From the NCBI GenBank assembly GCA_019637295.1, contig JAHBVX010000011.1, positions 81,735 through 145,734 of the forward strand: DNA of 64,000 bases, given 5' to 3'. The notes under the pieces were generated by a model. It worked only from the letters and a program-made list of their open reading frames with translations. It did no database searches and had not been told where the DNA came from. Below are positions 1 to 64,000 of this stretch, piece by piece. This DNA comes from Polyangiaceae bacterium (lineage in GTDB: Bacteria; Myxococcota_A; Polyangia; Polyangiales; Polyangiaceae). The stretch's first letter is position 1, and every line of letters starts with the position of its first letter. A program made the translations under genes and the position numbers.

Positions 1-2852
1 TGGGGGCCCTGCTCGTCCGCGCCCGACGGCGGGGTGTCGACGTCGACCTTCGGGCTTCGCCTCAGCCGCTCGATGACGCGCAGCGCCTCGGCCCGCTCGC
101 GCCGCGTGCCGAGCTCCGAGGTCGCCAGCGCGGCGCCAGGAAGCAGCTCGGCCAGTGCCCGCTGCTCGGCGGGTGTCGACAACACGACGGGTCGCCAGTC
201 GGCGGTAGCGAAGCCCGGAGCGGCATCGAGCACCGGCACTTCGATGGGGTGAATGGCGCCGAGCTCGGCGAGGCTCACCAGCTCGATGGTGCCCGCCCCG
301 TCACACATCGGCACGAGCCGGACCCCCAGCGCCCGATGATGCGCGTCCCTCGCCAGCGCGGCTTGCCGCGACTTCTCCTGCGCGCACGCCCCGAGCCCGG
401 CGATGGCTCGCAGGAGGTAGGCGCGCAGCGCCGGACTCACGCTCTCCGGCGTGCGGGGCGCTCGCTCGAGGTTCGCCCGGGGCGTCTCGCCGAGGAGCGA
501 GTCGATGATGCCCGTCACCAGCTCGATCTCCGCCGGCAAGAGGTAAGGTGCCGGGCGCCAGCGCACACGCGTCCACGTCGGATCCGGCACGACCCGGTCG
601 TCCTCGAGGGCCACGAGCACATCGCCCACGCCCGAGGAGCGCGGTGTGACGCCGAGCTCGACTCCGGCGTGCAGGGCGATGAGCCGCGAGCTCGGGTGCG
701 GCGCGACGAACCCTCGAGCGGAAGGGGACTCGAAGCGCAGCACCGGCCACGTTCCCCGGTCGAAGGACTCGTGTCGTTCCCGCTCGAGCGCCGCGCGAAT
801 CGGCGCGAAGCGTGCTTCGGCGTGGTCGTTCCGAGCCAACGCGCGCGCATAGGGGATGAACTCGACAGCGTCACCGATCAGGGGGCCGAGGCGCCTGCGC
901 TCGCGCGCGGTGGCTACCAGGACCGGGCGTCCGTCCGGGGCGACGCCGAGGTTGGCATCCTCTGGCTCGACCCAGGCCAGCGCGCGGCGAGTGCGCGCGT
1001 AGGCAACGAGCTCGTTGGTCGATGCCAAGCGACGGCCACCCGCCAGCGGCCAGATGGCCAGCGCGAGCAGCGGTGCGAACAGCTCGTCGCAGTCTTCGCC
1101 CAGCGAGAGCCCCAGGGCCTCGGACACGCTCCGGCGCGCTAGCAGCAGCGCAGCAACGCTGCAGCGCGGCCTCGGATCGGGGTCACGCTCGAGCGTCTGC
1201 CCCAAACTTGCTACGAGCGCGACCGCCTCGCAGTAGGCGTAGCCGATGGCCTGGCAGAGGCTCCGGTCGCGCTCCACCGCGTCATAGTCGAAGGTGGCGC
1301 GCAGCCGCCCCGGCCATCCGATGGCGGCGTCCAGCTTCACCCCGGGCATGATCGACTCGAGCTCGATCTGCTCGAGCACGCGCTCTTCGACGGTCAGCAG
1401 CGCTCGGGCTGGCGTATCGTCCAGTCGCAGCGCCACCTCACCGACGATGCCTTCGAAGTAGCCCTCCGCCGGCCGCAACGGGGCCCTCAACCAGCTGCCG
1501 TCGGCCTCCGGCAGTCGGGGCTCCTGGGGCGGGTGCTCGAGCGCGCGCCGGCGTCGCTCGGCGCCCAGGCGCGCGCGCTCTACCAGGGCAGAGGCGTCGA
1601 CCATGCCTCGGGTGGCGAGCGCTCGCTCCAGGTAGCGACCGCGAAGTCTCAGCACACCCGTCAGCCACGGGGCGAGCTCGGGGTCCACGGCTTCGCTCCC
1701 GCTGACCACCGGGATCGCGCGCAGGTTCACATAGCGAGTCAGCGGTGCTGGCAGGCCGGCCCCGTCTCGGAGCAAGGGCAGCTCCAGCGCAGCGGCGAGC
1801 TGATCGTGCAAGCCAACGCCCAGCTCCGTCGACGACGCGATGGCGAGCACCATCGCGCCCAGCGCGTCTTCGAGTGAGTCTCGGTCCTGGGTGTGCAGTC
1901 GGAGCAGCCTGGGCTCGTGACCTGCAACGACGTGCAGAGCGAGCTCGCCGAGCAGCCGCTCACAGGCCGCCGAGCCCCGCGCTCTGGCGTCATCCACGAT
2001 TGCGGCGTCGTCCCGCACCCGCGACCGGGAGGCGTTGGTCGGCAGCTCGTGCGCATCGACCACGAGTCGCACGGGGACCTCGCGCCCGAGCCGACCGCCA
2101 TGGGGTGCAGGTTCGAACGGGAGCGTCTCGAGGTGCACGCCGAGTTCGAGCATGTCGAGCCGCGCCTGCTCCCCCGCGGGCAAGAGCTCGAGCAGCGCAC
2201 GTCGCGCGCCATGGATCCCCTCCACGACCATGCTCGCCAGCACCGGCGGCGAGGTCGCAGTCTCGACGCCGCTCAAGCGCACGTCGAGGTGCCGGGTCGC
2301 CGCGGACAAGAGCGACAGCTCGCGGTGGCTCGGGCCACCGAGTGCGCGTCGGACGACATCGACCCCGACGCGCTTTCTCAGTCGAAATCCGACGGACGCG
2401 GGGGCGTTCGGGGCGGCGCCGTCGCTCACGAGCTCGGGCGCCTTCGGCTCGCTGTCGCGGGCGAGCTCGGGTGTGAAGCACACGCGCCACACGCGGGCGT
2501 GCTGCGAGCCCACCAGCTCGATGCGCCGCGGCGGCAGGCCGAGGGCGGCGTTGACCGCGAGCGCGAGCAAGTACAGAGGACGTTCGCCCTCTACCGGACC
2601 GGCAGAGAGCAGGTGATCCAGTAGTCGCACCATGCGCTCGGCGCTCGGTGGTGCGGCGTTCCAGCGGATGTTCACGTCGTCGGCGTCGTGGTCCAGCTCG
2701 ATCTCGGTGGCGCCGGCGGCGACGGCTGCTCGCACCAGTTCGCACAGGTACAGGTGCGCGTCCGACAGCAGGTGCTCTCGCAGCTTGAGCACCGCCTTGC
2801 GCGCGTCCACGCGCAGTGTGCCACGCCGAATGGCTCCGCGCGTGTCGGTCAT
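1..2852 (-). CDS. Large protein with degenerate GHKL (HSP90-like) N-terminus, partial
   Basis: The frame is open from an ATG at 2852 to the left edge of the window, giving at least 950 residues; the C-terminus lies outside. Its ATG overlaps the stop of the HSP90-like gene (ATGA, 4 bp), so the two are almost certainly co-translated. Residues about 23-130 can be laid over the HSP90-like neighbour: the segment ELVRAAVAAGAT matches ELVQNSIDAGAT there. The Glu is kept (E38), but the ATP/Mg-binding Asn and the Asp are both Ala (A42, A45), and no DxGxG or GxxGxG motif follows. From this I infer a pseudo-ATPase partner, perhaps forming a heterodimer. I do not recognise the rest, which is rich in Arg, Leu and Ala and has no clear membrane segment. 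Coding is supported by G/C-ending codons along the whole frame. Confidence 0.85.
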   Translation of the reverse strand, partial: MTDTRGAIRRGTLRVDARKAVLKLREHLLSDAHLYLCELVRAAVAAGATEIELDHDADDVNIRWNAAPPSAERMVRLLDHLLSAGPVEGERPLYLLALAVNAALGLPPRRIELVGSQHARVWRVCFTPELARDSEPKAPELVSDGAAPNAPASVGFRLRKRVGVDVVRRALGGPSHRELSLLSAATRHLDVRLSGVETATSPPVLASMVVEGIHGARRALLELLPAGEQARLDMLELGVHLETLPFEPAPHGGRLGREVPVRLVVDAHELPTNASRSRVRDDAAIVDDARARGSAACERLLGELALHVVAGHEPRLLRLHTQDRDSLEDALGAMVLAIASSTELGVGLHDQLAAALELPLLRDGAGLPAPLTRYVNLRAIPVVSGSEAVDPELAPWLTGVLRLRGRYLERALATRGMVDASALVERARLGAERRRRALEHPPQEPRLPEADGSWLRAPLRPAEGYFEGIVGEVALRLDDTPARALLTVEERVLEQIELESIMPGVKLDAAIGWPGRLRATFDYDAVERDRSLCQAIGYAYCEAVALVASLGQTLERDPDPRPRCSVAALLLARRSVSEALGLSLGEDCDELFAPLLALAIWPLAGGRRLASTNELVAYARTRRALAWVEPEDANLGVAPDGRPVLVATARERRRLGPLIGDAVEFIPYARALARNDHAEARFAPIRAALERERHESFDRGTWPVLRFESPSARGFVAPHPSSRLIALHAGVELGVTPRSSGVGDVLVALEDDRVVPDPTWTRVRWRPAPYLLPAEIELVTGIIDSLLGETPRANLERAPRTPESVSPALRAYLLRAIAGLGACAQEKSRQAALARDAHHRALGVRLVPMCDGAGTIELVSLAELGAIHPIEVPVLDAAPGFATADWRPVVLSTPAEQRALAELLPGAALATSELGTRRERAEALRVIERLRRSPKVDVDTPPSGADEQGP

Positions 2853-4477
2853 GGTCGCGGCTCCCGCGCTGCGTGCAAGAGCAGAGCTTCGTTCCGTCGG
2901 GCCGGCGTCGTGCCCTCCGCGTCGAGCAGCACCAGTCGCGTCAGCAGGTGCCCAGCGACTCGCGCGTCCGTAGACGCGTGCTCGCGCGCCAGACGCACCA
3001 GCGCGTGATCCGCGTCGAGGGCGAGGGTGGTCCCGCGGGTCCCTCCGCCGAGCAGTCGGGCCGACTCGAACACACAGGGCAAGGGGTCGCTCACGAAATA
3101 GCCGACGTGCCCGCAAGCACGCCCGACGCGCGTCGTGAGCACCGCCGAGCGAGCTGGGTAGCCCGCCGCTTCGAGGCAGCTCTCGATGGCGCCGAGCAGG
3201 GCGGCGTCCGACTCGCGTGACTCCACGGGCGCGAGCGCGACGAACACGTCGTGGGCGTTCGCCACGGTGCGCTGCCCAAAGTGCTCGGCGAACGTACGTC
3301 GTGCCAAGTCATCCCGCAGCCAGGCGACGGGTCGCCCCGCGTTGGCCAAGAGGGCAGTGAGCAAGTCGGGGCGGGTCGCCAACAGCGCCGGGCGGCGCCT
3401 CGGGCGCGCGCGCTCCAAGGTCGCCAGGGTCGCCACCCGCGCTGAGGCGCTGGGGTCGCACAGGGGCACCCAGAGCTCGTCGTCGCGCAGCGTGAATGGC
3501 GCGGCTCGACCGAGCGCGAACAGCTGCGCGTGCTCCTGGGCCGGCTCACCGGCCGCGGCGGCGCGAGCGGCGGTGGCCAGTGCCTCCACCAGGGCTTGCC
3601 GCAGCTCCGTGCGCGCCACTCGTCGCAGCTCCGCCAGCACCGAGTCGAAGGCGGCGTCGCGTCGCACGTCGTCCCGACTCAGGGTGTGTGCCAGCCGCGC
3701 GCTGTCGACCTTGAACGTGAGTTGCTCGAGGCCATCGAACGAGTTGTGGGTCGCCAGCAACAGCAGCCCCCGGCTGTAGAACGCTGCCTCGGGCGCTCGG
3801 GCGCCCGCGCCCAGGACCAGGGTCGCGCCGTCCCGTTCGACGCGAACGCTCACCAGCGCGTCGACCGCCATGGGCGCGTCGATGCGTTCGAGGTGGGTCT
3901 CGGTCGATCGCGGCGTGCAGAGTTCGATGGGGACCCGCGCGTGACCACACCAACGCCTCAGGGCCGTTCGTACCGCGGCCACGTGCGCCGCGAACGCGTC
4001 CGAGTCTGCGCGCGTCGTCAGCGTGACCCGAGTTCCGTGGCCGTCGGTCCCGCCCAGCGGCGCTAGCTCCCAGCTGTGGTCCGGAAGCAGCCGCAGTCGA
4101 TGGCGCGCGCCGTCGCGCCAGGTGTCGACGTTGACTTCTTCGGGTGCGATGGCCAGCACTGACACGAAGCCGACGCCGTACTTGCCGATCGCGCCGCTGT
4201 CGCCCTCCTTGGTCGAGGAGAACAGGGTGAGTAGCGCGCTCTCCATCGTGTCTGCCGTCATGCCCGTGCCGTCGTCGAGCACCGACGTCAGCACCGTGTC
4301 GTCACCGCCGCGCGTGACCTCGACGCGGAGCCGGGTGGCGCCCGCGTCGATGGAGTTCTGCACGAGCTCTCGCAAGAACGCGTACTTGTCTGCGAACTGG
4401 CGCACCATGTCGGCGACGACGCCGGTCGATGGTGCGTCTCGCGCAGCCCGGCGCTTGCGCTCGCTGCGGTAGGCCAT
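2849..4477 (-). CDS. HSP90-like GHKL ATPase domain protein
   Basis: A 542-residue protein. The N-terminal 200 residues form a Bergerat-fold ATPase: N-box ELVQNSIDAGA with E37, N41 and D44, DDGTGM at 68-73, and the glycine lid GKYGVGF at 98-104, all intact. HSP90/HtpG is usually over 600 residues and its middle and C-terminal domains are not obvious here, so this is a family relative rather than HtpG itself. An ATG at 4537 is possible, but 4477 is preferred because TATGGT lies 8 nt upstream, the promoter spacing seen at many genes in this window. The gene overlaps its large partner by 4 bp. Likely role: an ATP-driven conformational switch working with that partner; the substrate is unknown. 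Confidence 0.85.
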   Translation of the reverse strand: MAYRSERKRRAARDAPSTGVVADMVRQFADKYAFLRELVQNSIDAGATRLRVEVTRGGDDTVLTSVLDDGTGMTADTMESALLTLFSSTKEGDSGAIGKYGVGFVSVLAIAPEEVNVDTWRDGARHRLRLLPDHSWELAPLGGTDGHGTRVTLTTRADSDAFAAHVAAVRTALRRWCGHARVPIELCTPRSTETHLERIDAPMAVDALVSVRVERDGATLVLGAGARAPEAAFYSRGLLLLATHNSFDGLEQLTFKVDSARLAHTLSRDDVRRDAAFDSVLAELRRVARTELRQALVEALATAARAAAAGEPAQEHAQLFALGRAAPFTLRDDELWVPLCDPSASARVATLATLERARPRRRPALLATRPDLLTALLANAGRPVAWLRDDLARRTFAEHFGQRTVANAHDVFVALAPVESRESDAALLGAIESCLEAAGYPARSAVLTTRVGRACGHVGYFVSDPLPCVFESARLLGGGTRGTTLALDADHALVRLAREHASTDARVAGHLLTRLVLLDAEGTTPARRNEALLLHAAREPRP

Positions 4478-4491
4478 CGCCACCGACCATA
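4478..4491 (-). promoter_or_regulatory. Leaderless-type -10 box for HSP90-like gene
   Basis: TATGGT (4491 to 4486, minus strand) ends 8 nt before the ATG at 4477. It makes the GHKL pair a separate transcription unit and helps decide the start codon. Confidence 0.4.
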
Positions 4492-4544
4492 CGCGCGCTC
4501 CGGCCCAGGCGGCTAGCACTCGCGCGGCTGGGCGCATCAGCGCG

Positions 4545-5318
4545 TCAGCGCGCCCGCACCACCAGCGGCTGCGCGCCCACGCCGATCACGCCGTCCGCGT
4601 CCCAGTAGCGCGCCTCGGCGAGCCCGACTCCGGTGGGCTCGAGGGAGGTGCGGGCGTCCACGAGCACCCACTCTTGCCGGGGATAGCGCTGTAGGAAGAC
4701 GGCGACCTCGGGGTTCGGGTAGGTGAACTCACGCGCATCGAGCCGCGCGCTCAGTCCGTTGCCCGAGTCCGCCGCGACCAGCACGCGGCCCAGCGCCGAC
4801 AAGGGGCGCTCGTCGATCAGCGCAACTCGCGAGCGCATCCAGGCCGCCAGGTGACCCGAGCCGTACTCGCCGGCGGCGACGCGCAGCTCCATCGCGGTGT
4901 GATACCCCACGGGCTCGAGGAAGATCGGCAGCACCAGCGCGGAGCAGTCTTCTGGCGCAGGGAAGGGAGTAGGCTCCCCTCGGGCGACCTCGAGCGCCGC
5001 GTGGCCCAGCGCCAGCCCGCGCGCCCGCGCCACGAGCTTGCCATCGGCGTGCAGCGCCGCCGTGAACGTCCGTGCGGTGCGGCCGTCGCGCTCTACGCTC
5101 ACGCTGGCGTCCAGCTCGGCGATCGGGACGGGACGGAGCAGCTCCGCGACGATGCGCGCGACGGTGCACTCGTCCCCTGCGGCCGCCTCGATACACTGCC
5201 CGAGTAGGGCGAGCACAGGGCCGCCGTGCTGGTGCACCGGGCTCCACGGGCCCCGGGTGCTGATCGTCGCGACGTAGCGGCCGCCGCCGCGGTCCAGGTA
5301 GAACGGATCCCTCGACAC
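4545..5318 (-). CDS. TesB-like acyl-CoA thioesterase (double hotdog)
   Basis: About 257 residues with the layout of thioesterase-like superfamily proteins (4HBT_3 type). An N-terminal hotdog starts near the GPWSPVHQHGGPVLALLG segment, which resembles the substrate-loop region of this family. A second hotdog covers roughly residues 125-255. The family hydrolyses acyl-CoA thioesters; the substrate cannot be read from sequence. The frame is open up to 5435, but that would overlap yggX on the other strand. A GTG at 5318 preceded closely by GGAG (gcggagctgagg) is the better start. It lies 67 bp upstream of the HSP90-like gene, which appears to have its own promoter. Confidence 0.8.
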   Translation of the reverse strand: MSRDPFYLDRGGGRYVATISTRGPWSPVHQHGGPVLALLGQCIEAAAGDECTVARIVAELLRPVPIAELDASVSVERDGRTARTFTAALHADGKLVARARGLALGHAALEVARGEPTPFPAPEDCSALVLPIFLEPVGYHTAMELRVAAGEYGSGHLAAWMRSRVALIDERPLSALGRVLVAADSGNGLSARLDAREFTYPNPEVAVFLQRYPRQEWVLVDARTSLEPTGVGLAEARYWDADGVIGVGAQPLVVRAR

Positions 5319-5428
5319 CCTCAGCTCCGCCCCGGCCTGGCGCGAAGGTGGCCATTTCGCGTTGGTCGTGGCGTGAGGGCGACGCGTCGCTTGACGGAGC
5401 AGGAGCGCACGGCCAAAACGGCGAGACC

Positions 5429-5704
5429 ATGGCAAGCAAGGTCAACTGCGTCAAGCTCGGGCACGAAGCCGAGGGGCTCGAGAAGCAGCCGTTCAAGGGA
5501 GAGTTCGGAAAGCGCGTGTTCGAGAACGTCTCGGCCGAGGCCTGGCGTCAGTGGCTCGAGCACTCCAAGATGCTGATCAACGAGTATCGCCTCGACTTGA
5601 CCAGCGAGCAGGGCCAGAAGGTGTGGATGACGGAGTGCGAGAAGTTCTTCTTCGGAGAAGGCTCCTCGCTTCCGGCAGAGTTCGTCCCCGGCAAGGAAGG
5701 CTGA
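5429..5704 (+). CDS. yggX: YggX-type Fe(2+)-trafficking / oxidative damage protection protein
   Basis: A 91-residue protein, the same length as E. coli YggX. It matches the family along its length: MASKVNC start with Cys7 at the conserved position, EAEGLEKQPFKGEFGKRVFE, the EAWRQWLEHSKMLINEYRL core, and an acidic C-terminus after the EKFFFGE segment. The family protects Fe-S enzymes from oxidants and takes part in labile iron handling in the cytoplasm. The ATG at 5429 is chosen over upstream in-frame codons because it aligns exactly with family N-termini. It stands back to back with the thioesterase gene and is followed after 2 nt by a lipoprotein gene on the same strand. Confidence 0.93.
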   Translation: MASKVNCVKLGHEAEGLEKQPFKGEFGKRVFENVSAEAWRQWLEHSKMLINEYRLDLTSEQGQKVWMTECEKFFFGEGSSLPAEFVPGKEG

Positions 5705-5706
5705 CC

Positions 5707-6660
5707 GTGCGCGTGGTCTGCTTCGCCCTCGCTGCGTGCGTCGGCTGTGGGGCCAAGCAGCCCCCGCCGCCCATGATCGAGACGCAGGAGACACAGGTCG
5801 GAGGCTCAGACGGCGAGGACGGCGCCGAGCGAGCTCAGGTAGCTCCAGGGCCCGCCGCCGGGATCCCGTCGGGGCCCTCGGAGCCGCCACGCCCGCTGGA
5901 GGTCGGCCCGGCCCCGGGGGCGGGCGCCGAGCCCAAGCTCACCCTGGACGCGCCTGGCGAAGAGCCTCGCAAGGTGTACAGCCACAAGTACAAGGCCGGG
6001 GCGAAGTACTCCTATTTCATGGCGTCTACCGCGAAGGTCAGCGGCATCGCGCTGCCGATCCCGGCCATCCGGGTCGATGCGCCGATCGAGATCCGGATCG
6101 TCAGCGTGAAGGACGGGCACGCGAAGTTCTCCTACCGAGCCGGTCCGTTCAAGACCGGTCAGTCGAGCGGCGGTGCGCTCGGGGGGGTGCTCGGCGCGCT
6201 CGGAGGTGGCTCGATGCCCGAGCGCATCGTCGCGACGGGCGTCGCCTCTCCCCAGGGATTCGTTCGAGATTTCGTCGTGGAGGAAGGCGGGGAGGGGGAC
6301 GGCGCGCCAATGGAGGTGGGCGACGCGCTGCCGGAGCAAGCGATCGGCAAAGGGGCCCGCTGGACGACCGAGGTCGTACTCGATGACAAGGACGGCCCGG
6401 TGCAGCAGACCGGCCGTTACGAGCTCCTGTCCGCCCAGGGCAACACCCTCGAGGTGAAGGTCCAGCGCGAGCACCGACCGCTCTCGGGCGGCTCGGACGC
6501 GCCGGGGAGCGGGACCACCAGCGGAGCGCTCACGCTCCGGCTCGGTGAGTTCTACGCGACGGGCAAGATGACCATGAGCAAGGCGTTCTCCATCAGCGTG
6601 CCCGGCGTCGATTCGAGCGCCATGCGCATGCAGAGCGACGTCGTGATCAAGAAGCGGTGA
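5707..6660 (+). CDS. Putative lipoprotein of unknown function
   Basis: 317 residues from a GTG 2 nt after the yggX stop. The N-terminus (VRVVCFALAACVGCG) is a short signal peptide with a lipobox-like LAAC or CVGC. A Pro/Gly/Glu-rich linker of about 75 residues follows. From about residue 90 a beta-rich domain begins, with motifs such as YKAGAKYSYFM, RIVSVKDGHAKFSYRAG and GTTSGALTLRLGEF. The pattern of a yield-type threshold domain plus 'exclude then restore' glycines is typical of periplasmic or surface myxobacterial lipoproteins, but I cannot name the family. Spacing suggests co-transcription with yggX. Confidence 0.75.
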   Translation: MRVVCFALAACVGCGAKQPPPPMIETQETQVGGSDGEDGAERAQVAPGPAAGIPSGPSEPPRPLEVGPAPGAGAEPKLTLDAPGEEPRKVYSHKYKAGAKYSYFMASTAKVSGIALPIPAIRVDAPIEIRIVSVKDGHAKFSYRAGPFKTGQSSGGALGGVLGALGGGSMPERIVATGVASPQGFVRDFVVEEGGEGDGAPMEVGDALPEQAIGKGARWTTEVVLDDKDGPVQQTGRYELLSAQGNTLEVKVQREHRPLSGGSDAPGSGTTSGALTLRLGEFYATGKMTMSKAFSISVPGVDSSAMRMQSDVVIKKR

Positions 6661-6667
6661 GCCCGCG

Positions 6668-6994
6668 CTACTTCAGGAGCATCTCGAACAGCTCGAGGTT
6701 CTCGCGCTCGTTCTCGTCGATCTCCCCGTCTGCCGCGATCATCTCACGGGCGGCGTCGAGGAAGAGCTTGCGGTGTTCGCGTGGGATCCGGTTCGGGTCC
6801 ACCTCTTCGGGCTTGGGCGGAATGGATAGCCAGGACTCGACCTGCTTCGCTTCATCCGGCGAGAGCGCGAGCTTCTTGACCATGCGGTGAACGAGCTTGC
6901 GCTCCGCGTCCCGGACCTCGAGGTCCGCCCACGCAAAGGAACACACGAACTTGAGCAGCAGCAGGCGTTCGTCACCCTTCAGATCCTTGAGCAT
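6668..6994 (-). CDS. TerB-like small helical protein
   Basis: 108 residues. It is all-helical with two acidic repeats: FAWADLEVRDAERKLVHRM near the N-terminus and MIAADGEIDENERENLELF near the C-terminus. This is the layout of the tellurite-resistance TerB/DjlA-N family, where the 'A.DGE...E......' acidic loops may bind metal. Function here is unknown. The frame extends upstream to 7090, but the ATG at 6994 fits family N-termini and has TACTGT 6 nt upstream. It is convergent with the lipoprotein gene, with 7 bp between the stops. Confidence 0.75.
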   Translation of the reverse strand: MLKDLKGDERLLLLKFVCSFAWADLEVRDAERKLVHRMVKKLALSPDEAKQVESWLSIPPKPEEVDPNRIPREHRKLFLDAAREMIAADGEIDENERENLELFEMLLK

Positions 6995-7006
6995 GGCGGG
7001 ACAGTA
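6995..7006 (-). promoter_or_regulatory. Leaderless-type -10 box for TerB-like gene
   Basis: TACTGT (7006 to 7001 on the minus strand) ends 6 nt before the ATG at 6994. No convincing -35 is visible. Confidence 0.4.
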
Positions 7007-7139
7007 GCGTACGCGCCTTCGGAGTCGCAATCGCGTTTGGGGCGGCTGCACGCAGCTTCCGAGGCCGAGCTTCAACCCGCGAAGATCCAACCGGAAAGCG
7101 CGCGAGAGGCGGCCACCGTGGGGCTCGACTTTGGCCTCG

Positions 7140-7182
7140 GGGGACCAGGTTTGCTAAGCGTTGGTCCCCGCCGCGAGGCGGG
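7140..7182 (+). promoter_or_regulatory. Two overlapping hairpins in leader of transglycosylase-like gene
   Basis: GGGGACCA (7140-7147) pairs perfectly with TGGTCCCC (7162-7169). CCCGCC (7167-7172) pairs with GGCGGG (7177-7182) around a GCGA loop. The two stems share bases 7167-7169, so they cannot both form fully. The second ends 9 nt before the ATG at 7192, where it would limit ribosome access. Function is inferred only. Confidence 0.35.
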
Positions 7183-7191
7183 CTGCGAGTC

Positions 7192-7920
7192 ATGGTCCGT
7201 CCCGTTGCCGTCATCGTCGCCGCGATCCTGATGTCCCGCCCTGGGATGCCCAAGGACGAGGCTACGCGCTTCGCGACGGTGCTGAAGGAGGTTGCGCGCC
7301 AGCACGGCTTCGACCCGCTCACGGGAGTCGCGATCGTCCATTTCGAGAGCAGCTGGTATCCCGAGGTCGTCAGTGGCGATGGTGAAGATTACGGCCTGGG
7401 ACAGATCCGCGCGCGCTACATCGGGGCTTGTCGCCAAGACGACGATCCCCTGACCGAGCCGAGCGAGGCGTGCCAAGAGGTCAAGAAGTCCCTGCTCGAT
7501 GCGGAGACCAACCTGCGCCTCATGGGGCAGATCATCACGGACAATCGCAAGCTGTGCCGCGACAAGACGGGCACCGCCCACTTCCACCAGTGGCTGGGCA
7601 GCTATCAGGGTCTCAACTTCCCCAAAGAGAACCGCTGGTGCCAGGCGAACGAACGCACCCATCGCGTGGTCGAGTATCGCAAGCAGCTCATCGCCCAGCT
7701 CGTCCACGGCAAGCCGGCCGCGCCGACGAAGCCGAAGGCCCCGACGAAGCCCGCGGCCAAGCCGAAGGCCCCGACGAAGCCCGCGGCCAAGCCGAAGGCC
7801 CCGCCGAAGCCCGCGGCCAAGCCGAAGGCCCCGAGGAAGCCCGCGGCCAAGCCGAAGGCCCCGACGAAGCCCGCGGCCAAGCCGAAGGCCCCCACGAAGT
7901 CGCGGCCGAAACCATCCTGA
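7192..7920 (+). CDS. Lytic-transglycosylase-like (SLT) protein with Lys/Pro/Ala repeat tail
   Basis: 242 residues. A short hydrophobic N-terminus (VRPVAVIVAAILM) is probably a signal peptide. Residues about 22-165 resemble the soluble lytic transglycosylase fold: HGFDPLTGVAIVHFESSWYP carries the Glu-Ser pair of the catalytic ES motif, and GEDYGLGQIRARY matches the family G-x-x-Q segment. The enzyme class cleaves peptidoglycan glycan strands. The last 65 residues are a basic tail of AAKPKAPTKP decapeptides encoded by perfect 30-bp repeats, resembling histone H1-like or cell-wall-binding tails. Four Cys in the catalytic part may form disulfides outside the cytoplasm. Confidence 0.75.
   Translation: MVRPVAVIVAAILMSRPGMPKDEATRFATVLKEVARQHGFDPLTGVAIVHFESSWYPEVVSGDGEDYGLGQIRARYIGACRQDDDPLTEPSEACQEVKKSLLDAETNLRLMGQIITDNRKLCRDKTGTAHFHQWLGSYQGLNFPKENRWCQANERTHRVVEYRKQLIAQLVHGKPAAPTKPKAPTKPAAKPKAPTKPAAKPKAPPKPAAKPKAPRKPAAKPKAPTKPAAKPKAPTKSRPKPS
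7741..7890 (+). repeat. Five tandem 30-bp repeats inside transglycosylase-like gene
   Basis: Five units beginning ccg-NNN-aag are identical except for one codon (acg, acg, ccg, agg, acg). A partial unit lies just upstream and a decayed unit downstream. The near-perfect identity, third positions included, points to recent expansion by slippage or unequal recombination. Confidence 0.95.
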
Positions 7921-7998
7921 CTCCCCCTGTTGGTCCGGCGCGGAAGCGGTGCCGAGCCGCCGGACGCGCTCTGGCTCTGCATCGACCGAGCGGCGTGC

Positions 7999-8013
7999 TA
8001 AATTCCTCAGGCT
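7999..8013 (+). promoter_or_regulatory. Leaderless-type -10 box for ferritin-like gene
   Basis: TAAATT (7999-8004) ends 9 nt before a TTG at 8014. The spacing supports the TTG as start over the in-frame ATG at 8029. Confidence 0.4.
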
Positions 8014-8979
8014 TTGGATCTCACGGCGATGCTCGACAAGTGCCGACGCGAGCAGTGGCACATCCGGGACCTGGACTTCAGCGGGACGCCGCGGCCGATG
8101 AGTCGCTCGGATGAGATCGCCATCGTGCAGTACTTCACGGACATGGCTGGAATCGAGCGCTTGGCCGGCGCGCTGTTCGAGCAGCAACGCAAGAACACGA
8201 GCGACGTCGTACTACGGGACATCTTCGAGTCTTTCGTGCGGGACGAGGTGCGCCACGCCCACGCGGCGCAGCTGCTCGCGGACTACTACGACGTCCATCA
8301 CTACAAGACGTATCAGCCCAACCCAGCGCTCACTCGCTTCACGCCGCACTTCGTCGCGGCCGTCAAGTACCTCTCCCCGGAGATCGCGAACACGTACATC
8401 ACCAGCGGCGAGCTGATCCTGGACGTCGCGCTGCTGCGGTCGATCAACGACTACGTTGGCGACGAGATGAGCGAGCGGGCGATGGAGCTCATCAACCGCG
8501 ACGAGTCTCGCCACATCGCCGTGGACTTTCACATGGTCGAGGTCTACTCGTCGCCGGAGTATCAGGAGCTCAAGCGTCGGCGCCCAGCTCAGCCGCTGCG
8601 GGTGCGCGCCCGGGCCGCGTGGGCGTTTCTCAATGTGCTCTACTACGGCGCGCCCTTCTTCAAGGGTGTGTTCTTCGAGCCCATGCGCACGGTCGACCCG
8701 AGCGGACGTCGCATCCGGGAGGCCTTCAAGCGCATCCAGATCCTCGGCGTCAAGGGCGAGGTGAGGAAGCACCCGTTCTCGCGCTTCATGCTCGGTCTGC
8801 AGGACGCTTACAACGAGCACGCGCTAGCCCGCTTGCTGTTCGGTCGCTTGATCGAGCGTATCCTCGGTGTGGACGCGGCGCTGATCGCGCGCTTGTACTC
8901 GACGGACGAGGCGCGGCGCGCAGAGCGACAGAGCTTCGACGAGATGGCCCAGGAGGCCTTGGCCGCCAAGCTCGCCTGA
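8014..8979 (+). CDS. Ferritin-like diiron protein
   Basis: 321 residues from a TTG, or 316 from the ATG at 8029. Two helix motifs carry the E/D-x-x-R-H pattern of diiron carboxylate proteins: FESFVRDEVRHAHAAQ near residue 75 and ELINRDESRHIAVDFH near 165. Further acidic residues (LFEQQ near 53, GDEMSERAMEL near 150) could complete the site. The family includes AurF-like N-oxygenases and other O2-activating enzymes. The substrate is unknown and no ferredoxin or reductase lies next to it. The stop is 13 nt before a SlyX-like gene. Confidence 0.8.
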   Translation: MDLTAMLDKCRREQWHIRDLDFSGTPRPMSRSDEIAIVQYFTDMAGIERLAGALFEQQRKNTSDVVLRDIFESFVRDEVRHAHAAQLLADYYDVHHYKTYQPNPALTRFTPHFVAAVKYLSPEIANTYITSGELILDVALLRSINDYVGDEMSERAMELINRDESRHIAVDFHMVEVYSSPEYQELKRRRPAQPLRVRARAAWAFLNVLYYGAPFFKGVFFEPMRTVDPSGRRIREAFKRIQILGVKGEVRKHPFSRFMLGLQDAYNEHALARLLFGRLIERILGVDAALIARLYSTDEARRAERQSFDEMAQEALAAKLA

Positions 8980-8992
8980 GCGAGGGATCTTC

Positions 8993-9193
8993 GTGAAGAC
9001 CGACACCGACCGCCTCGTGGATCTCGAAGTCCGCTACACGCTGCAGCAGGATCAGCTCGACAAGCTCAGCACGGTGCTGTGGGAACACCAGCGCATCATC
9101 GAGCGCTTGCTCGCGCGCCTCGAGCACCTCGAAGGCGGCGAAGGCAGCGAGACCAGCGGCGATCTCGCGGACGACGTGCCGCCGCACTATTGA
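8993..9193 (+). CDS. slyX: SlyX-like small coiled-coil protein
   Basis: 66 residues from a GTG preceded by GCGAGGGA. It matches the SlyX family in size, heptad structure (LEVRYTLQQDQLDKLSTVLWEHQRIIERLLARLEHL, given here as one coiled-coil region at residues 11-46) and the diagnostic PPHY end. The biochemical role of SlyX is not established. It probably shares a transcript with the ferritin-like gene. Confidence 0.8.
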   Translation: MKTDTDRLVDLEVRYTLQQDQLDKLSTVLWEHQRIIERLLARLEHLEGGEGSETSGDLADDVPPHY

Positions 9194-9220
9194 CCCGTGT
9201 CGTCGCTCTCCAAGGCGGGC

Positions 9221-9233
9221 TATGCTCCCTGTC
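9221..9233 (+). promoter_or_regulatory. Leaderless-type -10 box for Gly-linker lipoprotein
   Basis: TATGCT (9221-9226) ends 7 nt before the ATG at 9234. Confidence 0.4.
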
Positions 9234-10145
9234 ATGTGGAAGCGGCTCGGGGTAGTGGTGGCGCTCCTGCAGCTCGTCGGCTGTGGCGATGACGATCCCG
9301 TCGCGAGCGGATCTGGCGGAGTCGGCGGCGGCGCGGGTGCGTCCATGGGTGGCAACGCCAGCGGAGGAGCAACGGCCTCGGGCGGCAGCGCGGGCTCGGG
9401 CGGCGGCGGCGCGGGCGGCGCAGCAGGTGCTGGCGCCGGTGGTAGCAGCAGCGGGGGCGCGGGCAGCGGCGGCGGGCCGACTGCCTGCGACTACCAGGTC
9501 GGCACGAGCGGCGTGCTCGTGATCGAGGCCGAGGCCCTGTCACTGTCCGGCAGCTGGCAGATCGCCAGCGCGGAGCCGGGCTTCACGGGCTCGGGCTACA
9601 TCGTGTGGACGGGCGCGAGTCAGAACAACAATCCGGGGCAAGGGCTGCTCTCGGCCGCGCTCCAGTTCGACACCGCGGGGCGCTACCGATTCAGGTTTCG
9701 CAACCGCATCGGGCAAGGGACCAACACCACCGAGCACAACGACACCTGGCTGCGCTTTCCAGACGCCGCCGCTCACTACGGCATGAAGCTGAGCAATGGT
9801 CTCGAGAGTCGACGTTACCCGAGGCCCTCCTGCGAGGACGCGAGCTTCATGGCGCAGCTCGAGTCTCTGGCGCAGGTGTCCTCCGCGGGTTGCCCGAACG
9901 GCACCTCGGCGGACGGTTGGCTCAAGGTGTACTCCTCGGGTGCGACCAACTGGTCGTGGTCGACCAACACGAGCGACAACGACGCTCACCCCTTGTTCGT
10001 GGAGATCGCCGCGCCTGGAGTATTCACGCTTCAGCTGTCGGCTCGCGCGGATCATCACCTGCTCGATCGCATCGTCATCAGCCGTGAAGACGTGGCCAGC
10101 TCCGTCGCGGAGGACACGTCCCTCGGCGCGACGGCGTGTCCCTGA
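9234..10145 (+). CDS. Lipoprotein with Gly-rich linker and CBM-like beta domain
   Basis: 303 residues from the ATG at 9234; an ATG at 9222 is in frame but lies inside the -10 box. The signal peptide ends in LVGC, a good lipobox. A Gly/Ser/Ala linker covers about residues 25-85. The rest is a beta-sandwich-like domain with VLVIEAEALSLSGSW and SARADHHLLDRIVISR. This resembles carbohydrate-binding or GH115-C-type domains that open with 'IEAE' and close with 'LDRIVI'. A cell-surface sugar-binding role is inferred. It ends convergently with the Cys-rich lipoprotein gene. Confidence 0.75.
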   Translation: MWKRLGVVVALLQLVGCGDDDPVASGSGGVGGGAGASMGGNASGGATASGGSAGSGGGGAGGAAGAGAGGSSSGGAGSGGGPTACDYQVGTSGVLVIEAEALSLSGSWQIASAEPGFTGSGYIVWTGASQNNNPGQGLLSAALQFDTAGRYRFRFRNRIGQGTNTTEHNDTWLRFPDAAAHYGMKLSNGLESRRYPRPSCEDASFMAQLESLAQVSSAGCPNGTSADGWLKVYSSGATNWSWSTNTSDNDAHPLFVEIAAPGVFTLQLSARADHHLLDRIVISREDVASSVAEDTSLGATACP

Positions 10146-10204
10146 CAGCTGCCCGAGTAGGCGTCGCACCTCGGGGATGGCGCAGGGACGGCCGACGGTC
10201 GGAA

Positions 10205-10256
10205 GCTCTGCTCGCCTCGACTGCGTCGCGCCCGTTCCCGCGTCGGACCGACAAGG
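10205..10256 (+). repeat. Dispersed intergenic repeat, copy A
   Basis: Begins GCTCTGC and ends CGACAAGG. It aligns with 46430-46488 in the same orientation, with core GTTCCCGCG-Y-CGG-M-CCGACAAGG and short indels upstream. Both copies lie between convergent genes. Confidence 0.6.
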
Positions 10257-10262
10257 GTCTCT

Positions 10263-11576
10263 TCAGATGGGGCAGGCGCAGGAACCGCACACGCAGATCC
10301 CGACGCTGCAGCACTTCTGTGACGACGTGCAGCACAGGGATTGGCACGCCGTAGTCCCCGAGCCGCACGTGTAACCGCAGCTGCCGTTGGCGCAGAAGGG
10401 CGTCGAGTTGGCCGGACCCCCGCAGGCGTTGCCGCAGCTGCCGCAGTCGGTCACGCTGACGTTCGTGTTGACGCAGCTCGAGCCACACTTGGCGTACGGG
10501 GCGTTGCAGGTGAACCCACACGTCCCGCCGGCGCAGCTCGGGGAAGCGTTGGCGGGGGCGCTGCAGGAGTTGCCGCAGCCGCCGCAGTGGCTCGTGTTGT
10601 TGCCGGTGTTGACGCACGAGCCGCCACACATCGTCCCGCTGCAGGAGGACTTGCACACCCCTCCTTCGCAGGTCTGCCCACCGGCGCAGGTCGAGCCGCA
10701 GCCGCCGCAGTGTGACGGATTCGTCTGCGTGTTGACGCAAGCGGTCCCGCACTTCATCAACCCCGAGTCACACACGAAGTCACAGCCGCTCTGGGTACAG
10801 ACCGCTGACGCTCCCCCAGGCGCCACGCAAGCGTTGCCACAGGCGCCGCAGTGCAAGACGCTCGACTTCAGGTCTGCGCAGGCATTGCCACACTGGGTGA
10901 GCCCCGAGCCGCAGTCCAGCGCGCACGCCCCCGAAACACACTTGGCCTGCCCGCCACTCGAGCCCTGGCACTGCGTGCCGCACGCGCCGCAGTGCTGCAC
11001 CGAGCTATCCAGATCGACGCAGGCCCCACTGCAGTTCGTCTTGCCGGGGGAGCACTCGGTCGAACACTGCCCCGCGTTGCAGAAGAGTCCGCCCGTGCAA
11101 GGCTGGTCGCACTGGCCGCAGTGGGCCGGGTCACTCTGCGTATCCGAGCACGTGCCGTCGCAGTCGAGCCACCCCCACTCGCAGGAGATGCCGCACACGC
11201 CGCCGGAACATGCAGCAGAGCCCCCGATCGGTGTCGGACACGTCTTGCCACAGTCGCCGCAGTGGAGCGGATCCTGGTCCGGATCGACGCACGTCGCGCC
11301 GCAGCGGGTAGCGGACCCGCAGGTGAAGTCGCACTGCCCGCTCACACACACCGGGGTGCCGCCGCTCGGGGCAGCGCACTCCGTCGCGCAGTCCCCGCAG
11401 TGTTTGGCATCCGACTGCGTGTCGACGCACTTTCCCGCGCAGGTCTCCCGGTCGGCAGCGCAACTGCCCGCTCCGCCGTCGGCCGAACTCAGCTCGTCCA
11501 GGTCGCTCAGCGAACAGGCCTGCAGCAACGCCGTCAGCGTCAGGCACAGCAGACCCACTCGCCGCAGCCACAACAC
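10263..11576 (-). CDS. Cys-rich repeat lipoprotein
   Basis: 437 residues from a GTG at 11576. The signal peptide (VLWLRRVGLLCLTLTALLQAC) ends in a lipobox-like LQAC. The mature part is about eight tandem modules of roughly 45 residues, each with D-x-x-HCG-x-C-x-x-x-C followed by G-G-x-x-x-C-x-x-G-x-C. The spacing is regular enough for a disulfide or metal-knot array. The C-terminus changes to a dense Cys cluster (CQSLCCTSSQKCCSVGICVC). Such proteins are common in large myxobacterial genomes, and their function is unknown. A TTG at 11612 is in frame, but it lies in the promoter and the GTG starts the signal peptide cleanly. Confidence 0.8.
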   Translation of the reverse strand: MLWLRRVGLLCLTLTALLQACSLSDLDELSSADGGAGSCAADRETCAGKCVDTQSDAKHCGDCATECAAPSGGTPVCVSGQCDFTCGSATRCGATCVDPDQDPLHCGDCGKTCPTPIGGSAACSGGVCGISCEWGWLDCDGTCSDTQSDPAHCGQCDQPCTGGLFCNAGQCSTECSPGKTNCSGACVDLDSSVQHCGACGTQCQGSSGGQAKCVSGACALDCGSGLTQCGNACADLKSSVLHCGACGNACVAPGGASAVCTQSGCDFVCDSGLMKCGTACVNTQTNPSHCGGCGSTCAGGQTCEGGVCKSSCSGTMCGGSCVNTGNNTSHCGGCGNSCSAPANASPSCAGGTCGFTCNAPYAKCGSSCVNTNVSVTDCGSCGNACGGPANSTPFCANGSCGYTCGSGTTACQSLCCTSSQKCCSVGICVCGSCACPI

Positions 11577-11612
11577 ATCGTGAAGTGTGCGGGAGCAACG
11601 GACGACGGTCAA
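11577..11612 (-). promoter_or_regulatory. Promoter for Cys-rich lipoprotein gene
   Basis: TTGACC (11612 to 11607), a 17-nt spacer, then CACACT (11589 to 11584), ending 7 nt before the GTG at 11576. The -35 is good and the -10 is weak. Confidence 0.4.
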
Positions 11613-11676
11613 CCGCGCAGGCGCGTGCCCGGCGCGCCCGACGCGGGCAGGCCCCAGGTCGACTAGTCGCGAGGTT

Positions 11677-14529
11677 TCAGTTCTGCGTCGCGGGTAGCAG
11701 GATCCCGAGCACGTAGCTCTTCTCGTTCAGGTATCGCTTGGCCGCCGCCTGCGCGCGAGCGACGCTCACCTTCTCCACCAGGGGCGAGATGTCGGGAATG
11801 AGCCGCGGGTCGTCGCCGTAGCGGTAGGCCCGCTCGAGCTCGCGGAGCCAGAAGGTGTTGCGCTCGAGCTCGACCTGATGCGCCTGGCGCCGAGCTGCCT
11901 TCGCCTTGTCCACGAGGTCTTGCTCGACGCCGTCCTGCTTGAGCTTCCGAATCTCGTCGAACACCACCTGCTTGAGCTTCTCGACGCTGTCCGGCGCGCA
12001 GCCGAAGGCGATCTCGAAGCGATACAGCGGGCGCGGTCGGCGGCTGATGGCGCCCCCCACTTGGACGCCGTACACGCCGCCGAGGTCTTCGCGCAAGACC
12101 TGGCGCAGGCGATAGCGCAGCACCTCGCCGAGCATGGTCATGTCGTTGTCCGTGTCCCGCGTCCACTTCTCCTGGCCGTGAAAGGTCAGCGACAGGCGTG
12201 CCTTGGGCTCGTTGCCTTGGCGCACGGTCTTGGTCTGCACCCCCGGCGGGAAGGAGACCTTGACGTCCCGCCAGCTCTCCTTGCGCTTCTTGGTCGGCAG
12301 GCTGCCCAGGTAGGTCACTACCAGCCGCTCGAGGCGCTCGAGCTCGATGGCGCCGACGAACACGAAGGTGAAGTCCCCCGCGTCCGCGAAGCGGTCGCGA
12401 TAGATGCCCAGGGCCTTGTCGAGATCGATCTCCCGGACGACCTCGGGGGTGACCGGGCGTCGTCGCAGGTGATCTCGAGTAGAGAGCGCGCGCAGGTCCT
12501 CGAAGAACGCGGTCTCGGGAGACAGGCGCCGATTCCTCACGCCCTCGAGCAGTCGCGCTTGCCACGCGGCGAACGCATCCGGATCCCGGCGCGGCGCCAC
12601 GAAGCCCAGGTGCACGAGCTGCAGCAAAGCCTCGAGATCCGAAGGAGCGGCCTCTCCGTTCATGCCCTCCTCCAGCTCGCTGATGAAGGAGCTGGCCGAC
12701 ACCAGCTTGCCCGCGAGGGCCTTGCGCAGCGCCACCGAGTCCAGTTGACCGATGCCGCCCTGGCCTACGACCTCAGCGGCGTAGCGGGCCGACGAGAAGT
12801 CTGAGTCCCGTACCAGCGAGTGCCCTCCCGGTGAGAACGCGCTGACGCGCACGCGGTCGTTCTCGAAGGTCGTCGGTTTGACGATCACGCGCACGCCGTT
12901 GCCGAGCTTCCACTCGGTGACGCCGAGCTCGGCGATCGTCTTCGACTCGGCCACGCGACCCGGCTCGGGGGCGGCGGCCATCAACGGTGCCGTGGGTGCG
13001 TCGTCGACGAAGGGGCGGATGTCCTGCGACGCGACCTGCTTTTCCAGCTGCAGCAGCCCGGCCGCGCTCGGCTTGGGCATCGTGGTTGGCCCCGCGACGG
13101 TGATGACGCGGCTCGGGGTGCCCAGGGTCTTCGACAGGGCGTTCAGCTCACTCAGCGTGAAGGTGGGCAGGAACTTCTCGACCAGGGCCAGCTCCGCCTC
13201 GCGGCCCGGCATGGCCTCGCCCTCCAAGAAGTTGCGGACGATCTCGGCGGCGTACGCGCGCGAGTCGGTCTTGTCGCGCTCTTTCACCGCCTGTTGGAAC
13301 TGCCTCAGCAGTGTCGCCCGGGCTCGCTCGAGCTCGGTCTCCGTGAAGCCGTGCCTCTCGACGCGAAGCACTTCTTCGAGCAGCGCGGCGAAGCCACGCT
13401 CGACGCCATCTTCCGTCACTGTGGCGGCTTGGCGGAAGCCGTCGGCGGTTCGCAACAGGCGGCTGGTTGAAGAGCCTGCCGCCAGGAACGGGGCTCCCGG
13501 TCGGCGACGCACTTCGTCGAAGCGTGCGTTCAGCATGGCGCTGAAGAGCTGCTCGCCGAGCACGCGCCGGTAGTCCCGGGCGCTCGCCTGAGGGCGGCGC
13601 GGGAGCTTGCTGACCACCGCCACGCTCGTGCTCGTGAGCTCTGGATCCGTTTCGATGCTGACCAAGGTGGTCGAGTGAGGCGGCAAGGTGACGCGCGGGC
13701 GAGGACGCGGCTTCGGCGACGGCGCGAGCGTGCCGAACTCCTGCTCGATGCGTCCGGCGACCGCCTTGGCATCGAAGTCGCCCACCGCGACCACGGCCAT
13801 CAGATCCGGTCGATACCAGTCGCGATAGAACCGCAGGAGCAAGTCGCGGCTGGCCTGCTGAATGACCTCGGGCTTGCCGATGGGCAAGCGCCTGGCGTAC
13901 TTCGAGCCCTGGTAGAGCACCTCGGCCTGCTTGTCGAACAGCCGGCGACGCGCCCCGCGACCCAGGCGCCACTCTTCGAGCACCACTCCGCGCTCCTTCT
14001 CGACTTCTTCCGGGTCCAGCGTCATCCCGTCCGCCCAGTCCCGAAGCACGCTGATGGCCTGCGACAACACCTCGGCGTCGTCGCTCGGAACTTGCAGCGT
14101 GTAGACCGTCTCGTCGAAGGACGTGTACGCATTCAGGTCCGGCCCGAAGCGCACGCCGCTCTTCTCCAGAAAGTCCACCAACTGCTGCTTGGGAAAACGG
14201 CGGGTGCCGTTGAAGCCCATGTGCTCCAGGAAGTGCGCGAGGCCCTGCTGGTCGTCGTCTTCGAGCACCGAGCCCGCGTCGACGACGAGCCAGATCTGCG
14301 CCCGCTTCTCGGGCTTCTTGTGCGGGAGCACGTAGTACACCAGACCGCTATCCATGCGCTTGAACGTGATCGCCGAGTCGAGGGGTAGCGGTGAGTCGAG
14401 CGGGTCGACCGCGCCTTTCACCGGCTCCGCCGAGCCAGCGGGCTGCGAGGGCACCGTCGTATGCGGAGCGGGGCCACACCCGACGCCGACCGCGACGACC
14501 AAGACAAAGAAGACGAGACGCAATGTCAT
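11677..14529 (-). CDS. M16 family zinc metallopeptidase, lipoprotein
   Basis: 950 residues. The start at 14529 has an ideal ribosome site (GGAGG, 4 nt away) and a lipobox (VGVGC, Cys18). The inverted zinc motif HFLEH is at 99-103, and the downstream acidic ligand lies in EVEKERGVVLEEW near 175-180. A second, non-catalytic M16 half starts near 520 (SKTIAELGVTEWKLGNGVRV) and keeps the family pattern of a dead copy. The full two-half layout fits pitrilysin/PqqL-type insulinases, which degrade peptides in a closed chamber. Location is probably the periplasm or inner face of the outer membrane. It follows the methyltransferase gene by 49 bp. Confidence 0.92.
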   Translation of the reverse strand: MTLRLVFFVLVVAVGVGCGPAPHTTVPSQPAGSAEPVKGAVDPLDSPLPLDSAITFKRMDSGLVYYVLPHKKPEKRAQIWLVVDAGSVLEDDDQQGLAHFLEHMGFNGTRRFPKQQLVDFLEKSGVRFGPDLNAYTSFDETVYTLQVPSDDAEVLSQAISVLRDWADGMTLDPEEVEKERGVVLEEWRLGRGARRRLFDKQAEVLYQGSKYARRLPIGKPEVIQQASRDLLLRFYRDWYRPDLMAVVAVGDFDAKAVAGRIEQEFGTLAPSPKPRPRPRVTLPPHSTTLVSIETDPELTSTSVAVVSKLPRRPQASARDYRRVLGEQLFSAMLNARFDEVRRRPGAPFLAAGSSTSRLLRTADGFRQAATVTEDGVERGFAALLEEVLRVERHGFTETELERARATLLRQFQQAVKERDKTDSRAYAAEIVRNFLEGEAMPGREAELALVEKFLPTFTLSELNALSKTLGTPSRVITVAGPTTMPKPSAAGLLQLEKQVASQDIRPFVDDAPTAPLMAAAPEPGRVAESKTIAELGVTEWKLGNGVRVIVKPTTFENDRVRVSAFSPGGHSLVRDSDFSSARYAAEVVGQGGIGQLDSVALRKALAGKLVSASSFISELEEGMNGEAAPSDLEALLQLVHLGFVAPRRDPDAFAAWQARLLEGVRNRRLSPETAFFEDLRALSTRDHLRRRPVTPEVVREIDLDKALGIYRDRFADAGDFTFVFVGAIELERLERLVVTYLGSLPTKKRKESWRDVKVSFPPGVQTKTVRQGNEPKARLSLTFHGQEKWTRDTDNDMTMLGEVLRYRLRQVLREDLGGVYGVQVGGAISRRPRPLYRFEIAFGCAPDSVEKLKQVVFDEIRKLKQDGVEQDLVDKAKAARRQAHQVELERNTFWLRELERAYRYGDDPRLIPDISPLVEKVSVARAQAAAKRYLNEKSYVLGILLPATQN

Positions 14530-14578
14530 CCGTCCTCCGTACCGCCGAATCGGTCGCGCGGCCAGCGCGGGGCCACCG

Positions 14579-15196
14579 TTACGCCCGACGCGCGACGCCA
14601 CGAATGCTCGGCCGGACGATGGGCAGCGCCTTGCGCACGCTCTCTCGCTCCAGTGTCTCGATGTCAAGTCCAGCGCGGGCGATGGCCAGGTCGGTACGGC
14701 GGGTGACGTGGCAGCCGTCCGCCAGGAGCTTCCACACGGGCTCGAGCCGGCGCTGCCAACGATGGCGGCTGCTACCCTCCTCGGCGGCGACGTGTTCGAT
14801 GAACACCAGTCGCCCGCCGGGGCGCAGCACGCGTCGGGTCTCGGCGAGCACCGCAGCCGGATCGGCGACGCTGCACAGCACGAGCGTCGACACGAGCGCG
14901 TCGAAGCTCCCGTCCGGGAAGGGCAGAGTGTGGGCGGGGGCGCCCAGCACCTCCACGCCGCCCCCGCCGACTTCGACGCGGTCGACCAGTCGGCGGCGCA
15001 TGTGGCGATCCGGCTCGGTCAGCACCAGGCGCGTGACGTTCGTGCCGTAGTGCTCCAGGTTGACGCCCGTGCCGGCGCCGATTTCGAGCACGTCGCCCGT
15101 GAGAGGCGAGAGCAGCTCGGCGCGCCACGCCCTGAGGCATGCCTCCTCGCTCTGTCGCATGAAGCGGTCGTAGATGAGCGCTTGAAACCGGGACAT
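14579..15196 (-). CDS. Class I SAM-dependent methyltransferase
   Basis: 205 residues. SAM-binding motif I is VLEIGAGTGVNLEHY (about 43-57), motif II surrounds LTEPD, and the post-motif LRPGGRLVFIEHV follows near 135. This is the UbiE/Methyltransf_11 type and resembles METTL7-like lipid or thiol methyltransferases. The acceptor is unknown. Start: ATG at 15196, 20 bp after the epimerase stop, probably co-transcribed with it. Confidence 0.88.
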   Translation of the reverse strand: MSRFQALIYDRFMRQSEEACLRAWRAELLSPLTGDVLEIGAGTGVNLEHYGTNVTRLVLTEPDRHMRRRLVDRVEVGGGGVEVLGAPAHTLPFPDGSFDALVSTLVLCSVADPAAVLAETRRVLRPGGRLVFIEHVAAEEGSSRHRWQRRLEPVWKLLADGCHVTRRTDLAIARAGLDIETLERESVRKALPIVRPSIRGVARRA

Positions 15197-15216
15197 GGCG
15201 GGTGCTCGAGCCAGCC

Positions 15217-16203
15217 TCAGAGCCTGCCGCGGTCGCGAAAGTACTCGATGGCGTCGCGCAGGGTCTCGTCGAAGGGTCGGTAGCTCACGCCCAGGTCGCG
15301 CTTCGACTTCGCGTTGTCGTAATACGCGGGCAAGAGGGCGTACTCGAAGAAGTTCCTGGCTACGAGCGGCTCGGTGCCGGTTCGACGCGCCCGCGCCTCC
15401 ATGGCCGTCACCGTGGCGCGCGCGAGCCTCTGCGGAACTCGGTAGTAGCGTGTCGCTTTGCCGGCGGCGTGGCTGATCGCCGTCATGAACTCCTTCACGC
15501 TCAGGTTGTGGGCCGTGGCGATGTAGCGCTCTCCGGCACGACCCTTCTCGGCGGCTGCCAGGTGGGCGCGCGCCGCGTCGCGCACGTCCACATAGCTCGC
15601 TCCACCGTCCGTGTAGAACGGCATCCCGCCCTTCAGCGTGTTGATGATCAGCCGCCCGCTCGGCGTGGGGGCGATGTCCCCGGGTCCGAGGATGACGCCC
15701 GGGCAGACCACGCGAACGTCCAGATCCCAACGCGCGAAGTCCTCCGCCAACTCCCGGCTCAGGTACTTCGTACGGCTGTAGGGGAAGTCCAAGTCCCATG
15801 CCTCGTAGGCGGTGGTCTCGTCCCCGAGCCGTCCGCTCGGTGGCCGCCCCAGGGACACGATGCTCGCGGTATACACCACCCTCTCCACCTTTGCGCGCCG
15901 CGCGGCCTCGAGCACGTTGAACGTGCCGGACAGATTGACGCGGTACATCGCCGTGGGATCCGGCGCCCAGGACTTGTACACCGCAGCCGCGTGGAACACC
16001 GTGTCGACGCCGGTCACCGCCTCGGTGATACGCGCTCGGTCGAGCACGTCCCCGGTGACGAGCTCCACGTCCAGGTCGTCGATGTTGTCGGTTTGCTCGC
16101 CTGGCAGGAGCAGCACGCGCGCCTCGACGCCGCGCTCCACGAGCTGGCGCACGACGCTGCTACCCAAGAAACCCGCGCCGCCGGTGACCAGTGCCTTCTT
16201 CAT
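15217..16203 (-). CDS. NAD(P)-dependent epimerase/dehydratase (HpnA / dihydroflavonol-reductase-like)
   Basis: 328 residues, extended SDR family. Rossmann motif TGGAGFLGSSVVRQL at the N-terminus; catalytic S plus YSRTK (Tyr-x-x-x-Lys) near 142-146; and VCPGVILGPGD, the family substrate-loop motif, near 167. Closest in style to hopanoid-associated sugar epimerase HpnA and dihydroflavonol-4-reductase. No other hopanoid genes lie nearby, so the substrate stays open. AGGAGGAG lies 6 nt before the ATG. Confidence 0.87.
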   Translation of the reverse strand: MKKALVTGGAGFLGSSVVRQLVERGVEARVLLLPGEQTDNIDDLDVELVTGDVLDRARITEAVTGVDTVFHAAAVYKSWAPDPTAMYRVNLSGTFNVLEAARRAKVERVVYTASIVSLGRPPSGRLGDETTAYEAWDLDFPYSRTKYLSRELAEDFARWDLDVRVVCPGVILGPGDIAPTPSGRLIINTLKGGMPFYTDGGASYVDVRDAARAHLAAAEKGRAGERYIATAHNLSVKEFMTAISHAAGKATRYYRVPQRLARATVTAMEARARRTGTEPLVARNFFEYALLPAYYDNAKSKRDLGVSYRPFDETLRDAIEYFRDRGRL

Positions 16204-16221
16204 GGCTGCTCCTCCTGTCCG

Positions 16222-18168
16222 CTACAGAGTTCGCTCGAACTGCATCGCCATCACCGCTTCGCGCGCCTGGCGGCCCACCATCTCCGCGTCCCGCTGAGCG
16301 GTGGCGAGTGCATCCGTGAGGGCTCGCAGGTGGTCCTCCTCGCGGGACAGCTCCGAGACGTAGCGCTCGCGCAGCCGCTGTTCGTCGCTGGACTGGCCGA
16401 GCGCCTTGAGGTTCTCGCGCAGGCGCTGTTGGTCCGCGTGGATGTGTTGGATCTCTGCTTGACGCGCCTCTGTTTCCGCGCGGAGCTCCGCGGCTCGAGA
16501 GAGCAGATCGGCGACCTGCTCGAGGGTCGCCCGGACGTCCTCGTCCAGGTACCGGCTCTGATACCAGACCTGGAGCTGCGCTCGATCCACGCTGAGCAGC
16601 GCCAGACGCTGCACGTCGTCCCCCCGCTCCTGTACCGAGAAGGTGTGCTCGCTGCGCGCCGACACGTCGAAACGAAAGCGGTAGTAGCTCCGGGTGGTCG
16701 CCACCGGCTCGGGCGTGTCCACCAGCTGGTGTCCCGTCTGGATTGGATGCTCGAGGAACAAGTCGATGGCGTCGTCGGTCTTGTTGCGGACTCGGTAGAT
16801 GGACTCGGTGACGATGTAGCGCTGCAGGAAGAGCGTGCCGTTCTGAATGGTGGAGCGGTGTACGGCGCGTTGGTGACTCCGGTGGTCGAGCGCGATGGTG
16901 CAGCCCAGCTCCACCGAGTAGGGCATCAGGCGCTCTTCCTTGGGCTTGAGGGTCTCGAGCATGGCCTCGCCGAGGTAGCGTTCACCCTCGAGCACGGTGA
17001 CGGGCCCCCCTTCCAGCGTCAAACCCGTGGTGTTCTCGAACAAGATGGCGCTCATCGGGTTGCTCTCGCGCACCGAGCGATTGAAGAGTGCGACGCGCTT
17101 TCCGCCGAAGGCGGTGGACAAGATGGGGACCAGCGCACTCTGGTTGCGCTTCACGGTCACCGGCCTCTCGATGGCGTACTCGAAGAGATCGCCTACCTTC
17201 TCCGTGCGCGTCTGGACGGCCATGGACTCGGACCGCGCCATGGTGCGTGGTGGCGCCTGCCGTGGCGCAGACGCCATGGGTGGGGCGGCGGGAGCAGGCC
17301 CGGCCTGCGGTGGAGGCGGTGCGAACGCGGCAGCCTCGTACAGCGCGTCCTCGATGACGGGCGGAGCGTAGGCCTCCTCTACCTCGACGCGAACCGTCGG
17401 GCGGCGCCGGTAGCGCGGTGAATACAGATCGTGAATGAACGACACCGGCAAGCCGGCGACCAAGCTCAGGCGCACGTCGTTCCAGTCTTCGTCCTGGGTG
17501 TTGTCCACCAGCGCCCAGCCCTGGATGAGCGGCTTGTCTTCGGACAGGATCACTCGATAGGAGGTCTTCCACACGGGGGTCTCGACCACGTAGCTGGCCA
17601 CCAACGGGCGGGTTCCCTCGCCCCGCGCGAAGATGGTGAGCCGCTTGAGGTCCTTCTTCTTCGCGCCAATGAGGATCTCGAGCAGGTGTCCGAGGTCTTT
17701 CTTCACGCTGTCGTCGAGCAGGCGCAGGCTCTTCAGCTCGAGCAACTCGAAGCTGCGCAGGCGCTCGCCGTCGCACAAGAGCACCAGGCGGTGAACGTGC
17801 AAGCTCTCCTGCTCGACACGACGCCACACGGTCTCTACACCGGCGACGGTGCCGGCGACGCGCTCGGAGCCGATCTCCACCTCGACGTGGGACCCCTTGA
17901 GCTGCTCGCACAGGCCGCTCAAGCTACCGCCGTCGGGCAAGCGAAACGCGACGTCTTCGAGGCGCTTCTCGGTCGGCTGCGTGGACTCGTAGCTGATGCT
18001 CGCGATGTGGCCGCCGCCCAGATCGAGGACGGTGAGGGACTTGAGCACGTCGTTCATCTCGGCGGACTTGAAGGCGAGATCCACCGAAGCATCGTCGGTG
18101 ACCTCGCCCTCTCGTTCGAAGAAGCCGACCCCGTGCTTGAACAGCACCACCTTGCGGATGGGGAGCAT
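16222..18168 (-). CDS. DUF4139-type protein with coiled-coil C-terminus
   Basis: 648 residues, no signal peptide. The N-terminus (PIRKVVLFKHGVGFFEREG) and the mid-region YVVETPVWKTSYRVIL, with GWALVDNTQDEDWNDVRLSLVAG, match the DUF4139/mucoidy-inhibitor-like group, where 'W...Y.......A.V.N.TgeDW..v.L.l.tg' is diagnostic. An Ala/Pro-rich insert covers about 290-330. Residues 530-640 form a long charged coiled coil. Biochemical function is unknown. The ATG at 18168 aligns with the domain start. First gene of a four-gene minus-strand set. Confidence 0.8.
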   Translation of the reverse strand: MLPIRKVVLFKHGVGFFEREGEVTDDASVDLAFKSAEMNDVLKSLTVLDLGGGHIASISYESTQPTEKRLEDVAFRLPDGGSLSGLCEQLKGSHVEVEIGSERVAGTVAGVETVWRRVEQESLHVHRLVLLCDGERLRSFELLELKSLRLLDDSVKKDLGHLLEILIGAKKKDLKRLTIFARGEGTRPLVASYVVETPVWKTSYRVILSEDKPLIQGWALVDNTQDEDWNDVRLSLVAGLPVSFIHDLYSPRYRRRPTVRVEVEEAYAPPVIEDALYEAAAFAPPPPQAGPAPAAPPMASAPRQAPPRTMARSESMAVQTRTEKVGDLFEYAIERPVTVKRNQSALVPILSTAFGGKRVALFNRSVRESNPMSAILFENTTGLTLEGGPVTVLEGERYLGEAMLETLKPKEERLMPYSVELGCTIALDHRSHQRAVHRSTIQNGTLFLQRYIVTESIYRVRNKTDDAIDLFLEHPIQTGHQLVDTPEPVATTRSYYRFRFDVSARSEHTFSVQERGDDVQRLALLSVDRAQLQVWYQSRYLDEDVRATLEQVADLLSRAAELRAETEARQAEIQHIHADQQRLRENLKALGQSSDEQRLRERYVSELSREEDHLRALTDALATAQRDAEMVGRQAREAVMAMQFERTL

Positions 18169-18277
18169 GGCCGGATGATGGCCAATCGCGCGCGAGCTGG
18201 AAAGGAGCCAGGCAAAAGTGAGCAAATAGGCAGGCTTCGCCCCTGCTCCCCGGCTGTCCGGCTCGGGGGCTTTGCGC

Positions 18278-18293
18278 TATCCTGACGCGCCGC
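18278..18293 (+). promoter_or_regulatory. Leaderless-type -10 box for Ser/Thr kinase gene
   Basis: TATCCT (18278-18283) ends 10 nt before the ATG at 18294. Confidence 0.35.
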
Positions 18294-20768
18294 ATGTCCG
18301 ATTCCAAGAAGGACGAGATCAGCCAGGCCGACACCGCCTTCGTCCTTCGCGAGAGCGAGGTCGCGTTGATCGACGAGTCGGGCAGCCTGCAGAGCCAGCT
18401 CGCCACCCTCGAGGTCAGCTCTTCGCCGGGCAGCCCGGCCCCCGCACCGTCCAAGCTCGCTTCCCGCTACGAGATCCTCGCGCTGCTCGGCGCGGGAGCC
18501 ATGGGCAGCGTCTACCGCGCACGGGACGCCGAGCTCGACGAGCTGGTCGCGCTCAAGATGTTGAGGGCGGACCTGATCCAGAGCGCCGCCATGCTGGAGC
18601 TGTTCCGGCGGGAGGTGAAGCTGTCCCGCCGCATCGCGCATCCCAACGTCGCGCGCGTGTTCGACATCGGCGAGCACGATGGACGCAAGTTCCTCACCAT
18701 GGAGCTGATCGAGGGTGAGAGCCTGCGCGAACTCTTCGAGCGCGCTGGGCGGTTCGACACGAGGCGTGCCATCGAGATCGGGCTCGGGATCTGCGCCGGG
18801 CTCGAGGCGGCTCACGCCGCCGGCGTCGTCCATCGGGACCTGAAGCCGGACAACGTGATGATCGTGAGGGTGGATGGTCGGCCGGTGGTGATGGACTTCG
18901 GCATCGCGCGTGCGGTGGCGAGCGCCGGGGACGCCACGGCAACCACCGGTACCATGGTGGGGACCCCAGCCTACATGGCGCCCGAGCAGGTGGAGGCCGC
19001 GCGCGACATCGACGGCCGCGCGGATCTCTACGCCTTTGGCGCGATGCTGTTCGAGCTGGTGACCGGGAGACTGCCGTTCGAGGGCGACAGCGCGCTAGCG
19101 GTGGCGGCCAAGCGCCTGACCACCGCAGCTCCCGATGTGCGGGCGTACCGCCCCGAGCTGCCCGAGGCGCTCGCGTTCCTGCTGCATCGCTGTCTGGCTC
19201 GCCTGCCGAGCGAGCGCTTCGAGTCGGCTCGCGAGCTGTCCCAGGCGCTCGCGGAGCTGCAGTCCATCGCGCCAGCGGAGCCTTCGCGCCCCGCTCGGCG
19301 CAACCCCACGCACGACCTGGAGCGGGATCGCAGCGTCGCGGTCCTGCCGCTGTTCAATCAGGGTCCAGCGGAGGACGACTACATCGCTGGCGGGCTGACG
19401 GAGGACCTCGTCGACAACTTGAGCACGACCCGCGGGCTGCGCGTGCGCCCGCTCGGCACCGCATCCCGGTTCGCCGGTGCGGAGGTCGACCCCTGCGAGG
19501 CTGGGCGGGAGCTCGGCGTCGAGGTCGTCGTCAGCGGCTCGGTGCGGCGACGGGGAGCCGGCCTTCGCATCACCGCGCGGGTCGTGAGCGTGGCCGATGG
19601 GTTTCAGCTCTGGATGGAGCGCTTCGACTGCACGACCGCGGAGGTGTTCCGCGTCAGCGACGAGCTGACCGCCGCGGTCGCCAAGAGCCTCACCGTCTCC
19701 GCTGGCGCGGCTCCCCGCGCCGCGGCGGTGGATCCCATCGCCATCGAGCTGTACCTGCGCGGCCGAGCCCAGGCGGGCAAGTTGGGTTACACGCCGCTGC
19801 TCGAGGCGGTGCAGCTGCTGCAGGAGAGCCACGAGCGGCTGCCGGAGGATCCCAAGATCCTGGTGGCGCTCGCGCGAGCCGTCGCTCGACTCAGCTTCTT
19901 CGTCACGGACCCCTCCGACGGCGCGCGAATCGCCGAGCAGATGGCGGGTCTGCTGCCCAAGGTGGAGTCCCTCGCGCCGGATCTCCCGGAGGCCAACTCG
20001 GTCCGGGCCTACATTCGCTTCTCGGAGGGCGACTTTGCCGCTGCGTTCCCGCTGGTGATGCGCGCGCTGGCGAAGGCACCCGCGCTGGTCGAAGCGCACG
20101 AGCTGCGGGGACGGATCCTGGTCGAGACGGGACCTGTCGAGCGGGGGCTGGAGTCCCTCGAGCGGGCGCTGTTCCTCGACCCCTCACTCGAGAACATCGC
20201 GATCGAGCGGGCGCGAGTCCTCGGGATGGTGGGTCGGGCGCCTGAAGCCGAGGGAGTCCTGCTGGCGAGCAGCGACACCTCACACTCGGTGGCCATGACG
20301 CTCGTGGCGCGCTTTCTGGCTTGGGGTCTCCCGATCCAGACCTCGCTCGACGTGGTAAGGCGAGAGCTCGCGTCGGGCCCGGCGGCGGGTCCGCGGATGC
20401 TGCTCGCCTTCGCCCTGGACGTACTCGAGCAGGGTCGTGTGAGCCCGGAGGCGCAGCAAACCCTGCATCGGATCGCCGACACACCCGGGAGGCCGCCGCG
20501 GGGGCGCGCCTTCATGTATCAGATCCTCACGGAGCTGCACTTGGCGGTGGGCGAGATCGACGCGGCGATGGACGCGCTCAGCCTCGCGGTGGACGCGGGT
20601 TTCATCGACTGGGTCTGGTGCGAGCGCTGCCCTCTGCTCGAGCGCGCCCACGCCCATCCCCGCTTCGCGACCCTCGCCCGGCGCATCCGGGAGCGCGCCG
20701 AGGTCGTTCAGCGACTCGAGCTCGCGCCGACGGACTCGATGGTGTCGAGCTCACGTCCGCTGGGCTGA
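18294..20768 (+). CDS. Ser/Thr protein kinase with TolB/FlgO-like domain and TPRs
   Basis: 824 residues. The Pkn2-type kinase domain covers about 59-320: glycine loop GAGAMGS, K88, HRDLKPDN (D182), DFG (201-203) and MAPE (228-231), all intact, so it should be active. From residue 347 (SVAVLPLFNQG...GLTEDLVDNLS...VVVSGSVRRRG) there is the TolB/FlgO-like domain often found in adenylate-cyclase-like and kinase sensors. Helical repeats of TPR type fill about 480-800. No transmembrane segment is visible, so it is likely cytoplasmic. The partner is unknown; a DUF4139 gene stands back to back with it. Confidence 0.92.
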   Translation: MSDSKKDEISQADTAFVLRESEVALIDESGSLQSQLATLEVSSSPGSPAPAPSKLASRYEILALLGAGAMGSVYRARDAELDELVALKMLRADLIQSAAMLELFRREVKLSRRIAHPNVARVFDIGEHDGRKFLTMELIEGESLRELFERAGRFDTRRAIEIGLGICAGLEAAHAAGVVHRDLKPDNVMIVRVDGRPVVMDFGIARAVASAGDATATTGTMVGTPAYMAPEQVEAARDIDGRADLYAFGAMLFELVTGRLPFEGDSALAVAAKRLTTAAPDVRAYRPELPEALAFLLHRCLARLPSERFESARELSQALAELQSIAPAEPSRPARRNPTHDLERDRSVAVLPLFNQGPAEDDYIAGGLTEDLVDNLSTTRGLRVRPLGTASRFAGAEVDPCEAGRELGVEVVVSGSVRRRGAGLRITARVVSVADGFQLWMERFDCTTAEVFRVSDELTAAVAKSLTVSAGAAPRAAAVDPIAIELYLRGRAQAGKLGYTPLLEAVQLLQESHERLPEDPKILVALARAVARLSFFVTDPSDGARIAEQMAGLLPKVESLAPDLPEANSVRAYIRFSEGDFAAAFPLVMRALAKAPALVEAHELRGRILVETGPVERGLESLERALFLDPSLENIAIERARVLGMVGRAPEAEGVLLASSDTSHSVAMTLVARFLAWGLPIQTSLDVVRRELASGPAAGPRMLLAFALDVLEQGRVSPEAQQTLHRIADTPGRPPRGRAFMYQILTELHLAVGEIDAAMDALSLAVDAGFIDWVWCERCPLLERAHAHPRFATLARRIRERAEVVQRLELAPTDSMVSSSRPLG

Positions 20769-20823
20769 CCGTTGGGTGCATAGTGCAGTGATCGCGAGTC
20801 TCCTCCAAGGGTCGGGCCTGGTG

Positions 20824-20836
20824 TAGCCTGCGGGAC
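20824..20836 (+). promoter_or_regulatory. Leaderless-type -10 box for small lipoprotein
   Basis: TAGCCT (20824-20829) ends 7 nt before the ATG at 20837. Confidence 0.4.
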
Positions 20837-21430
20837 ATGAAGAAGTCCGGCACCCTGCTCTCGATGGTTGCGCTGCTGTGCGTCCTGCTCGCCTGCAAGA
20901 TGATGGGCGGAGGCAAGAGCTATCCCGACTCGACGGATGGCCTGAAGCAGCTCGCCACTGACCTGCGCAGCGCCGACGCCGCTGAGGGCGCCAAGCTCGG
21001 GAAGGACCTCGCCTTGCCCGATCCGAGCGCGTTCTTCAGCGCCACCTTCGGCGCCGAACACGCCGCGAAGCTGGCCTCGGACTACGCCGTGGACGTGCCG
21101 AAGCTGCCGACCATCAACGGCTTCTTCAAGATGGCGGAGTCGAACGGCAAGACCGAGCTGCTGATCGAGCGCCACACCAGCCCGGACGACGACGAAGCCA
21201 ACGCTCTGCAGGAGTCCGCCTTGCGGGCCATGAAGACCCCGGTGGCGCTGTACACCATCAACTGCGTCGAGCCCGGAAAGACGATCGGCTCGAGCCTATG
21301 GTCGTTCGCGTACGTGGATGGCAAGTTCCGCTACCTCGGCAAGCTCAAGGCGCTCAAGCCCGGGGCGAGCCCGATCGACGAGCTGAGCAAGAAGGACGTC
21401 AAGGCCGCGCTGGGTGGCGGAGGGGAGTGA
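20837..21430 (+). CDS. Small lipoprotein, unknown function
   Basis: 197 residues. Signal peptide MKKSGTLLSMVALLCVLLAC with lipobox LLAC. The mature part begins KMMGGGKSYPDSTDGLKQL and is mixed alpha/beta with two Cys. No recognised family. It ends 2 bp before the stop of the convergent NHL-like gene, so the two transcripts must overlap or end inside each other. Confidence 0.75.
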   Translation: MKKSGTLLSMVALLCVLLACKMMGGGKSYPDSTDGLKQLATDLRSADAAEGAKLGKDLALPDPSAFFSATFGAEHAAKLASDYAVDVPKLPTINGFFKMAESNGKTELLIERHTSPDDDEANALQESALRAMKTPVALYTINCVEPGKTIGSSLWSFAYVDGKFRYLGKLKALKPGASPIDELSKKDVKAALGGGGE

Positions 21431-21432
21431 GC

Positions 21433-22653
21433 TCAGGGGGTGACGGGCTCGATGCGCCGCACCCGTGACGTGGCCATGTCCACGAGATAGAGCTTCTGGT
21501 CGGGCCCGAGCGCGATACCCGCCAGCGTGTTCGCGGGCAGGCCCGTGTCGAGCGTGCGCAGGGGCTGCCCATCTCGCGCGAAGGCGTGGATCTTCCCCGT
21601 CGCGTGGTCCGAGACGAACAGCACGCCGTCTGCCAGCGCGAGGCCGCTCGGGGCCTCGAGCTGGCCCGGGGGCACGACCTCCGTGAGCGACGCACCGTCC
21701 ATCCGCTTCTTCACGAAGAAGGCGTCCTGGATGAACAGGTCTGCGGCCTCGCTGCCCGTGTTGGTATCGAGCACGACCACGCGCTTGTTCCCCGTGTCGG
21801 CGACGTAGAGCAGACCAGTGGCCTTGTCGAGCTCGACGTGGCTCATCACCTCCGGTACGCGGGCGAGCTGCCCGTCCACGTAGCGATGGAGGGTTCCGTC
21901 CGAGTGGTCGTCGCCTCCGGGCGGGTGCGGCGCCATGAAGTCGTAGCGGTCGATGGCGCCGCTCTGGCCGTTGAAGCACCAGTACACGTTGTCCTTGTCG
22001 TGTGCGATGCCCATGCAGTCCGGCGTGCCGTGGAGCATGTCGAGGTGCGAGCCGTTGGGGACGAAATTGTAGCCCGGCGGTGTGGAGTGGTTCTTGGCGA
22101 AGATGTCTGGATCGCTCGACCACAGGGTGGGGCCCATGTAGTCCACCACGTCGTCTTCGAAGTTGCCCGTGCGTGCCTCGCCGCAGGTAGCGAAGGTGTC
22201 CCCAGGGCCGAACGCGATGCTCGTGGCCCGGCGCATGAAGTGCCAAGCGTTGGTGTCCTTCTTCCAGACGCTGGTGGGGGCGGGACCGGTAGCGTCCGTG
22301 ATGATCACCACGCTGCTCTCCAGCGACGTGCAGCCCTGCTTGATCGTCGACGTGCAGGGAGTGCCGTCGTAGACCGGTCGCATCACGGCCCACAGCTCGC
22401 CGGGTCGCGCGGGGTTGAAGTCCAGATCGGTGGCGACGCGATCCAGCGGGGGCTCCCACAGCTCCACGTAGCTGACCCCGGCCGGGCTCCCGTCGGCGCC
22501 GAGCTGCCAGCCCGGGGCTGCCGCCGCGCCGCCGCCGCTGCCCCCGCCCCCACCCGCGCCGGCCCCACCGCCGGAGGCCCCACCGCTGCTGCCCCCGCTG
22601 CCACAGGCCAGAGCCAAAAGTGCCGAACCCACGAGGAAGGAGCGCTGATACAT
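21433..22653 (-). CDS. Lipoprotein with NHL/SMP-30-like beta-propeller
   Basis: 406 residues from the ATG at 22653. The signal peptide ends in ALAC, a slightly atypical lipobox, and is followed by a Gly/Ser/Ala linker to about residue 45. The rest has repeated beta-propeller blades, for example ATGLLYVADTGNKRVVVLD and SGLALADGVLFVSDHATGKI, typical of NHL/SMP-30 type folds. It may bind ligands or have lactonase-like activity, but no catalytic set can be assigned. TACGCT lies 27 nt upstream as a possible -10. Confidence 0.8.
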   Translation of the reverse strand: MYQRSFLVGSALLALACGSGGSSGGASGGGAGAGGGGGSGGGAAAAPGWQLGADGSPAGVSYVELWEPPLDRVATDLDFNPARPGELWAVMRPVYDGTPCTSTIKQGCTSLESSVVIITDATGPAPTSVWKKDTNAWHFMRRATSIAFGPGDTFATCGEARTGNFEDDVVDYMGPTLWSSDPDIFAKNHSTPPGYNFVPNGSHLDMLHGTPDCMGIAHDKDNVYWCFNGQSGAIDRYDFMAPHPPGGDDHSDGTLHRYVDGQLARVPEVMSHVELDKATGLLYVADTGNKRVVVLDTNTGSEAADLFIQDAFFVKKRMDGASLTEVVPPGQLEAPSGLALADGVLFVSDHATGKIHAFARDGQPLRTLDTGLPANTLAGIALGPDQKLYLVDMATSRVRRIEPVTP

Positions 22654-22811
22654 GACGGCGGTCAACCTGGAACGAAACCCAGCGTAGCGCAAGGCGCTTT
22701 GGCAACGCGGCCCCGGTGACGCGCCGAAATCCCGGGCTCGCCGGGTGAGCGCGACGTCGCGCTGGAGTATGCGCGAGCCTCGGGTAAACTCCCGCCCCCT
22801 GAATCGCTGCC

Positions 22812-24026
22812 ATGCCAAACCATGCCTTTCCCAACCGGATCGTCCTCCACGTCGCGGGCGTCGACCGTCCGGGAGTGACCTCGCGGCTCACCGGCATCAT
22901 CGCGAACGAGAACGCTCAGCTCGTCAACATCGGGCAGAGCGTGCTGCACGGCTACCTGACCCTGTCGGCCATCGTGGACATCCCCGAGGAGTCCAACGCT
23001 CTGCGTCAGATCCTGTTCGCCGTGAGCGAGCTGGGGTTGAGGCTCGAGGTCAGCGCCTTCCAGCCCGGAGCTAGCGCGCCTCCCCCGGCGCGCGTCCCTG
23101 GACTGTGCGTGACCGCGCTGGGGGATCTCGCGGATGGTGCTGCCGTCGCCCGCATCACCCGCGAGATGGCGTCCCGCAAGATGAACATCGGAGAGATTCG
23201 CTCGCTGAGCGAGGAGGGCCTCTCCGGGCTCGAGCTGATCTGCGATCTCGACGCCAGCACGGAGCTCGGGACGGCTGAGCTGTCCGACCTTCGCGGCAAC
23301 TTCCTGCGCCTGGGCAGCGAGCTCGGCATCGACATCGCCGTACAGCGCGATGACATCTTTCGGCGCAACAAACGGCTGGTCTGCATGGACGTGGATTCCA
23401 CCTTCGTCCGAGGCGAGTTCATCGACGAGCTCGCGGGGTTGGCCGGGGTGAAGGAGCGCGTGGCGGAGATCACCGCCCGCGCCATGCGAGGCGAGCTCAA
23501 CTTCCAGACCGCGCTCACCGAGCGCGTGAAGCTGCTCGAGGGGCTCAGCTTCGGTCGGGCCAAGGAGCTGTCCGAGCAGGTCGAGCTGACCCCGGGGGCG
23601 GACCGTTTCGTGAAGATCCTCAAGAGCCTCGGCTTTCGGGTAGGACTCGTGAGCGGCGGCTTCGACTTCTTCGTGGACGAGCTGAAGAGCCGCCATGGTC
23701 TGGACTTCGCGTTCTCGAACGAGCTCGAGGTGCAAGACGGCGTCATCACCGGGAGGCTGCAAGGCAGCATCGTGGACGGAGCGCGCAAGGCGCAGGTCTT
23801 GAAAGACATGGCGAAGGTCTACAAGGTGCGTCTCGAGCAGACCGTCGCGATCGGCGACGGCGCCAACGACATGCTCATGCTGCAGCAAGCGGGTCTCGGG
23901 ATTGCCTTTCGCGCCAAGCCGAAGCTCCAGGCCGTCGCGGACATGAGCCTCAACCACCATGAGCGCCTCGATACGTTGCTGTTCCTGATGGGCTTCACCT
24001 CGCGGGATCTGGCGAGCGTCTCGTGA
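22812..24026 (+). CDS. serB: Phosphoserine phosphatase with N-terminal ACT domains
   Basis: 404 residues. Two ACT-like regions occupy about 1-180 (FPNRIVLHVAGVDRPGVTSRLTGI opens the first, given in two parts here as HVAGVDRPG plus SRLTGI). The HAD core starts at DVDST (D193, D195), then SGGFDFF for the second motif and the GDGANDMLM loop for the last. It converts O-phosphoserine to serine, the final step of serine synthesis; the ACT domains suggest allosteric control by an amino acid. TAAACT at 22785-22790 could be its -10. An unknown gene follows after 4 nt. Confidence 0.93.
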   Translation: MPNHAFPNRIVLHVAGVDRPGVTSRLTGIIANENAQLVNIGQSVLHGYLTLSAIVDIPEESNALRQILFAVSELGLRLEVSAFQPGASAPPPARVPGLCVTALGDLADGAAVARITREMASRKMNIGEIRSLSEEGLSGLELICDLDASTELGTAELSDLRGNFLRLGSELGIDIAVQRDDIFRRNKRLVCMDVDSTFVRGEFIDELAGLAGVKERVAEITARAMRGELNFQTALTERVKLLEGLSFGRAKELSEQVELTPGADRFVKILKSLGFRVGLVSGGFDFFVDELKSRHGLDFAFSNELEVQDGVITGRLQGSIVDGARKAQVLKDMAKVYKVRLEQTVAIGDGANDMLMLQQAGLGIAFRAKPKLQAVADMSLNHHERLDTLLFLMGFTSRDLASVS

Positions 24027-24030
24027 GCGC

Positions 24031-24786
24031 ATGATGGCCGGACGACCCCGAGCCCTGCCGCTCGTCGCTTCCGGGGAGGAGCTCGACGGCGTCGCCCCGG
24101 TCGCCTTCGAGCGCGCTGCGCGGCGAGCGACCCCGGGAGACTCGGTTCATCGGGGTCTCGTTCGGGTGGCGCTCACCATCGCCGCTCACGCCGTGCAGCA
24201 GTGCGTCGCTCCGGGGGGCCGAGGCCCGCTGCAGGCCGCGCTGCAGCTCGCCGAGCAATGGGCGGACGGGGCGGCCAGCGAGGCCGCGGTCAAGAAGGCC
24301 CGCAGCGAGGCGTTCGCGGCTTCCGTCGCTGCCGAGCGACTCACCGTGGGCGCCATCGCGGAGCTGCTCGGAGCCGCCGCTACCAAGCGACACACGGCGA
24401 TCGACGTCCACGCGGACAGCACCGTGCTCCGGCACGTCGGACTCGGGGCGTACTACGCGACCAGCGCCGTGCTGTGCGCGCTCGATGGCGTGAGTGAGCC
24501 CAAGGCGCTGTGTCACGCGCTGCCCCAAGCGGCCGGCGCCATCGCCTATCATCTCACCGCCCTCGGTCCGGCGCGCTCGCAGGAGCTGCGCAGTCGCGCC
24601 CTGGAGCAGGCGAGCTGGGAGGCCGAGCGACCTTTCGCGCCGGCGCACCATCCGGCGGAGGCCATCGCGCTGCAGCTCTTTCACGAGTATCTCGGGGCGG
24701 GCTGGAAGGACCGCAGCGATGGCCTCCGGCTCGGCTTCGCGGAGCTGGCAGAGTGGGCTCTGCCGCCCCAGCTGCGAGCCAGCTGA
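24031..24786 (+). CDS. Conserved-looking protein of unknown function
   Basis: 251 residues, starting 4 nt after serB (ATG at 24031, or 24034). Ala-rich and helical, with no signal peptide. It has one His/Asp cluster (KRHTAIDVHADSTVLRHVG) around residues 112-130 and an Arg/Glu-rich C-terminus. I do not recognise the family. Tight coupling to serB is the only clue to role. Confidence 0.7.
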   Translation: MMAGRPRALPLVASGEELDGVAPVAFERAARRATPGDSVHRGLVRVALTIAAHAVQQCVAPGGRGPLQAALQLAEQWADGAASEAAVKKARSEAFAASVAAERLTVGAIAELLGAAATKRHTAIDVHADSTVLRHVGLGAYYATSAVLCALDGVSEPKALCHALPQAAGAIAYHLTALGPARSQELRSRALEQASWEAERPFAPAHHPAEAIALQLFHEYLGAGWKDRSDGLRLGFAELAEWALPPQLRAS

Positions 24787-24901
24787 GCGAGCTTGGCGCT
24801 GGTCAGCGAGAAGAGCCCCGCGAACGAGCGTCACGAGAACGTCACTGCCTCTCGGCGTGTTCGGTTTGCGACGCGGGCACTGTTGGGTCAGGCTCGCCGC
24901 C

Positions 24902-26542
24902 ATGACAGTCTCGCGTAGAGATGCGCTTCGTGCCCTCGGGTTGCTCAGCGCGTCCTCGGCAGTACCTGTCGCCGGCTGCGGCAGCGACCCCGAGGAGCCC
25001 AGCGTCGAGGAAGACGACTTGCCCCGCTACTCCCACGACGGCAGCCCTGGCCCCGCTGCGCTGTTCAGCCACGCGGTCGCCAGCGGTGACCCCCTGTCGG
25101 ACGGTGTCATCCTCTGGACGCGAGTGAGCCCCGAGGCGCCGGGCCCGGTCGAGGTGTGGTGGGAGATCGGCGTCGATCGCGCCTTCCGCCAGCGGGTGCA
25201 GGTGGGCACGGTCACGACGGACGAGCAGCGCGACTACACCGTCAAGATCGACGTGCGCGCGCTCGAGCCCGGCAAGACCTACTACTATCGCTTCTTCGCG
25301 CTGGGGCGCGGTTCGGTGGCGGGTCGCACGCGGACCGCGCCGGTGGGCGACGTCCAGCGGCTGCGCTTCGGCGTCGTCTCCTGTTCAAGCCTGGCTCACG
25401 GCTACTTTCACTCCTACAGGAACCTCGCGCGCCGCCTGGATCTGGACGCCGTCCTGCACCTCGGAGACTACATCTACGAGTACGGCAACGCGGCCTACGG
25501 AGGTGTGCGGCAGTACGAGCCCGCGCACGAGATCGTCACGCTCGAAGACTACCGAACGCGCTACGCGCAGTACCGGCGGGACGCCGACTTGCAGGAAGTT
25601 CACCGCCAGCACCCCTTCATCGCCGTCTGGGACGACCACGAGTCCGCCAACGACTCGTACAAAGACGGCGCCGAGAATCACCAGCCCTCGACCGAGGGTG
25701 CGTGGGACGCGCGCAAGGACGCCGCGATCCGGGCGTACCACGAGTGGATGCCGATCCGAGACGGCGAGGACGGCCGCATCTGGCGAAAACTCTCGTACGG
25801 CGACCTCGTCGACCTCGTGATGCTCGACACCCGCCTGTGGGGTCGCGACAAGCAGCTCGAGGGCACCGTGCTCGGCGGCCCGGTGGTCTCCGATCCCGAG
25901 CGTACCCTGCTCGGACTCGATCAGGAGGCTTGGCTCGCGGAGCAACTCGACGCGTCCACGGCCAAGTGGAAGCTCATCGGCCAGCAGGTGATGATGGCGC
26001 ACCTCAAGACCACGGGTGCGCCCAACTCGGAGGGCGGCGGAATGGTCGTCAACTACGATCAGTGGAACGGGTACGACTCCTCCCGCAGCCGCTTCTTCGA
26101 TCTGCTCGAGCAGGGCAAGATCGACAACGTGATCGTGCTCACCGGGGACATTCACAGCTCGTGGGCCTTCGATCTGACCCGCGACCCCAACAACCCCTCA
26201 GCCTACGATCCGGCCACGGGCATGGGTTCGCTGGCGGTGGAGTTCGTGACCCCCGCGGTCACCTCGCCTGGCTTGCCGCCGCTGTTGGCCAGCGCGCTGT
26301 CCGGTTTGTTCTCGCAGAATCCGCACATGCGCTTCGCCGAGGCGACGCTGCGCGGGTACATCGTCTTGGATCTGACGCCCAAGCGGGCTCAGGCGGCGTG
26401 GTATCACTTCGACGACGTCGTGGAGCCCAAGAACGCGAAAGAGACCTTCGCCGTCGCGTTTTCCACGGAAGATGGGCGCAACACGTTGCTCGAGGACGCC
26501 GCCGCAGCCAAGGCGCCCCAAGGCCCGCCGGCCGCCCCCTGA
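24902..26542 (+). CDS. phoD: PhoD-type alkaline phosphatase/phosphodiesterase, Tat-exported
   Basis: 546 residues. The Tat signal SRRDALRALG is followed by a hydrophobic stretch and VAGC, so it is probably a Tat-exported lipoprotein. An N-terminal PhoD_N Ig-like domain (FSHAVASGDPLSDGVILWTR) leads to the phosphatase core. Metal-site segments are visible: SCSSLAHGYF, HLGDYIYEYG, FIAVWDDHESAND, LIGQQVMMAHL and VLTGDIHSSW. PhoD enzymes use Ca/Fe and release phosphate from mono- and diesters outside the cytoplasm, usually under phosphate limitation. The ATG at 24902 begins the Tat signal directly. Confidence 0.92.
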   Translation: MTVSRRDALRALGLLSASSAVPVAGCGSDPEEPSVEEDDLPRYSHDGSPGPAALFSHAVASGDPLSDGVILWTRVSPEAPGPVEVWWEIGVDRAFRQRVQVGTVTTDEQRDYTVKIDVRALEPGKTYYYRFFALGRGSVAGRTRTAPVGDVQRLRFGVVSCSSLAHGYFHSYRNLARRLDLDAVLHLGDYIYEYGNAAYGGVRQYEPAHEIVTLEDYRTRYAQYRRDADLQEVHRQHPFIAVWDDHESANDSYKDGAENHQPSTEGAWDARKDAAIRAYHEWMPIRDGEDGRIWRKLSYGDLVDLVMLDTRLWGRDKQLEGTVLGGPVVSDPERTLLGLDQEAWLAEQLDASTAKWKLIGQQVMMAHLKTTGAPNSEGGGMVVNYDQWNGYDSSRSRFFDLLEQGKIDNVIVLTGDIHSSWAFDLTRDPNNPSAYDPATGMGSLAVEFVTPAVTSPGLPPLLASALSGLFSQNPHMRFAEATLRGYIVLDLTPKRAQAAWYHFDDVVEPKNAKETFAVAFSTEDGRNTLLEDAAAAKAPQGPPAAP

Positions 26543-26617
26543 AGGGCTGTCAGGAATTGACCCAGTTCGCGCCGGCGGAGCCGGCCCGCGTGGGCGACGA
26601 GTTCACTTCGGCGGGGC

Positions 26618-26637
26618 GGGGAGGCGCGTGCCTCCCC
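26618..26637. terminator. GC hairpin between convergent genes
   Basis: GGGGAGGC, loop GCGT, GCCTCCCC: a perfect 8-bp stem 76 bp after the phoD stop, with no T-run. Together with the next hairpin it probably ends transcription from one or both sides. Confidence 0.5.
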
Positions 26638-26651
26638 GGTGAAAGAATGAA

Positions 26652-26677
26652 AGAGCTGTCGATTATTCGACAGCTCT
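26652..26677. terminator. Bidirectional terminator-like hairpin
   Basis: AGAGCTGTCGA, loop TTAT, TCGACAGCTCT: a perfect 11-bp stem between the phoD stop (26542) and the convergent O-methyltransferase stop (26682). It is unusually AT-rich for this DNA. No clear T-tract follows on either strand. Confidence 0.65.
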
Positions 26678-26681
26678 CGAG

Positions 26682-27344
26682 TCAGCGCTTGCGCGCCATG
26701 AGCACACCGTCCCCGATGGGTACCAGGCTGATGCTCACCCGCTCGTCCCGGCCGAGCTTCGCGTTCAGCGCGCGAATGGCGAGCGTGTCGGGCTCGTGGT
26801 TGTCTGGATCGGCGACGTCGCCACCCCACAGGGCGTTGTCCACCAGCACCAGGCCGCCGGGCCTCAGCAGGCGCAAGCACAGCTCGTAATAGAGATCGTA
26901 GTTGCCCTTGTCCGCGTCGATGAACGCCAAGTCGAAGCTCCCCTTGGCGCCCTGCTCCACCAGCGCGGTGAGCGTCTCCACCGCCGGCGCCAGCCTGAGG
27001 TCGATGCGCTCGGCCACTCCCGCGCGCTGCCAATGCCGCCGTCCGATGTCGGTCCACTCGCGACTGACGTCGCAGGCCACCAGGCTGCCGTCGGGTGGCA
27101 ACACTTGGGCGACCGCGAGCGCGCTGTAGCCCGTGAACGTGCCCACCTCGAGCACCCGCTTGGCGCCGATGAGCTCGGCGAGCAGCGCCATGAACTGCCC
27201 CTGCTCCGGCGAAATCTGCATCCGGCTCATGGGCAGCCGCGATGTCTCTTCGCGCAGGTCGCGCAGGACCTCGCTCTCCCGAAGGGAGGTGGCGAGCAGG
27301 TAGTCGTAGCTGCGGTCGTCGAGTGCGAGCGTGCGGGTCGACAC
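26682..27344 (-). CDS. Class I O-methyltransferase (COMT/CCoAOMT type)
   Basis: 220 residues from a GTG. SAM motif VLEVGTFTGYSALAVAQ near 64-80; divalent-metal site in FDLAFIDADKGNYDLYYE near 138-155; and VLVDNALWGGDV with the metal-binding DN near 166-173. This is the cation-dependent catechol/caffeoyl-CoA O-methyltransferase family. The natural acceptor is not predictable. It begins 4 nt after the stop of the large dehydratase-activase-related gene, so the two are likely one transcript. Confidence 0.9.
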   Translation of the reverse strand: MSTRTLALDDRSYDYLLATSLRESEVLRDLREETSRLPMSRMQISPEQGQFMALLAELIGAKRVLEVGTFTGYSALAVAQVLPPDGSLVACDVSREWTDIGRRHWQRAGVAERIDLRLAPAVETLTALVEQGAKGSFDLAFIDADKGNYDLYYELCLRLLRPGGLVLVDNALWGGDVADPDNHEPDTLAIRALNAKLGRDERVSISLVPIGDGVLMARKR

Positions 27345-27348
27345 GTGG

Positions 27349-29220
27349 TCAGTGTGCCACGGTCGCGCCGCGCTCGCCGAGGGGGAGCAGCCGACCGAGG
27401 CCAGCCTTGGCGCGCGCGCCCAGCAGGGCCCCCGCCTCGGGGCCCTTCTCCCGCAGGATCTGCAGCAGCTCCGTCGTCGCGCCCCAGGTGGCGCGCGCCG
27501 CGGACGGCGCCTCGCTCGCAGCCCGCGCCACCCGGGTGGCGGCGCCGCGAAGCGCTCGGCTCGAGGCGATGGCGGCGCGACGATGCGCAGGCGTGGTCAG
27601 TCGGGCCCCGACCTCGTGCACGAGATCCGCGCTGGTGCAGCCGGCAAAGTGCTCGGGCTTGTACAGGCTCCGGCCCAGCCGCGGGTGCCGGTCGAGGTAG
27701 CCGCGAACCTGCTCTTCGGTGATGCCGTACTGCGCCAGGGCATCGTCTACCTCTTTCTGAGCGACCTGCTTGGCCTTGAACAGGTACATCTGCACCCGTG
27801 AGTAGAAGTTGACGGCGCCGTCGCCGCTCGTCTCCACCGCGCAGTAGATGCTTCCGGGATACTTCTCCGTGATCAGCGACTGCACGCCGTCGCTGACGCC
27901 CGAGCTCGGCATGCAACCGAAGGGCTTCACGCTGAGGGTCATGTTGGCCTTGTTCTTGACGACGTTGAGGATCAGCTTGCCCACTTCCATGTGGCCCTCT
28001 CCGCCGCGCAGATCGTTGTTGTAGTGCGGCGCGGCGACGTCGGCGACGTCGTCCATGTCGGGCATGTGGTAGCCGTACAGACCGCCAGCGTGCGCGAAGG
28101 TCTGAAACACGGCGCGCAGAGCCTTGTCCGCCGCCCACAGACCGACGCGGCGGGTGAACACGCCACCTTCGTCCAAGTCCTTCAGTCCGTACTTACCGCC
28201 GTCGGTGCCGCGCAAGTTCGCGCGGTTCTCCGTGTCCCAGCGTACTTCCCAGATGTTGTACAAGATCCAGGCAGTCACGAGCTGGATGTCGCACTCGCTG
28301 CCCTCGCTCTCCAGGAAGCGCTGCAGGGCGTAGTTGCCGTCCCCCTCCGTGGTCATGGCCCAGAACTCGCCGATGATCGCCGTGCGCGGGCGGATCCGGA
28401 GCCGATCCACCTTCACTCGGCCCAGCACCTTCCTGGCGCGCAGCAGCGCGAGCAGGATGTTGTTGCCCTGCTCGAGCGCGTCGTAGCAAGTCTTCTTGGC
28501 CTCCGCTAGCGCCCGGTCCGTGGCGCCCGGCTCGACCTCGTAGGGGCGCAAGCGATAGCCGATCGCGTTGAGCACGTCCCCGGTCACCAGCGCCTTGAGC
28601 AGCGCGTAGAAGAACGGCGGCGCGAGCTCCAGCCCGCTCTCCTCGCCGGTCGCCTGGCTGAGGCCGCCCTGCTGCTGGAACAGCATGACGCGGAAGCCGT
28701 CGAACCCGGCGTCGCGCAGCGCTTTGCGGTACTCGGTGACGTACATGCCGAAGCGGCACGGTCCGCAGGCTCCCGCCGTGAGGAACACGAACTTGTCCAC
28801 GATGTCCGCCGTGCTCATGCCCTTGTCGTCGCGCAGGTGGATCAAGAACTTCACGAGGTTACCGACCGTGAAGTAAGTGGGGTTGCACTGAGCGCGATTG
28901 CCGAACTCTTTTCCGACGCGCAGCGCGTCGTTGTCCGGGCAGTCCATGGCCAGCACATCGTAGCCGAGGTGCTTGAGGGCGCCCTCGACCAGATAGTCGT
29001 GAGCCATGGTGAGCCCGCCGACGAGCAGCGTGACCTTGGACTTCTCGCTCTTGGTGAAGCCGAGGTTGGCCATGTCCTCAACCCAGCGGTGCTCGTCCTC
29101 GATCCCGAGGCGCGCGCGCTCCTCGGCCTCGAAACGCGACAGCTCCGCGTCGAGATCGAGCTCGGTCTTGGGGGCCAGCGGCAGGCGCTTGTTCGGTAGC
29201 AGGTCGACGTGCTGGGTCAT
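27349..29220 (-). CDS. 2-hydroxyacyl-CoA dehydratase/activase-related protein
   Basis: 623 residues from the ATG at 29220, with GAGGAGG about 11 nt upstream. It matches the C-terminal half of the large activase-fused dehydratase-like proteins (DUF2229/BcrAD-BadFG-associated). Cysteine motifs in order: AMDCPDND, RAQCNPTYFT, TAGACGPCRFGMY and KPFGCMPSSG, suited to [4Fe-4S] binding. The N-terminal ATP-binding activase domain of the long forms is absent, and no separate activase is in the window. The last 80 residues are an Ala/Arg helix not typical of the family. Probably a redox ATP-coupled or dehydratase-like role; the substrate is unknown. Confidence 0.8.
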   Translation of the reverse strand: MTQHVDLLPNKRLPLAPKTELDLDAELSRFEAEERARLGIEDEHRWVEDMANLGFTKSEKSKVTLLVGGLTMAHDYLVEGALKHLGYDVLAMDCPDNDALRVGKEFGNRAQCNPTYFTVGNLVKFLIHLRDDKGMSTADIVDKFVFLTAGACGPCRFGMYVTEYRKALRDAGFDGFRVMLFQQQGGLSQATGEESGLELAPPFFYALLKALVTGDVLNAIGYRLRPYEVEPGATDRALAEAKKTCYDALEQGNNILLALLRARKVLGRVKVDRLRIRPRTAIIGEFWAMTTEGDGNYALQRFLESEGSECDIQLVTAWILYNIWEVRWDTENRANLRGTDGGKYGLKDLDEGGVFTRRVGLWAADKALRAVFQTFAHAGGLYGYHMPDMDDVADVAAPHYNNDLRGGEGHMEVGKLILNVVKNKANMTLSVKPFGCMPSSGVSDGVQSLITEKYPGSIYCAVETSGDGAVNFYSRVQMYLFKAKQVAQKEVDDALAQYGITEEQVRGYLDRHPRLGRSLYKPEHFAGCTSADLVHEVGARLTTPAHRRAAIASSRALRGAATRVARAASEAPSAARATWGATTELLQILREKGPEAGALLGARAKAGLGRLLPLGERGATVAH

Positions 29221-29321
29221 GGCGCTCTCATCCTCCTCGCGCGGCAGCCGCAACTCGACTGACGCGAGCGTCAGTGTACGCCCCCGAGCGCGGGGCTCAA
29301 GGGGCTTGGATGACGTTCAGG

Positions 29322-29362
29322 TACTTTTCTAAAACATCAATGAAAACATGTTGATAAACCAG
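29322..29362 (-). promoter_or_regulatory. AT-rich island with inverted repeat, putative promoter/operator
   Basis: About 40 bp that is strikingly AT-rich for this DNA. It contains ATCAA (29336-29340), 10 nt, TTGAT (29351-29355). On the minus strand TTATCA followed about 17 nt later by TTTTAG could be -35/-10 for the gene starting at 29220. It resembles a regulator site, but the half-site order is the reverse of an FNR box. Confidence 0.4.
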
Positions 29363-29435
29363 TTGCGGCCCGAGCTCGCCCGCCGGGGCCCCGGCGCGCC
29401 GTCCGACTGACACGCGCGTCTCGCGCCGCCGGGCC

Positions 29436-29547
29436 TCAGCCGACCAGGCCAGCGATGGTGCCGCTGACCTCCCCGAGCGTGGTGCCGCCGCCGAGCGCGC
29501 CCATCACCGTGCGGTTGCGCGCGAGGCGCGCGAAGTGGGGCGACCTT
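29436..29547 (-). pseudogene. Possible gene remnant (C-terminal fragment)
   Basis: A stop-to-stop frame of 36 codons reads HFARLARNRTVMGALGGG, then TTLGEVSGTIAGLVG and a stop. It has G/C-ending codons and a protein-like composition but no upstream start region. Could be the end of a deleted gene, or chance. An overlapping 73-codon frame in another phase looks like a shadow. Confidence 0.25.
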
Positions 29548-29612
29548 CATCCGCCTACATTGGCACCTGCGAAGCCGCGACCGGCTCCGTCGTGCGACGC
29601 GACGTGTCGCAG

Positions 29613-29624
29613 TAGGGTGGGGCC
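29613..29624 (+). promoter_or_regulatory. Leaderless-type -10 box for DUF938 gene
   Basis: TAGGGT (29613-29618) ends 6 nt before the ATG at 29625. Confidence 0.35.
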
Positions 29625-30230
29625 ATGAGACGGACTTCCCCCGCGGCGCTGCGCAATCGCGGTCCGCTGCTCGAGGTGCTCGAGGACGTGCTGCCGCCCG
29701 CGGGCCTCGTGCTCGAGGTCGCGAGCGGTAGCGGCGAGCACGTCGTGTTCTTTGCGTCGGCGCTGCCGGCGTTGCAGTTTCAGCCGACGGACCGCGACCC
29801 CGAGGCGCGCGCCAGCATCGCGGCCCACCTCGGCGAAGCGAACCTACCCAACGTGCGAGCGCCGATCGAGCTGGACGCGGCCTCCCCGCGCTGGCCGATC
29901 GCGCAAGCCGACGCGCTCCTGTGCATCAACATGATCCACATCGCTCCGCTGGCAGCCACCCGGGGACTGTTCGCGGGCGCGGCGCGGGTCCTGCCGCCCG
30001 GCGCGCCGCTCTTGACCTACGGCCCCTATCGCTTCTCCGGTAGCTTTACCGCCGAGAGCAACGCCGCCTTCGATCGCTCGCTGCGCGCGCAGGACCCGGC
30101 TTGGGGCGTGCGTGACGTCGATGAGCTGTTTCCGCTGGCGGTCGCGCACGGCCTGCACCCCGAGCGGACCGTCGCGCTCCCTGCGAACAATCACGCGCTC
30201 GTGTTCCGTCGCGTGTCGCCCGCTGCATGA
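29625..30230 (+). CDS. DUF938 family methyltransferase-like protein
   Basis: 201 residues. DUF938 proteins are small SAM-methyltransferase-fold proteins. Here the SAM loop is VLEVASGSGEHVVFFA near residues 29-44, followed by QPTDRDPEA and INMIHIAPLAAT, which match the family well. The end YGPYRFSGSF...SNAAFDRSLRAQDPAWGVRD is also diagnostic. The acceptor is unknown. A lipoprotein kinase gene starts 38 bp downstream. Confidence 0.88.
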   Translation: MRRTSPAALRNRGPLLEVLEDVLPPAGLVLEVASGSGEHVVFFASALPALQFQPTDRDPEARASIAAHLGEANLPNVRAPIELDAASPRWPIAQADALLCINMIHIAPLAATRGLFAGAARVLPPGAPLLTYGPYRFSGSFTAESNAAFDRSLRAQDPAWGVRDVDELFPLAVAHGLHPERTVALPANNHALVFRRVSPAA

Positions 30231-30253
30231 CGGATCCGCGTCTCGCCCTGTGG

Positions 30254-30268
30254 TACAAACCCGAGCCC
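30254..30268 (+). promoter_or_regulatory. Weak -10-like box for SUMF1-FAM20C-like gene
   Basis: TACAAA (30254-30259) ends 9 nt before the ATG at 30269. The last base does not fit TANNNT, so this is weaker than the others. Confidence 0.25.
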
Positions 30269-32368
30269 ATGGCTGACCTCGCGGCCTCGCGCGCCGCTCT
30301 GCTGGTCGCGGTCGCGGCGAGTCTTGGCTGCAGCCGCGAGCCCTCCCGACCCGCGCCCCCGACGGGCCGCAGCGTTGCGGGGCGTGTCGAGCCGTCCGCG
30401 CCCCCCCGTGTTTCCGCGTCGCCAAAGCCCACAGCGGATGCCGCCGCTCCGACCGTGCCGAGCGGGCCCTGTCCGCCGGACATGGTGTTCGTCGACGCGG
30501 CAGTGTGCGTCGATCGCTTCGAGACTTCGCTGGTGGACGACGCCACGGGGCGCTCGCTGAGCCCATACTATCCGGTACTGAGTCAGTACGAGGGCTACCT
30601 GCGCGATCAGAAGTACCTCGCGAAGAAGCTCGAACGGGCTCACGACGCCGGAGTGAAACCTCCCGTCGAGTTCCCGCCGCTCGAAGACTTCCAGCGCAGC
30701 GGTCGGTTCGTCGCGCGGGCGGTGTCGCGCGCGGGCGTGGTGCCGAACGGCTACCTCACGCGCGACACGGCCGCCGCGGCGTGTCGCGTCGCGGGCAAGC
30801 GGCTGTGCACCGCGCGGGAGTGGCGCACAGCCTGTCGCGGGAGCCTGGGTACGAAGTACCCCTACGGCGAGCGCTATCAGCGGTCGCACTGCAATCTCGG
30901 ACGCGGGCGTCACCCGTCGCGCATCCTGTTCGGTCATCCATCCGCGAGCGTCGTCGACCCTCGGCTCAACCTCACCGAGCTCGACGGAGCGCCGCTGCTG
31001 CGCCAGACCGGAGAGTCGCCGGTGTGCGCGAGCCCGTGGGGGAAGGACGCAGTCTACGACATGGTGGGCAACCTCGACGAGTGGGTCGACGACGCGAAGG
31101 GCGCGTTTCTGGGCGGTACCTACTCGCGCTACACGGCTGCTGGTTGCGACGCGGTCGTCAGCGCACATCCCCCGGGCTATTTCGACTACTCGACCGGCGC
31201 CCGCTGCTGCGCCGCGCCCGAGAGCTCCGCCCCGGGCGACGCGGGCGCGAGCTACGACCCGCGCGGCGAGACCGAGCGCGCCGAGCGGCTGATCGACGAG
31301 CGGCGCTACGCCGAAGCGCGCGCGTTGCTCGCGTCGCTCGAGCCGCGAGCCCCGGGCGAGCCGCGGCTAGCCGCGCTCTACGCGCGGGCCATCGATCGCG
31401 ACCCGGGTTTCGCCATGCGCGCGCGCGAAGTGGACGAGGCGAGCGGCTATGACGCCATCAAGCACCTAGGTGGAGGCAGCACCATCACCCTCCGGTTCAT
31501 CTCGGGCGAGCGCGTGGTCGGCGCGTTCAAGCCGGCGCAGACCCGTGGCCAGAGCGACTACGTCGCCGAGATCGCGTCCTGGCGCCTGTGCGTGCTCCTG
31601 CGCTGCGCCTTCCATGTGCCGCGCAATGAGCCCGTGCGGCTGCGCGAGCGTACCTTCGACGCGCTCTACGGTCGCGTGGACGACGACAAGCAGCGCGCCT
31701 ACCGCGACAAGAACTTCGCGGACTTGGCTTGGGTGGAGGAGCCCCCCGGCGAGCGGTGGCTCTTCGGTGCGCTCGAGGACTGGGTCCCCAACCTGGTGGA
31801 GCTACCCATCGAACACGTCCACGTCTACCGCCGGTGGCTCCTGGTCGAAGCCAGCGGCGGCGCAGCGCTGGGCGGGCTCGATACTCCGGCGATCGACGCC
31901 TACACGTCGAAGGAGGCGCGCGGATCCGAGACCCATCTGCGCATGATGAAGAAGCAACTGCGCGGCATGACGCGAGCGGAGCTCGCGCGCGAGCTGAGCC
32001 AAATGCTGGCGTTCGACTTTCTGGTCGGCAATTGGGATCGGTTCAGCACGCGCGAGGCGTACTACGGCACGAACTGTCACGTCGCCGACGGTCGGCTGGT
32101 GTCGATCGACAACGGTGCGGCCTTCCGCGACGCGCCGCACCCGCAGTCGAGCGAGCGCATCGCGCTGGTCGAGCGATTCAGCCGCCAGTTCGTGACGGCG
32201 CTGCGCGGGATGAGCGAGTCGGTGACGCTGCGGCGGCTATTCCCCGAGGCAACCCGCGCGGAGCAGGTGAAGTTTCGCGCCTTCTGGCGGCAGCGCGCGG
32301 CGCTGCTGACGCGCATCGCGTCGCTGGAGGCCCGCCACGGCTCCGAGCAGGTGCTCGCCTTCCCCTGA
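30269..32368 (+). CDS. Lipoprotein: SUMF1/FGE-like domain fused to FAM20C-like kinase domain
   Basis: 699 residues. The signal peptide MADLAASRAALLVAVAASLGC has a lipobox (SLGC). Residues about 65-330 form a SUMF1/formylglycine-generating-like fold: CPPDMVFVDAAVCVDRFE, RVAGKRLCTAREWRTACRG, YDMVGNLDEWVDD, GGTYSRY and STGARCCA. Its Cys pattern is not that of active FGE, so it is probably a binding module. Residues about 395-690 match animal FAM20C kinases: FKPAQTRGQ with K421, AEIASW with E434, FLVGNWDRF with D590 and VSIDNGAAF with D614, all four key residues being present. Family knowledge says FAM20C phosphorylates secreted proteins. Here the signal places the kinase outside the cytoplasm, which is unusual for bacteria. 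The ATG at 30269 gives the clean signal peptide. Confidence 0.82.
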   Translation: MADLAASRAALLVAVAASLGCSREPSRPAPPTGRSVAGRVEPSAPPRVSASPKPTADAAAPTVPSGPCPPDMVFVDAAVCVDRFETSLVDDATGRSLSPYYPVLSQYEGYLRDQKYLAKKLERAHDAGVKPPVEFPPLEDFQRSGRFVARAVSRAGVVPNGYLTRDTAAAACRVAGKRLCTAREWRTACRGSLGTKYPYGERYQRSHCNLGRGRHPSRILFGHPSASVVDPRLNLTELDGAPLLRQTGESPVCASPWGKDAVYDMVGNLDEWVDDAKGAFLGGTYSRYTAAGCDAVVSAHPPGYFDYSTGARCCAAPESSAPGDAGASYDPRGETERAERLIDERRYAEARALLASLEPRAPGEPRLAALYARAIDRDPGFAMRAREVDEASGYDAIKHLGGGSTITLRFISGERVVGAFKPAQTRGQSDYVAEIASWRLCVLLRCAFHVPRNEPVRLRERTFDALYGRVDDDKQRAYRDKNFADLAWVEEPPGERWLFGALEDWVPNLVELPIEHVHVYRRWLLVEASGGAALGGLDTPAIDAYTSKEARGSETHLRMMKKQLRGMTRAELARELSQMLAFDFLVGNWDRFSTREAYYGTNCHVADGRLVSIDNGAAFRDAPHPQSSERIALVERFSRQFVTALRGMSESVTLRRLFPEATRAEQVKFRAFWRQRAALLTRIASLEARHGSEQVLAFP

Positions 32369-32390
32369 GGCGCCGCGGGGAGTGCTGGTG

Positions 32391-32870
32391 ATGGATAAGA
32401 AGGCGCTGCAGAGACAACTGCTCGAGCTGCTCCGGGAGGAGCGAGAGGTGCTCGTCGCGGCGCAAAAGCACGCTGCGGAGGGCGCCATGCACGAGGAGAG
32501 TCGCGCCGAGAGCGACAAGGACATGCGCGCGACCGAGGCCTCTTACCTCGCCCGGGGACAGGCGCTGCGCGTGGCCGAGCTGGACGTGGAGATCGCCCGG
32601 ATCGCAGCGCTGCAGTTGCTCGCTGCCGCGCCCGGCGCCGCGATCGCGGCGGGCGCGCTGGTCTCGCTGTCGTCCCCGCGGGGGAAGCGGCAGGTCTTCT
32701 TGCTGCCCGCGGGCGCGGGCAGGCGACTCGTGTCTGAAGGCGCTCCGATCAGCGTCGTCACGCCCGCGTCTCCACTGGGGTCTACCTTGCTCGGCGCTCA
32801 CGAAGGCCAGGACGTGGACGTCGAGCTGGGCGACCGGGTGGAGACCTACCGCATCCTGCGCGTGACGTGA
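32391..32870 (+). CDS. GreA/GreB-like protein
   Basis: 159 residues from the ATG at 32391, with GGGGAG 7 nt upstream. The N-terminal coiled coil has alternating Lys/Glu (KALQRQLLELLREEREVL, and AMHEESRAESDKDMRATEAS resembling the Gre 'E...R.E.D..' region). The C-terminal FKBP-like part has ALVSLSSPRGKRQVFLLPAG, ISVVTPASPLGSTLLG and ELGDRVETYRIL, matching the GreA_GreB fold. Classical Gre factors rescue backtracked RNA polymerase; this may be a Gre-like variant binding polymerase's secondary channel. It lies 22 nt after the kinase gene and is probably co-transcribed with it. Confidence 0.82.
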   Translation: MDKKALQRQLLELLREEREVLVAAQKHAAEGAMHEESRAESDKDMRATEASYLARGQALRVAELDVEIARIAALQLLAAAPGAAIAAGALVSLSSPRGKRQVFLLPAGAGRRLVSEGAPISVVTPASPLGSTLLGAHEGQDVDVELGDRVETYRILRVT

Positions 32871-32883
32871 GCTGGTCGGCGAC

Positions 32884-34770
32884 TCAGCTCGAGGTCTTCA
32901 GCTCGAGCTCCTCCCAGCGAGCCAAGAGCCGATCGGCTTCTTCCCGGGCGCGCTGCAGCTCGAGGGCCAGCGCTTCCACGTCGACCCCGCCGAGGTAGGT
33001 CTCCGGAGCGGAGAGCTTCTGCGCCAGCTCGGCGTGCCGCGCTTCGGCGCGATCGATGGCGTCGGGCAGCTCGCCGAGCTCCCGCTCCTCGGGGCGGGAG
33101 AGCTTGCGCGCAACCGCCGTGGGCTCTCGCTTGCGCGGGGTGCCCCGGGGCCTGGTCGACTCGGTCGAGGCCGCTCGCGCTCGCGCGCGATAGTCGCTGT
33201 AGTTGCCGGGATAGTGGACCACCCGCGCGTCGCCCTCGAAGGCCAGGATGGACGTCGCTACCCGGTCGAGAAACCACCGATCGTGAGTGACGACGAGGGC
33301 GGTGGCCGCCATGTCGCACAGCATGGTCTCGAGCGCGGCCAGCGTCTCGGTGTCCAGATCGTTCGTTGGCTCGTCGAGGATCAGCAGGTTGGCGGGCTCG
33401 CGCAGCAGGCGCGCCAGCGCCACTCGGGCGCGTTCGCCGCCCGACAGGGACGACACGGGTTGGCGCTGTTGAGCGCCATCGAAGCCGAAGCGTTCGAGGT
33501 AGCTGCGGGGCTCGATGGGCTGTCCCGAGACCTCGATGCGGGACTGATCCCCCGCGACGTTGTCGAACACGCTCTCGGCGTCCGTGAGCCCGCTGCGGAG
33601 CTGATCGAAGTACCCGAGCTTGGTGTTCTTGCCCAGCACCACGCTGCCGCTCGTGGGGTCGAGTTGGCCGAGCAGCGTGCGCAGCAGCGTCGTCTTGCCG
33701 GCGCCGTTCGGTCCCACGATGCCGATGCGCTGCCCCTGTGTCAGCGAGAGGGTCAGCCCATCGACGAGCAAGCGTCCGCCGAGCTCGACGCGCAGGTCGC
33801 GGGTCTCCAGGATGGTCTTGCCGGCGCGGACGTCGTCGAGGGTGAGCCGGGCCAAGCGCTCCACCTCGGGACGCTCGACCGCGAGCGCCGCTTCGGCCCG
33901 GTCGATACGCGCTTTCTGTTTCGTCGTTCGCGCCTTGGGCTGACGCGCCAGCCAGGCGAGCTCGCCCCGCAGGAAGTTCTGGCGGTTCTGCTCGGTTCGC
34001 GCTTCGAGCTCGAGCCGCTCGGCCTTCTGCTGCAGGTACAGGCCATAGCCGCCGTCGTAGGAGTACACCTCGCCGCGGCTGACCTCGACGGTGCGGGTCG
34101 CGACCCGGTCGAGCAGATAGCGATCGTGGGTGATGAGCAGCAGCGCGCCGCGAAAGCCGTCGAGCAAGTAGCCCTCGAGCCACTCCACCGTGTCCGCGTC
34201 CAGGTGGTTGGTCGGCTCGTCGAGGATCGCGAGATCCGGCGCCGCGATCAGCAGCCGCGCGAGCGCGACGCGTCGCTGCTCCCCGCCGCTCAGGGTGGAG
34301 ACCGGCGAGTCGGGACGGGCAATGCGCAGGTGCTCGAGCAGCGACGCGATCCGGTGAGACTGCTCGAAGCCGCCGAGGCGCTCGACCTCGTCTGCCGCCT
34401 GTGCTTGCTCCTCGATCGCCGCGTCCAGCACTCCGTCCCGCCGGTCCACCTGCGCGCTGGCGCTCTCGTAGCGGGCCATCGCTCGGCTCCAGGCTTCGAG
34501 CCCGCTCGACACCGCCGCGGTCACGGTCGGGTCCCCATCGAACTCGGGGACCTGGGACAGGTAGAGTACCGCGCTGTCACGGCGGCGCGACACGGAGCCA
34601 GCGTCGGCCGGCTCGACACCCGCCAAGATCCGCCCCAAGGTGCTCTTGCCGGCGCCGTTGCGGCCGACGACTCCGACCCGTTCGCCGGAGCGGATGGTGA
34701 GCGATGCGCCGCGCAGGACCGTCGTGGGTCCGTAGGCCTTCACCAAGCCGTGAGCGCTGAGGACGGGCAT
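32884..34770 (-). CDS. ABC-F ATPase (Uup-like)
   Basis: 628 residues with two ABC domains and no membrane segments. First: GRNGAGKST, LSGGEQRR and ILDEPTNHLD. Second: GPNGAGKTT, LSGGERAR and ILDEPTNDLD. An inter-domain linker with basic RTTKQKARIDRAE and a C-terminal coiled coil (about 555-625) fit the Uup branch. ABC-F proteins act on the ribosome; Uup-type members also bind DNA junctions. The frame opens with a TTG at 34782, but the ATG at 34770 is preferred. Back to back with a lipoprotein gene, and convergent with the Gre-like gene. Confidence 0.92.
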   Translation of the reverse strand: MPVLSAHGLVKAYGPTTVLRGASLTIRSGERVGVVGRNGAGKSTLGRILAGVEPADAGSVSRRRDSAVLYLSQVPEFDGDPTVTAAVSSGLEAWSRAMARYESASAQVDRRDGVLDAAIEEQAQAADEVERLGGFEQSHRIASLLEHLRIARPDSPVSTLSGGEQRRVALARLLIAAPDLAILDEPTNHLDADTVEWLEGYLLDGFRGALLLITHDRYLLDRVATRTVEVSRGEVYSYDGGYGLYLQQKAERLELEARTEQNRQNFLRGELAWLARQPKARTTKQKARIDRAEAALAVERPEVERLARLTLDDVRAGKTILETRDLRVELGGRLLVDGLTLSLTQGQRIGIVGPNGAGKTTLLRTLLGQLDPTSGSVVLGKNTKLGYFDQLRSGLTDAESVFDNVAGDQSRIEVSGQPIEPRSYLERFGFDGAQQRQPVSSLSGGERARVALARLLREPANLLILDEPTNDLDTETLAALETMLCDMAATALVVTHDRWFLDRVATSILAFEGDARVVHYPGNYSDYRARARAASTESTRPRGTPRKREPTAVARKLSRPEERELGELPDAIDRAEARHAELAQKLSAPETYLGGVDVEALALELQRAREEADRLLARWEELELKTSS

Positions 34771-34848
34771 CGGGGAGCCCAACCTAGTTCACCCCCTCGG
34801 ATTTGGCGACGGCGACGCGACCCTTTTCGAGATTGGCCAAGTCGGGTC

Positions 34849-34863
34849 TAGTCTGCCGACGCC
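34849..34863 (+). promoter_or_regulatory. Leaderless-type -10 box for lipoprotein gene
   Basis: TAGTCT (34849-34854) ends 9 nt before the ATG at 34864. Confidence 0.35.
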
Positions 34864-35430
34864 ATGCGAGCTCTCGCCATCGCGCTCGTCGCCCTGTGCG
34901 GCTGCACGCCGCCGCGGAAGGACTCCGTTCATCCGGTGGTGTGCGGCGCCGAGGTGGCAGCCGACGTAGCCGAGCCCAGCGACCACGACCTGCGACGGGC
35001 GGCGGCCGAGGCCCCTTACGTCGTACGCGGCCGGGTGCGGTTCGCGGGGACGGCCGTGGCACGCCGCGGGCAACAGCAGCGCTCGTACGTGTACGTGATC
35101 GTGGACGCGCTCGACTTCCTGCGCGGGGATCCGTGGCAGATCCACCCGCGCTACCGCCGCAGCTTCCCGCTGCTCGAGGTCGAAGTGCCCAGCGACGGCG
35201 ACGGCGTTGCCGAACCGCGCGTGCTCGGCAGCCTGCGCTGTCGCGAAGAGGAAGTGTACTACTTCTTCATCGCGCCGCCGACGACCGACAGCCAGAGTGG
35301 CCCGGCGCCGCCGGCGCCCGTGCAGCGCTCGTTCGGAGCGTTTCACGTCCAGCTGCTCTCCATCGTGCCCGAGCGAGCCGCGGCGCGGGTCGAGGCCGCG
35401 GTCGGCGGCGCTCAGGCGGCGCAGCCGTAG
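34864..35430 (+). CDS. Lipoprotein, paralogue of 42120-42602
   Basis: 188 residues. Signal peptide MRALAIALVALCGC with a lipobox-like LCGC, then TPPRKDSVHPVVCG. Shared with the second copy in the window: CTP-x-R-x-D-x-x-HP-x-x-C, RVRF-x-GT, an FLRGDP motif, an L-x-CRE segment before a YFF/FLF stretch, and a final Phe-Gly-Ala-(x)-H. The family is unknown. The C-terminus overlaps the end of the sigma factor gene on the other strand by 19 bp. Confidence 0.8.
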   Translation: MRALAIALVALCGCTPPRKDSVHPVVCGAEVAADVAEPSDHDLRRAAAEAPYVVRGRVRFAGTAVARRGQQQRSYVYVIVDALDFLRGDPWQIHPRYRRSFPLLEVEVPSDGDGVAEPRVLGSLRCREEEVYYFFIAPPTTDSQSGPAPPAPVQRSFGAFHVQLLSIVPERAAARVEAAVGGAQAAQP

Positions 35431-36098
35431 TCGGCGCGAGGCGCGTCGAGGTCGCCTCGGAGCTGAGTCAACGCGCGGGTACGCAGTTGGCTCACCCGCG
35501 ACGCGGTGACGCCGAGTCGCTTGCCCACGGCTCCGAGCCGCGCGTCGGCGAGACAGGTCTGCTCCACCACCGTGCGCTCCCGCGCGGGCAAGCGACGGAT
35601 CGCCCGACCGATGCGCTGCCAGGTGTCCCGCTCGATCACCAGCGACTCGGGGCTGGTGTCGCGGCAGTCCAGCGGGTCGGCGTCGAGCGAGTCCACCCGG
35701 AAGTCCGCGGCGGACCGCTGCTGTTCGACCGCCTCGGAGGCCACCCCGAGCTCCCGAGCCACGTCGTCCGTCTCGGGCGCTCGACCGAAACGCTGTGACA
35801 GCGCGCGCTCGGCTCGCTGCATCGCGCGCACCCGGCGTCGCTCCTGGCGGGAGAGCGCGTCGTGGCCGCGGAGCTGGTCGCGGATCGCACCGCGAATGCA
35901 GCGCTCGGCGTACAGGCGAAATAGCTGTTCGTCGCCCTCGAAGCGACTGGCCGCCGCGGTGAGCCCGAGGTTGCCCGCGCCGATCAGGTCGTCCACGTCG
36001 ACGCGACCTCCGACCGAGCGGGCGATGGCGCGGGCCATGCGCTGAACGAGGGGGAGCAGCGGAAGGATGCGGAGGGTGTGGGGGCTTCGTGCGTTCAC
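35412..36098 (-). CDS. Sigma-70 family factor (FliA / sigma-B/F-like)
   Basis: 228 residues from a GTG. Region 2: DVDDLIGAGNLGLTAAASRF and RGAIRDQLRGHDALSRQERR, the FliA-type linker. Region 3: RFGRAPETDDVARELGV. Region 4: a helix-turn-helix in GKRLGVTASRVSQLRTRAL. No anti-sigma gene is adjacent and no flagellar genes are in the window, so it is better seen as an alternative (stress or development) sigma factor than as FliA. TTAGCT ends 9 nt upstream of the GTG. The Cys near the end (DYGCAA) is unusual. Confidence 0.9.
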   Translation of the reverse strand: MNARSPHTLRILPLLPLVQRMARAIARSVGGRVDVDDLIGAGNLGLTAAASRFEGDEQLFRLYAERCIRGAIRDQLRGHDALSRQERRRVRAMQRAERALSQRFGRAPETDDVARELGVASEAVEQQRSAADFRVDSLDADPLDCRDTSPESLVIERDTWQRIGRAIRRLPARERTVVEQTCLADARLGAVGKRLGVTASRVSQLRTRALTQLRGDLDAPRADYGCAA

Positions 36099-36113
36099 GG
36101 CGGGGCCAGCTAA
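36099..36113 (-). promoter_or_regulatory. Leaderless-type -10 box for sigma factor gene
   Basis: TTAGCT (36113 to 36108, minus strand) ends 9 nt before the GTG at 36098. Confidence 0.35.
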
Positions 36114-36225
36114 GCAACGGCCATGCCGGCGCGGATACTCTGCGATTTCGGCTGGATACCGCTGACGTTGACGCGCCGGGCCGGGTCAGGATGACCCGGC
36201 AGACGTCAAACCGACACCTGCGGAG

Positions 36226-37344
36226 CTACGGCTCGAGTGGTGGGACCGAGACTACCTCGAACGCGGAGGCAGGCACCTGCTTGAGCGGCGCGATCTCCGC
36301 GTTGCTCCAGCCCGGGTTCGCCTCGCCTTGGAAGTAGAAGTCCGAGCCGTTGTCGGCCAGGATCATGCCGTACTTCTTCATGGCGGTGAGGATGACCTGC
36401 GCGCTCGGAGGCGCGGACGAGATGTCGAAGTCCGCCTTGAGGCGCACCCGCAGACCCATGGGCGGTGCGTTCGCTTCGTTCTGGCACCCGCTGGGCACGG
36501 CGAAGTGCGTCGCAGGGGCGACATACTTGTTCATGGTGCACGACAGGGTGAAGCGGAGAGCGTGCTCCACGGCGCCAGCCACGACCTCGTCGTAGCGGAG
36601 CAGTCCAGGCAGGATGGGGAGCCCCGCCGCATCTGCGCTGGTCCAGCCCTTGGGCCGCTGGCCGTAGCTGTTCTTGGTCAAGTCCCACTTCGCTCCGTTG
36701 CCGCAGTGCCAGCCGTCGCTCTGGTGCTCGCAGGCGTAGCCCTCGTACAGCGCGCAGCTGCCCTGCTGCACCACGAGCACGTGGCAGTCGCCGCTGCAGT
36801 TCGTCGGCTCGCCGCCCTCGATCGCGATGGTGCCTGGACCCGGAAACGGATACGGGCTCGGGTCGCTCTCGTTCGGCCACCAGTCGAATGCGACGTTCAC
36901 GGCGGGCTGCGTCGCCGGCACGACGTTGAACGGGATCCCGTACAAGACCGAGCCTCCACCGGAGCCATAGTCCGGGTGGATGTTCTTGCTGCCCACCAGC
37001 GCTTGCACTTTCTGGGTCCAGCTGGCGTCCACCGGATCTTGCGACACGTCGCGGTTCCACTCGTCGTCGGCCGTGAACACCGGGCAGCCTCCAACGGTGG
37101 GTACGGCGGTACTACCGCCTCCGCTGCCACCGCTCGCGCCGCCTACGGCGCCGGTCCCACCCGCGCCGCCCCCCGCCGACGTCCCGCCGCTCGAGCTGCC
37201 TCCGCTGCCGGAGCTTGCGCCGGCGCCGGCCGCGCCTCCGCTGCTCGGGCCTTTGGCGCTCGAGTCGCTGCCGCAGCCGCTCGCGAACACCCCGCACAAC
37301 ACACACACCCGGGCGATGCTCGCCGCACTGGAGTACTGCCTCAT
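36226..37344 (-). CDS. Secreted/lipoprotein of conserved unknown family with Gly-rich linker
   Basis: 372 residues. The signal peptide ends in FASGC, a lipobox. A Gly/Ser/Ala linker runs from about 27 to 80. The mature domain carries a strongly conserved pattern: DDEWNRDVSQDPVD, HPDYGSGG...YGIPFNVVP, DWWPNESDPSPYPFPG, HVLVVQQGSCALYEGYA, SYGQRPKGWTSADAAGLPI and PGLLRYDEVVAGAVEHALRF. This family is widespread in bacteria and is probably an extracellular hydrolase-like or binding protein, but I know of no assigned function. Confidence 0.82.
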   Translation of the reverse strand: MRQYSSAASIARVCVLCGVFASGCGSDSSAKGPSSGGAAGAGASSGSGGSSSGGTSAGGGAGGTGAVGGASGGSGGGSTAVPTVGGCPVFTADDEWNRDVSQDPVDASWTQKVQALVGSKNIHPDYGSGGGSVLYGIPFNVVPATQPAVNVAFDWWPNESDPSPYPFPGPGTIAIEGGEPTNCSGDCHVLVVQQGSCALYEGYACEHQSDGWHCGNGAKWDLTKNSYGQRPKGWTSADAAGLPILPGLLRYDEVVAGAVEHALRFTLSCTMNKYVAPATHFAVPSGCQNEANAPPMGLRVRLKADFDISSAPPSAQVILTAMKKYGMILADNGSDFYFQGEANPGWSNAEIAPLKQVPASAFEVVSVPPLEP

Positions 37345-37356
37345 CCCTGCAGGGTA
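37345..37356 (-). promoter_or_regulatory. Leaderless-type -10 box for conserved lipoprotein
   Basis: TACCCT (37356 to 37351, minus strand) ends 6 nt before the ATG at 37344, inside the 16-bp gap to the next gene upstream. Confidence 0.4.
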
Positions 37357-37360
37357 TCAC

Positions 37361-37789
37361 TCATCGCGACGCGAAGCGCATCCCCGCCGAGGTCCTCGGG
37401 CTGCCGAGCAGCCGGGTCCCGAGCGCTGCCAGGATCAGCGCCGCCGCGACGGCCAACACGTGACTCCACGGCGAGCTGAGCAGCGGCGGGCGCAGCAGGC
37501 TCCAGCACAGCCCAAAGGGCAGCACTGCGGCGCTCGACGCCAGCCAGGCGCGCGCGCCGGTTGGCGGCAGCCGCAGGCGCAGCGCGAGGAGCAGCACGTC
37601 AGTGAGTAGCAGCGTGATCCCCAGCGCGACCGCCGCTCCGAGCCCCACCGGCAGCCACCCGAACAGCCCGAGCGCGCTCCCAGAGCCCAGCGCCACCCGC
37701 GCGATCAGGAGCAGCACCATGCCAGCGATGGGGCCGAGGACGGTGGGCACCAGCCACGAGCCGAGCTTGCGGGTGGCCGCTCGCTTCAC
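37361..37789 (-). CDS. Small integral membrane protein
   Basis: 142 residues from a GTG that overlaps the stop of the preceding gene (GTGA). It has about four hydrophobic helices (LVPTVLGPIAGMVLLLIARV, then GAAVALGITLLLTDVLLLAL, and two more) with short basic loops. No family recognised. Last gene of the minus-strand envelope set. Confidence 0.75.
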   Translation of the reverse strand: MKRAATRKLGSWLVPTVLGPIAGMVLLLIARVALGSGSALGLFGWLPVGLGAAVALGITLLLTDVLLLALRLRLPPTGARAWLASSAAVLPFGLCWSLLRPPLLSSPWSHVLAVAAALILAALGTRLLGSPRTSAGMRFASR

Positions 37790-38628
37790 GACAGGCACTC
37801 GACTTCGTCGACGATGGCGGAGCTCACCTCGTCGAGCGTAGCACCCTTCTCGGCCACGCTCGCTAGCGCGCCGTCGTCCAGGCTCAAGGTCGCGGCCGCG
37901 ACGCTGTCGGCGGCCGTGTACATGCGCGTCAGGCTGGCGACGTGCTCGGCCAAGCGTTGGTCGACCCTGGCCATCACCGCACCAGCGGCGGCGCTGGCCT
38001 TCGAGCGATCCAGCCTGGCCCGCGCACGACCGAGGCGGACCAGGTTTCTCCAGGCCAGCTTCGCGTCCTTGACGCTCTGACTGTCGAGGAGGGACTCGTC
38101 GACGTTGCGCCGCAGCTCGGCGCCGGCGCGCAGGGTGCTCCGCGACGGGTCGCTCACGCTGCTCGCCAGATCGTCCAGGGCGTGGGCGATGGGGTCGTCC
38201 GCAGGGATCAACAGCGGCGCGGTGCCCAGCACCGCCGCGATGACCACGACCACGCCCCGCACCAGCGGGTCCGCTCCCGCATACAGCGTACTCACGGTGC
38301 CAGCGACCGCGCCGGCGCCCAGGGCGACGCCCAAGTGCAGGAGCCGACCGTTCACATCGCGGACTCGCAGCGTCCGCTCCGCGAAGGCCAGCCCCAAGAG
38401 CAGAGCGCCGGCCAGCGCGGCGGAGTACTCGGCCAACACTCCGGCGGAGAAGGCGCCGAGGGCGCCCGACGTCACGGCTACCGCGGAGGGAGCATGGCTC
38501 GCCCCCAGCGCGAGCAAGACCCCGAGGCTCACGGTGAGGCAAGCCCCGAGGAGCAGACCCAGGCGCCCGGCGAAGGGCATGACCCCGAAGGCGACGGCGC
38601 TGGCGACGAGCAACGAGAGTGCGCGCAT
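37786..38628 (-). CDS. Membrane protein with cytoplasmic helical C-terminus
   Basis: 280 residues. The first about 145 residues hold around five membrane segments rich in Ala/Gly/Leu. The last 130 form a soluble helical region with many Arg, Asp and Ser (LAWRNLVRLGRARARLDRSK and similar). The family is unknown. It lies 11 bp after the VWA gene, and its stop overlaps the GTG of the next gene, so they form one operon. Confidence 0.78.
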   Translation of the reverse strand: MRALSLLVASAVAFGVMPFAGRLGLLLGACLTVSLGVLLALGASHAPSAVAVTSGALGAFSAGVLAEYSAALAGALLLGLAFAERTLRVRDVNGRLLHLGVALGAGAVAGTVSTLYAGADPLVRGVVVVIAAVLGTAPLLIPADDPIAHALDDLASSVSDPSRSTLRAGAELRRNVDESLLDSQSVKDAKLAWRNLVRLGRARARLDRSKASAAAGAVMARVDQRLAEHVASLTRMYTAADSVAAATLSLDDGALASVAEKGATLDEVSSAIVDEVECLS

Positions 38629-38639
38629 GGCGGTTCTCC

Positions 38640-40064
38640 TCAGAAGGCCGACCGGGACAGGTTGGCGCTGTTCTTCTCGGCGCTGGTCTTGCTGGCTTCC
38701 CGCGCCTTGGGCGACGCGGCGGGGGCGGCGAAGGCGCTCTTGGCCTCCGCCACCTCGGCGCGCTGTCGCTCCAGCGCAGGTCGAGCGGCCTGGGGAGCGG
38801 CCGCCGCGGACTGCTCGAGCTCTGCCAGGTTCTCGTCGAGCAAGCGCTGGGCCGTCGCCGTATCTCCGCGGGAGAACGCCTCGGTGGCGGCCAGCTGCCG
38901 CAGCGAGGCGAGCGCGCTCGTCGCGCTGGCGAGCACGGCACCGTCCCGTCGCTCGAGCACCAAGCGGCGGTCTCTCTCGCCGGTGACCCGCAGCGCCGGC
39001 AGGATGGCCCTGGCCTGGTCACCGCGAACGTGACGCCAGCTCACCTGCGACGCGAGATCCAAGCGCTGGCCGTGCTCCGCGTCGGCGGTCAGCTGGACGA
39101 TCACGCGCCGCTCGTCGCCCGCGAAGAGCGAGCCGATGCGCAGCTCCACTTCGTCACCCAGGACGTTGGCGTCGGCGCCCACGGCGCGCACGAAGCGCAT
39201 GCCGGCAGGCAGGGTGAGGCGAGCCCGGGCATCAGTCACCACGGTGGTCGCCGTCTCGTCCAGCTCACGCTGCAGGAAGCCGGCCAAGGCGACGGCGTCG
39301 CGTACGAAGCCGAAGTTGCCGCGCCCGGCGCTCGACACGGCGGCCATGTAGCCTTCGTCGAAGTCCAGGCCGATGCCCAACGCAGAGACCGTCACCTGCT
39401 CGTCCGTTGCCGAGCGGGCGATGCTCTCTGCCTCGGCGCGGGTGCTGTCGAGCCCGTCGCTGACGAGCACGACGCGGCGCACCCGAGACCCGGACGCCCG
39501 CGACAGCTCGCGTACGCCGGCGCGCAGCGCTGGCGGGATGTTGGTGCCCCCGCTGGCCTGGAGGTCGCTGATGTTGTGGAGCAGTTCTTGCCGGACTCGT
39601 CCCACGCGGGCGAGAGACTGGACCAGTGAGTGGTTCGAGTCGTAGCGAACGAAAGCGACCTCGTCGTCGTCACGCATGCGCTCGATCAACGTGCGGACGC
39701 TGCGCTTCGACGTCTCGATCTTCTCTCCCGACATCGAGCCGGAGGTATCGAACACGATCGCCAGGGAGAGGGGAGCGCGCTCCTCGGCGACCATCCGCTC
39801 GTCGTTGGCGCGCAGCCGCAGCTCCGCGAAGATGTCCTCCCGGCCGCCGCTGGGAGTCAGCTCATGGCTGAGGGACAGCGTGCCACGAGCCCCCGGCCCC
39901 GAGAATTCGGCGCCGTTCTGGCCAGCCAAGAGCGCTTCCCCGAAGGTGGTCTTCGCCACCGGGGAGCGCGCCAGGACCAGGCCGCCGACCGCCAACACGA
40001 CCGCGCTCGCGGCCACACCACGCCGCGCGCGCGGCGACCCTAGAAGTCGTCGAAACCAGGACAT
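38640..40064 (-). CDS. Membrane-anchored VWA-domain protein
   Basis: 474 residues from the ATG at 40064, with GGAGGAG just upstream. An N-terminal membrane anchor (about 20-38) is followed by a beta-rich segment. The von Willebrand A domain starts at SLAIVFDTSGSMSG, an intact MIDAS DxSGS, with LQASGGTNIPPAL and LVSDGLDST downstream. After the VWA come a beta region (280-380) and a helical, Ala-rich tail. VWA domains bind metal and protein ligands. With its two small membrane neighbours it looks like a complex on the envelope. Function is unknown. Confidence 0.87.
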   Translation of the reverse strand: MSWFRRLLGSPRARRGVAASAVVLAVGGLVLARSPVAKTTFGEALLAGQNGAEFSGPGARGTLSLSHELTPSGGREDIFAELRLRANDERMVAEERAPLSLAIVFDTSGSMSGEKIETSKRSVRTLIERMRDDDEVAFVRYDSNHSLVQSLARVGRVRQELLHNISDLQASGGTNIPPALRAGVRELSRASGSRVRRVVLVSDGLDSTRAEAESIARSATDEQVTVSALGIGLDFDEGYMAAVSSAGRGNFGFVRDAVALAGFLQRELDETATTVVTDARARLTLPAGMRFVRAVGADANVLGDEVELRIGSLFAGDERRVIVQLTADAEHGQRLDLASQVSWRHVRGDQARAILPALRVTGERDRRLVLERRDGAVLASATSALASLRQLAATEAFSRGDTATAQRLLDENLAELEQSAAAAPQAARPALERQRAEVAEAKSAFAAPAASPKAREASKTSAEKNSANLSRSAF

Positions 40065-40174
40065 GCTCTCCTCCAATCAGGGACCGCAGCTCAACGCCCA
40101 CGGTGGGCGACTCGTGACAGGGCTGGCGGTCAGAGGCTTGGTACGCGCTGCCCGTCCGGAAGATCTCGAAAATG

Positions 40175-40996
40175 TCAGGGCCGAGCCCGGCGCAGCACGG
40201 GCTGGTCGAGATCGAGCCGGCCGTCCTGGATCGGGTAGCGTACGTACAGCTCGGTGAGCTCGCCGGCGGGATAGCCGCGAGCGACGACCTCGTAGCCGCT
40301 GGGGCTGGCCCGCAGCTCGTACTGGAAACGGTGCGGACCCTGGATGGCGAAGCGCGCGCACTGCCAGCCCGGCGCGCGCCACGCGCTCGGGTCGGTGCTG
40401 CCCGCTCCCTTGGCCAGAGCCGACAGCGGCTCGGGGGTGGGGGGCGCGCTCGGGCACACCTGCGGCGGCTCGGCCTCGAGCGCCGCGGACAGGTTGAGCC
40501 CCAGGATGCGCAGGGAGCTCATGGCCTCGTTCTCGATCACCTTCGCTCGGTAGGTCTGCAGGTCGCGGATCAAGAGCTCCGCGCAGCGCGAGACGTCGAT
40601 CCCCGAGACCTTGGGCGGCTGCCGCAGGATGGACAGGGCGACCTCGACCGCCGGCCCCTTCGTCTTCTGCTTCTTGGCCTGCTTCTCGAGCGCATCGAGC
40701 AACGGCTTGCAGGTCTGGTTGGCCTCCTTGCGCTCGGCGGCGTCGAGCGGCGAGACGCCCGGTGGCGGCGAGGAGCCCGCGGGCAGGTCCGCCGGCGCCG
40801 CCTCGGCGCTCGTCGCTGCCGCAGCCTCGGGTTGGTGCGGCGCGGCAGCGTCGAGGTCCGATCCGGCGGGGGCAGGGGTAGGTGCGGCGCGCGTCTCGGG
40901 CGTGGTGCTCGCGGCCGACCCGCAGGCCCACACCCCGAGCGCGGCCAGCAGGCACCCGAGCCTCGTGCTCTGCAGAGCGACGCGCCACGACGTCAT
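40175..40996 (-). CDS. Lipoprotein with pilin-like C-terminal region
   Basis: 273 residues. Signal peptide to VWAC. An Ala/Pro-rich linker covers about 27-90, then a helical part with two Cys. The C-terminal segment WRAPGWQCARFAIQGPHRF, followed by YELRASPSGYEVVARGYPAG, resembles the type IV pilin-like 'C..F.....Y.Y......G..A.A.G' pattern common in myxobacterial periplasmic proteins. It starts 4 nt after the LEA-like gene stop. No assigned function. Confidence 0.75.
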   Translation of the reverse strand: MTSWRVALQSTRLGCLLAALGVWACGSAASTTPETRAAPTPAPAGSDLDAAAPHQPEAAAATSAEAAPADLPAGSSPPPGVSPLDAAERKEANQTCKPLLDALEKQAKKQKTKGPAVEVALSILRQPPKVSGIDVSRCAELLIRDLQTYRAKVIENEAMSSLRILGLNLSAALEAEPPQVCPSAPPTPEPLSALAKGAGSTDPSAWRAPGWQCARFAIQGPHRFQYELRASPSGYEVVARGYPAGELTELYVRYPIQDGRLDLDQPVLRRARP

Positions 40997-41000
40997 GGCG

Positions 41001-41495
41001 CTACTGCAGGTACGGGAAGTTGACCCGGGCGGCCGCGAGCAGCGCCGCGCGGGGGATGGTGCCCTCTTCGTCGACCGGGTAGTTGTCGCTCTTGATGTTG
41101 AGCGAGCTGGTCGCGGTGACGTCCGCTTCGCCCTCGACGTGGTACCGAATGGAGGGGCTCGACGCGGTGGCCCCGAGCAGCGGGGGGACCAGCTGCCAAG
41201 GGATGATGACGGGCGCGTTCACCGGCGTCGTGTGCTTGGCTCGCAGCCAGATGTTAGGACTGTAGGCCAGCGGGGGTAGCGCCCAGCGGTCTTGGATCGT
41301 CGTTCGGACCCGGACGTTGCGGATCTGGACGTCGAACTTGTTCGCGTTGTGCACGCTCATCACGATGTTCATGCCGATGCCCATCAGCCCGGCCGACTGA
41401 ACTTGCGCGTACTTGAGCTGCATGGTCGGTTTCGACACGCAGCCGGGCAGCCAGACGAGTGCGGTGCTGCCGACGATGAACGAGCGGCGATCCAT
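41001..41495 (-). CDS. LEA14/WHy-like lipoprotein
   Basis: 164 residues. The N-terminus MDRRSFIVGSTALVWLPGC has a twin Arg and a lipobox (LPGC). The mature part fits the late-embryogenesis-abundant type 2/WHy fold: VMSVHNANKFDVQIRNVRVR contains the usual 'v.l.v.NpN.f.v...' core and Asn-rich turn. In bacteria such proteins are thought to aid desiccation or envelope stability. A -35/-10 pair lies right upstream. Confidence 0.82.
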   Translation of the reverse strand: MDRRSFIVGSTALVWLPGCVSKPTMQLKYAQVQSAGLMGIGMNIVMSVHNANKFDVQIRNVRVRTTIQDRWALPPLAYSPNIWLRAKHTTPVNAPVIIPWQLVPPLLGATASSPSIRYHVEGEADVTATSSLNIKSDNYPVDEEGTIPRAALLAAARVNFPYLQ

Positions 41496-41530
41496 GGTGC
41501 GAGCTTAGTCCAGCCCTCGGGTGTTCACAA
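41496..41530 (-). promoter_or_regulatory. Promoter for LEA-like lipoprotein gene
   Basis: TTGTGA (41530 to 41525), a 17-nt spacer, then TAAGCT (41507 to 41502), ending 6 nt before the ATG at 41495. One of the few short-spaced boxes with a recognisable -35. Confidence 0.5.
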
Positions 41531-41569
41531 TGCAGCCGGAAAAAGTCGGGTCAAGTCCACGGCCCGCGC

Positions 41570-41582
41570 TATGTTCGCGGCC
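41570..41582 (+). promoter_or_regulatory. Leaderless-type -10 box for DUF4442 gene
   Basis: TATGTT (41570-41575) ends 7 nt before the ATG at 41583. It overlaps the alternative ATG at 41571, arguing against that start. Confidence 0.4.
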
Positions 41583-42101
41583 ATGAAGCTCTCCGCCATC
41601 CCGGCGCTGCTGCGCGACGTCAACGGCGCCAACGTCAACGTGATCCGAACCGCCTGGGACGTGCTCGCGGCGGTGCCCGGCGGCTCACGCATCTTCTCGC
41701 GCATGGTCGGCCGCGCCGCTCCCTACACCGCGACCATCGGCGCGACCGTGCGCTCGCTCGGGCTCGGTCACGCGCAGGTCGAGCTGCGGGACCGCCGGGG
41801 GCTGCGCAATCACCTGCGCAGCGTGCACGCCGTCGCCTTGGCCAACCTGGTGGAGCTGGCCGGCAACATCGCGCTCGCCTATTCGCTGCCCGACGACGCA
41901 CGCTTCATCGTCAAGCGCATGACCATCGACTACCTCAAGAAGGCGCGCGGTACGCTGCGCGCCGAGTCACGCTGCCCCGTCCCGGCGGACAGCGAGCGGT
42001 GCGAGCTCGAGGTCACGGTGGACGTCTTCGACCGCGCCGGCGAGGTCGTGGCAACGGGGATCTTGCTCAGCGTAGTGGGGCCGAAGACCCGCCCGCGCTG
42101 A
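41583..42101 (+). CDS. DUF4442 hotdog-fold protein (thioesterase-like)
   Basis: 172 residues from the ATG at 41583. Single hotdog domain: RDRRGLRNHLRSVHAVALAN matches the 'N..gt.H..Al..l.E' segment of this fold, followed by LAYSLPDDARFIVKRMTIDYLKKARGTL, given here as the central strands. DUF4442 proteins are related to PaaI-type thioesterases. No obvious catalytic Asp/Glu can be assigned. It ends 18 bp from the convergent lipoprotein stop. Confidence 0.82.
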   Translation: MKLSAIPALLRDVNGANVNVIRTAWDVLAAVPGGSRIFSRMVGRAAPYTATIGATVRSLGLGHAQVELRDRRGLRNHLRSVHAVALANLVELAGNIALAYSLPDDARFIVKRMTIDYLKKARGTLRAESRCPVPADSERCELEVTVDVFDRAGEVVATGILLSVVGPKTRPR

Positions 42102-42119
42102 GTGAGCGGCCCGTTGGAC

Positions 42120-42602
42120 CTAGGGCTCTAGGCGGGCCCGTTCGTGCGCGCCGATCACGGCGTGGACCGTGACGACCCCCGCACCAAACACCCGGCGGAC
42201 GCTCTCGGGCGCGACACGGTCCGGCGCGGGAGACAGCAGAAACAAGAAGGTGTCACCTTCGCGACACGCGAGCTCCGCGAGCGCGGTCGACCCGGCGGGC
42301 GCGAACAGCGGAAGCTCGCCTCCCGGACGGCTCCCGAGGGCGGCCGGGTCGCCGCGCAGAAACTCGTCCGGCGCTACGATCACGTAATCCTGGATCCCCT
42401 CGCTGCCCTGCAGCGTTCCGGTGAAGCGCACTCGAGCGCTGAGCACGTGGCTGGCCAGCCGTGCGGCGGGCTCGAGCGCCGCGCTCGGTGTCGCGCGCAG
42501 CGCCCGGGCCGCGCCCCCCGCGCAGTCCGCCGGGTGACGCGTGTCTTCGCGCCGCGGCGTGCACGCCGCCGCCAACAGGCAGAGCAGGAGCGAGTACTTC
42601 AT
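42120..42602 (-). CDS. Lipoprotein, paralogue of 34864-35430
   Basis: 160 residues. Signal peptide MKYSLLLCLLAAAC with lipobox AAAC, then TPRREDTRHPADCAGG. It shares the Cys, RVRFTGT, FLRGDP and LACREGD segments with the other copy. The ATG overlaps the stop of livH (ATGA), so it is read through from the livM-livH transcript. That is odd for a surface lipoprotein and may mean it works with the transporter. Function is unknown. Confidence 0.8.
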   Translation of the reverse strand: MKYSLLLCLLAAACTPRREDTRHPADCAGGAARALRATPSAALEPAARLASHVLSARVRFTGTLQGSEGIQDYVIVAPDEFLRGDPAALGSRPGGELPLFAPAGSTALAELACREGDTFLFLLSPAPDRVAPESVRRVFGAGVVTVHAVIGAHERARLEP

Positions 42603-43480
42603 ACCTTCTTCTGCCGATGGCTGCCGAGCAGCCCCTCGGGTCGCAGCACCAGCACCACGACGATGATCATGAACGCGATGGTCGCCTGAAACTCCGTCGA
42701 GACGTAGGCGCCTGCCAGCGCTTCGGTCATGCCCAGCAGCCACCCGCCGATGATGGCGCCGGCGACCGAGCTCATGCCACCGAGCACGGCGGCGGCGAAG
42801 GCCTTGAGCAACGGGGAGAACATCATCGCCGGGTCGAGGAGCAGCTTCGGCACCACCAACAGGCCCGCCATCGCGCCCAGCAGCGTCGCGATGCCCCAGG
42901 TGAGCGCGTGCACCCGCGCCACGCGGACACCCATCAGCTCTGCGGCCAGCTCGTTCTGCTGCACGGCGCGTAGCGCGATCCCCGCGCGCGTGAAGCGGAA
43001 GAACACGGCCAGGAGCACGGCGGTCGCCACGGCCGCGCCGATGATCCAGGCGTCGTGCACGCCGAGTCGGACGTCCGCGCCGAGGGCGATGCTGCGGGGC
43101 TCCGCGAAGAAGTGGTGGAACTCCTTGACGTCCGTGCCCCAGATCACGCCGGCGGCGCCCTCGACCACCATCAGGCAGCCGATGGTGACCATGACCACCG
43201 CGTGCGGGCCGCCCTGTCGGGCGCGGTAGAGCAGGCCTCGGTAGGCCAGCGCGCCCAGGAGGAACGCGGAGACGAGCGCGCTCGCCATAGCCAGCGGAAG
43301 GCTGAGGCCGAGGCGCGTGGCCAGGTGGTAGGCGACGAAGGTGGAGAGCATGGCGAACGAGCCGTGGGCGAAGTTCAAGACCTCGCTGCTCTTGTAGATC
43401 AGCACGATGCCCACCGCGAGCAGCGCGTACAGGCTTCCCGCGCTCAGGCCGTTGATCAGATCTTGTAGCAGGCGTGTCAC
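42599..43480 (-). CDS. livH: Branched-chain amino-acid-type ABC permease LivH
   Basis: 293 residues from a GTG. It has about eight membrane helices, with the family motifs GLSAGSLYALLAVGIVLIYK at the start and AVLGGMSSVAGAIIGGWLLG near the end. Partner of LivM in high-affinity import of Leu/Ile/Val or related compounds. It starts 10 nt after the livM stop. The binding protein and ATPases are 14-17 kb away in this window. Confidence 0.93.
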   Translation of the reverse strand: MTRLLQDLINGLSAGSLYALLAVGIVLIYKSSEVLNFAHGSFAMLSTFVAYHLATRLGLSLPLAMASALVSAFLLGALAYRGLLYRARQGGPHAVVMVTIGCLMVVEGAAGVIWGTDVKEFHHFFAEPRSIALGADVRLGVHDAWIIGAAVATAVLLAVFFRFTRAGIALRAVQQNELAAELMGVRVARVHALTWGIATLLGAMAGLLVVPKLLLDPAMMFSPLLKAFAAAVLGGMSSVAGAIIGGWLLGMTEALAGAYVSTEFQATIAFMIIVVVLVLRPEGLLGSHRQKKV

Positions 43481-43490
43481 GAGTGGACCC

Positions 43491-44477
43491 TCAGAACGGC
43501 CAGGCCTTGAAGTAGTACTTGATGCGCAGCCAGCGGCCTCGCATGCCCATGGGCTCGAACAGCAGCACGGCGATCAGGATGACGCCCACGATCAACACCT
43601 GGAAGTCTCGGAATCCCGCCAGGGCGTGGGGCAGCAGCACCAAGAGCGCCGCGCCGAGCACGGAGCCGAGCACGGAGCCGAGGCCCCCGACGACGACCAT
43701 GACCAAGAGCTCTATGGACATGATCAGCGTGAAATTGCTGGGGTTGATGCGATCGAACAGGTGCGCATACAGCGCGCCGGCCAGCCCCGTGATGAACGCG
43801 CTCAGCGCGAACGCGAGGGTCTTGGTGCGCACCAGGTTCACCCCCATCGCTTGCGCGGCGATGTCGTTGTCGCGCACGGCCACGAAGCTGCGACCCACGC
43901 GGCTTCGCGCCAGGTTGTAGACGCCCAGGATGGTGAGCACGGCCACGGCCGAGCAGAGCAGGAAGTAGTGGCGAACGTCGTTCAGGGGCAACCCGAAGAG
44001 CTCCGGCGCCGGCACCCCCAGTCCCATACGACCGCCCGTCACCGAATCCCAGCGGCCCAGCACCTGATCGATCGCGACCTGGAAGCCGAGGGTCGCGATC
44101 GCCAGGTACGGTCCCTCGAGGCGTAGTGCGGGGATGCCAATCAGGAATCCGCACACGCCGGCCACCGCTGCCCCGCACAAGACCCCGACCAGCAGCGGCG
44201 CGCCTTGGGTGTAGAGGATCACGTGCACGTAGGCGCCGATGGCCAGGAACGCGGCGTGCCCGAGGGAGATCTGACCCGTATAACCCACGAGCAGGTTCAG
44301 CCCGAGCGCCGCCACCACCATCAGCGCCAGGTTCGCTCCGATGAACACGGCGAAGGTCGAGCCCCAGAACGCCCACGACAACAGGCACGCGATGGCGGCG
44401 AGCGCGGCGGCGCGCGACTTGGGTCCCTCCAGCAGGGACAAATCCTCGCGATGGTCCCGCTTCAGATCCCGCGTCAC
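43491..44477 (-). CDS. livM: Branched-chain amino-acid-type ABC permease LivM
   Basis: 328 residues from a GTG at 44477, with TATACT 8 nt upstream. It has about nine helices. Family motifs: LNLLVGYTGQISLGHAAFLA, then VAVRDNDIAAQAMGVNL (the ATPase-contact EAA-like loop) and VVVGGLGSVLGSVLGAALL. The frame extends to 44612, but the upstream part is not LivM-like and would cross the acyl-CoA synthetase promoter. Confidence 0.93.
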   Translation of the reverse strand: MTRDLKRDHREDLSLLEGPKSRAAALAAIACLLSWAFWGSTFAVFIGANLALMVVAALGLNLLVGYTGQISLGHAAFLAIGAYVHVILYTQGAPLLVGVLCGAAVAGVCGFLIGIPALRLEGPYLAIATLGFQVAIDQVLGRWDSVTGGRMGLGVPAPELFGLPLNDVRHYFLLCSAVAVLTILGVYNLARSRVGRSFVAVRDNDIAAQAMGVNLVRTKTLAFALSAFITGLAGALYAHLFDRINPSNFTLIMSIELLVMVVVGGLGSVLGSVLGAALLVLLPHALAGFRDFQVLIVGVILIAVLLFEPMGMRGRWLRIKYYFKAWPF

Positions 44478-44491
44478 GGCGGCGGAGTATA
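44478..44491 (-). promoter_or_regulatory. Leaderless-type -10 box for livM
   Basis: TATACT (44491 to 44486, minus strand) ends 8 nt before the GTG at 44477. It mirrors the box of the gene on the other strand. Confidence 0.5.
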
Positions 44492-44532
44492 CGTGAGAGC
44501 GGACGGTGTGCGGGCGGGAAGCGATCCGTGGG

Positions 44533-44547
44533 TATACTGCCTGGGCG
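44533..44547 (+). promoter_or_regulatory. Leaderless-type -10 box for acyl-CoA synthetase
   Basis: TATACT (44533-44538) ends 9 nt before the ATG at 44548. The two divergent TATACT boxes are only 41 bp apart, so one regulator could control both. Confidence 0.5.
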
Positions 44548-46422
44548 ATGATGCTCACCCCGAAGCAGGGAGCGCCGGCAGAATCCCCAGCACAGCCCCC
44601 GGGGCTGCCCATCGCTGCGCTCTTCTTCGAGCGCGCCCGGCGCCACGGCAGCCGCGTCGCCCTGCGTAGAAAGCGCCTTGGGCTGTGGGAAGAGCTGTCC
44701 TGGTCGGACTACGCCGAGGGGGTGCGGACGGTCGCCGCGGCCCTGATCGAGCTCGGGCTGCGGCCGGGCGAAGCCGTGGGGCTCATCAGCGAGAACCGAG
44801 TGGAGTGGCTGATGACGGATCTCGGAGTGCTCGCCGCGGGGGGCGTCACCTGCGCGCTCTACACCACGAGCGCCGTCGAGCAGGTGGCGTACATCGTCGG
44901 CCACGCGGAGCTGAGCCTGCTCGTGGTCGAGAACGAGGAGCAACTCGACAAGGTGCTCGAGCTTCGAGGCTCGCACCCGCTCGCTCGCGTGGTGGTGATC
45001 GACCCCAAGGGGCTCTCGCGCTTCCAGGACGACGGAGTGATGACCTGGGATGCCTTCATGCAGCTGGGCGCGGACGCGCTCGAGCGGACCGAGGCCGAAC
45101 GTGAACGACGACTCGCCGCGGTGACGCCCGACGACCTGGCCATCCTGGTGTACACCTCCGGAACCACCGGGCCGCCGAAGGGAGTGATGCTGAGTCACAG
45201 GAACCTGGCCTGGAGCAGCCGCGCCATCCACGCGCTCCTGCAGCCGCGCCCCGAAGACGAGCTGCTCAGCTTCCTTCCGTTGTGTCACATCGCGGAGCGC
45301 ACCATCACGGTGATGAACCAAGTGGTGAACGGCTCGGTCGTCAGCTTCGCCGAGAGCCTCGACACGGTGACACAGAACCTCGCCGAGGTGCGCCCGCACG
45401 TCTTCTTCGCCGTCCCGCGCATCTGGGAGAAGCTCTACAACGGTGTCGAGCTTCGGATGCGCGACGCGAGCGTCGCCAAGCGGCTGGCGTACGCGTGGGC
45501 GGTAGGGGTTGGGCGTGCCGTCAATCGCTGCCGTCAGGCCGCTCTAGCGGAAGGTCGCGACCCGGACGCGGCCGTGCCGCCGGCTCTACGCGCGCGCTAC
45601 CTGCTCGCGGACCGCGCCGTGCTCCTTCCGCTGCGGGAGAAGCTCGGCTTCGATCGGCTGCGCTTCGCCATCTCGGGTGCCGCCCCCATCTCTCCGGACG
45701 TGATCGACTACTTTCAGTCCATCGGCGTGCCGCTGGTCGAGGGCTACGGCCAGACCGAGAGCTCGGCGCTGATCACGGTCAATCCTGCCGGCCACTCGCC
45801 CCTCGGAACCGTGGGGCTGCCGGTGGGGGAGCTCGAGCTGCGCATCGCCGATGACGGGGAGATCCTGGCGCGCAGCCCCGGCGTGATGCTCGGCTACTAC
45901 AAAGAGCCCGAGGCTACCCGGGCGACCATCGACTCCGAGGGCTGGCTCCACACGGGGGACGTCGGCGAGCTCGACGCCAGCGGGAGGGTGCGCATCACGG
46001 ATCGCAAGAAGGATCTCATCATCACCTCCGGCGGCAAGAACATCGCACCACAGCTGATCGAGAGCAAGCTGCGCACCAGCCCGTTCATCCACGACGCGGT
46101 GGTGATCGGTGAGCGACGCAAGTTCGTCACCGCGTTGATCATCTTGGACGAGGACAACCTGGTGGACTGGGCGCAGAAGAATCGGGTTCAGTTCGGCGCC
46201 TACGCGGAGCTGGCCAAGAGCCCGGAGGTGGGCGAGCTGATCCAGACCGAGGTCAACGCCGTGAACGAGACCCTGACCCACGTCGAGGCGGTCAAGCGCT
46301 TCCGAATCCTGCAGCGGCGCCTGGATCGCGACGAAGGCGAGCTCACCCCCACGCTCAAGGTTCGTCGCAAGATCATCGAGGACAAATATCGAGCGTTGAT
46401 CGACGAGATGTACCAGGGTTGA
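44548..46422 (+). CDS. Long-chain acyl-CoA synthetase (AMP-forming)
   Basis: 624 residues. AMP-binding core: YTSGTTGPPKGVMLSH near 210; FAISGAAPISPDVIDYF, GYGQTESSALITV and LHTGDVGELDASGRVRITDRKKD, the last including the hinge and the catalytic Lys region. Its length and RFAISGAAP segment fit the FadD15/FAA1-type long-chain ligases. It activates fatty acids to acyl-CoA through acyl-AMP. Start: ATG at 44548. Divergent from livMH; whether that reflects joint control is open. Confidence 0.93.
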   Translation: MMLTPKQGAPAESPAQPPGLPIAALFFERARRHGSRVALRRKRLGLWEELSWSDYAEGVRTVAAALIELGLRPGEAVGLISENRVEWLMTDLGVLAAGGVTCALYTTSAVEQVAYIVGHAELSLLVVENEEQLDKVLELRGSHPLARVVVIDPKGLSRFQDDGVMTWDAFMQLGADALERTEAERERRLAAVTPDDLAILVYTSGTTGPPKGVMLSHRNLAWSSRAIHALLQPRPEDELLSFLPLCHIAERTITVMNQVVNGSVVSFAESLDTVTQNLAEVRPHVFFAVPRIWEKLYNGVELRMRDASVAKRLAYAWAVGVGRAVNRCRQAALAEGRDPDAAVPPALRARYLLADRAVLLPLREKLGFDRLRFAISGAAPISPDVIDYFQSIGVPLVEGYGQTESSALITVNPAGHSPLGTVGLPVGELELRIADDGEILARSPGVMLGYYKEPEATRATIDSEGWLHTGDVGELDASGRVRITDRKKDLIITSGGKNIAPQLIESKLRTSPFIHDAVVIGERRKFVTALIILDEDNLVDWAQKNRVQFGAYAELAKSPEVGELIQTEVNAVNETLTHVEAVKRFRILQRRLDRDEGELTPTLKVRRKIIEDKYRALIDEMYQG

Positions 46423-46429
46423 AGCCGCG

Positions 46430-46488
46430 GCTCTGCCTCCCCGCTCGACTCGTACGCGTCGCGCCGTTCCCGCGCCGGCCCGACAAGG
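46430..46488 (+). repeat. Dispersed intergenic repeat, copy B
   Basis: Counterpart of 10205-10256, starting GCTCTGC and ending CGACAAGG, with a few bases inserted before the shared core. It begins 8 bp after the acyl-CoA synthetase stop, between convergent genes. Confidence 0.6.
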
Positions 46489-46554
46489 AGAGCGGACCCC
46501 ACGAGCTCGACGGGCGCGGCAGCAGTCGGTGCGCAGAGGCGAGCCAGCACAGCC

Positions 46555-47694
46555 TCAGTGACCGGTGAGCGCGAAGATGACCTCCAGCAGGATCATCAGC
46601 GCGATCAGCACCTCCAAGCTCACGCTGCGCACCATCGAGACCTCGTCCTTGAGCGCCGTGTAGAATTCCTGGAGCAAGCGGTGCTTGTGCGCGACGCGAT
46701 GCTTGAGGTCCGGCAGCGCGAACCGCTCGTTGGCCTTGGTGTAGATCCGAGCCAGATAGGCGTCCGAGACGATCTTGAGCGCGCTGTCCACGCGCTCGGT
46801 GAAGGCTGCCAGCTCCAAGCGGCGCCGCGAGAGCCGCCGGACGGTGGAGCTGAAGGGGCTGTAGAGCGCGACCCGCAGCGCCGACCGATCCAGGTCCCGG
46901 TGGGCGGCGCTCAGCTCACGGTCGAGTTGGGCGTCGTAGTTCACCAGCTGCGCCAGTTGCGCGCGCGCCAGCTCGATGACTTCGGGGACGTCGCGCTCTC
47001 CGCCGGGCTCCAGCACCAGCGCGCACGCGGAGCCGATCACCACCAAATCGTCGGCGCGATACGCGTCGGTCGTGCGCAGCAGGTCCTGCCGCTGTTGCTC
47101 GCTGGCGAGTCCGCCATCGCGCTCGCAGGCGACCAGCTTCGGCAGCTCGGCCCACTCGAGCAGCACGGAGGGTGGCAGAGCGGGCTCCAGCTGCTCGATG
47201 AACACGACCACATAGCTCTGAACGGCAGCGGGCGGGTGCCGTCCGCTGAGCGCCGGCCCGATCTTCTGAGTGATGCCTTCGTACTCCGCCTCCGCCAAGG
47301 TCGAGAGCGCCACGGACTCTTGCAGCGCATCGGCCAGCTCGGCGACGTCACTCAGGGTCGTCAGCTCCGGGATGGGTAGCTCGAAGGTGACGGAGATCGT
47401 GCCGTAGTCGAACAGGCGAGCCGACGCGCTGCACAGCACCTCGGCACCGGCGACATCGAGCCGGCGTGGGCCCAGCTCGACGCACAGGGGCAGCGCCGAC
47501 TCCTGCAGGGCTCCGAGCTCGCGACGCGGAGGGCGCCGGAACTCGACGCTCGCCCGGCCTCGCTCCGCGGAGAGCAAGAGCGCTCTGGCGTCCTCGAGCG
47601 ACACGCTGTCGGATGCGTCGAAGGTCCTGTAGGCGAGCAGGCTGCCGCGTGCGACCGTCGGCGCGCTAGCGTTGGCTTGGGACTGTGACGCCAT
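46555..47694 (-). CDS. RMND1/DUF155-like membrane protein
   Basis: 379 residues. N-terminal part mixed alpha/beta with ARLFDYGTISVTFELP; then a long helical region with RRLSRRRLELAAFTERVDSAL. The final helix SLEVLIALMILLEVIFAL is a C-terminal membrane anchor preceded by KHRLLQEFYTALKDEVSMVRS. This order matches DUF155/RMD1-RMND1 proteins. The assignment is by layout and short motifs only. A GTG start at 47718 is also possible. Confidence 0.65.
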   Translation of the reverse strand: MASQSQANASAPTVARGSLLAYRTFDASDSVSLEDARALLLSAERGRASVEFRRPPRRELGALQESALPLCVELGPRRLDVAGAEVLCSASARLFDYGTISVTFELPIPELTTLSDVAELADALQESVALSTLAEAEYEGITQKIGPALSGRHPPAAVQSYVVVFIEQLEPALPPSVLLEWAELPKLVACERDGGLASEQQRQDLLRTTDAYRADDLVVIGSACALVLEPGGERDVPEVIELARAQLAQLVNYDAQLDRELSAAHRDLDRSALRVALYSPFSSTVRRLSRRRLELAAFTERVDSALKIVSDAYLARIYTKANERFALPDLKHRVAHKHRLLQEFYTALKDEVSMVRSVSLEVLIALMILLEVIFALTGH

Positions 47695-47748
47695 GCGTTT
47701 GGCGGGCGAGCCTATCACTACCCTGTCTCGGCTGGCGATGGCGCCCGC

Positions 47749-49299
47749 TCACGGGGTCAGGGCCAGGGTCGCACTCCAGGTCCGGAGCGCGCGCTCGGTT
47801 GCGAAGGGGCCGAGCTGTGAGGCGCGCTCGCTCCGCGCGTGACCGACGCCGAGCCGCACGGGCAGCAGCGGCAGTGCGACGCCGAGGCTCGCGTCCAGCT
47901 CGAACACTCGCTCACTGCCGGAGGGATCGTGCGTGATTTCCTCCTGCACGCGATCGAGACCCTCGTGCGAGCGATAGCTGCCCAGCGCCGCCGTGGCGCG
48001 CGCGTCGAGCGGGGGCAGGCTCAGCTCGGCGCCCAGCCGCGCGGAGGCGCCCCAGCCGTAGGCGTAGCCGTGCTTGCGCAAGATCGACTTGGGTCGGTCT
48101 CCGGGGCGGAGGTTCGCGTCCGCCCACCGCCCGTACGCCAGCGCGTTGATGCCGGCGAAGTCCCCGCTGAGGCGACCCGTGAGCGAGACCTCGGCCGGCC
48201 CGGCGCGAAACGTCGCGTCGATGCCGGGGCCGGGCAAGTGAACGATGCCCAGGCGATCGTTGTGGCCGTCGAGCACGCGGAAGCGGTAGCGGTACCCCAT
48301 GGCCAACCCGAAGGTGGCCGCGGCCCCGTCGCCGCTCAGGTCCAGCGACTGGGTGTGGAGTCCGAGCAGGAGCAGATCCGAGAGCAGATCGACCTCGCGC
48401 CCCCGGGGCCCCGCGCCGGCGAACAAGGACAGGCGAGCGACGTCCGCTTCGTGGAAGAAGAAGTCGAAGCGCCCCGGTCGGCCCTCGCCGGGCAGCGTGG
48501 ACAGCCGTCCGCCGAGGGTCACGCCCTGCAGCGTCGCGCTGCGGTCGTCCCACGCGTGTCGGCGCAGCTCGTAGCCGACGGCGAGGCGCTTGCCGATGGC
48601 GGTGGCGAGCCCGCGCTCGTCGTAGGGACCGGGTACGACCTCCGACTCGCCGTAGGCGCGGCGCTTGACCCAGACCGGGAAGCCGATGGTCGCGGCCACG
48701 GCTCGCTGCCTGCCGCTCGCCCCCGGCGGCAGTCCGCTAGCGTAGTGCCACAGCTTGGCGGCGAACTCGCCGATCACCATGCCGGCGCCTTGAGTGACGA
48801 CCAGGTCGTTCACGCTGACCTTCTCGCGGAACTCCAGCAGGAACTCCCACGCGAAGGAGGTGCCGAAGGCGTACGCCGCCGAGACCCCAACGCCGTGCCC
48901 ATTGGCCCGCGGCAGCCCGTAGAATGCCGCTCCGTTCAGCGCGTGGCCCAGGAAGTTGATCGGGAAGTGGTTGTTGTCGTAGCGCCAGGCCTCGAGGGTG
49001 AAGCGCTGCTCCCAGCTCGGGAAGTCCCAGTCTGCGACGTTGCGGTTCTTGTCCAGCCAGTACCAGACCGTGCCCGCGCCGAGGAAGGACAGCTCTTCAG
49101 CAACGGTCAGCAGGTGGCCGGGTCGTCGGCCCTCGAGGTGTCGCAGGTAGCCGTGACCCGGTTCCCGCACCCGCCCGTCGTGATCCAGGAAGGCGCCGAG
49201 GGGAGCCTGCTCGAGTCGCTCCTCGGCTGCCGTTGTCGCTTGCGCCCACAGGTGCAGGGCCGAGGCGAAGGCGGTCACCTGGCGCCACCTCGAGATCAT
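47749..49299 (-). CDS. DUF3943 family outer-membrane-like protein
   Basis: 516 residues. The ATG overlaps the kpsS stop (TGATG). DUF3943 signature: YDNNHFPINFLGHALNGAAFYGLPRANG (the family's 'NNH..HP..G..YY..AR..G'), read here as two adjoining motifs, and SFAWEFLLEFREKVSVNDLV ('WE...E......DL..T'). The second half is amphipathic beta strands with Arg/Asp turns, consistent with an outer-membrane barrel. The N-terminal stretch is a likely signal peptide. Its position beside kpsS suggests a capsule or surface-polysaccharide role; this is inference. Confidence 0.8.
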   Translation of the reverse strand: MISRWRQVTAFASALHLWAQATTAAEERLEQAPLGAFLDHDGRVREPGHGYLRHLEGRRPGHLLTVAEELSFLGAGTVWYWLDKNRNVADWDFPSWEQRFTLEAWRYDNNHFPINFLGHALNGAAFYGLPRANGHGVGVSAAYAFGTSFAWEFLLEFREKVSVNDLVVTQGAGMVIGEFAAKLWHYASGLPPGASGRQRAVAATIGFPVWVKRRAYGESEVVPGPYDERGLATAIGKRLAVGYELRRHAWDDRSATLQGVTLGGRLSTLPGEGRPGRFDFFFHEADVARLSLFAGAGPRGREVDLLSDLLLLGLHTQSLDLSGDGAAATFGLAMGYRYRFRVLDGHNDRLGIVHLPGPGIDATFRAGPAEVSLTGRLSGDFAGINALAYGRWADANLRPGDRPKSILRKHGYAYGWGASARLGAELSLPPLDARATAALGSYRSHEGLDRVQEEITHDPSGSERVFELDASLGVALPLLPVRLGVGHARSERASQLGPFATERALRTWSATLALTP

Positions 49300-50549
49300 C
49301 AAGGCCACAGCTCGGTCCACACACTGCCGTTGATCTGGTTGTTGGTGAGCAGCCAGTAGCGAAAGCGCAGGTACAGCTCGCCGTCGACGGCGCCGGGTGA
49401 CGTCCAGAACTGGTCCAGAGGTCCTTGGTGCGTCAGTCCGCTCATGTCGTACACCGCTCGGCCCAGACACTTGACCGGGGTCTGATGGAACAGGGAAGAC
49501 AGACCCACGGTGCTGTTGATCACCACGGTGCCGCGTGCCCGCGCCAGCGCGGTGGGCAAGTGAATCACGTCCACGTGGCGCAGACGCTCTCCGAGCCGGT
49601 GAGCCGCTGACAGCTCCGTGAGCAGCGCGCGGTAGTCTCGATAGGGTCGATCCAGGGGATGATCCTTCACCACCAGCACGCAGTCTTGCGGCGCGTGGCG
49701 AGCAAAGGACTCGACGACGGTGGCGATGAAGTCGCGCACGTCCGGGAAATCCGAGTCTCGGACGGCGGCGTCCAGGTGAACCTGCAGCGGCACCAAGAAG
49801 AAGGGTGGGAAATCGGCCGAGGCCAGGCGCCGATCGAGCTCGTGATCCCGGACCCCGTGCCAGACTCGGCGCGCGCCGCCTCGCACCCAGCGAGCCGCCT
49901 GCCGGAGCGGGCGGATGTCTCGATGGTGGCGATAGTGCGGATAGCGCGCGCGACCGAGGGCGTGGGCGCAGGCGTAGAGCGTGGCGTACAGGGCTGCGGG
50001 CGCGAGCGTGTTGCCCACGGGTCTCGGGGGAGGCAGCTCGGTGGGAACGAGGGAGCGATAGAAGTCCGGGTCCTTGGGGATCCCGGAGCGCCCGCCCACG
50101 CCACCCTCTTCGACGGTCACGAAGTCGGGCCTGAGGTAGCCCTCCTCGAGCACGAACGCCCGGAGCCCGAGCGCACGGCTGCGCAGGATGGCCAGCTCGT
50201 GCAGCGGGCGCGTGTCGCCGAACACGACGATGGCGTCGATGGCGTGCTCGCGGACGACCCGGTCGAAGAACGCTGGCCACGCGTCGAAGGGGTCGCGGAA
50301 GCGAATCACCCCCGGCCCCGAGAAGAACAGGTCGTCCGCCGCGTTGAAGTTGACCTTGGTCAGCCGCGCGCCCCGCTGCTCGAGGAATCGAGCGAGGCGA
50401 CGGAAGCACGGGCCGGCGGGCCCCTGGAGCAGCAGGACCCGCTGGCCGCTCAGCGCGTCGAGTGGCGATGGCGAGGCGCGGGAAGCAGCCGGCGGGTCGC
50501 GCCGTCCAGCGCTGGCCTGGCGGCCCCCATTCAGCCTGGATCCCGACAT
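49299..50549 (-). CDS. kpsS: Capsule polysaccharide export/synthesis protein KpsS-like
   Basis: 416 residues from the ATG at 50549. It matches the Capsule_synth family: GQRVLLLQGPAGPCFRRLAR, VFGDTRPLHELAILRS, VLEEGYLRPDFVTVEEGG and the C-terminal HPLDRPYRDY, GTVVINSTVGLSSLFHQTPV and GRAVYDMSGLT. KpsS adds Kdo to the lipid anchor on which group 2 capsules are built. Its partners kpsF, kdsA, kdsB and kpsC lie on the other strand across an intergenic region and two small genes. It is divergent from the TPR/barrel gene at 50721. Confidence 0.9.
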   Translation of the reverse strand: MSGSRLNGGRQASAGRRDPPAASRASPSPLDALSGQRVLLLQGPAGPCFRRLARFLEQRGARLTKVNFNAADDLFFSGPGVIRFRDPFDAWPAFFDRVVREHAIDAIVVFGDTRPLHELAILRSRALGLRAFVLEEGYLRPDFVTVEEGGVGGRSGIPKDPDFYRSLVPTELPPPRPVGNTLAPAALYATLYACAHALGRARYPHYRHHRDIRPLRQAARWVRGGARRVWHGVRDHELDRRLASADFPPFFLVPLQVHLDAAVRDSDFPDVRDFIATVVESFARHAPQDCVLVVKDHPLDRPYRDYRALLTELSAAHRLGERLRHVDVIHLPTALARARGTVVINSTVGLSSLFHQTPVKCLGRAVYDMSGLTHQGPLDQFWTSPGAVDGELYLRFRYWLLTNNQINGSVWTELWP

Positions 50550-50720
50550 GGTTAGCCGAAGTCGCGCCCCGCGAGGACCGAGCAACGTGGCCCGGGCACG
50601 ACTGGCGGCGGAGATATCAGTTTTTGCACGCGCCGAACACCGGTTTGCCGATTTTGGGGCTCGGCAGCGCGATTGTCATAAAGTACGGTCCAACTACTCG
50701 ATGGTCGAGAGGAGGACGAC

Positions 50721-51731
50721 GTGAACTTAGAACGATCTTACCGGGTCATCCCGATGGTCATCGGATTGGCCTGCGCCTCGCTGACGAGCGTGGTGTCGAC
50801 GCCGACGAGCGCGCAGGGCAAGCCCTCCGCAGCGGAGCAGAAGAAGCGGGACGACGCGCGGACGGCGTACACGAAGGGCGAGAAGGCGTTCAAGGCCGGC
50901 GACTTCGCGGGCGCCTTGGAGAGCTTCAAGAAGGCGGACGAGATCCTGCCCACGCCACACGCCCAGTTCTGGATCGCGCAGAGCCTCGACAAGCTCGAGC
51001 GCGGCGCGGAGGCCATCGAGGCCTACAAGCGCGTGATCGCGAACGAGAAGTTCGACAGCTTGGGCGCGGAGCGAACGGCTGCGGCGAAGGACCGGCTCGC
51101 CGCGCTCGAGGCCGCCGCCGCGCCGCCGCCGACCGAGCCGACCGAGCCGACCGAGCCGACCGAGCCGACCGAGCCGACCGAGCCCCCTCCGGACATCGAG
51201 CCCGAGCCGGACCCGGACTTCTACGACCCACCCGCCAAGGCGGCGCACCAGCCCATCGAGCTGGGGCTGTTCGGTGGTGCGCTGTTCGTGTCGCGCGCGC
51301 ACAACCTCCACGAGGAGCGGTTCTTCCGCCGCTCCTACAAGCGACCTGCCGCGCTGATCGGTCTGCGCGCCGGGTACTTCCCGATCAAGTTCATGGGTTT
51401 GGAGGCGGAGTACGCACACGGCTTCGGTGGCGTGGAGCCCGACGGCTCGGCGGATTTCAACATCGCGCGCGCGCACGTCGTCGCGCAACTCCCGGCCGGC
51501 GGGTTCGTGCCCTTCGCCCTGGTGGGCGCCGGCATGCTCCACGGGACCTCGGACGCTCAGGGCTCCGACACGGATTTCCTGCTCGGGCTCGGCCTGGGAG
51601 CGAAATACTTCGTGACGGACATGATCGCCCCGCGGCTCGACCTCCGGCTCGACGCGCACCAAAAGGAGGGCGGCGGAATGGCGTTCTCTCCCGAGGTGCT
51701 CCTGGGGCTGAGCTTCGCCTTCGGGAAGTGA
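50721..51731 (+). CDS. Periplasmic TPR protein with C-terminal beta-barrel
   Basis: 336 residues from a GTG with a strong site (GAGAGGAGG). Signal peptide ending near TSA-QG. TPR pair at about 45-125 (TAYTKGEKAFKAGDFAGALE, then PTPHAQFWIAQSLDKL). A Thr-Glu-Pro repeat follows. The C-terminal 160 residues are alternating strands ending in LLGLSFAFGK, typical of an outer-membrane barrel with a final aromatic. No enzyme function is expected; it may be a surface assembly or scaffold protein. Confidence 0.8.
   Translation: MNLERSYRVIPMVIGLACASLTSVVSTPTSAQGKPSAAEQKKRDDARTAYTKGEKAFKAGDFAGALESFKKADEILPTPHAQFWIAQSLDKLERGAEAIEAYKRVIANEKFDSLGAERTAAAKDRLAALEAAAAPPPTEPTEPTEPTEPTEPTEPPPDIEPEPDPDFYDPPAKAAHQPIELGLFGGALFVSRAHNLHEERFFRRSYKRPAALIGLRAGYFPIKFMGLEAEYAHGFGGVEPDGSADFNIARAHVVAQLPAGGFVPFALVGAGMLHGTSDAQGSDTDFLLGLGLGAKYFVTDMIAPRLDLRLDAHQKEGGGMAFSPEVLLGLSFAFGK
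51132..51185 (+). repeat. Tandem 9-bp repeat encoding Thr-Glu-Pro
   Basis: Five exact copies of accgagccg plus a last variant copy. They encode a short, extended linker between the TPR and barrel parts of the protein. Length variation between strains would be in frame. Confidence 0.95.
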
Positions 51732-51737
51732 GCGCGC

Positions 51738-52115
51738 TCAGTTCGCCGGGCCCACGACCACCGTCGGTACGTAGTGCCAGCGTGAACCTTCCTGGCACGC
51801 CAGCCGCGGGGCGTCGGGGGGGCGTCCGGCCGAGGTGATCGTCAGTTGGCGACAGCGCCGCCCGCTAGCAGCGAAGTAGGGGGCGGTGGCTTGCACCGTG
51901 CTGTCCTCGACTTGCTGTGCAGCGCCTGACGGCAGCGTGTCGAGCAGCTCGAGCACGCGTCGCTCGACGCTCGTCTTGGCCGGCACGACGCCACCGCCCG
52001 GAGCATCGACCCCGGGCTGCTCGCTCTGCGCGGCTCCGCACCCAACGGACGTGGCCAGCAGACAGAGCACGCTGAGCCCGCACAGCGTGCCACTACGCAG
52101 GCGCCAGCGAGTCAT
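51738..52115 (-). CDS. Small lipoprotein beside the capsule locus
   Basis: 125 residues. Signal peptide TRWRLRSGTLCGLSVLCLLA leads to a lipobox (SVGC). The mature part has a helical segment (SVERRVLELLDTLPSGAA), then GRRCRQLTIT and RLACQEGSRWHYVPTVVV, with two Cys that could pair. The family is unknown. The start at 52115 has TAAGTG 8 nt upstream. The frame opens further upstream, but that part is not protein-like. Confidence 0.72.
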   Translation of the reverse strand: MTRWRLRSGTLCGLSVLCLLATSVGCGAAQSEQPGVDAPGGGVVPAKTSVERRVLELLDTLPSGAAQQVEDSTVQATAPYFAASGRRCRQLTITSAGRPPDAPRLACQEGSRWHYVPTVVVGPAN

Positions 52116-52129
52116 CGCCGCCACACTTA
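52116..52129 (-). promoter_or_regulatory. Leaderless-type -10 box for small lipoprotein
   Basis: TAAGTG (52129 to 52124, minus strand) ends 8 nt before the ATG at 52115; the last base is G rather than T. Confidence 0.3.
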
Positions 52130-52163
52130 CCACGGCGCGCACCGGCCACAATCCCGGGATGCT

Positions 52164-52199
52164 GGGGGGGGCGGTTTTGACACCCGACCGGGCCCGGTC
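52164..52199. other. G8 tract and palindrome upstream of kpsF
   Basis: Eight consecutive G (52164-52171) are followed by a perfect 14-bp palindrome GACCGGGCCCGGTC (52186-52199). Both sit in the divergent promoter region of the capsule/Kdo genes. The palindrome could be an operator; the G-run could vary in length. Confidence 0.45.
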
Positions 52200-52235
52200 A
52201 CCCACGCGCGGGGCCTGGGCTTCCCGCAGGCGCGC

Positions 52236-52264
52236 TTGACGACCCCCGATCCACTTGCTAGCTG
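52236..52264 (+). promoter_or_regulatory. Sigma-70-like promoter for kpsF
   Basis: TTGACG (52236-52241), a 17-nt spacer, TAGCTG (52259-52264). The ATG is 44 nt further on, with GGAGG at 52295-52299. Unlike most genes here, this one has a true leader with a ribosome site. Confidence 0.4.
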
Positions 52265-52307
52265 CTTGACCACTTGACTTCAGTCTGCTGGCTGGGAGGG
52301 CAATCTC

Positions 52308-53297
52308 ATGAATCTGTCCTTGGTACGCGCTGCCGCCTCGAGCGATGACGACAGCGACGAGCTCTTGCGAGAGGCGCGCGCCGGTCTAGAGGCGCAGGCT
52401 CGCGCCCTGCGACACGTGGCTTCGCGCTTGGACAGGGAGTTCTGCGCCGCCGTCGAGTTGATGCTGAAGTGCCGCGGCCGGGTCGTCGTGTGCGGCGTGG
52501 GCAAGTCTGGGTTGATTGGCCGCAAGCTGGCCGCGACCTTTTCGTGCTCGGGCACGCCGAGCGCGTTCTTGCACGCCGCCGAGGCTTCGCATGGGGATCT
52601 GGGCATGGTCACCCGCGCGGATGTCATGGTGCTCGTCTCCAACAGCGGCAGCACAGGCGAGCTGGTCTGGCTCTTGCCCTACTTCAGAGAGCTCGGAGTC
52701 GCGCTGATCGCGATCGTGGGCGATGGCCGGTCACCCCTCGCTCGCGCCGCGGATGCAGTCCTCGACGTCTCGGTGGACGCCGAGATCTGTCCGCACAATC
52801 TACTGCCCACCACGTCCGCGTTGTCCATGCTCGCCGTCGGCGATGCGCTGGCCGTCGCGCTGATGAACAAGCGAGCCTTCACGGCGGAGGAATTCGCTCG
52901 CTTCCACCCCGGTGGCGCGCTCGGTCGGCGACTGAACGACCGCGTGGCGGACTCGATGAAGACCCGGGACCTCCCGCTGGCAGCGGCGGACGTCACCGTG
53001 CGCGAAGCGCTGCTCACCATGAGCGCGGGGCGCTGTGGCCTGGTGGTGATCGTGGACGCCGAGCGCCGACCCGTCGGTATCGTCACGGACGGGGATCTCC
53101 GGCGGGGCCTGCACTCCCGCGGGGACCTGCTCTCGCTGCCCCTGTCGAGCGTGATGACCAAGCCGCCGGTGACCATACGGCAGGACGTGCTCGCGCACGA
53201 AGCGAGCGAGCGCATGCGCCGTCTGCGCATCAAGGCGCTGGTCGTCGTGAACGAAGACGGTCGGGTCGTGGGCATCGCGGACATCTTCGATGAGTGA
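52308..53297 (+). CDS. kpsF: D-arabinose-5-phosphate isomerase KpsF/KdsD
   Basis: 329 residues. SIS sugar-isomerase domain (about 40-185): RVVVCGVGKSGLIGRKLAAT, HGDLGMVTRADVMVLVSNSG and LLPTTSALSMLAVGDALA, matching KdsD. Two CBS domains (about 200-325) follow: MSAGRCGLVVIVDAERRPVG and IKALVVVNEDGRVVGIADI. It converts ribulose-5-phosphate to arabinose-5-phosphate, the first step toward Kdo. A GGAGG site precedes the ATG. First gene of the plus-strand arm. Confidence 0.93.
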   Translation: MNLSLVRAAASSDDDSDELLREARAGLEAQARALRHVASRLDREFCAAVELMLKCRGRVVVCGVGKSGLIGRKLAATFSCSGTPSAFLHAAEASHGDLGMVTRADVMVLVSNSGSTGELVWLLPYFRELGVALIAIVGDGRSPLARAADAVLDVSVDAEICPHNLLPTTSALSMLAVGDALAVALMNKRAFTAEEFARFHPGGALGRRLNDRVADSMKTRDLPLAAADVTVREALLTMSAGRCGLVVIVDAERRPVGIVTDGDLRRGLHSRGDLLSLPLSSVMTKPPVTIRQDVLAHEASERMRRLRIKALVVVNEDGRVVGIADIFDE

Positions 53298-53318
53298 CCC
53301 CTGGCCCGGCAGCGAGCC

Positions 53319-54164
53319 ATGAAGCTCTTCGGGCGCGAGGTAGGCAGCGATCGGCCGCTGTTCCTGATCGCGGGGCCCTGCGCCATCGAGCCCGGCTCGA
53401 TGGCCGTGGACATCGCCGGGCAGCTGCGGGAGATCGCCGCGCGTCACGAGCTGCTGTTCGTGTTCAAGGCCAGCTACGACAAGGCCAACCGCAGCTCGGC
53501 ACGCTCCTACCGCGGCGTGGGCATGGCGGAAGGCTTGCGCGTGCTCGATGAGGTCAAGCGGCAGGTTGGCGTGCCGGTGCTCACGGACGTACACGAGAAC
53601 ACGCCCATCGACGAGGTCGCGGCGGTCGTGGACGTGCTGCAGACGCCGGCGTTCCTGGTGCGTCAGACGGACTTCCTCCTGCGGGTAGCGGCGGCGAACA
53701 AGCCGACCAACGTCAAGAAGGGCCAGTTCCTGGCGCCCTGGGACATGCGCCACGTCGTGGACAAGTGTAGGTCCGTCGGCAACGAGCAGATCATGGTGTG
53801 CGAGCGTGGCGTGAGCTTCGGATACAACAACCTCGTGGCCGACATGCGCTCGCTCGCGGTGATGCGGCAGACGGGCTGCCCGGTCGTGTTCGACGCGACC
53901 CACTCGGTCCAAGAGCCTGGCGGTCTCGGTGACCGGACCGGAGGGCAGCGCGAGATGATCCCCGTGCTCGCGCGGGCCGCCGTGGCCGCTGGCGTCGCGG
54001 GCTTGTTCATGGAGACGCATCCGAACCCCGACGCTGCGCCCAGCGACGGGCCCAACATGTGGCCCCTCGGACGCATGGCTGAGCTGCTCGAGGTGCTCGT
54101 GGAGCTCGACCGGGTGGTCAAGCGCAGGCCCTACGCGGAGCTCCCTCCCGCGCCGAGCGAGTGA
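53319..54164 (+). CDS. kdsA: 3-deoxy-8-phosphooctulonate synthase KdsA
   Basis: 281 residues. DAHP/KDO8P synthase fold: [18 protein letters not shown] at the start, [18 protein letters not shown], then [50 protein letters not shown] and [16 protein letters not shown]. Cys21 in AGPC is the mark of the metal-dependent class; E. coli KdsA has Asn there. It condenses phosphoenolpyruvate with arabinose-5-phosphate. 21 bp after kpsF. Confidence 0.95.
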
Positions 54165-54189
54165 CCGACCCACAGCTGCTTCGTTGGGG

Positions 54190-54203
54190 TAGACTCGCCG
54201 GCG
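54190..54203 (+). promoter_or_regulatory. Leaderless-type -10 box for kdsB
   Basis: TAGACT (54190-54195) ends 8 nt before the GTG at 54204, 25 bp after kdsA. Could be an internal promoter, or chance. Confidence 0.3.
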
Positions 54204-55031
54204 GTGAAGCTGGCAGCGACGACCACGCCCCTGGTGCCTGCTCGGACGCGCTTCGGCATCATCATCCCCGCGCGCTACGGCTCCACGCGGCTCCCCGGCA
54301 AGCCGCTGAGGGACCTGGCGGGCAAGCCGCTGGTGGTGCGCGTGCTGGAGAACGCGCTCACCGCTGGAGCAGACTTCGTCTGGGTCGCGACGGACGACGC
54401 GCGCATCGCTCGTGCTGTCCAGGCAGCCGGCGGCACGGTGGTGATGACGCGCGCGGACCATGTCTCGGGAACCGATCGCCTAGCCGAGGCCGCCCTGGCG
54501 CGCGCGCTGCCCGACGATACCATCGTGGTCAACGTGCAAGGGGACGAGCCACTGCTCGAGCCCGAGCATGTGCAGAGCGTGGCCGCCGCGTTGGCTGCCC
54601 ATCCTGAAGCGGGGATTGCGACGCTCGCCACCGCCGTCGGTGGTGGCGCCGAGTTGTTCGACCCCAGCGCGGTGAAGGTGGTGACCGATGCGCGCGGCAT
54701 GGCGCTCTACTTCAGCCGTGCGCCGCTGCCCTGGGCGCGTGATCACTTCGAGGCCGGCCGGATTGCGACTGAGCTGCCCGACGCATCGGCCTACCTCCGT
54801 CACGTCGGCTTGTACGCCTACACGGTGGGCACCCTACGGCGACTCGCTGACTCGCCACCGGCGCCGATGGAGCGGCTCGAGTCTCTCGAACAGCTACGCG
54901 CGCTGTGGCTCGGGCTGGGGATCCACGTCACCGTCACCGCCGACCCCCCCCTGCCCGGGGTGGACACCGAGGCGGATCTCGAGCGCGCCGCGCAGGTGCT
55001 TCGGGCTCGCACCGCCCACGAGGCCCCGTGA
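54204..55031 (+). CDS. kdsB: CMP-Kdo synthetase KdsB
   Basis: 275 residues from a GTG. Nucleotidyltransferase motif PARYGSTRLPGKPL near 28-41; then WVATDDARI, MTRADHVSGTDRLAEA, VVNVQGDEPL and the metal-site region FSRAPLPWARD; the end LGIHVTVTADPPLPGVDTEADL is typical of KdsB. It activates Kdo as CMP-Kdo for LPS or capsule linkers. Its stop overlaps the kpsC start. Confidence 0.94.
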   Translation: MKLAATTTPLVPARTRFGIIIPARYGSTRLPGKPLRDLAGKPLVVRVLENALTAGADFVWVATDDARIARAVQAAGGTVVMTRADHVSGTDRLAEAALARALPDDTIVVNVQGDEPLLEPEHVQSVAAALAAHPEAGIATLATAVGGGAELFDPSAVKVVTDARGMALYFSRAPLPWARDHFEAGRIATELPDASAYLRHVGLYAYTVGTLRRLADSPPAPMERLESLEQLRALWLGLGIHVTVTADPPLPGVDTEADLERAAQVLRARTAHEAP

Positions 55032-57139
55032 CGGTCGCCGGAAATGGCGATCCGCGGCACGCGTGCGTCGCTGTGTTCTCGCTGGGCGTGTATCGCTTAC
55101 GGGGTCTCCGGGCGGCCCTCGGCGCCGAGCGGCTCGTGCTTCGCCCGAGGGATTCGCAGGCCGGGCGCATCGACGCGGTCGCGGGCTGGGGACACAAGCC
55201 GACGGCGGACGGCGCCCGCGCCTACGCGGCGCGGCACGGGCTGCCGTACTTGGCGCTCGAAGACGGCTTCTTGCGTTCGGTTGGTCTGGGACGGCGCGAT
55301 CCGCCGCTCTCGCTCGTGGTCGATGACGTCGGCATCTACTACGACGCGCGCCAGCCCTCGCGCCTGGAGGCGCTGCTCGCGCGCGCAGACGCCAGCGACC
55401 CGCTGTTGGACGCCGAGTTGCTCGAGCGCGCTCGGCGCTGTCGCGAACGCATCGTGGAGGCCGAGCTCTCCAAGTACAACGCGAGTTCGACTCGGACTGC
55501 GCTGCCCTCGGACGACCCTCGACCCATCGTGCTGGTCGCCGACCAGACGCGGAACGACGCCTCCGTCGCGCAGGGTCTGGCCGACGCGACCACCTTCCAC
55601 CGGATGCTCGAAGCGGCACGGCAGAGACACCCCGGTCACCGCGTCGTGGTCAAGGTGCACCCCGAGGTCTCCTCCGGTAGGAAGCGCGGCTACCTGGCGG
55701 ACCGGGCCCGCTCGCTGGGCGTCGAGCTCTGGGCCGGGCGCGCTACCCCCGTCGCGCTGCTGCGACGGACCAGCCACGCCTACGTCTGCACGTCGCAGCT
55801 CGGGTTCGATGCCCTGCTGGCGGGGGTGCCGGTCACCTGCTTCGGGGCGCCATTCTACGCCGGCTGGGGTCTCACCACCGATGAGCGGCGGATCCCGCGC
55901 CGTGGTCGCCCGCGCAGCCTCGAACAGTTGGTCGCGGCGACGCTGCTGCTGTACCCGATCTACCTTCACCCCCTGTCCGGCGAGCGTTGCGACGCCGAGC
56001 AGGTGATCGAGCACCTGGCGCTGCAGCGCGAGCAGTTCGCGAGCAACGCTCGGGCCTTCTTCTGCTTCGGGTTCTCGCGCTGGAAGCGCCCCTTCGTCCG
56101 TCGCTATCTGGGCGGCCCGGACAGCGAGGTGCGCTTCGTCGCGTCCTGCAGCGAGGCGGTCCGGAAGGGGGCGAGCGCGTCGTCGACGCTGGTGGCGTGG
56201 GGCTCGCGGCGCCCGGCCGAGCTGTCGGAGTTGGCCGCCCGCATCGGCGCGGAGGTGTGGCGAATGGAGGATGGATTCTTGCGCTCGGTCCGGCTCGGCT
56301 CGGAGCTGACGCCCCCCGGCTCCCTCGTCCTGGACTCCCGCGGGATCTACTACGATCCCCGCGCCGCGAGCGACTTGGAGACGTCGCTTCAAACCGAGAG
56401 CTTCACCCCCGCCGAGCTCGAGCGCGCCGCGCGCCTCCGCAGCCGGATCGTGGAGCACGGCCTGAGCAAGTACAACGCCGCGACGCCGGGGGCGCTCCGC
56501 ACGCGGGCGCGAACCGACCAACCCGTGGCGTTCGTGCCGGGGCAAGTCGAGGACGATGCCTCGGTCACGCTCGGCAGCCCTCATGTCCGGAGCAATGAAG
56601 CGCTGCTCCGCGCGGTGCGGCAGGCGCGCCCGGGGTGGCACGTTCTGTACAAGCCTCACCCCGACGTGGTGATCGGCAACCGCCGCGGACACGTCGAGCC
56701 CGGCGGCGCCAGACTGTGGGACGAGCTGGTCGAGGACGCGTCCGTTGCCGCTTGCCTCGCCGTCGCCGACGAGGTGCACACCATGACGTCCCTCGTGGGC
56801 TTCGAGGCCCTGCTGCGCGGGATCACCGTCGTCACCTGGGGTCAGCCCTTCTACTGCGGTTGGGGGTTGACCCGGGACATGCATCCGCCGGAGCGTCGCG
56901 GCCGACGGCTCAGCGTGGACGAGTTGGTGGCCGCAGCGCTCATCCGCTACCCGCGCTACTACAGCTTCCGCGCGCACGCCTTCTGCTCCCCCGAGGACTT
57001 CGTCGACGAGCTGGTCCGGCTGCGCGACCGCCGAGCGGCCTGGCTCGATCGCGCACCCTGGTTGCTGCGGCGGGCGCACTCGCTCGGGGTCAGCGTGAGG
57101 GAGTGGGGCGCGGCTCTTGCTCGCTCCGAGCGCGGCTGA
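55028..57139 (+). CDS. kpsC: Capsule Kdo-transferase KpsC (two GT99-type domains)
   Basis: 703 residues from a GTG overlapping the kdsB stop (GTGA). It is a duplicated capsule-synthesis domain. First half: FSLGVYRLRGL, GWGHKPTADGARAYA, YLALEDGFLRSVGLG, IVLVADQTRNDAS, VVVKVHPEVSSG and TCFGAPFYAGWGLT. Second half repeats them: WRMEDGFLRSVRLG, AFVPGQVEDDAS, VLYKPHPDVVIGNR and VTWGQPFYCGWGLT. KpsC builds the poly-Kdo linker with KpsS. GGGCCGG (57152-57158) and CCGGCCC (57181-57187) form a weak hairpin after the gene. Confidence 0.94.
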   Translation: MTVAGNGDPRHACVAVFSLGVYRLRGLRAALGAERLVLRPRDSQAGRIDAVAGWGHKPTADGARAYAARHGLPYLALEDGFLRSVGLGRRDPPLSLVVDDVGIYYDARQPSRLEALLARADASDPLLDAELLERARRCRERIVEAELSKYNASSTRTALPSDDPRPIVLVADQTRNDASVAQGLADATTFHRMLEAARQRHPGHRVVVKVHPEVSSGRKRGYLADRARSLGVELWAGRATPVALLRRTSHAYVCTSQLGFDALLAGVPVTCFGAPFYAGWGLTTDERRIPRRGRPRSLEQLVAATLLLYPIYLHPLSGERCDAEQVIEHLALQREQFASNARAFFCFGFSRWKRPFVRRYLGGPDSEVRFVASCSEAVRKGASASSTLVAWGSRRPAELSELAARIGAEVWRMEDGFLRSVRLGSELTPPGSLVLDSRGIYYDPRAASDLETSLQTESFTPAELERAARLRSRIVEHGLSKYNAATPGALRTRARTDQPVAFVPGQVEDDASVTLGSPHVRSNEALLRAVRQARPGWHVLYKPHPDVVIGNRRGHVEPGGARLWDELVEDASVAACLAVADEVHTMTSLVGFEALLRGITVVTWGQPFYCGWGLTRDMHPPERRGRRLSVDELVAAALIRYPRYYSFRAHAFCSPEDFVDELVRLRDRRAAWLDRAPWLLRRAHSLGVSVREWGAALARSERG

Positions 57140-57280
57140 CCGCCTCATTTTGGGCCGGCCACGGCTGCGAAGCTCGCTCACCGGCCCGACTTGCGTTGCG
57201 GCACCAGCGCAGATCGGGTTACACGACCCGCTCGGCGCGCCCGAGCGCCGAGTCCGTTCGTCCGAGGGAGGCTCGAAGCC

Positions 57281-58543
57281 GTGAAAAGAGCGATACGTCG
57301 AAGAGATCTGGGATTGATTTTCGTCAGCACCGCCCTGTGCGCTCTCGCCTGCGAGAAGCGCGAAGCTGGGGGCCAAGGCATGGGCAGCGGGGACAAGCCC
57401 GCACAGCCCAGCGCCCAGGTACCCGGCGTCACGGACACCACGATCAAGATCGGAAGCTACGGTCCGTTGTCCGGTCCAGCGGCTCAGTGGGGGACGCTGC
57501 TGCGCGGCATGGAAGCCTACGTCGCCCACCTCAACGAGAAGGGCGGCATTCACGGCAGGAAGCTAGAGTTCATCTACCGCGACGATCAATACAACCCCTC
57601 CAAGACACCGGGCGTCGTGCGCGAGCTCGTCGAGAAGGAGAACGTGTTCGCGATCGTCGGCGGGATCGGCACCGCGAACGGTCGCGCCGTCGCGGACTAC
57701 CTGGAGCAGAAGGGCGTGCCATTCTTCACACCCGCATCGGGCGACAAGTACTGGTCCGAGGGCGGCAAGAAGAACGTCTACACGGTGTTCCCCAAGTACG
57801 AGAGCGAGGGCCAGACGCTGGGCGACTACGTCGTGAAGACGATGAGTGCCAAGAAGGTGGCGGTGCTCTACCAGGACGACGACTTCGGCAAGCAAGGGCT
57901 CGAAGGCGTGAAGAAGGGCGTCGCGCGCCACGAGGGCGCACAGGTCGTGGTCGCGGTCTCGACCCAGCCGACGGACACGGATCTCAGTGGGCAGGCGAGC
58001 CAGATCGCTGCCCAGTCGCCTGACGTGCTGGTGCTCTATGCCGCGCCCAAGCAGGCCATTACCTTGGTCAAGACGCTGGATGCGCAGAAGAAGAAGCCCC
58101 CGCTGGTGACCAGCTTCGTGCTCAGCGATCCGGTGCTGTTCAAGCTGGCGGGGGAGGCGTGGGAGGGCACCATCACCGCCGCCGCGTCGATCCTGCCCGA
58201 CTCGGACGATCCGGCGGCCGCGAAGTACCGGGAGATTCTGCAGAAGCATGGCGGCGAGAAGGCGCCGCCCGGCACCTTCACCATGGCGGGCTTCCTCTTC
58301 ATGCAGCCGCTGGCCGAGGCGATGCAGCGCGCGGGCAAGGAGCTGACGCGCGAGAAGCTGTACGAGGGTTTCAACGCGCTCTCAGGCTGGCAAGCCGGCG
58401 GCCCCCATTGGGAGGTCGGACCCCTGGGCCCGCCCATCACGTTCGGCGCCGATCGGCGCCTGGGCTCCGATCAGCTGTACCTGGCCAAGGCGCAGGGAGG
58501 AAAGTGGCAGAAGCTGACGGAGTGGCTCGAGCCCCCGAGGTGA
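57281..58543 (+). CDS. livJ: ABC importer substrate-binding protein (LivJ-like), lipoprotein
   Basis: 420 residues from a GTG with GAGGGAGG 9-10 nt upstream. Signal peptide to lipobox ALAC (Cys24). Periplasmic-binding fold type I: IKIGSYGPLSGPAAQWGTLL, AYVAHLNEKGGIHGRKLEFI, IVGGIGTANGRAVADYL, VAVLYQDDDFGKQGLEGVKK, TMAGFLFMQPLAEAMQRAG, all typical of branched-chain amino-acid or amide-binding proteins. The ligand is not decidable. TTGCGG at 57196 and TTACAC at 57219 could be a weak promoter. Overlaps livG (GTGA). Confidence 0.9.
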   Translation: MKRAIRRRDLGLIFVSTALCALACEKREAGGQGMGSGDKPAQPSAQVPGVTDTTIKIGSYGPLSGPAAQWGTLLRGMEAYVAHLNEKGGIHGRKLEFIYRDDQYNPSKTPGVVRELVEKENVFAIVGGIGTANGRAVADYLEQKGVPFFTPASGDKYWSEGGKKNVYTVFPKYESEGQTLGDYVVKTMSAKKVAVLYQDDDFGKQGLEGVKKGVARHEGAQVVVAVSTQPTDTDLSGQASQIAAQSPDVLVLYAAPKQAITLVKTLDAQKKKPPLVTSFVLSDPVLFKLAGEAWEGTITAAASILPDSDDPAAAKYREILQKHGGEKAPPGTFTMAGFLFMQPLAEAMQRAGKELTREKLYEGFNALSGWQAGGPHWEVGPLGPPITFGADRRLGSDQLYLAKAQGGKWQKLTEWLEPPR

Positions 58544-59345
58544 AGCCCGAGCCCGCGCTCTTGCAGGTGCAGGGCGTCGGGATCCGGTTCGGCGGCGTCC
58601 AAGCGCTCGCCGACGTCTCGTTCGACGTCCCGCGGGGCGCCATCGTCGCGCTGATCGGACCGAACGGCGCCGGCAAGACCACGCTGTTCAACTGCATCAC
58701 GGGCGTGTACCGCCCCGACGCGGGGACGGTCATGCTCGCGGGCCGGCGGCTGAGCGATCTTCGCCCAGACCAGGTAGCGGAGCTGGGTGTGGCGCGGACT
58801 TTTCAGAACATCGAGCTGTTCGCGCGCATGACCGTGCTCGACAACGTCTTGCTCGGCCGGCACCGGCACATGCGAAGTGGCACCATCGCTGGCTTGCTCT
58901 TCTCCCGGCGCGTGCGCGACGAGGAAGTTGCCCAGCGCAAGCGTGCCGAGGAGATCCTGGACTTTCTCGATCTGCAGTTCGCGCGGGACCGCTTCGTGAT
59001 GCACCTGTCCTACGGCGTGCGCAAGAAGGTGGAGCTGGCCCGGGCGTTGGCCCTCGAGCCCAGCCTCCTCTTGCTGGATGAGCCGAGCGCAGGGATGAAC
59101 GCGGAGGAGAAGGAGGACATGGTGCACGCCGTGCGCGACATCCGCGACGAGATGAACGTCACGGTGACCCTGGTGGAGCACGACATGGGCCTGGTGATGG
59201 GCATCAGCGACCGGGTGGTGGTGCTGGATCACGGGCTGAAGATCGCGGACGGCGCGCCCGGTGACGTAATGAAGGACCCGGACGTGATCCGCGCCTACCT
59301 CGGCGACGACGAGGCCACGCACGGCGCCATCGGGGCCGGGCTGAC

Positions 59346-59349
<4 letters not shown>
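58540..59349 (+). CDS. livG: ABC importer ATPase LivG
   Basis: 269 residues from a GTG overlapping livJ. Walker A GPNGAGKTT, Q-loop in VARTFQNIELF, the LivG-typical signature LSYGVRKKVELARAL, and Walker B LLLLDEPSAGM with VTVTLVEHDM. The signature LSYG in place of LSGG is within the family range. Energises the LivH/LivM permeases, which are encoded at 42.6-44.5 kb here. Confidence 0.94.
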
Positions 59350-60102
<753 letters not shown>

Positions 60103-60128
<26 letters not shown>

Positions 60129-60350
60129 GCCCGCGGTGCAGGCGCTTGCACCCTCCGGCTGAGGCCTGCGCTCGCCGGGGGCAGCCGGCGACCTGCACGG
60201 GCGTGTCCGAGTCGCTGGCCGAGGCCACGATCTCCCCGTTCGCCACGCCGTCGAGGCTCAGCTCGGCGAGGATCAGAGCGTCGCTTCCGGTGGTTCGCTC
60301 AGTCTCGGACGCTTGCCCGCGCCGGGCAAGCTGGCCGGGAACTGACGGCT
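60103..60350 (-). pseudogene. Possible gene remnant in the livF-lipoprotein gap
   Basis: A minus-strand frame without stops reads ALILAELSLDGVANGEIVAS, then ASDSDTPVQVAGC, and ends at TCA 60103-60105. Its middle has strongly G/C-ending codons and protein-like composition, but there is no good start and an in-frame stop lies just upstream. Either the tail of a decayed gene or chance in GC-rich DNA. Confidence 0.25.
60311..60331 (+). terminator. GC hairpin downstream of liv operon
   Basis: GCTTGCCC, loop GCGCC, GGGCAAGC: a perfect 8-bp stem with no T-run, 183 bp after livF. Could end the liv transcript or serve as an operator of the next gene. Confidence 0.35.
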
Positions 60351-60364
60351 GTCAGCTGCGACAA
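60349..60364 (+). promoter_or_regulatory. Operator-like box, copy 1
   Basis: CTGTCAGCTGCGACAA, 64 nt before the ATG of the lipoprotein gene. It shares GTCAG-S-TGCGACAA with the box at 61397-61412. Half-sites TGTC and GACA flank a 6-nt centre. Confidence 0.5.
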
Positions 60365-60428
60365 CTTGCCTCAGCGACGACGCCGCGGCGAGCGGCCATC
60401 TTTCACTCGCGTTCAACCGGAGATCATC

Positions 60429-61361
60429 ATGCACCCTCATCGACTGGCTCACCCTGCCGCCTTGCTCATCTGCCTGGCGCCCTTCGGCTGCGGCTCTTCG
60501 GACGCCGAGAGCGGTGGAGCTGCGGGCGGTGGTGGAGCTGCGGGCGCTGGCGGCGCCGGCAGCGGTGGGCTCGGCGGAGCGGGAGCCACCGCGAGCGGGT
60601 ATTCCGCGAAGCTCGTCAGCGCTGAGCCAACCGTGGGAAAGAGCCGCTTTGAGCTGGCGCTGACGACGCTCCCCGATGGTCAGCCGGCGACGGGTCTCGG
60701 CCCCGCCATCGACATCGCCCCGGTGATGGACATGGGCGGCCACGCGCACGGTTCCCCCGTCCCCTTGGATGCCGTCCAGGAGAGCGCGACCGCCGGCACC
60801 TACGACATCGAACTGTTCTTCTCCATGGCTGGAGAGTGGAAGCTCGACGTGACCGTCGGCGACGTCGCGGCGGGATCCTTCGCCGCGAATGTGCCAGCGC
60901 CGCCTGGGCCGGACACGACGCACGTGTCGCTGAAGAGCGAGAAGGACACCATCAAGACCCCGATGGGCCACGACAAGCCCCGCAACTGGTACCTGTTCCG
61001 AGATGGACTGTCGGCAGCGAGCGGAAAGCACACATTCACGGTATTCCTCGCGACCGTTCAGCAGGACGCGATGCAGTGGCCCCCGGCGACAGTGGGGTTG
61101 AAGCTCGTGGACGGGGCCGGAGAGGAGCAGCTCGTCGTGAACAGCCTGGAGGTGCTCGGCTCCGTCGACGGGCAGAGCTGGGCCGCTCTGAGCTGCGACG
61201 CGCTCTCGCGCTGCAGCGGGACGCTGGAGGGACTGGCCAGCGGCGTGCAGGAGATCTTCGTGAAACTGGCCGTGAACGGCAGCGCGTATACGACCGATGG
61301 CGCCGCGCCCGGCGCCGTCGTCAACAACGAGTTTGCGACCTTCGTGGTGACGGCGCCATGA
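60429..61361 (+). CDS. Lipoprotein with YtkA/FixH-like domain and Gly-rich linker
   Basis: 310 residues from the ATG at 60429. Lipobox FGC near residue 19, then a Gly/Ala linker to about 55. Residues about 60-150 match YtkA/FixH-like beta domains: FELALTTLPDGQPATG, PVMDMGGHAHGSPVPLDAV and FFSMAGEWKLDVTVGD. A second beta domain follows (160-310) with two Cys (LSCDALSRCSG). The His/Met-rich HAHG/MDMGG stretch could bind a metal, possibly copper. First gene of the cluster. Confidence 0.78.
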   Translation: MHPHRLAHPAALLICLAPFGCGSSDAESGGAAGGGGAAGAGGAGSGGLGGAGATASGYSAKLVSAEPTVGKSRFELALTTLPDGQPATGLGPAIDIAPVMDMGGHAHGSPVPLDAVQESATAGTYDIELFFSMAGEWKLDVTVGDVAAGSFAANVPAPPGPDTTHVSLKSEKDTIKTPMGHDKPRNWYLFRDGLSAASGKHTFTVFLATVQQDAMQWPPATVGLKLVDGAGEEQLVVNSLEVLGSVDGQSWAALSCDALSRCSGTLEGLASGVQEIFVKLAVNGSAYTTDGAAPGAVVNNEFATFVVTAP

Positions 61362-61396
61362 CCGCGCGGACTCAGCCGACCGCCACCGTATGGCGG

Positions 61397-61412
61397 TTGT
61401 CAGGTGCGACAA
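61397..61412 (+). promoter_or_regulatory. Operator-like box, copy 2
   Basis: TTGTCAGGTGCGACAA, a perfect TTGTC-N6-GACAA inverted repeat 44 nt before the ATG at 61457. Second copy of the motif upstream of a YtkA-like gene. Confidence 0.55.
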
Positions 61413-61456
61413 AGCGCCGCAGTGCTCTGGGCGTGGAGCCGCACTACACCCGGCTC

Positions 61457-61867
61457 ATGCCTACTGCCGCTCACGCTCGCGTTTTCGCTGTCGCGGTCGT
61501 CCTCGGCGCGTGTGGGGGTGAGCCCCTGGCTCCCCAGGGCTCCTTCGACGCCTCTTCCAGGACGGGCACCTTCGAAGCCACCTTCTCGTCGCTGCCGGAT
61601 CCGCCGACCACCGGGACCAACGCCCTCGGGTTCGAGCTGCGGAAGGGCGGCGGTTCGGTGGTCGATGCGATGGTCACCCTCGAGCCGTGGATGCCCGCCC
61701 ACGGGCATGGCTCCTCGAAGGCGCCGCTCGTCACCAACCTCGGTGCCGGCGCCTACCGTGCCGAGGACATCTATTTGACCATGCCCGGACACTGGGAGCT
61801 CACCATCGAAGTAAGCGCCGGCGGTGAGCGGGATCTCTTCGTCCTCGACTACGACGTGAAGCAGTGA
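61457..61867 (+). CDS. YtkA-like lipoprotein
   Basis: 136 residues. Signal peptide to LGAC. The single YtkA-type domain carries AMVTLEPWMPAHGHGSSKAP, then GAYRAEDIYLTMPGHWELTI. The 'W.MPxHGHG...' segment with two His and a Met is the conserved core of the family and is a plausible copper site. Paralogous in design to the gene before it. Its stop overlaps the next gene (GTGA). Confidence 0.85.
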   Translation: MPTAAHARVFAVAVVLGACGGEPLAPQGSFDASSRTGTFEATFSSLPDPPTTGTNALGFELRKGGGSVVDAMVTLEPWMPAHGHGSSKAPLVTNLGAGAYRAEDIYLTMPGHWELTIEVSAGGERDLFVLDYDVKQ

Positions 61868-62841
61868 TCCTCGGGCGTGTCCCACTGCTCTTTGCGCTGA
61901 GCCTGCTCACGAGCGTCGTGCTCTGGGCGCCCAGGGTCTCCGCCCAAGCCTGCTGCACCGCGACCGCGTCGAGCCAGCTCGGTGTGGTCGGGCGCTGCTA
62001 TCGAGGCGTCTTGGCCACGCAGCTCGGCTACGATCGCGCGTTTGGCAGCTTCGCTCGCGACGGAACCTACGCGGGGCTGGATGACGCGAGCGTCCAAGAT
62101 CTGACGCTCACCCTCGCCGCGGGACTGCGCCTGTTCACTCCCGCGCTGCAGGTGTACACGACCCTGCCGTTGCGCCTCCAGCAGCGCTCCTTCAGCGGGG
62201 TACCCTCCGAGACCAGGGTGGGCACCGGCGACGCCACAGCCGGGTTGCGAGCCATATTGGTGGACGATCTGATGGCGGGGATGGACTTCGGGCAGCCGCG
62301 CACGCTGCTGCCCTTCGTCGAGCCGTTCGTCGTCGCCCGGGCGCCGACCGGTCGGGCGCCCAGCGAGTCGAACACGGCGACTCAGGCAGACGTCATGGGC
62401 GACGGCGCCTGGGCGCTCGCCGGCGGAGTGGTGCTCACCAAGTTCGTCACGGTCCGGCAGGCCGTCTCGGCGAACGCCTCCTACGGCCATCGCTTCGCAC
62501 ACTCCGTGTCGGGTGCTGCCGGGGTCGAGCGCCGCTTCTCGCCGGGCGCGGAGATCGACGTGAAGCTCGCTTATGTGGAGGTCCTCGACCTGTTTTGGTC
62601 CTGGTCCCTGTTCGCCACGGTGAGATGGACCCTGCCTGCACGGAGTGAGGGGCAGACCGTGGACGGTAGCGAGTCACGACGGGTCAGGTTGGGCGCGAGC
62701 GTCTCGCACTACCTGACCTACCCCAAGTGGCAGCTGATCGGCGCAGTGGCGTTCGACCCCCCGGTGTCCGACCTGAGCCAGGGTGTTCCCTATGCCGGGG
62801 CTACGGCGACGCTGAGCATGCAACGCAATTTCACCTTCTGA
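61864..62841 (+). CDS. Outer-membrane-like beta-barrel protein with signal peptide
   Basis: 325 residues from a GTG overlapping the YtkA-like gene. Signal peptide to VSAQA, then CCTATASSQ with a Cys pair at the mature N-terminus. The rest is amphipathic strands ending SMQRNFTF, a C-terminal Phe typical of barrels. It resembles phenol-degradation/transporter-like (MetA-pathway) porins, but the family is not certain. Next to YtkA and cytochrome c genes it probably serves metal or redox transport. Confidence 0.75.
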   Translation: MILGRVPLLFALSLLTSVVLWAPRVSAQACCTATASSQLGVVGRCYRGVLATQLGYDRAFGSFARDGTYAGLDDASVQDLTLTLAAGLRLFTPALQVYTTLPLRLQQRSFSGVPSETRVGTGDATAGLRAILVDDLMAGMDFGQPRTLLPFVEPFVVARAPTGRAPSESNTATQADVMGDGAWALAGGVVLTKFVTVRQAVSANASYGHRFAHSVSGAAGVERRFSPGAEIDVKLAYVEVLDLFWSWSLFATVRWTLPARSEGQTVDGSESRRVRLGASVSHYLTYPKWQLIGAVAFDPPVSDLSQGVPYAGATATLSMQRNFTF

Positions 62842-62844
62842 GCC

Positions 62845-63252
62845 ATGACTCGACGCCAACCGCTCACGTTCTTCGCCGCCCTGCTGCTCGCGGGCTGTCA
62901 CGGCAACGCGCTCGGGGGTGCGGACGAGGGCAACCTGGTCGCTGCGCGCAAGGCCGTCCCCGACGGCACCAAGGTGTTCAATCTGTACTGCGCGTCGTGC
63001 CATGGCGAGCATGGGGTCGCGCCGGGCGTCGTTCCGGTCATGGGGCCCGGAGCCCTGCGCTCGAGCTTCGGCACGGGCCTGGATCTGCTGCGCTACCTGG
63101 AGGCCACGATGCCCCCCGGTCCGAGCGCTCGGGACCTGTCGCCGGCGGACTACGTCGCGGTCACCGAGTACCTCCTGCGCGTGCAAGGGGTGGCCGTTCC
63201 AGAGCCGTTCGACGCGAGGTCGGCCGCGAGCGTGCAGCTGCGCGCCCGTTGA
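62845..63252 (+). CDS. Cytochrome c lipoprotein
   Basis: 135 residues. Signal peptide TFFAALLLAGC (lipobox LAGC). One class I haem site: FNLYCASCHGEHG with CxxCH. The sixth ligand is probably the Met in YLEATMPPGPSARDL, the usual 'MP' motif of small cytochromes c. An electron carrier on the periplasmic side of a membrane. It starts 3 nt after the barrel gene. Confidence 0.9.
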   Translation: MTRRQPLTFFAALLLAGCHGNALGGADEGNLVAARKAVPDGTKVFNLYCASCHGEHGVAPGVVPVMGPGALRSSFGTGLDLLRYLEATMPPGPSARDLSPADYVAVTEYLLRVQGVAVPEPFDARSAASVQLRAR

Positions 63253-63258
63253 GACCGT

Positions 63259-64000
63259 CTACTTCGGCACTTCGACCGTCGCGCAGCCGAACTCCACGTC
63301 GATCTTGCCCTTGGGGTCCGCTTGGATGGTCTGGCAGGTCGAGTCGCAGACGTGCACCGTCGAGGGGTTGGCGTCGTTGTCGTAGTACCAGCCGCCCTGT
63401 GGCCCACAGTCGCTCTTCGACCCGACCTTGCCGACGGTCTGCGGCTGCTTGCCGTCACCCGTGAACACGACGTTGACCTTGCCCTTTTGGAACACCTGAC
63501 CGTCCGGTGGCGGCGGGATGGTCCAGCCGCAGTCGAGCTTGGATGACCCGATCACGCCGTTGGCGAGCTCGCTGAACACGGGCAAGAAGTTCTGCAAGCA
63601 AAGATCGCCGCTGACGCCCTGGGTCTGCCCCACCAGCTGGGCGTACACCGAGCCGACCTGGGCCGCGCTCGGGCACTTGGTGTAGCTGTAGATGGCATAC
63701 ACCTTCCATTGATTCGGGCCTATTTTCTGCGGGTCGAGCGCGTTGACCTGAGTGGTGAAGTCCGCGGCGCTGAGCGACGAGTTGTCGTCCGTGACCACGG
63801 TGAAGATCTTGACGGAGTTCGGACGCAGCAGGTCTTTCCAGTTCGAGTAGGTCTGTAGCATCAGCTGCAGCGCGTTCGTGCTGCCCACGGTCTGAAAGAT
63901 GTGCGCGAAGTCGGGCAGATTGGTGTCGTTCGGACAGTTGCCGGAGCCGAGCGGTGCCGCGATGCAGATGCCCTCATCCGGGATGGGAGGAAAGGGGGAG
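63259..64000 (-). CDS. Secreted protein, VWA-like, partial
   Basis: The frame is open to the right edge; 247 residues are visible up to the stop at 63259, and the N-terminus lies outside. IFTVVTDDNSSLSAADFTTQ and the preceding LPDFAHIFQTVGSTNAL look like the latter half of a VWA-type domain (the 'vvTDd' strand), as in myxobacterial secreted VWA proteins. A Cys-rich C-terminus follows (SKLDCGWTIPPPPDG, CDSTCQTIQADPKG). It is convergent with the cytochrome c gene, 6 bp apart. Confidence 0.7.
   Translation of the reverse strand, partial: SPFPPIPDEGICIAAPLGSGNCPNDTNLPDFAHIFQTVGSTNALQLMLQTYSNWKDLLRPNSVKIFTVVTDDNSSLSAADFTTQVNALDPQKIGPNQWKVYAIYSYTKCPSAAQVGSVYAQLVGQTQGVSGDLCLQNFLPVFSELANGVIGSSKLDCGWTIPPPPDGQVFQKGKVNVVFTGDGKQPQTVGKVGSKSDCGPQGGWYYDNDANPSTVHVCDSTCQTIQADPKGKIDVEFGCATVEVPK

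Follow-up and report, generated by a model that had tools for sequence, protein, structure and literature searches.

In comparisons of both sequence profile and fold, the bacterial protein family considered in the present study comes closest to the animal secretory-pathway kinases FAM20C, FAM20B and FAM20A (PF06702). Bacterial members of PF06702 are listed in InterPro or Pfam. In a review, FAM20 is treated as an animal family (PMC7948968), and the description of a kinase network calls it Metazoa-specific and places four Legionella kinase families near FAM20 and CotH (PMC9758233). The spore-coat kinase CotH is, like the present family, a bacterial, FAM20C-like, atypical kinase; it is described as carrying no DFG-type metal motif (PMC12189002), whereas the corresponding Asp614 is invariant in the present family. 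CotH is absent from the Pfam matches reported for the protein studied here and for 32 of its relatives, a list from which weak matches may have been filtered out. The literature excerpts on bacterial FAM20-like kinases deal with CotH and the Legionella families and contain no description of a Myxococcota family; a prior mention is possible. Among the papers listed by literature searches on FGE, none dealt with a fusion of FGE and FAM20 domains.

The locus described here lies in the window, i.e., the whole analysed stretch of 64,000 nucleotides, and its product shares with animal FAM20 the Lys, the αC Glu, the N-x-D-R and D-N motifs and a location outside the cytosol, the latter being a prediction for the window protein. 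Unlike animal FAM20, the window protein is bacterial, is predicted to be lipid-anchored, and carries FGE-like and TPR-like parts. HipA-like and PI4K-like kinases, which belong to the same superfamily as the window domain, gave weaker matches than FAM20. The likeness to the FGE/SUMF1-like domains (PF03781) consists in an FGE-like domain, above the Pfam cut-off, on a putative lipoprotein. Our preferred reading, towards which the evidence tips the balance modestly, is that of an active, extracytoplasmic, lipid-anchored FAM20-like phosphotransferase.

The fused gene and its N-terminal parts

The gene for the fused putative lipoprotein was found at 30269..32368 on the plus strand, where the first-pass annotation had placed it; it encodes 699 aa from the ATG at 30269, and its stop lies at 32368. 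An alternative in-frame ATG at 30227 overlaps, as ATGA, the stop codon of the upstream DUF938 methyltransferase gene (29625..30230, plus strand; PF06080, E 2.9e-68), so the true start is uncertain and translational coupling from 30227 is possible; the same hydrophobic stretch and Cys are retained from either start. A relative in a second genome of the same genus (G077; L038:9366-11441, minus strand) has the whole fusion, with 59% identity over 632 aa, and is under purifying selection: the dN/dS between the two genes was lowest in the FGE part (approximately 0.20), higher in the kinase part (0.30) and highest in the linker (0.55), these ratios being rough because dS was 1.2–1.4. Since two genomes carry the same fusion, an assembly artefact is unlikely. 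The observation of a FAM20-like kinase lipoprotein is confirmed as real and as more than a chance resemblance.

The putative signal peptide (30269..30331, plus strand) contains the N-terminal hydrophobic stretch AALLVAVAASLG, followed by Cys21, and its lipobox-like SLGC end agrees with a PROSITE-like pattern. The lipid Cys is invariant in four of the four related FGE-lipoproteins compared. At the same time, the n-region has no net positive charge, and the window protein therefore does not pass the signal rule; the G077 relative does. The textbook lipobox is LxGC, whereas the window protein has SLGC. Thus, of the lipoprotein signal proposed from the first reading of the sequence, the pattern, the hydrophobic core and the conserved Cys hold, while the charge of the n-region and the form of the lipobox leave the assignment in some doubt.

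An FGE/SUMF1-like module occupies residues 66–314 (30464..31210, plus strand) and is supported by PF03781, a structure profile and the invariant cysteines. Its core, residues 168–276 (30770-31096, plus strand), matched PF03781 (FGE-sulfatase) with E 6.8e-9 and 36.2 bits against a cut-off of 23.3, which bears out the SUMF1/FGE-like N-terminal fold suggested earlier. A profile of the FGE part matched SUMF2/SUMF1 structures with E of 1.4e-7 to 3e-6, the match being confined to positions 163–217 and, weakly, 262–276; one PDB entry named as a serine/threonine kinase (5nxl) was among the profile matches, and the GldK and TIGR02171 lipoprotein models gave weak matches only. FGE-like domains are described as adopting a C-type lectin fold (PMC7159879). 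A structure model of the FGE part built from three sequences reached a pLDDT of 35 and was left out of the analysis. All 10 Cys residues after the lipid Cys are invariant across the four FGE-lipoprotein sequences, and the Cys content of the FGE part, being of the disulfide type, was counted as support for export.

Active FGE carries a catalytic Cys pair spaced C-x4-C (human Cys336/Cys341), whereas this pair was absent from the FGE part of the window protein, the sole C-x4-C of which lies at 441, in the kinase part. The possibility that the FGE part is an active formylglycine enzyme was rejected on this ground, and a formylglycine-forming role appears unlikely from the sequence; the designation of this part as a “sensor” is a guess. 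Between the FGE part and the kinase domain lies a short TPR-like stretch, residues 341–373 (31289..31387, plus strand), which matched PF14559 below the cut-off (E 0.0039), is helical in the structure model and can be aligned with the anchored relatives described below.

The kinase domain and its relation to FAM20

The FAM20-like kinase domain covers residues 386–699 (31424..32365, plus strand) and was assigned by profile, Pfam and fold comparison. For the window sequence alone, Fam20C was the best kinase family, with E of 0.05–0.17, below the cut-off (13.7 bits against the PF06702 gathering score of 26.8), and a PDB search with the kinase domain as a single query returned no helpful match, just one virus coat protein with E 1.2; informative results came from profiles only. 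A profile of 32 bacterial kinase domains, including the same-genus relative, was then compared with 177,635 distinct PDB sequences. The six best distinct sequences were all FAM20 (E 6.8e-28 to 9.8e-18), with FAM20C in first place, at E 6.8e-28, followed by FAM20A, FAM20B and worm FAM20; PI4K-II came next, with E 5.7e-4. Because some members of this profile are nearer to FAM20C than the window protein is, the search was repeated with a profile of its own subfamily only (6 sequences), and FAM20C was still first (E 6.4e-5), the first four sequences being FAM20C or FAM20A. No HipA entry was found up to E 10 in either of these PDB profile searches. When the 32 relatives were scanned singly at E up to 1, Fam20C was matched by 25 of them (best 2.9e-14), HipA_2 by 13 (best 2.7e-5), FAM198 by 12 and PI3_PI4_kinase by three.

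The structure search recommended in the first-pass annotation also ranked FAM20 first, both by Foldseek and by VIA-align, using a model built from five sequences with moderate confidence (pLDDT 65). In the Foldseek list, ranks 1–11 were FAM20C or worm FAM20 (E 7e-7 to 7e-5) and rank 12 followed at 5e-3, with TM-scores of the FAM20 rows of only 0.38–0.46 and rmsd of 10–12 Å. With VIA-align, ranks 1–9 were all FAM20 (Z 13.1–11.7), followed by PI4KII (10.8), CtkA (10.5) and HipT (8.2); rows within 1 Z are to be regarded as tied, so that hydra FAM20 (5xoo), which heads the list with Z 13.1, ties with FAM20C (12.8), and the lowest FAM20 (11.7) ties with PI4KII. The placement of the kinase domain close to FAM20, rather than to HipA or the PI kinases, is therefore supported, with a margin that is clear by profile and smaller by fold, and it rests mostly on the sequence profile. 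Neither CotH nor SelO was present among the fold matches listed, an absence to which no weight is given. In none of the comparisons did HipA or a PI kinase give a clearly better match, the outcome that the annotation had named as contrary to its reading.

A cytoplasmic, ordinary bacterial enzyme of the HipA-like or PI-kinase-like type would accord with the window signal peptide, which does not pass the rule, and with the 13 of 32 relatives matching HipA_2. However, FAM20 stood above both families in every comparison, and most of the relatives examined carry signals or anchors, so we regard such an enzyme as highly improbable; the reading as a HipA toxin was rejected, FAM20 being ahead by profile, Foldseek and VIA-align. 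Another chemistry on the kinase fold, namely AMPylation or glutamylation as in SelO or SidJ, has precedents among kinase-like folds (PMC10870513), and SidJ does occur low in the VIA-align list (Z 7.0 to 6.2), but the best matches and the aligned motifs are those of FAM20, and this alternative has, in our estimation, hardly any chance of being correct.

The conservation of the catalytic residues was followed in 90 unique kinase domains (E up to 1e-10; identical or contained domains were merged first), the source loci being not a random draw but the best matches together with regions selected from across the phylum. Lys421 (GAFKPAQ; 31529..31531, plus strand), aligned with the Lys of the FAM20C FKP motif, is Lys in 80 of the 90 domains and Arg in the other 10. 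The αC Glu, Glu434 (AEIA, in VAEIAS; 31568..31570, plus strand), is present in 90/90, as are Asp583, Asn588, Asp590 and Arg591 of the catalytic segment D583-FLVGN588-WD590-R591 (32015..32041, plus strand; window motif FDFLVGNWDRFS), which aligns with FDFLMGNMDR of FAM20C. The predicted metal-binding (DFG-type) Asp614 in SIDNGA (32108..32110, plus strand), aligned with LDNG of FAM20C, and Trp505 are likewise invariant (90/90). The ATP-site Lys, the Glu and both Asp residues (K421, E434, D590 and D614), together with D583, N588 and R591, are in the motifs or places originally named for them, and the invariance of the core residues argues for kept catalysis.

The claim that the domain follows FAM20C “in order and spacing” overstates the likeness, since in the alignment the β3-αC loop of the bacterial family is approximately 13 residues shorter than that of FAM20C, and the acidic residue of this loop is not conserved. 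Animal FAM20C needs an acidic β3-αC residue, and FAM20A, with Gln, is a pseudokinase (PMC5413348, PMC5865150); the acidic residue of the Kβ3-Kα3 loop is Glu213 in ceFam20 and Asp152 in hydra FAM20 (PMC5865150). At the matching place in the bacterial family, i.e., five residues before the αC Glu, an acidic residue occurs in 15 of the 90 domains, and the window protein has Ser429. Between −8 and −1, acidic residues never exceed 17 of the 90 at a single position; Asp430 of the window protein is at −4, a place that is acidic in four of them.

These differences bear on the possibility of an exported pseudokinase, in which, as in FAM20A, the FAM20-like fold would persist for binding or scaffolding and transfer no phosphate. 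The missing acidic residue, the scarcity of ATP outside the cytoplasm and the Arg replacing the ATP-site Lys in 10 of the 90 relatives are in accord with it. However, the other catalytic residues are invariant in 90/90, and the extra acid is not universal, canonical kinases using the αC Glu only; a pseudokinase is accordingly judged unlikely, and an active phosphotransferase is preferred. The disulfide pattern of FAM20 was absent from the window kinase domain, which has only Cys441, Cys446 and Cys603, whereas four disulfides are present in the kinase core of FAM20B/C (PMC5865150). With neither the acidic residue nor the disulfide pattern retained, “FAM20-like sister branch” is a better label for the bacterial proteins than FAM20 proper.

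Family spread, export and history of the fusion

The bacterial profile detected a member of the family in 122 of the 377 sampled genomes of the window's phylum, and in 99 of the 235 of good quality, against 27 of 282 sampled genomes (22 above the cut-off) for the Pfam Fam20C model, which gave no match in the 14 control genomes; these counts cover the window's phylum, with other phyla represented only by the 14 controls. Judging from the difference between the two models, many members of the family are probably unannotated. The genome of the window itself encodes a paralogue (L001) of 388 aa with a lipoprotein-type N-terminus, which passed Fam20C at 52.7 bits and aligned with the window protein at a pairwise E of 7e-7.

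Export of the 90 proteins was assessed by a simple and imperfect rule, which gave 23 lipoprotein-type, 29 Sec-type and 7 Tat-type N-termini, 15 membrane segments, 12 proteins with none of these and 4 truncated ones. A signal or a membrane segment was therefore assigned to 74 of the 90, the window protein being among the 12 with neither. Signals were assigned to 59/90 against 12.3 expected from codon shuffles of the part preceding the domain, a control that covers the signals and not the 15 membrane-segment cases. As to individual assignments, some proteins called “Sec” (L003, L004) are long and anchored, and what the rule picked up in them is a membrane segment in their interior; some proteins called “none” show visible hydrophobic N-termini (L012, L071, L085).

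Among the closest relatives, many (f45, f28 and L002 in the tree) are long and have a membrane segment ahead of the kinase domain. A zinc-ribbon-like CxxC...CxxC motif occurs in the first 200 residues of 13 of the 90 proteins, all of them over 550 aa. In a hand count of 17 anchored proteins of the window clade, the side preceding the membrane segment had more Lys/Arg residues than the side following it in 10, as many in four and fewer in three; L023, L053 and L033, which belong to another clade, have signal-type N-termini and all have more Lys/Arg before the segment, were left out of this count, as were L016, L088 and L073, with no segment above the threshold. This distribution of flank charge moderately supports a location of the kinase outside the cytoplasm in the anchored relatives. 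The Tat pathway carries folded proteins, and the Tat-type members could, in principle, act or load nucleotide before export.

The FGE part and the kinase are fused in only two of the 90 kinase proteins, those of the window and G077, both of this genus. The first-pass reading of the locus as a whole is accordingly retained for its lipoprotein-type N-terminus, with the doubt about charge, for its FGE-like domain and for a kinase nearest to FAM20, and it needs correction in the spacing, in the FGE part, which has no catalytic Cys pair, and in the rarity of the fusion; seen more broadly, a FAM20-like family extends across the phylum, and most of its members are exported or anchored by other means. 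The origin of the FGE part is a Cys-rich lipoprotein family that is expanded in the window's taxonomic family, with at least five matches in many genomes. In 18 other FGE loci (L112-L129), the ORF ends approximately 20 residues or less past a conserved RCC, so no domain follows in those loci. One of them, L129, has a long N-terminal extension; the set of 18 excludes matches in ORFs over 1,000 aa.

In the midpoint-rooted tree, the window protein and its G077 relative group with membrane-anchored TPR-kinase proteins (support 96/68), apart from the paralogue L001; support for the sister group of this clade was 98/87. As these anchored relatives belong to different families and classes, the pattern may reflect horizontal transfer or patchy loss. 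The simplest account would be the loss of the original anchor from a TPR-kinase part and the fusion of this part to an FGE-like lipoprotein, and both arrangements, own anchor and lipoprotein fusion, would place the kinase outside the cytoplasm. On a broader scale, we tentatively propose, giving it somewhat less than an even chance, a Myxococcota-wide extracytoplasmic FAM20-like system, with lipoprotein, Sec, Tat and anchored members, sharing ancestry with the animal Golgi FAM20; its anchored members would combine a cytosolic zinc-ribbon with a kinase on the outer side, reversing the layout of classical receptor kinases, and the FGE-TPR-kinase of the window would be a recent ligand-binding elaboration. 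The family provides a bacterial comparison for the origin of animal secretory-pathway kinases.

Proposed mechanism and neighbouring genes

In the preferred reading as an active phosphotransferase, the protein would leave the cytoplasm by the Sec route, become acylated on Cys21 and stay at the outer side of a membrane, where the Cys-rich FGE/C-type-lectin-like module may bind a ligand or partner or position the enzyme. The kinase domain would bind nucleotide and metal via K421, E434, N588 and D614, with D590 as the predicted catalytic base, and an envelope or secreted target would be phosphorylated, on a protein Ser or a glycan hydroxyl. Of this proposal, the analysis shows the architecture, the family relation, the conservation of the core catalytic residues and the signals or anchors of most relatives examined; the activity itself, the nucleotide, the membrane, the ligand and the substrate are inferred. 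The ATP might come from lysed prey or from a periplasmic pool of micromolar size such as that described for E. coli. For the E. coli periplasm, 24 µM ATP per 10^10 bacteria was given after uptake from outside, which favours the preferred reading, and the same review states that no inner-membrane ATP carrier is known, which speaks against it (PMC7432876). If active, such bacterial enzymes would act as kinases beyond the cytoplasm, so that phosphorylation in this compartment becomes a testable idea, and the question of ATP supply becomes testable as well.

A glycan target is considered as possible as a protein target, since the glycan (xylosylkinase) activity of FAM20B is described as the one that animal FAM20 proteins had first (PMC5865150, PMC7948968). 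The corresponding alternative, a kinase of glycans, lipids or small molecules nearer to FAM20B, overlaps with the preferred reading, which leaves the class of substrate open. It gains from this ancestral activity, from hydra FAM20 at the top of the VIA-align list in a tie with FAM20C, from PI4K-II as the next family after FAM20, and from a polysaccharide deacetylase gene that adjoins the paralogue L001 and its relatives. At the same time, no glycan-binding residues were matched, and the deacetylase adjacency belongs to the paralogue and not to the window gene; taken as a separate explanation, it is rather unlikely, although it deserves to be kept in mind. In a Cys-rich protein conserved beside the paralogue, examined as a candidate substrate of the FAM20C type, S-x-E sites were not enriched (4, 4 and 2 against 2.3, 2.1 and 1.8 in shuffles; P 0.19, 0.14 and 0.54).

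A scan for promoters and terminators gave no promoter and one terminator-like site against 0.9 expected, and was thus uninformative. Downstream of the gene, a GreA/GreB C-terminal-like protein is encoded at 32382..32870 on the plus strand (PF01272, E 2.1e-5, just below the cut-off), and its counterpart was not found in the compared G077 stretch. The DUF938 gene is also upstream in G077, at a distance of 2.7 kb, and the fused gene is flanked there by genes for a DUF1223 protein, 12 bp away, and a beta-helix protein, 10 bp away, the products of which both begin like lipoproteins by eye, a setting that was counted in favour of the preferred reading. As the neighbours in G077 and in the window differ, they indicate no partner. 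Among the neighbouring genes searched, no recurrent partner or substrate gene was conserved, and the clusters are lineage-specific. The neighbour clusters of one class include housekeeping genes, for pantothenate kinase and a MiaB-like protein.

Gene surroundings of the FAM20-like kinases

In the f45 (UBA4248-type) lineage, which in the tree is among the nearest relatives of the window protein, many of them long and membrane-anchored, the gene order was conserved: the kinase gene follows that for RNase E/G and is itself followed by genes for a lipoprotein-like protein (~420 aa) and a second protein (~500 aa) (loci L003, L004, L006, L104, and L107). Pfam analysis of L004 gave no match for either the ~420-aa or the ~500-aa protein, and both are considered candidate partners or substrates of the adjacent kinase.

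A conserved cluster was also found around the FAM20-like paralogue from the genome of the window and around its relatives (loci L001/L039 (G000:C12), L109, L088, and L089). It includes genes for a polysaccharide deacetylase and for a Cys-rich protein that looks secreted and has a sorting-like tail at its C-terminus; in three of these loci the Cys-rich protein has 34–37 Cys in 306–344 residues. S-x-E sites, sought in this Cys-rich protein, were not enriched.

The FAM20-like kinases from other families of the class are smaller (L070, L072, L077–L079, L081, L083, L085, and L087), and most have an N-terminal hydrophobic segment; encoded nearby are a type III pantothenate kinase and a thioredoxin-like protein tethered to the membrane (assigned by Pfam in L077 only).

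Substitution of the ATP-site Lys

Among the 90 unique kinase domains extracted from the loci analysed, 10 carry Arg in place of the ATP-site Lys (L022, L016, L023, L046, L025, L052, L054, L056, L060, and L063), with the remaining catalytic residues kept.

The Cys-rich FGE-like family and the neighbourhood of the kinase lipoprotein gene

The Cys-rich FGE-like protein family is expanded in the taxonomic family of the window (L112–L129 and others), with at least five matches per genome in many single genomes. Many members have lipoprotein-like N-termini, and their C-terminus is close to DYSxGxRCC.

About 4 kb upstream of the kinase lipoprotein gene, a putative PhoD-like alkaline phosphatase or phosphodiesterase gene (24494–26542, +) was recognized by eye from the sequence; its counterpart was not found in the compared stretch of G077, a same-genus relative with the whole fused protein. 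Also near the kinase lipoprotein gene are those for a sigma-70-family protein (35412–36098, −) and for a von Willebrand factor A domain protein that looks exported (38640–40076, −).
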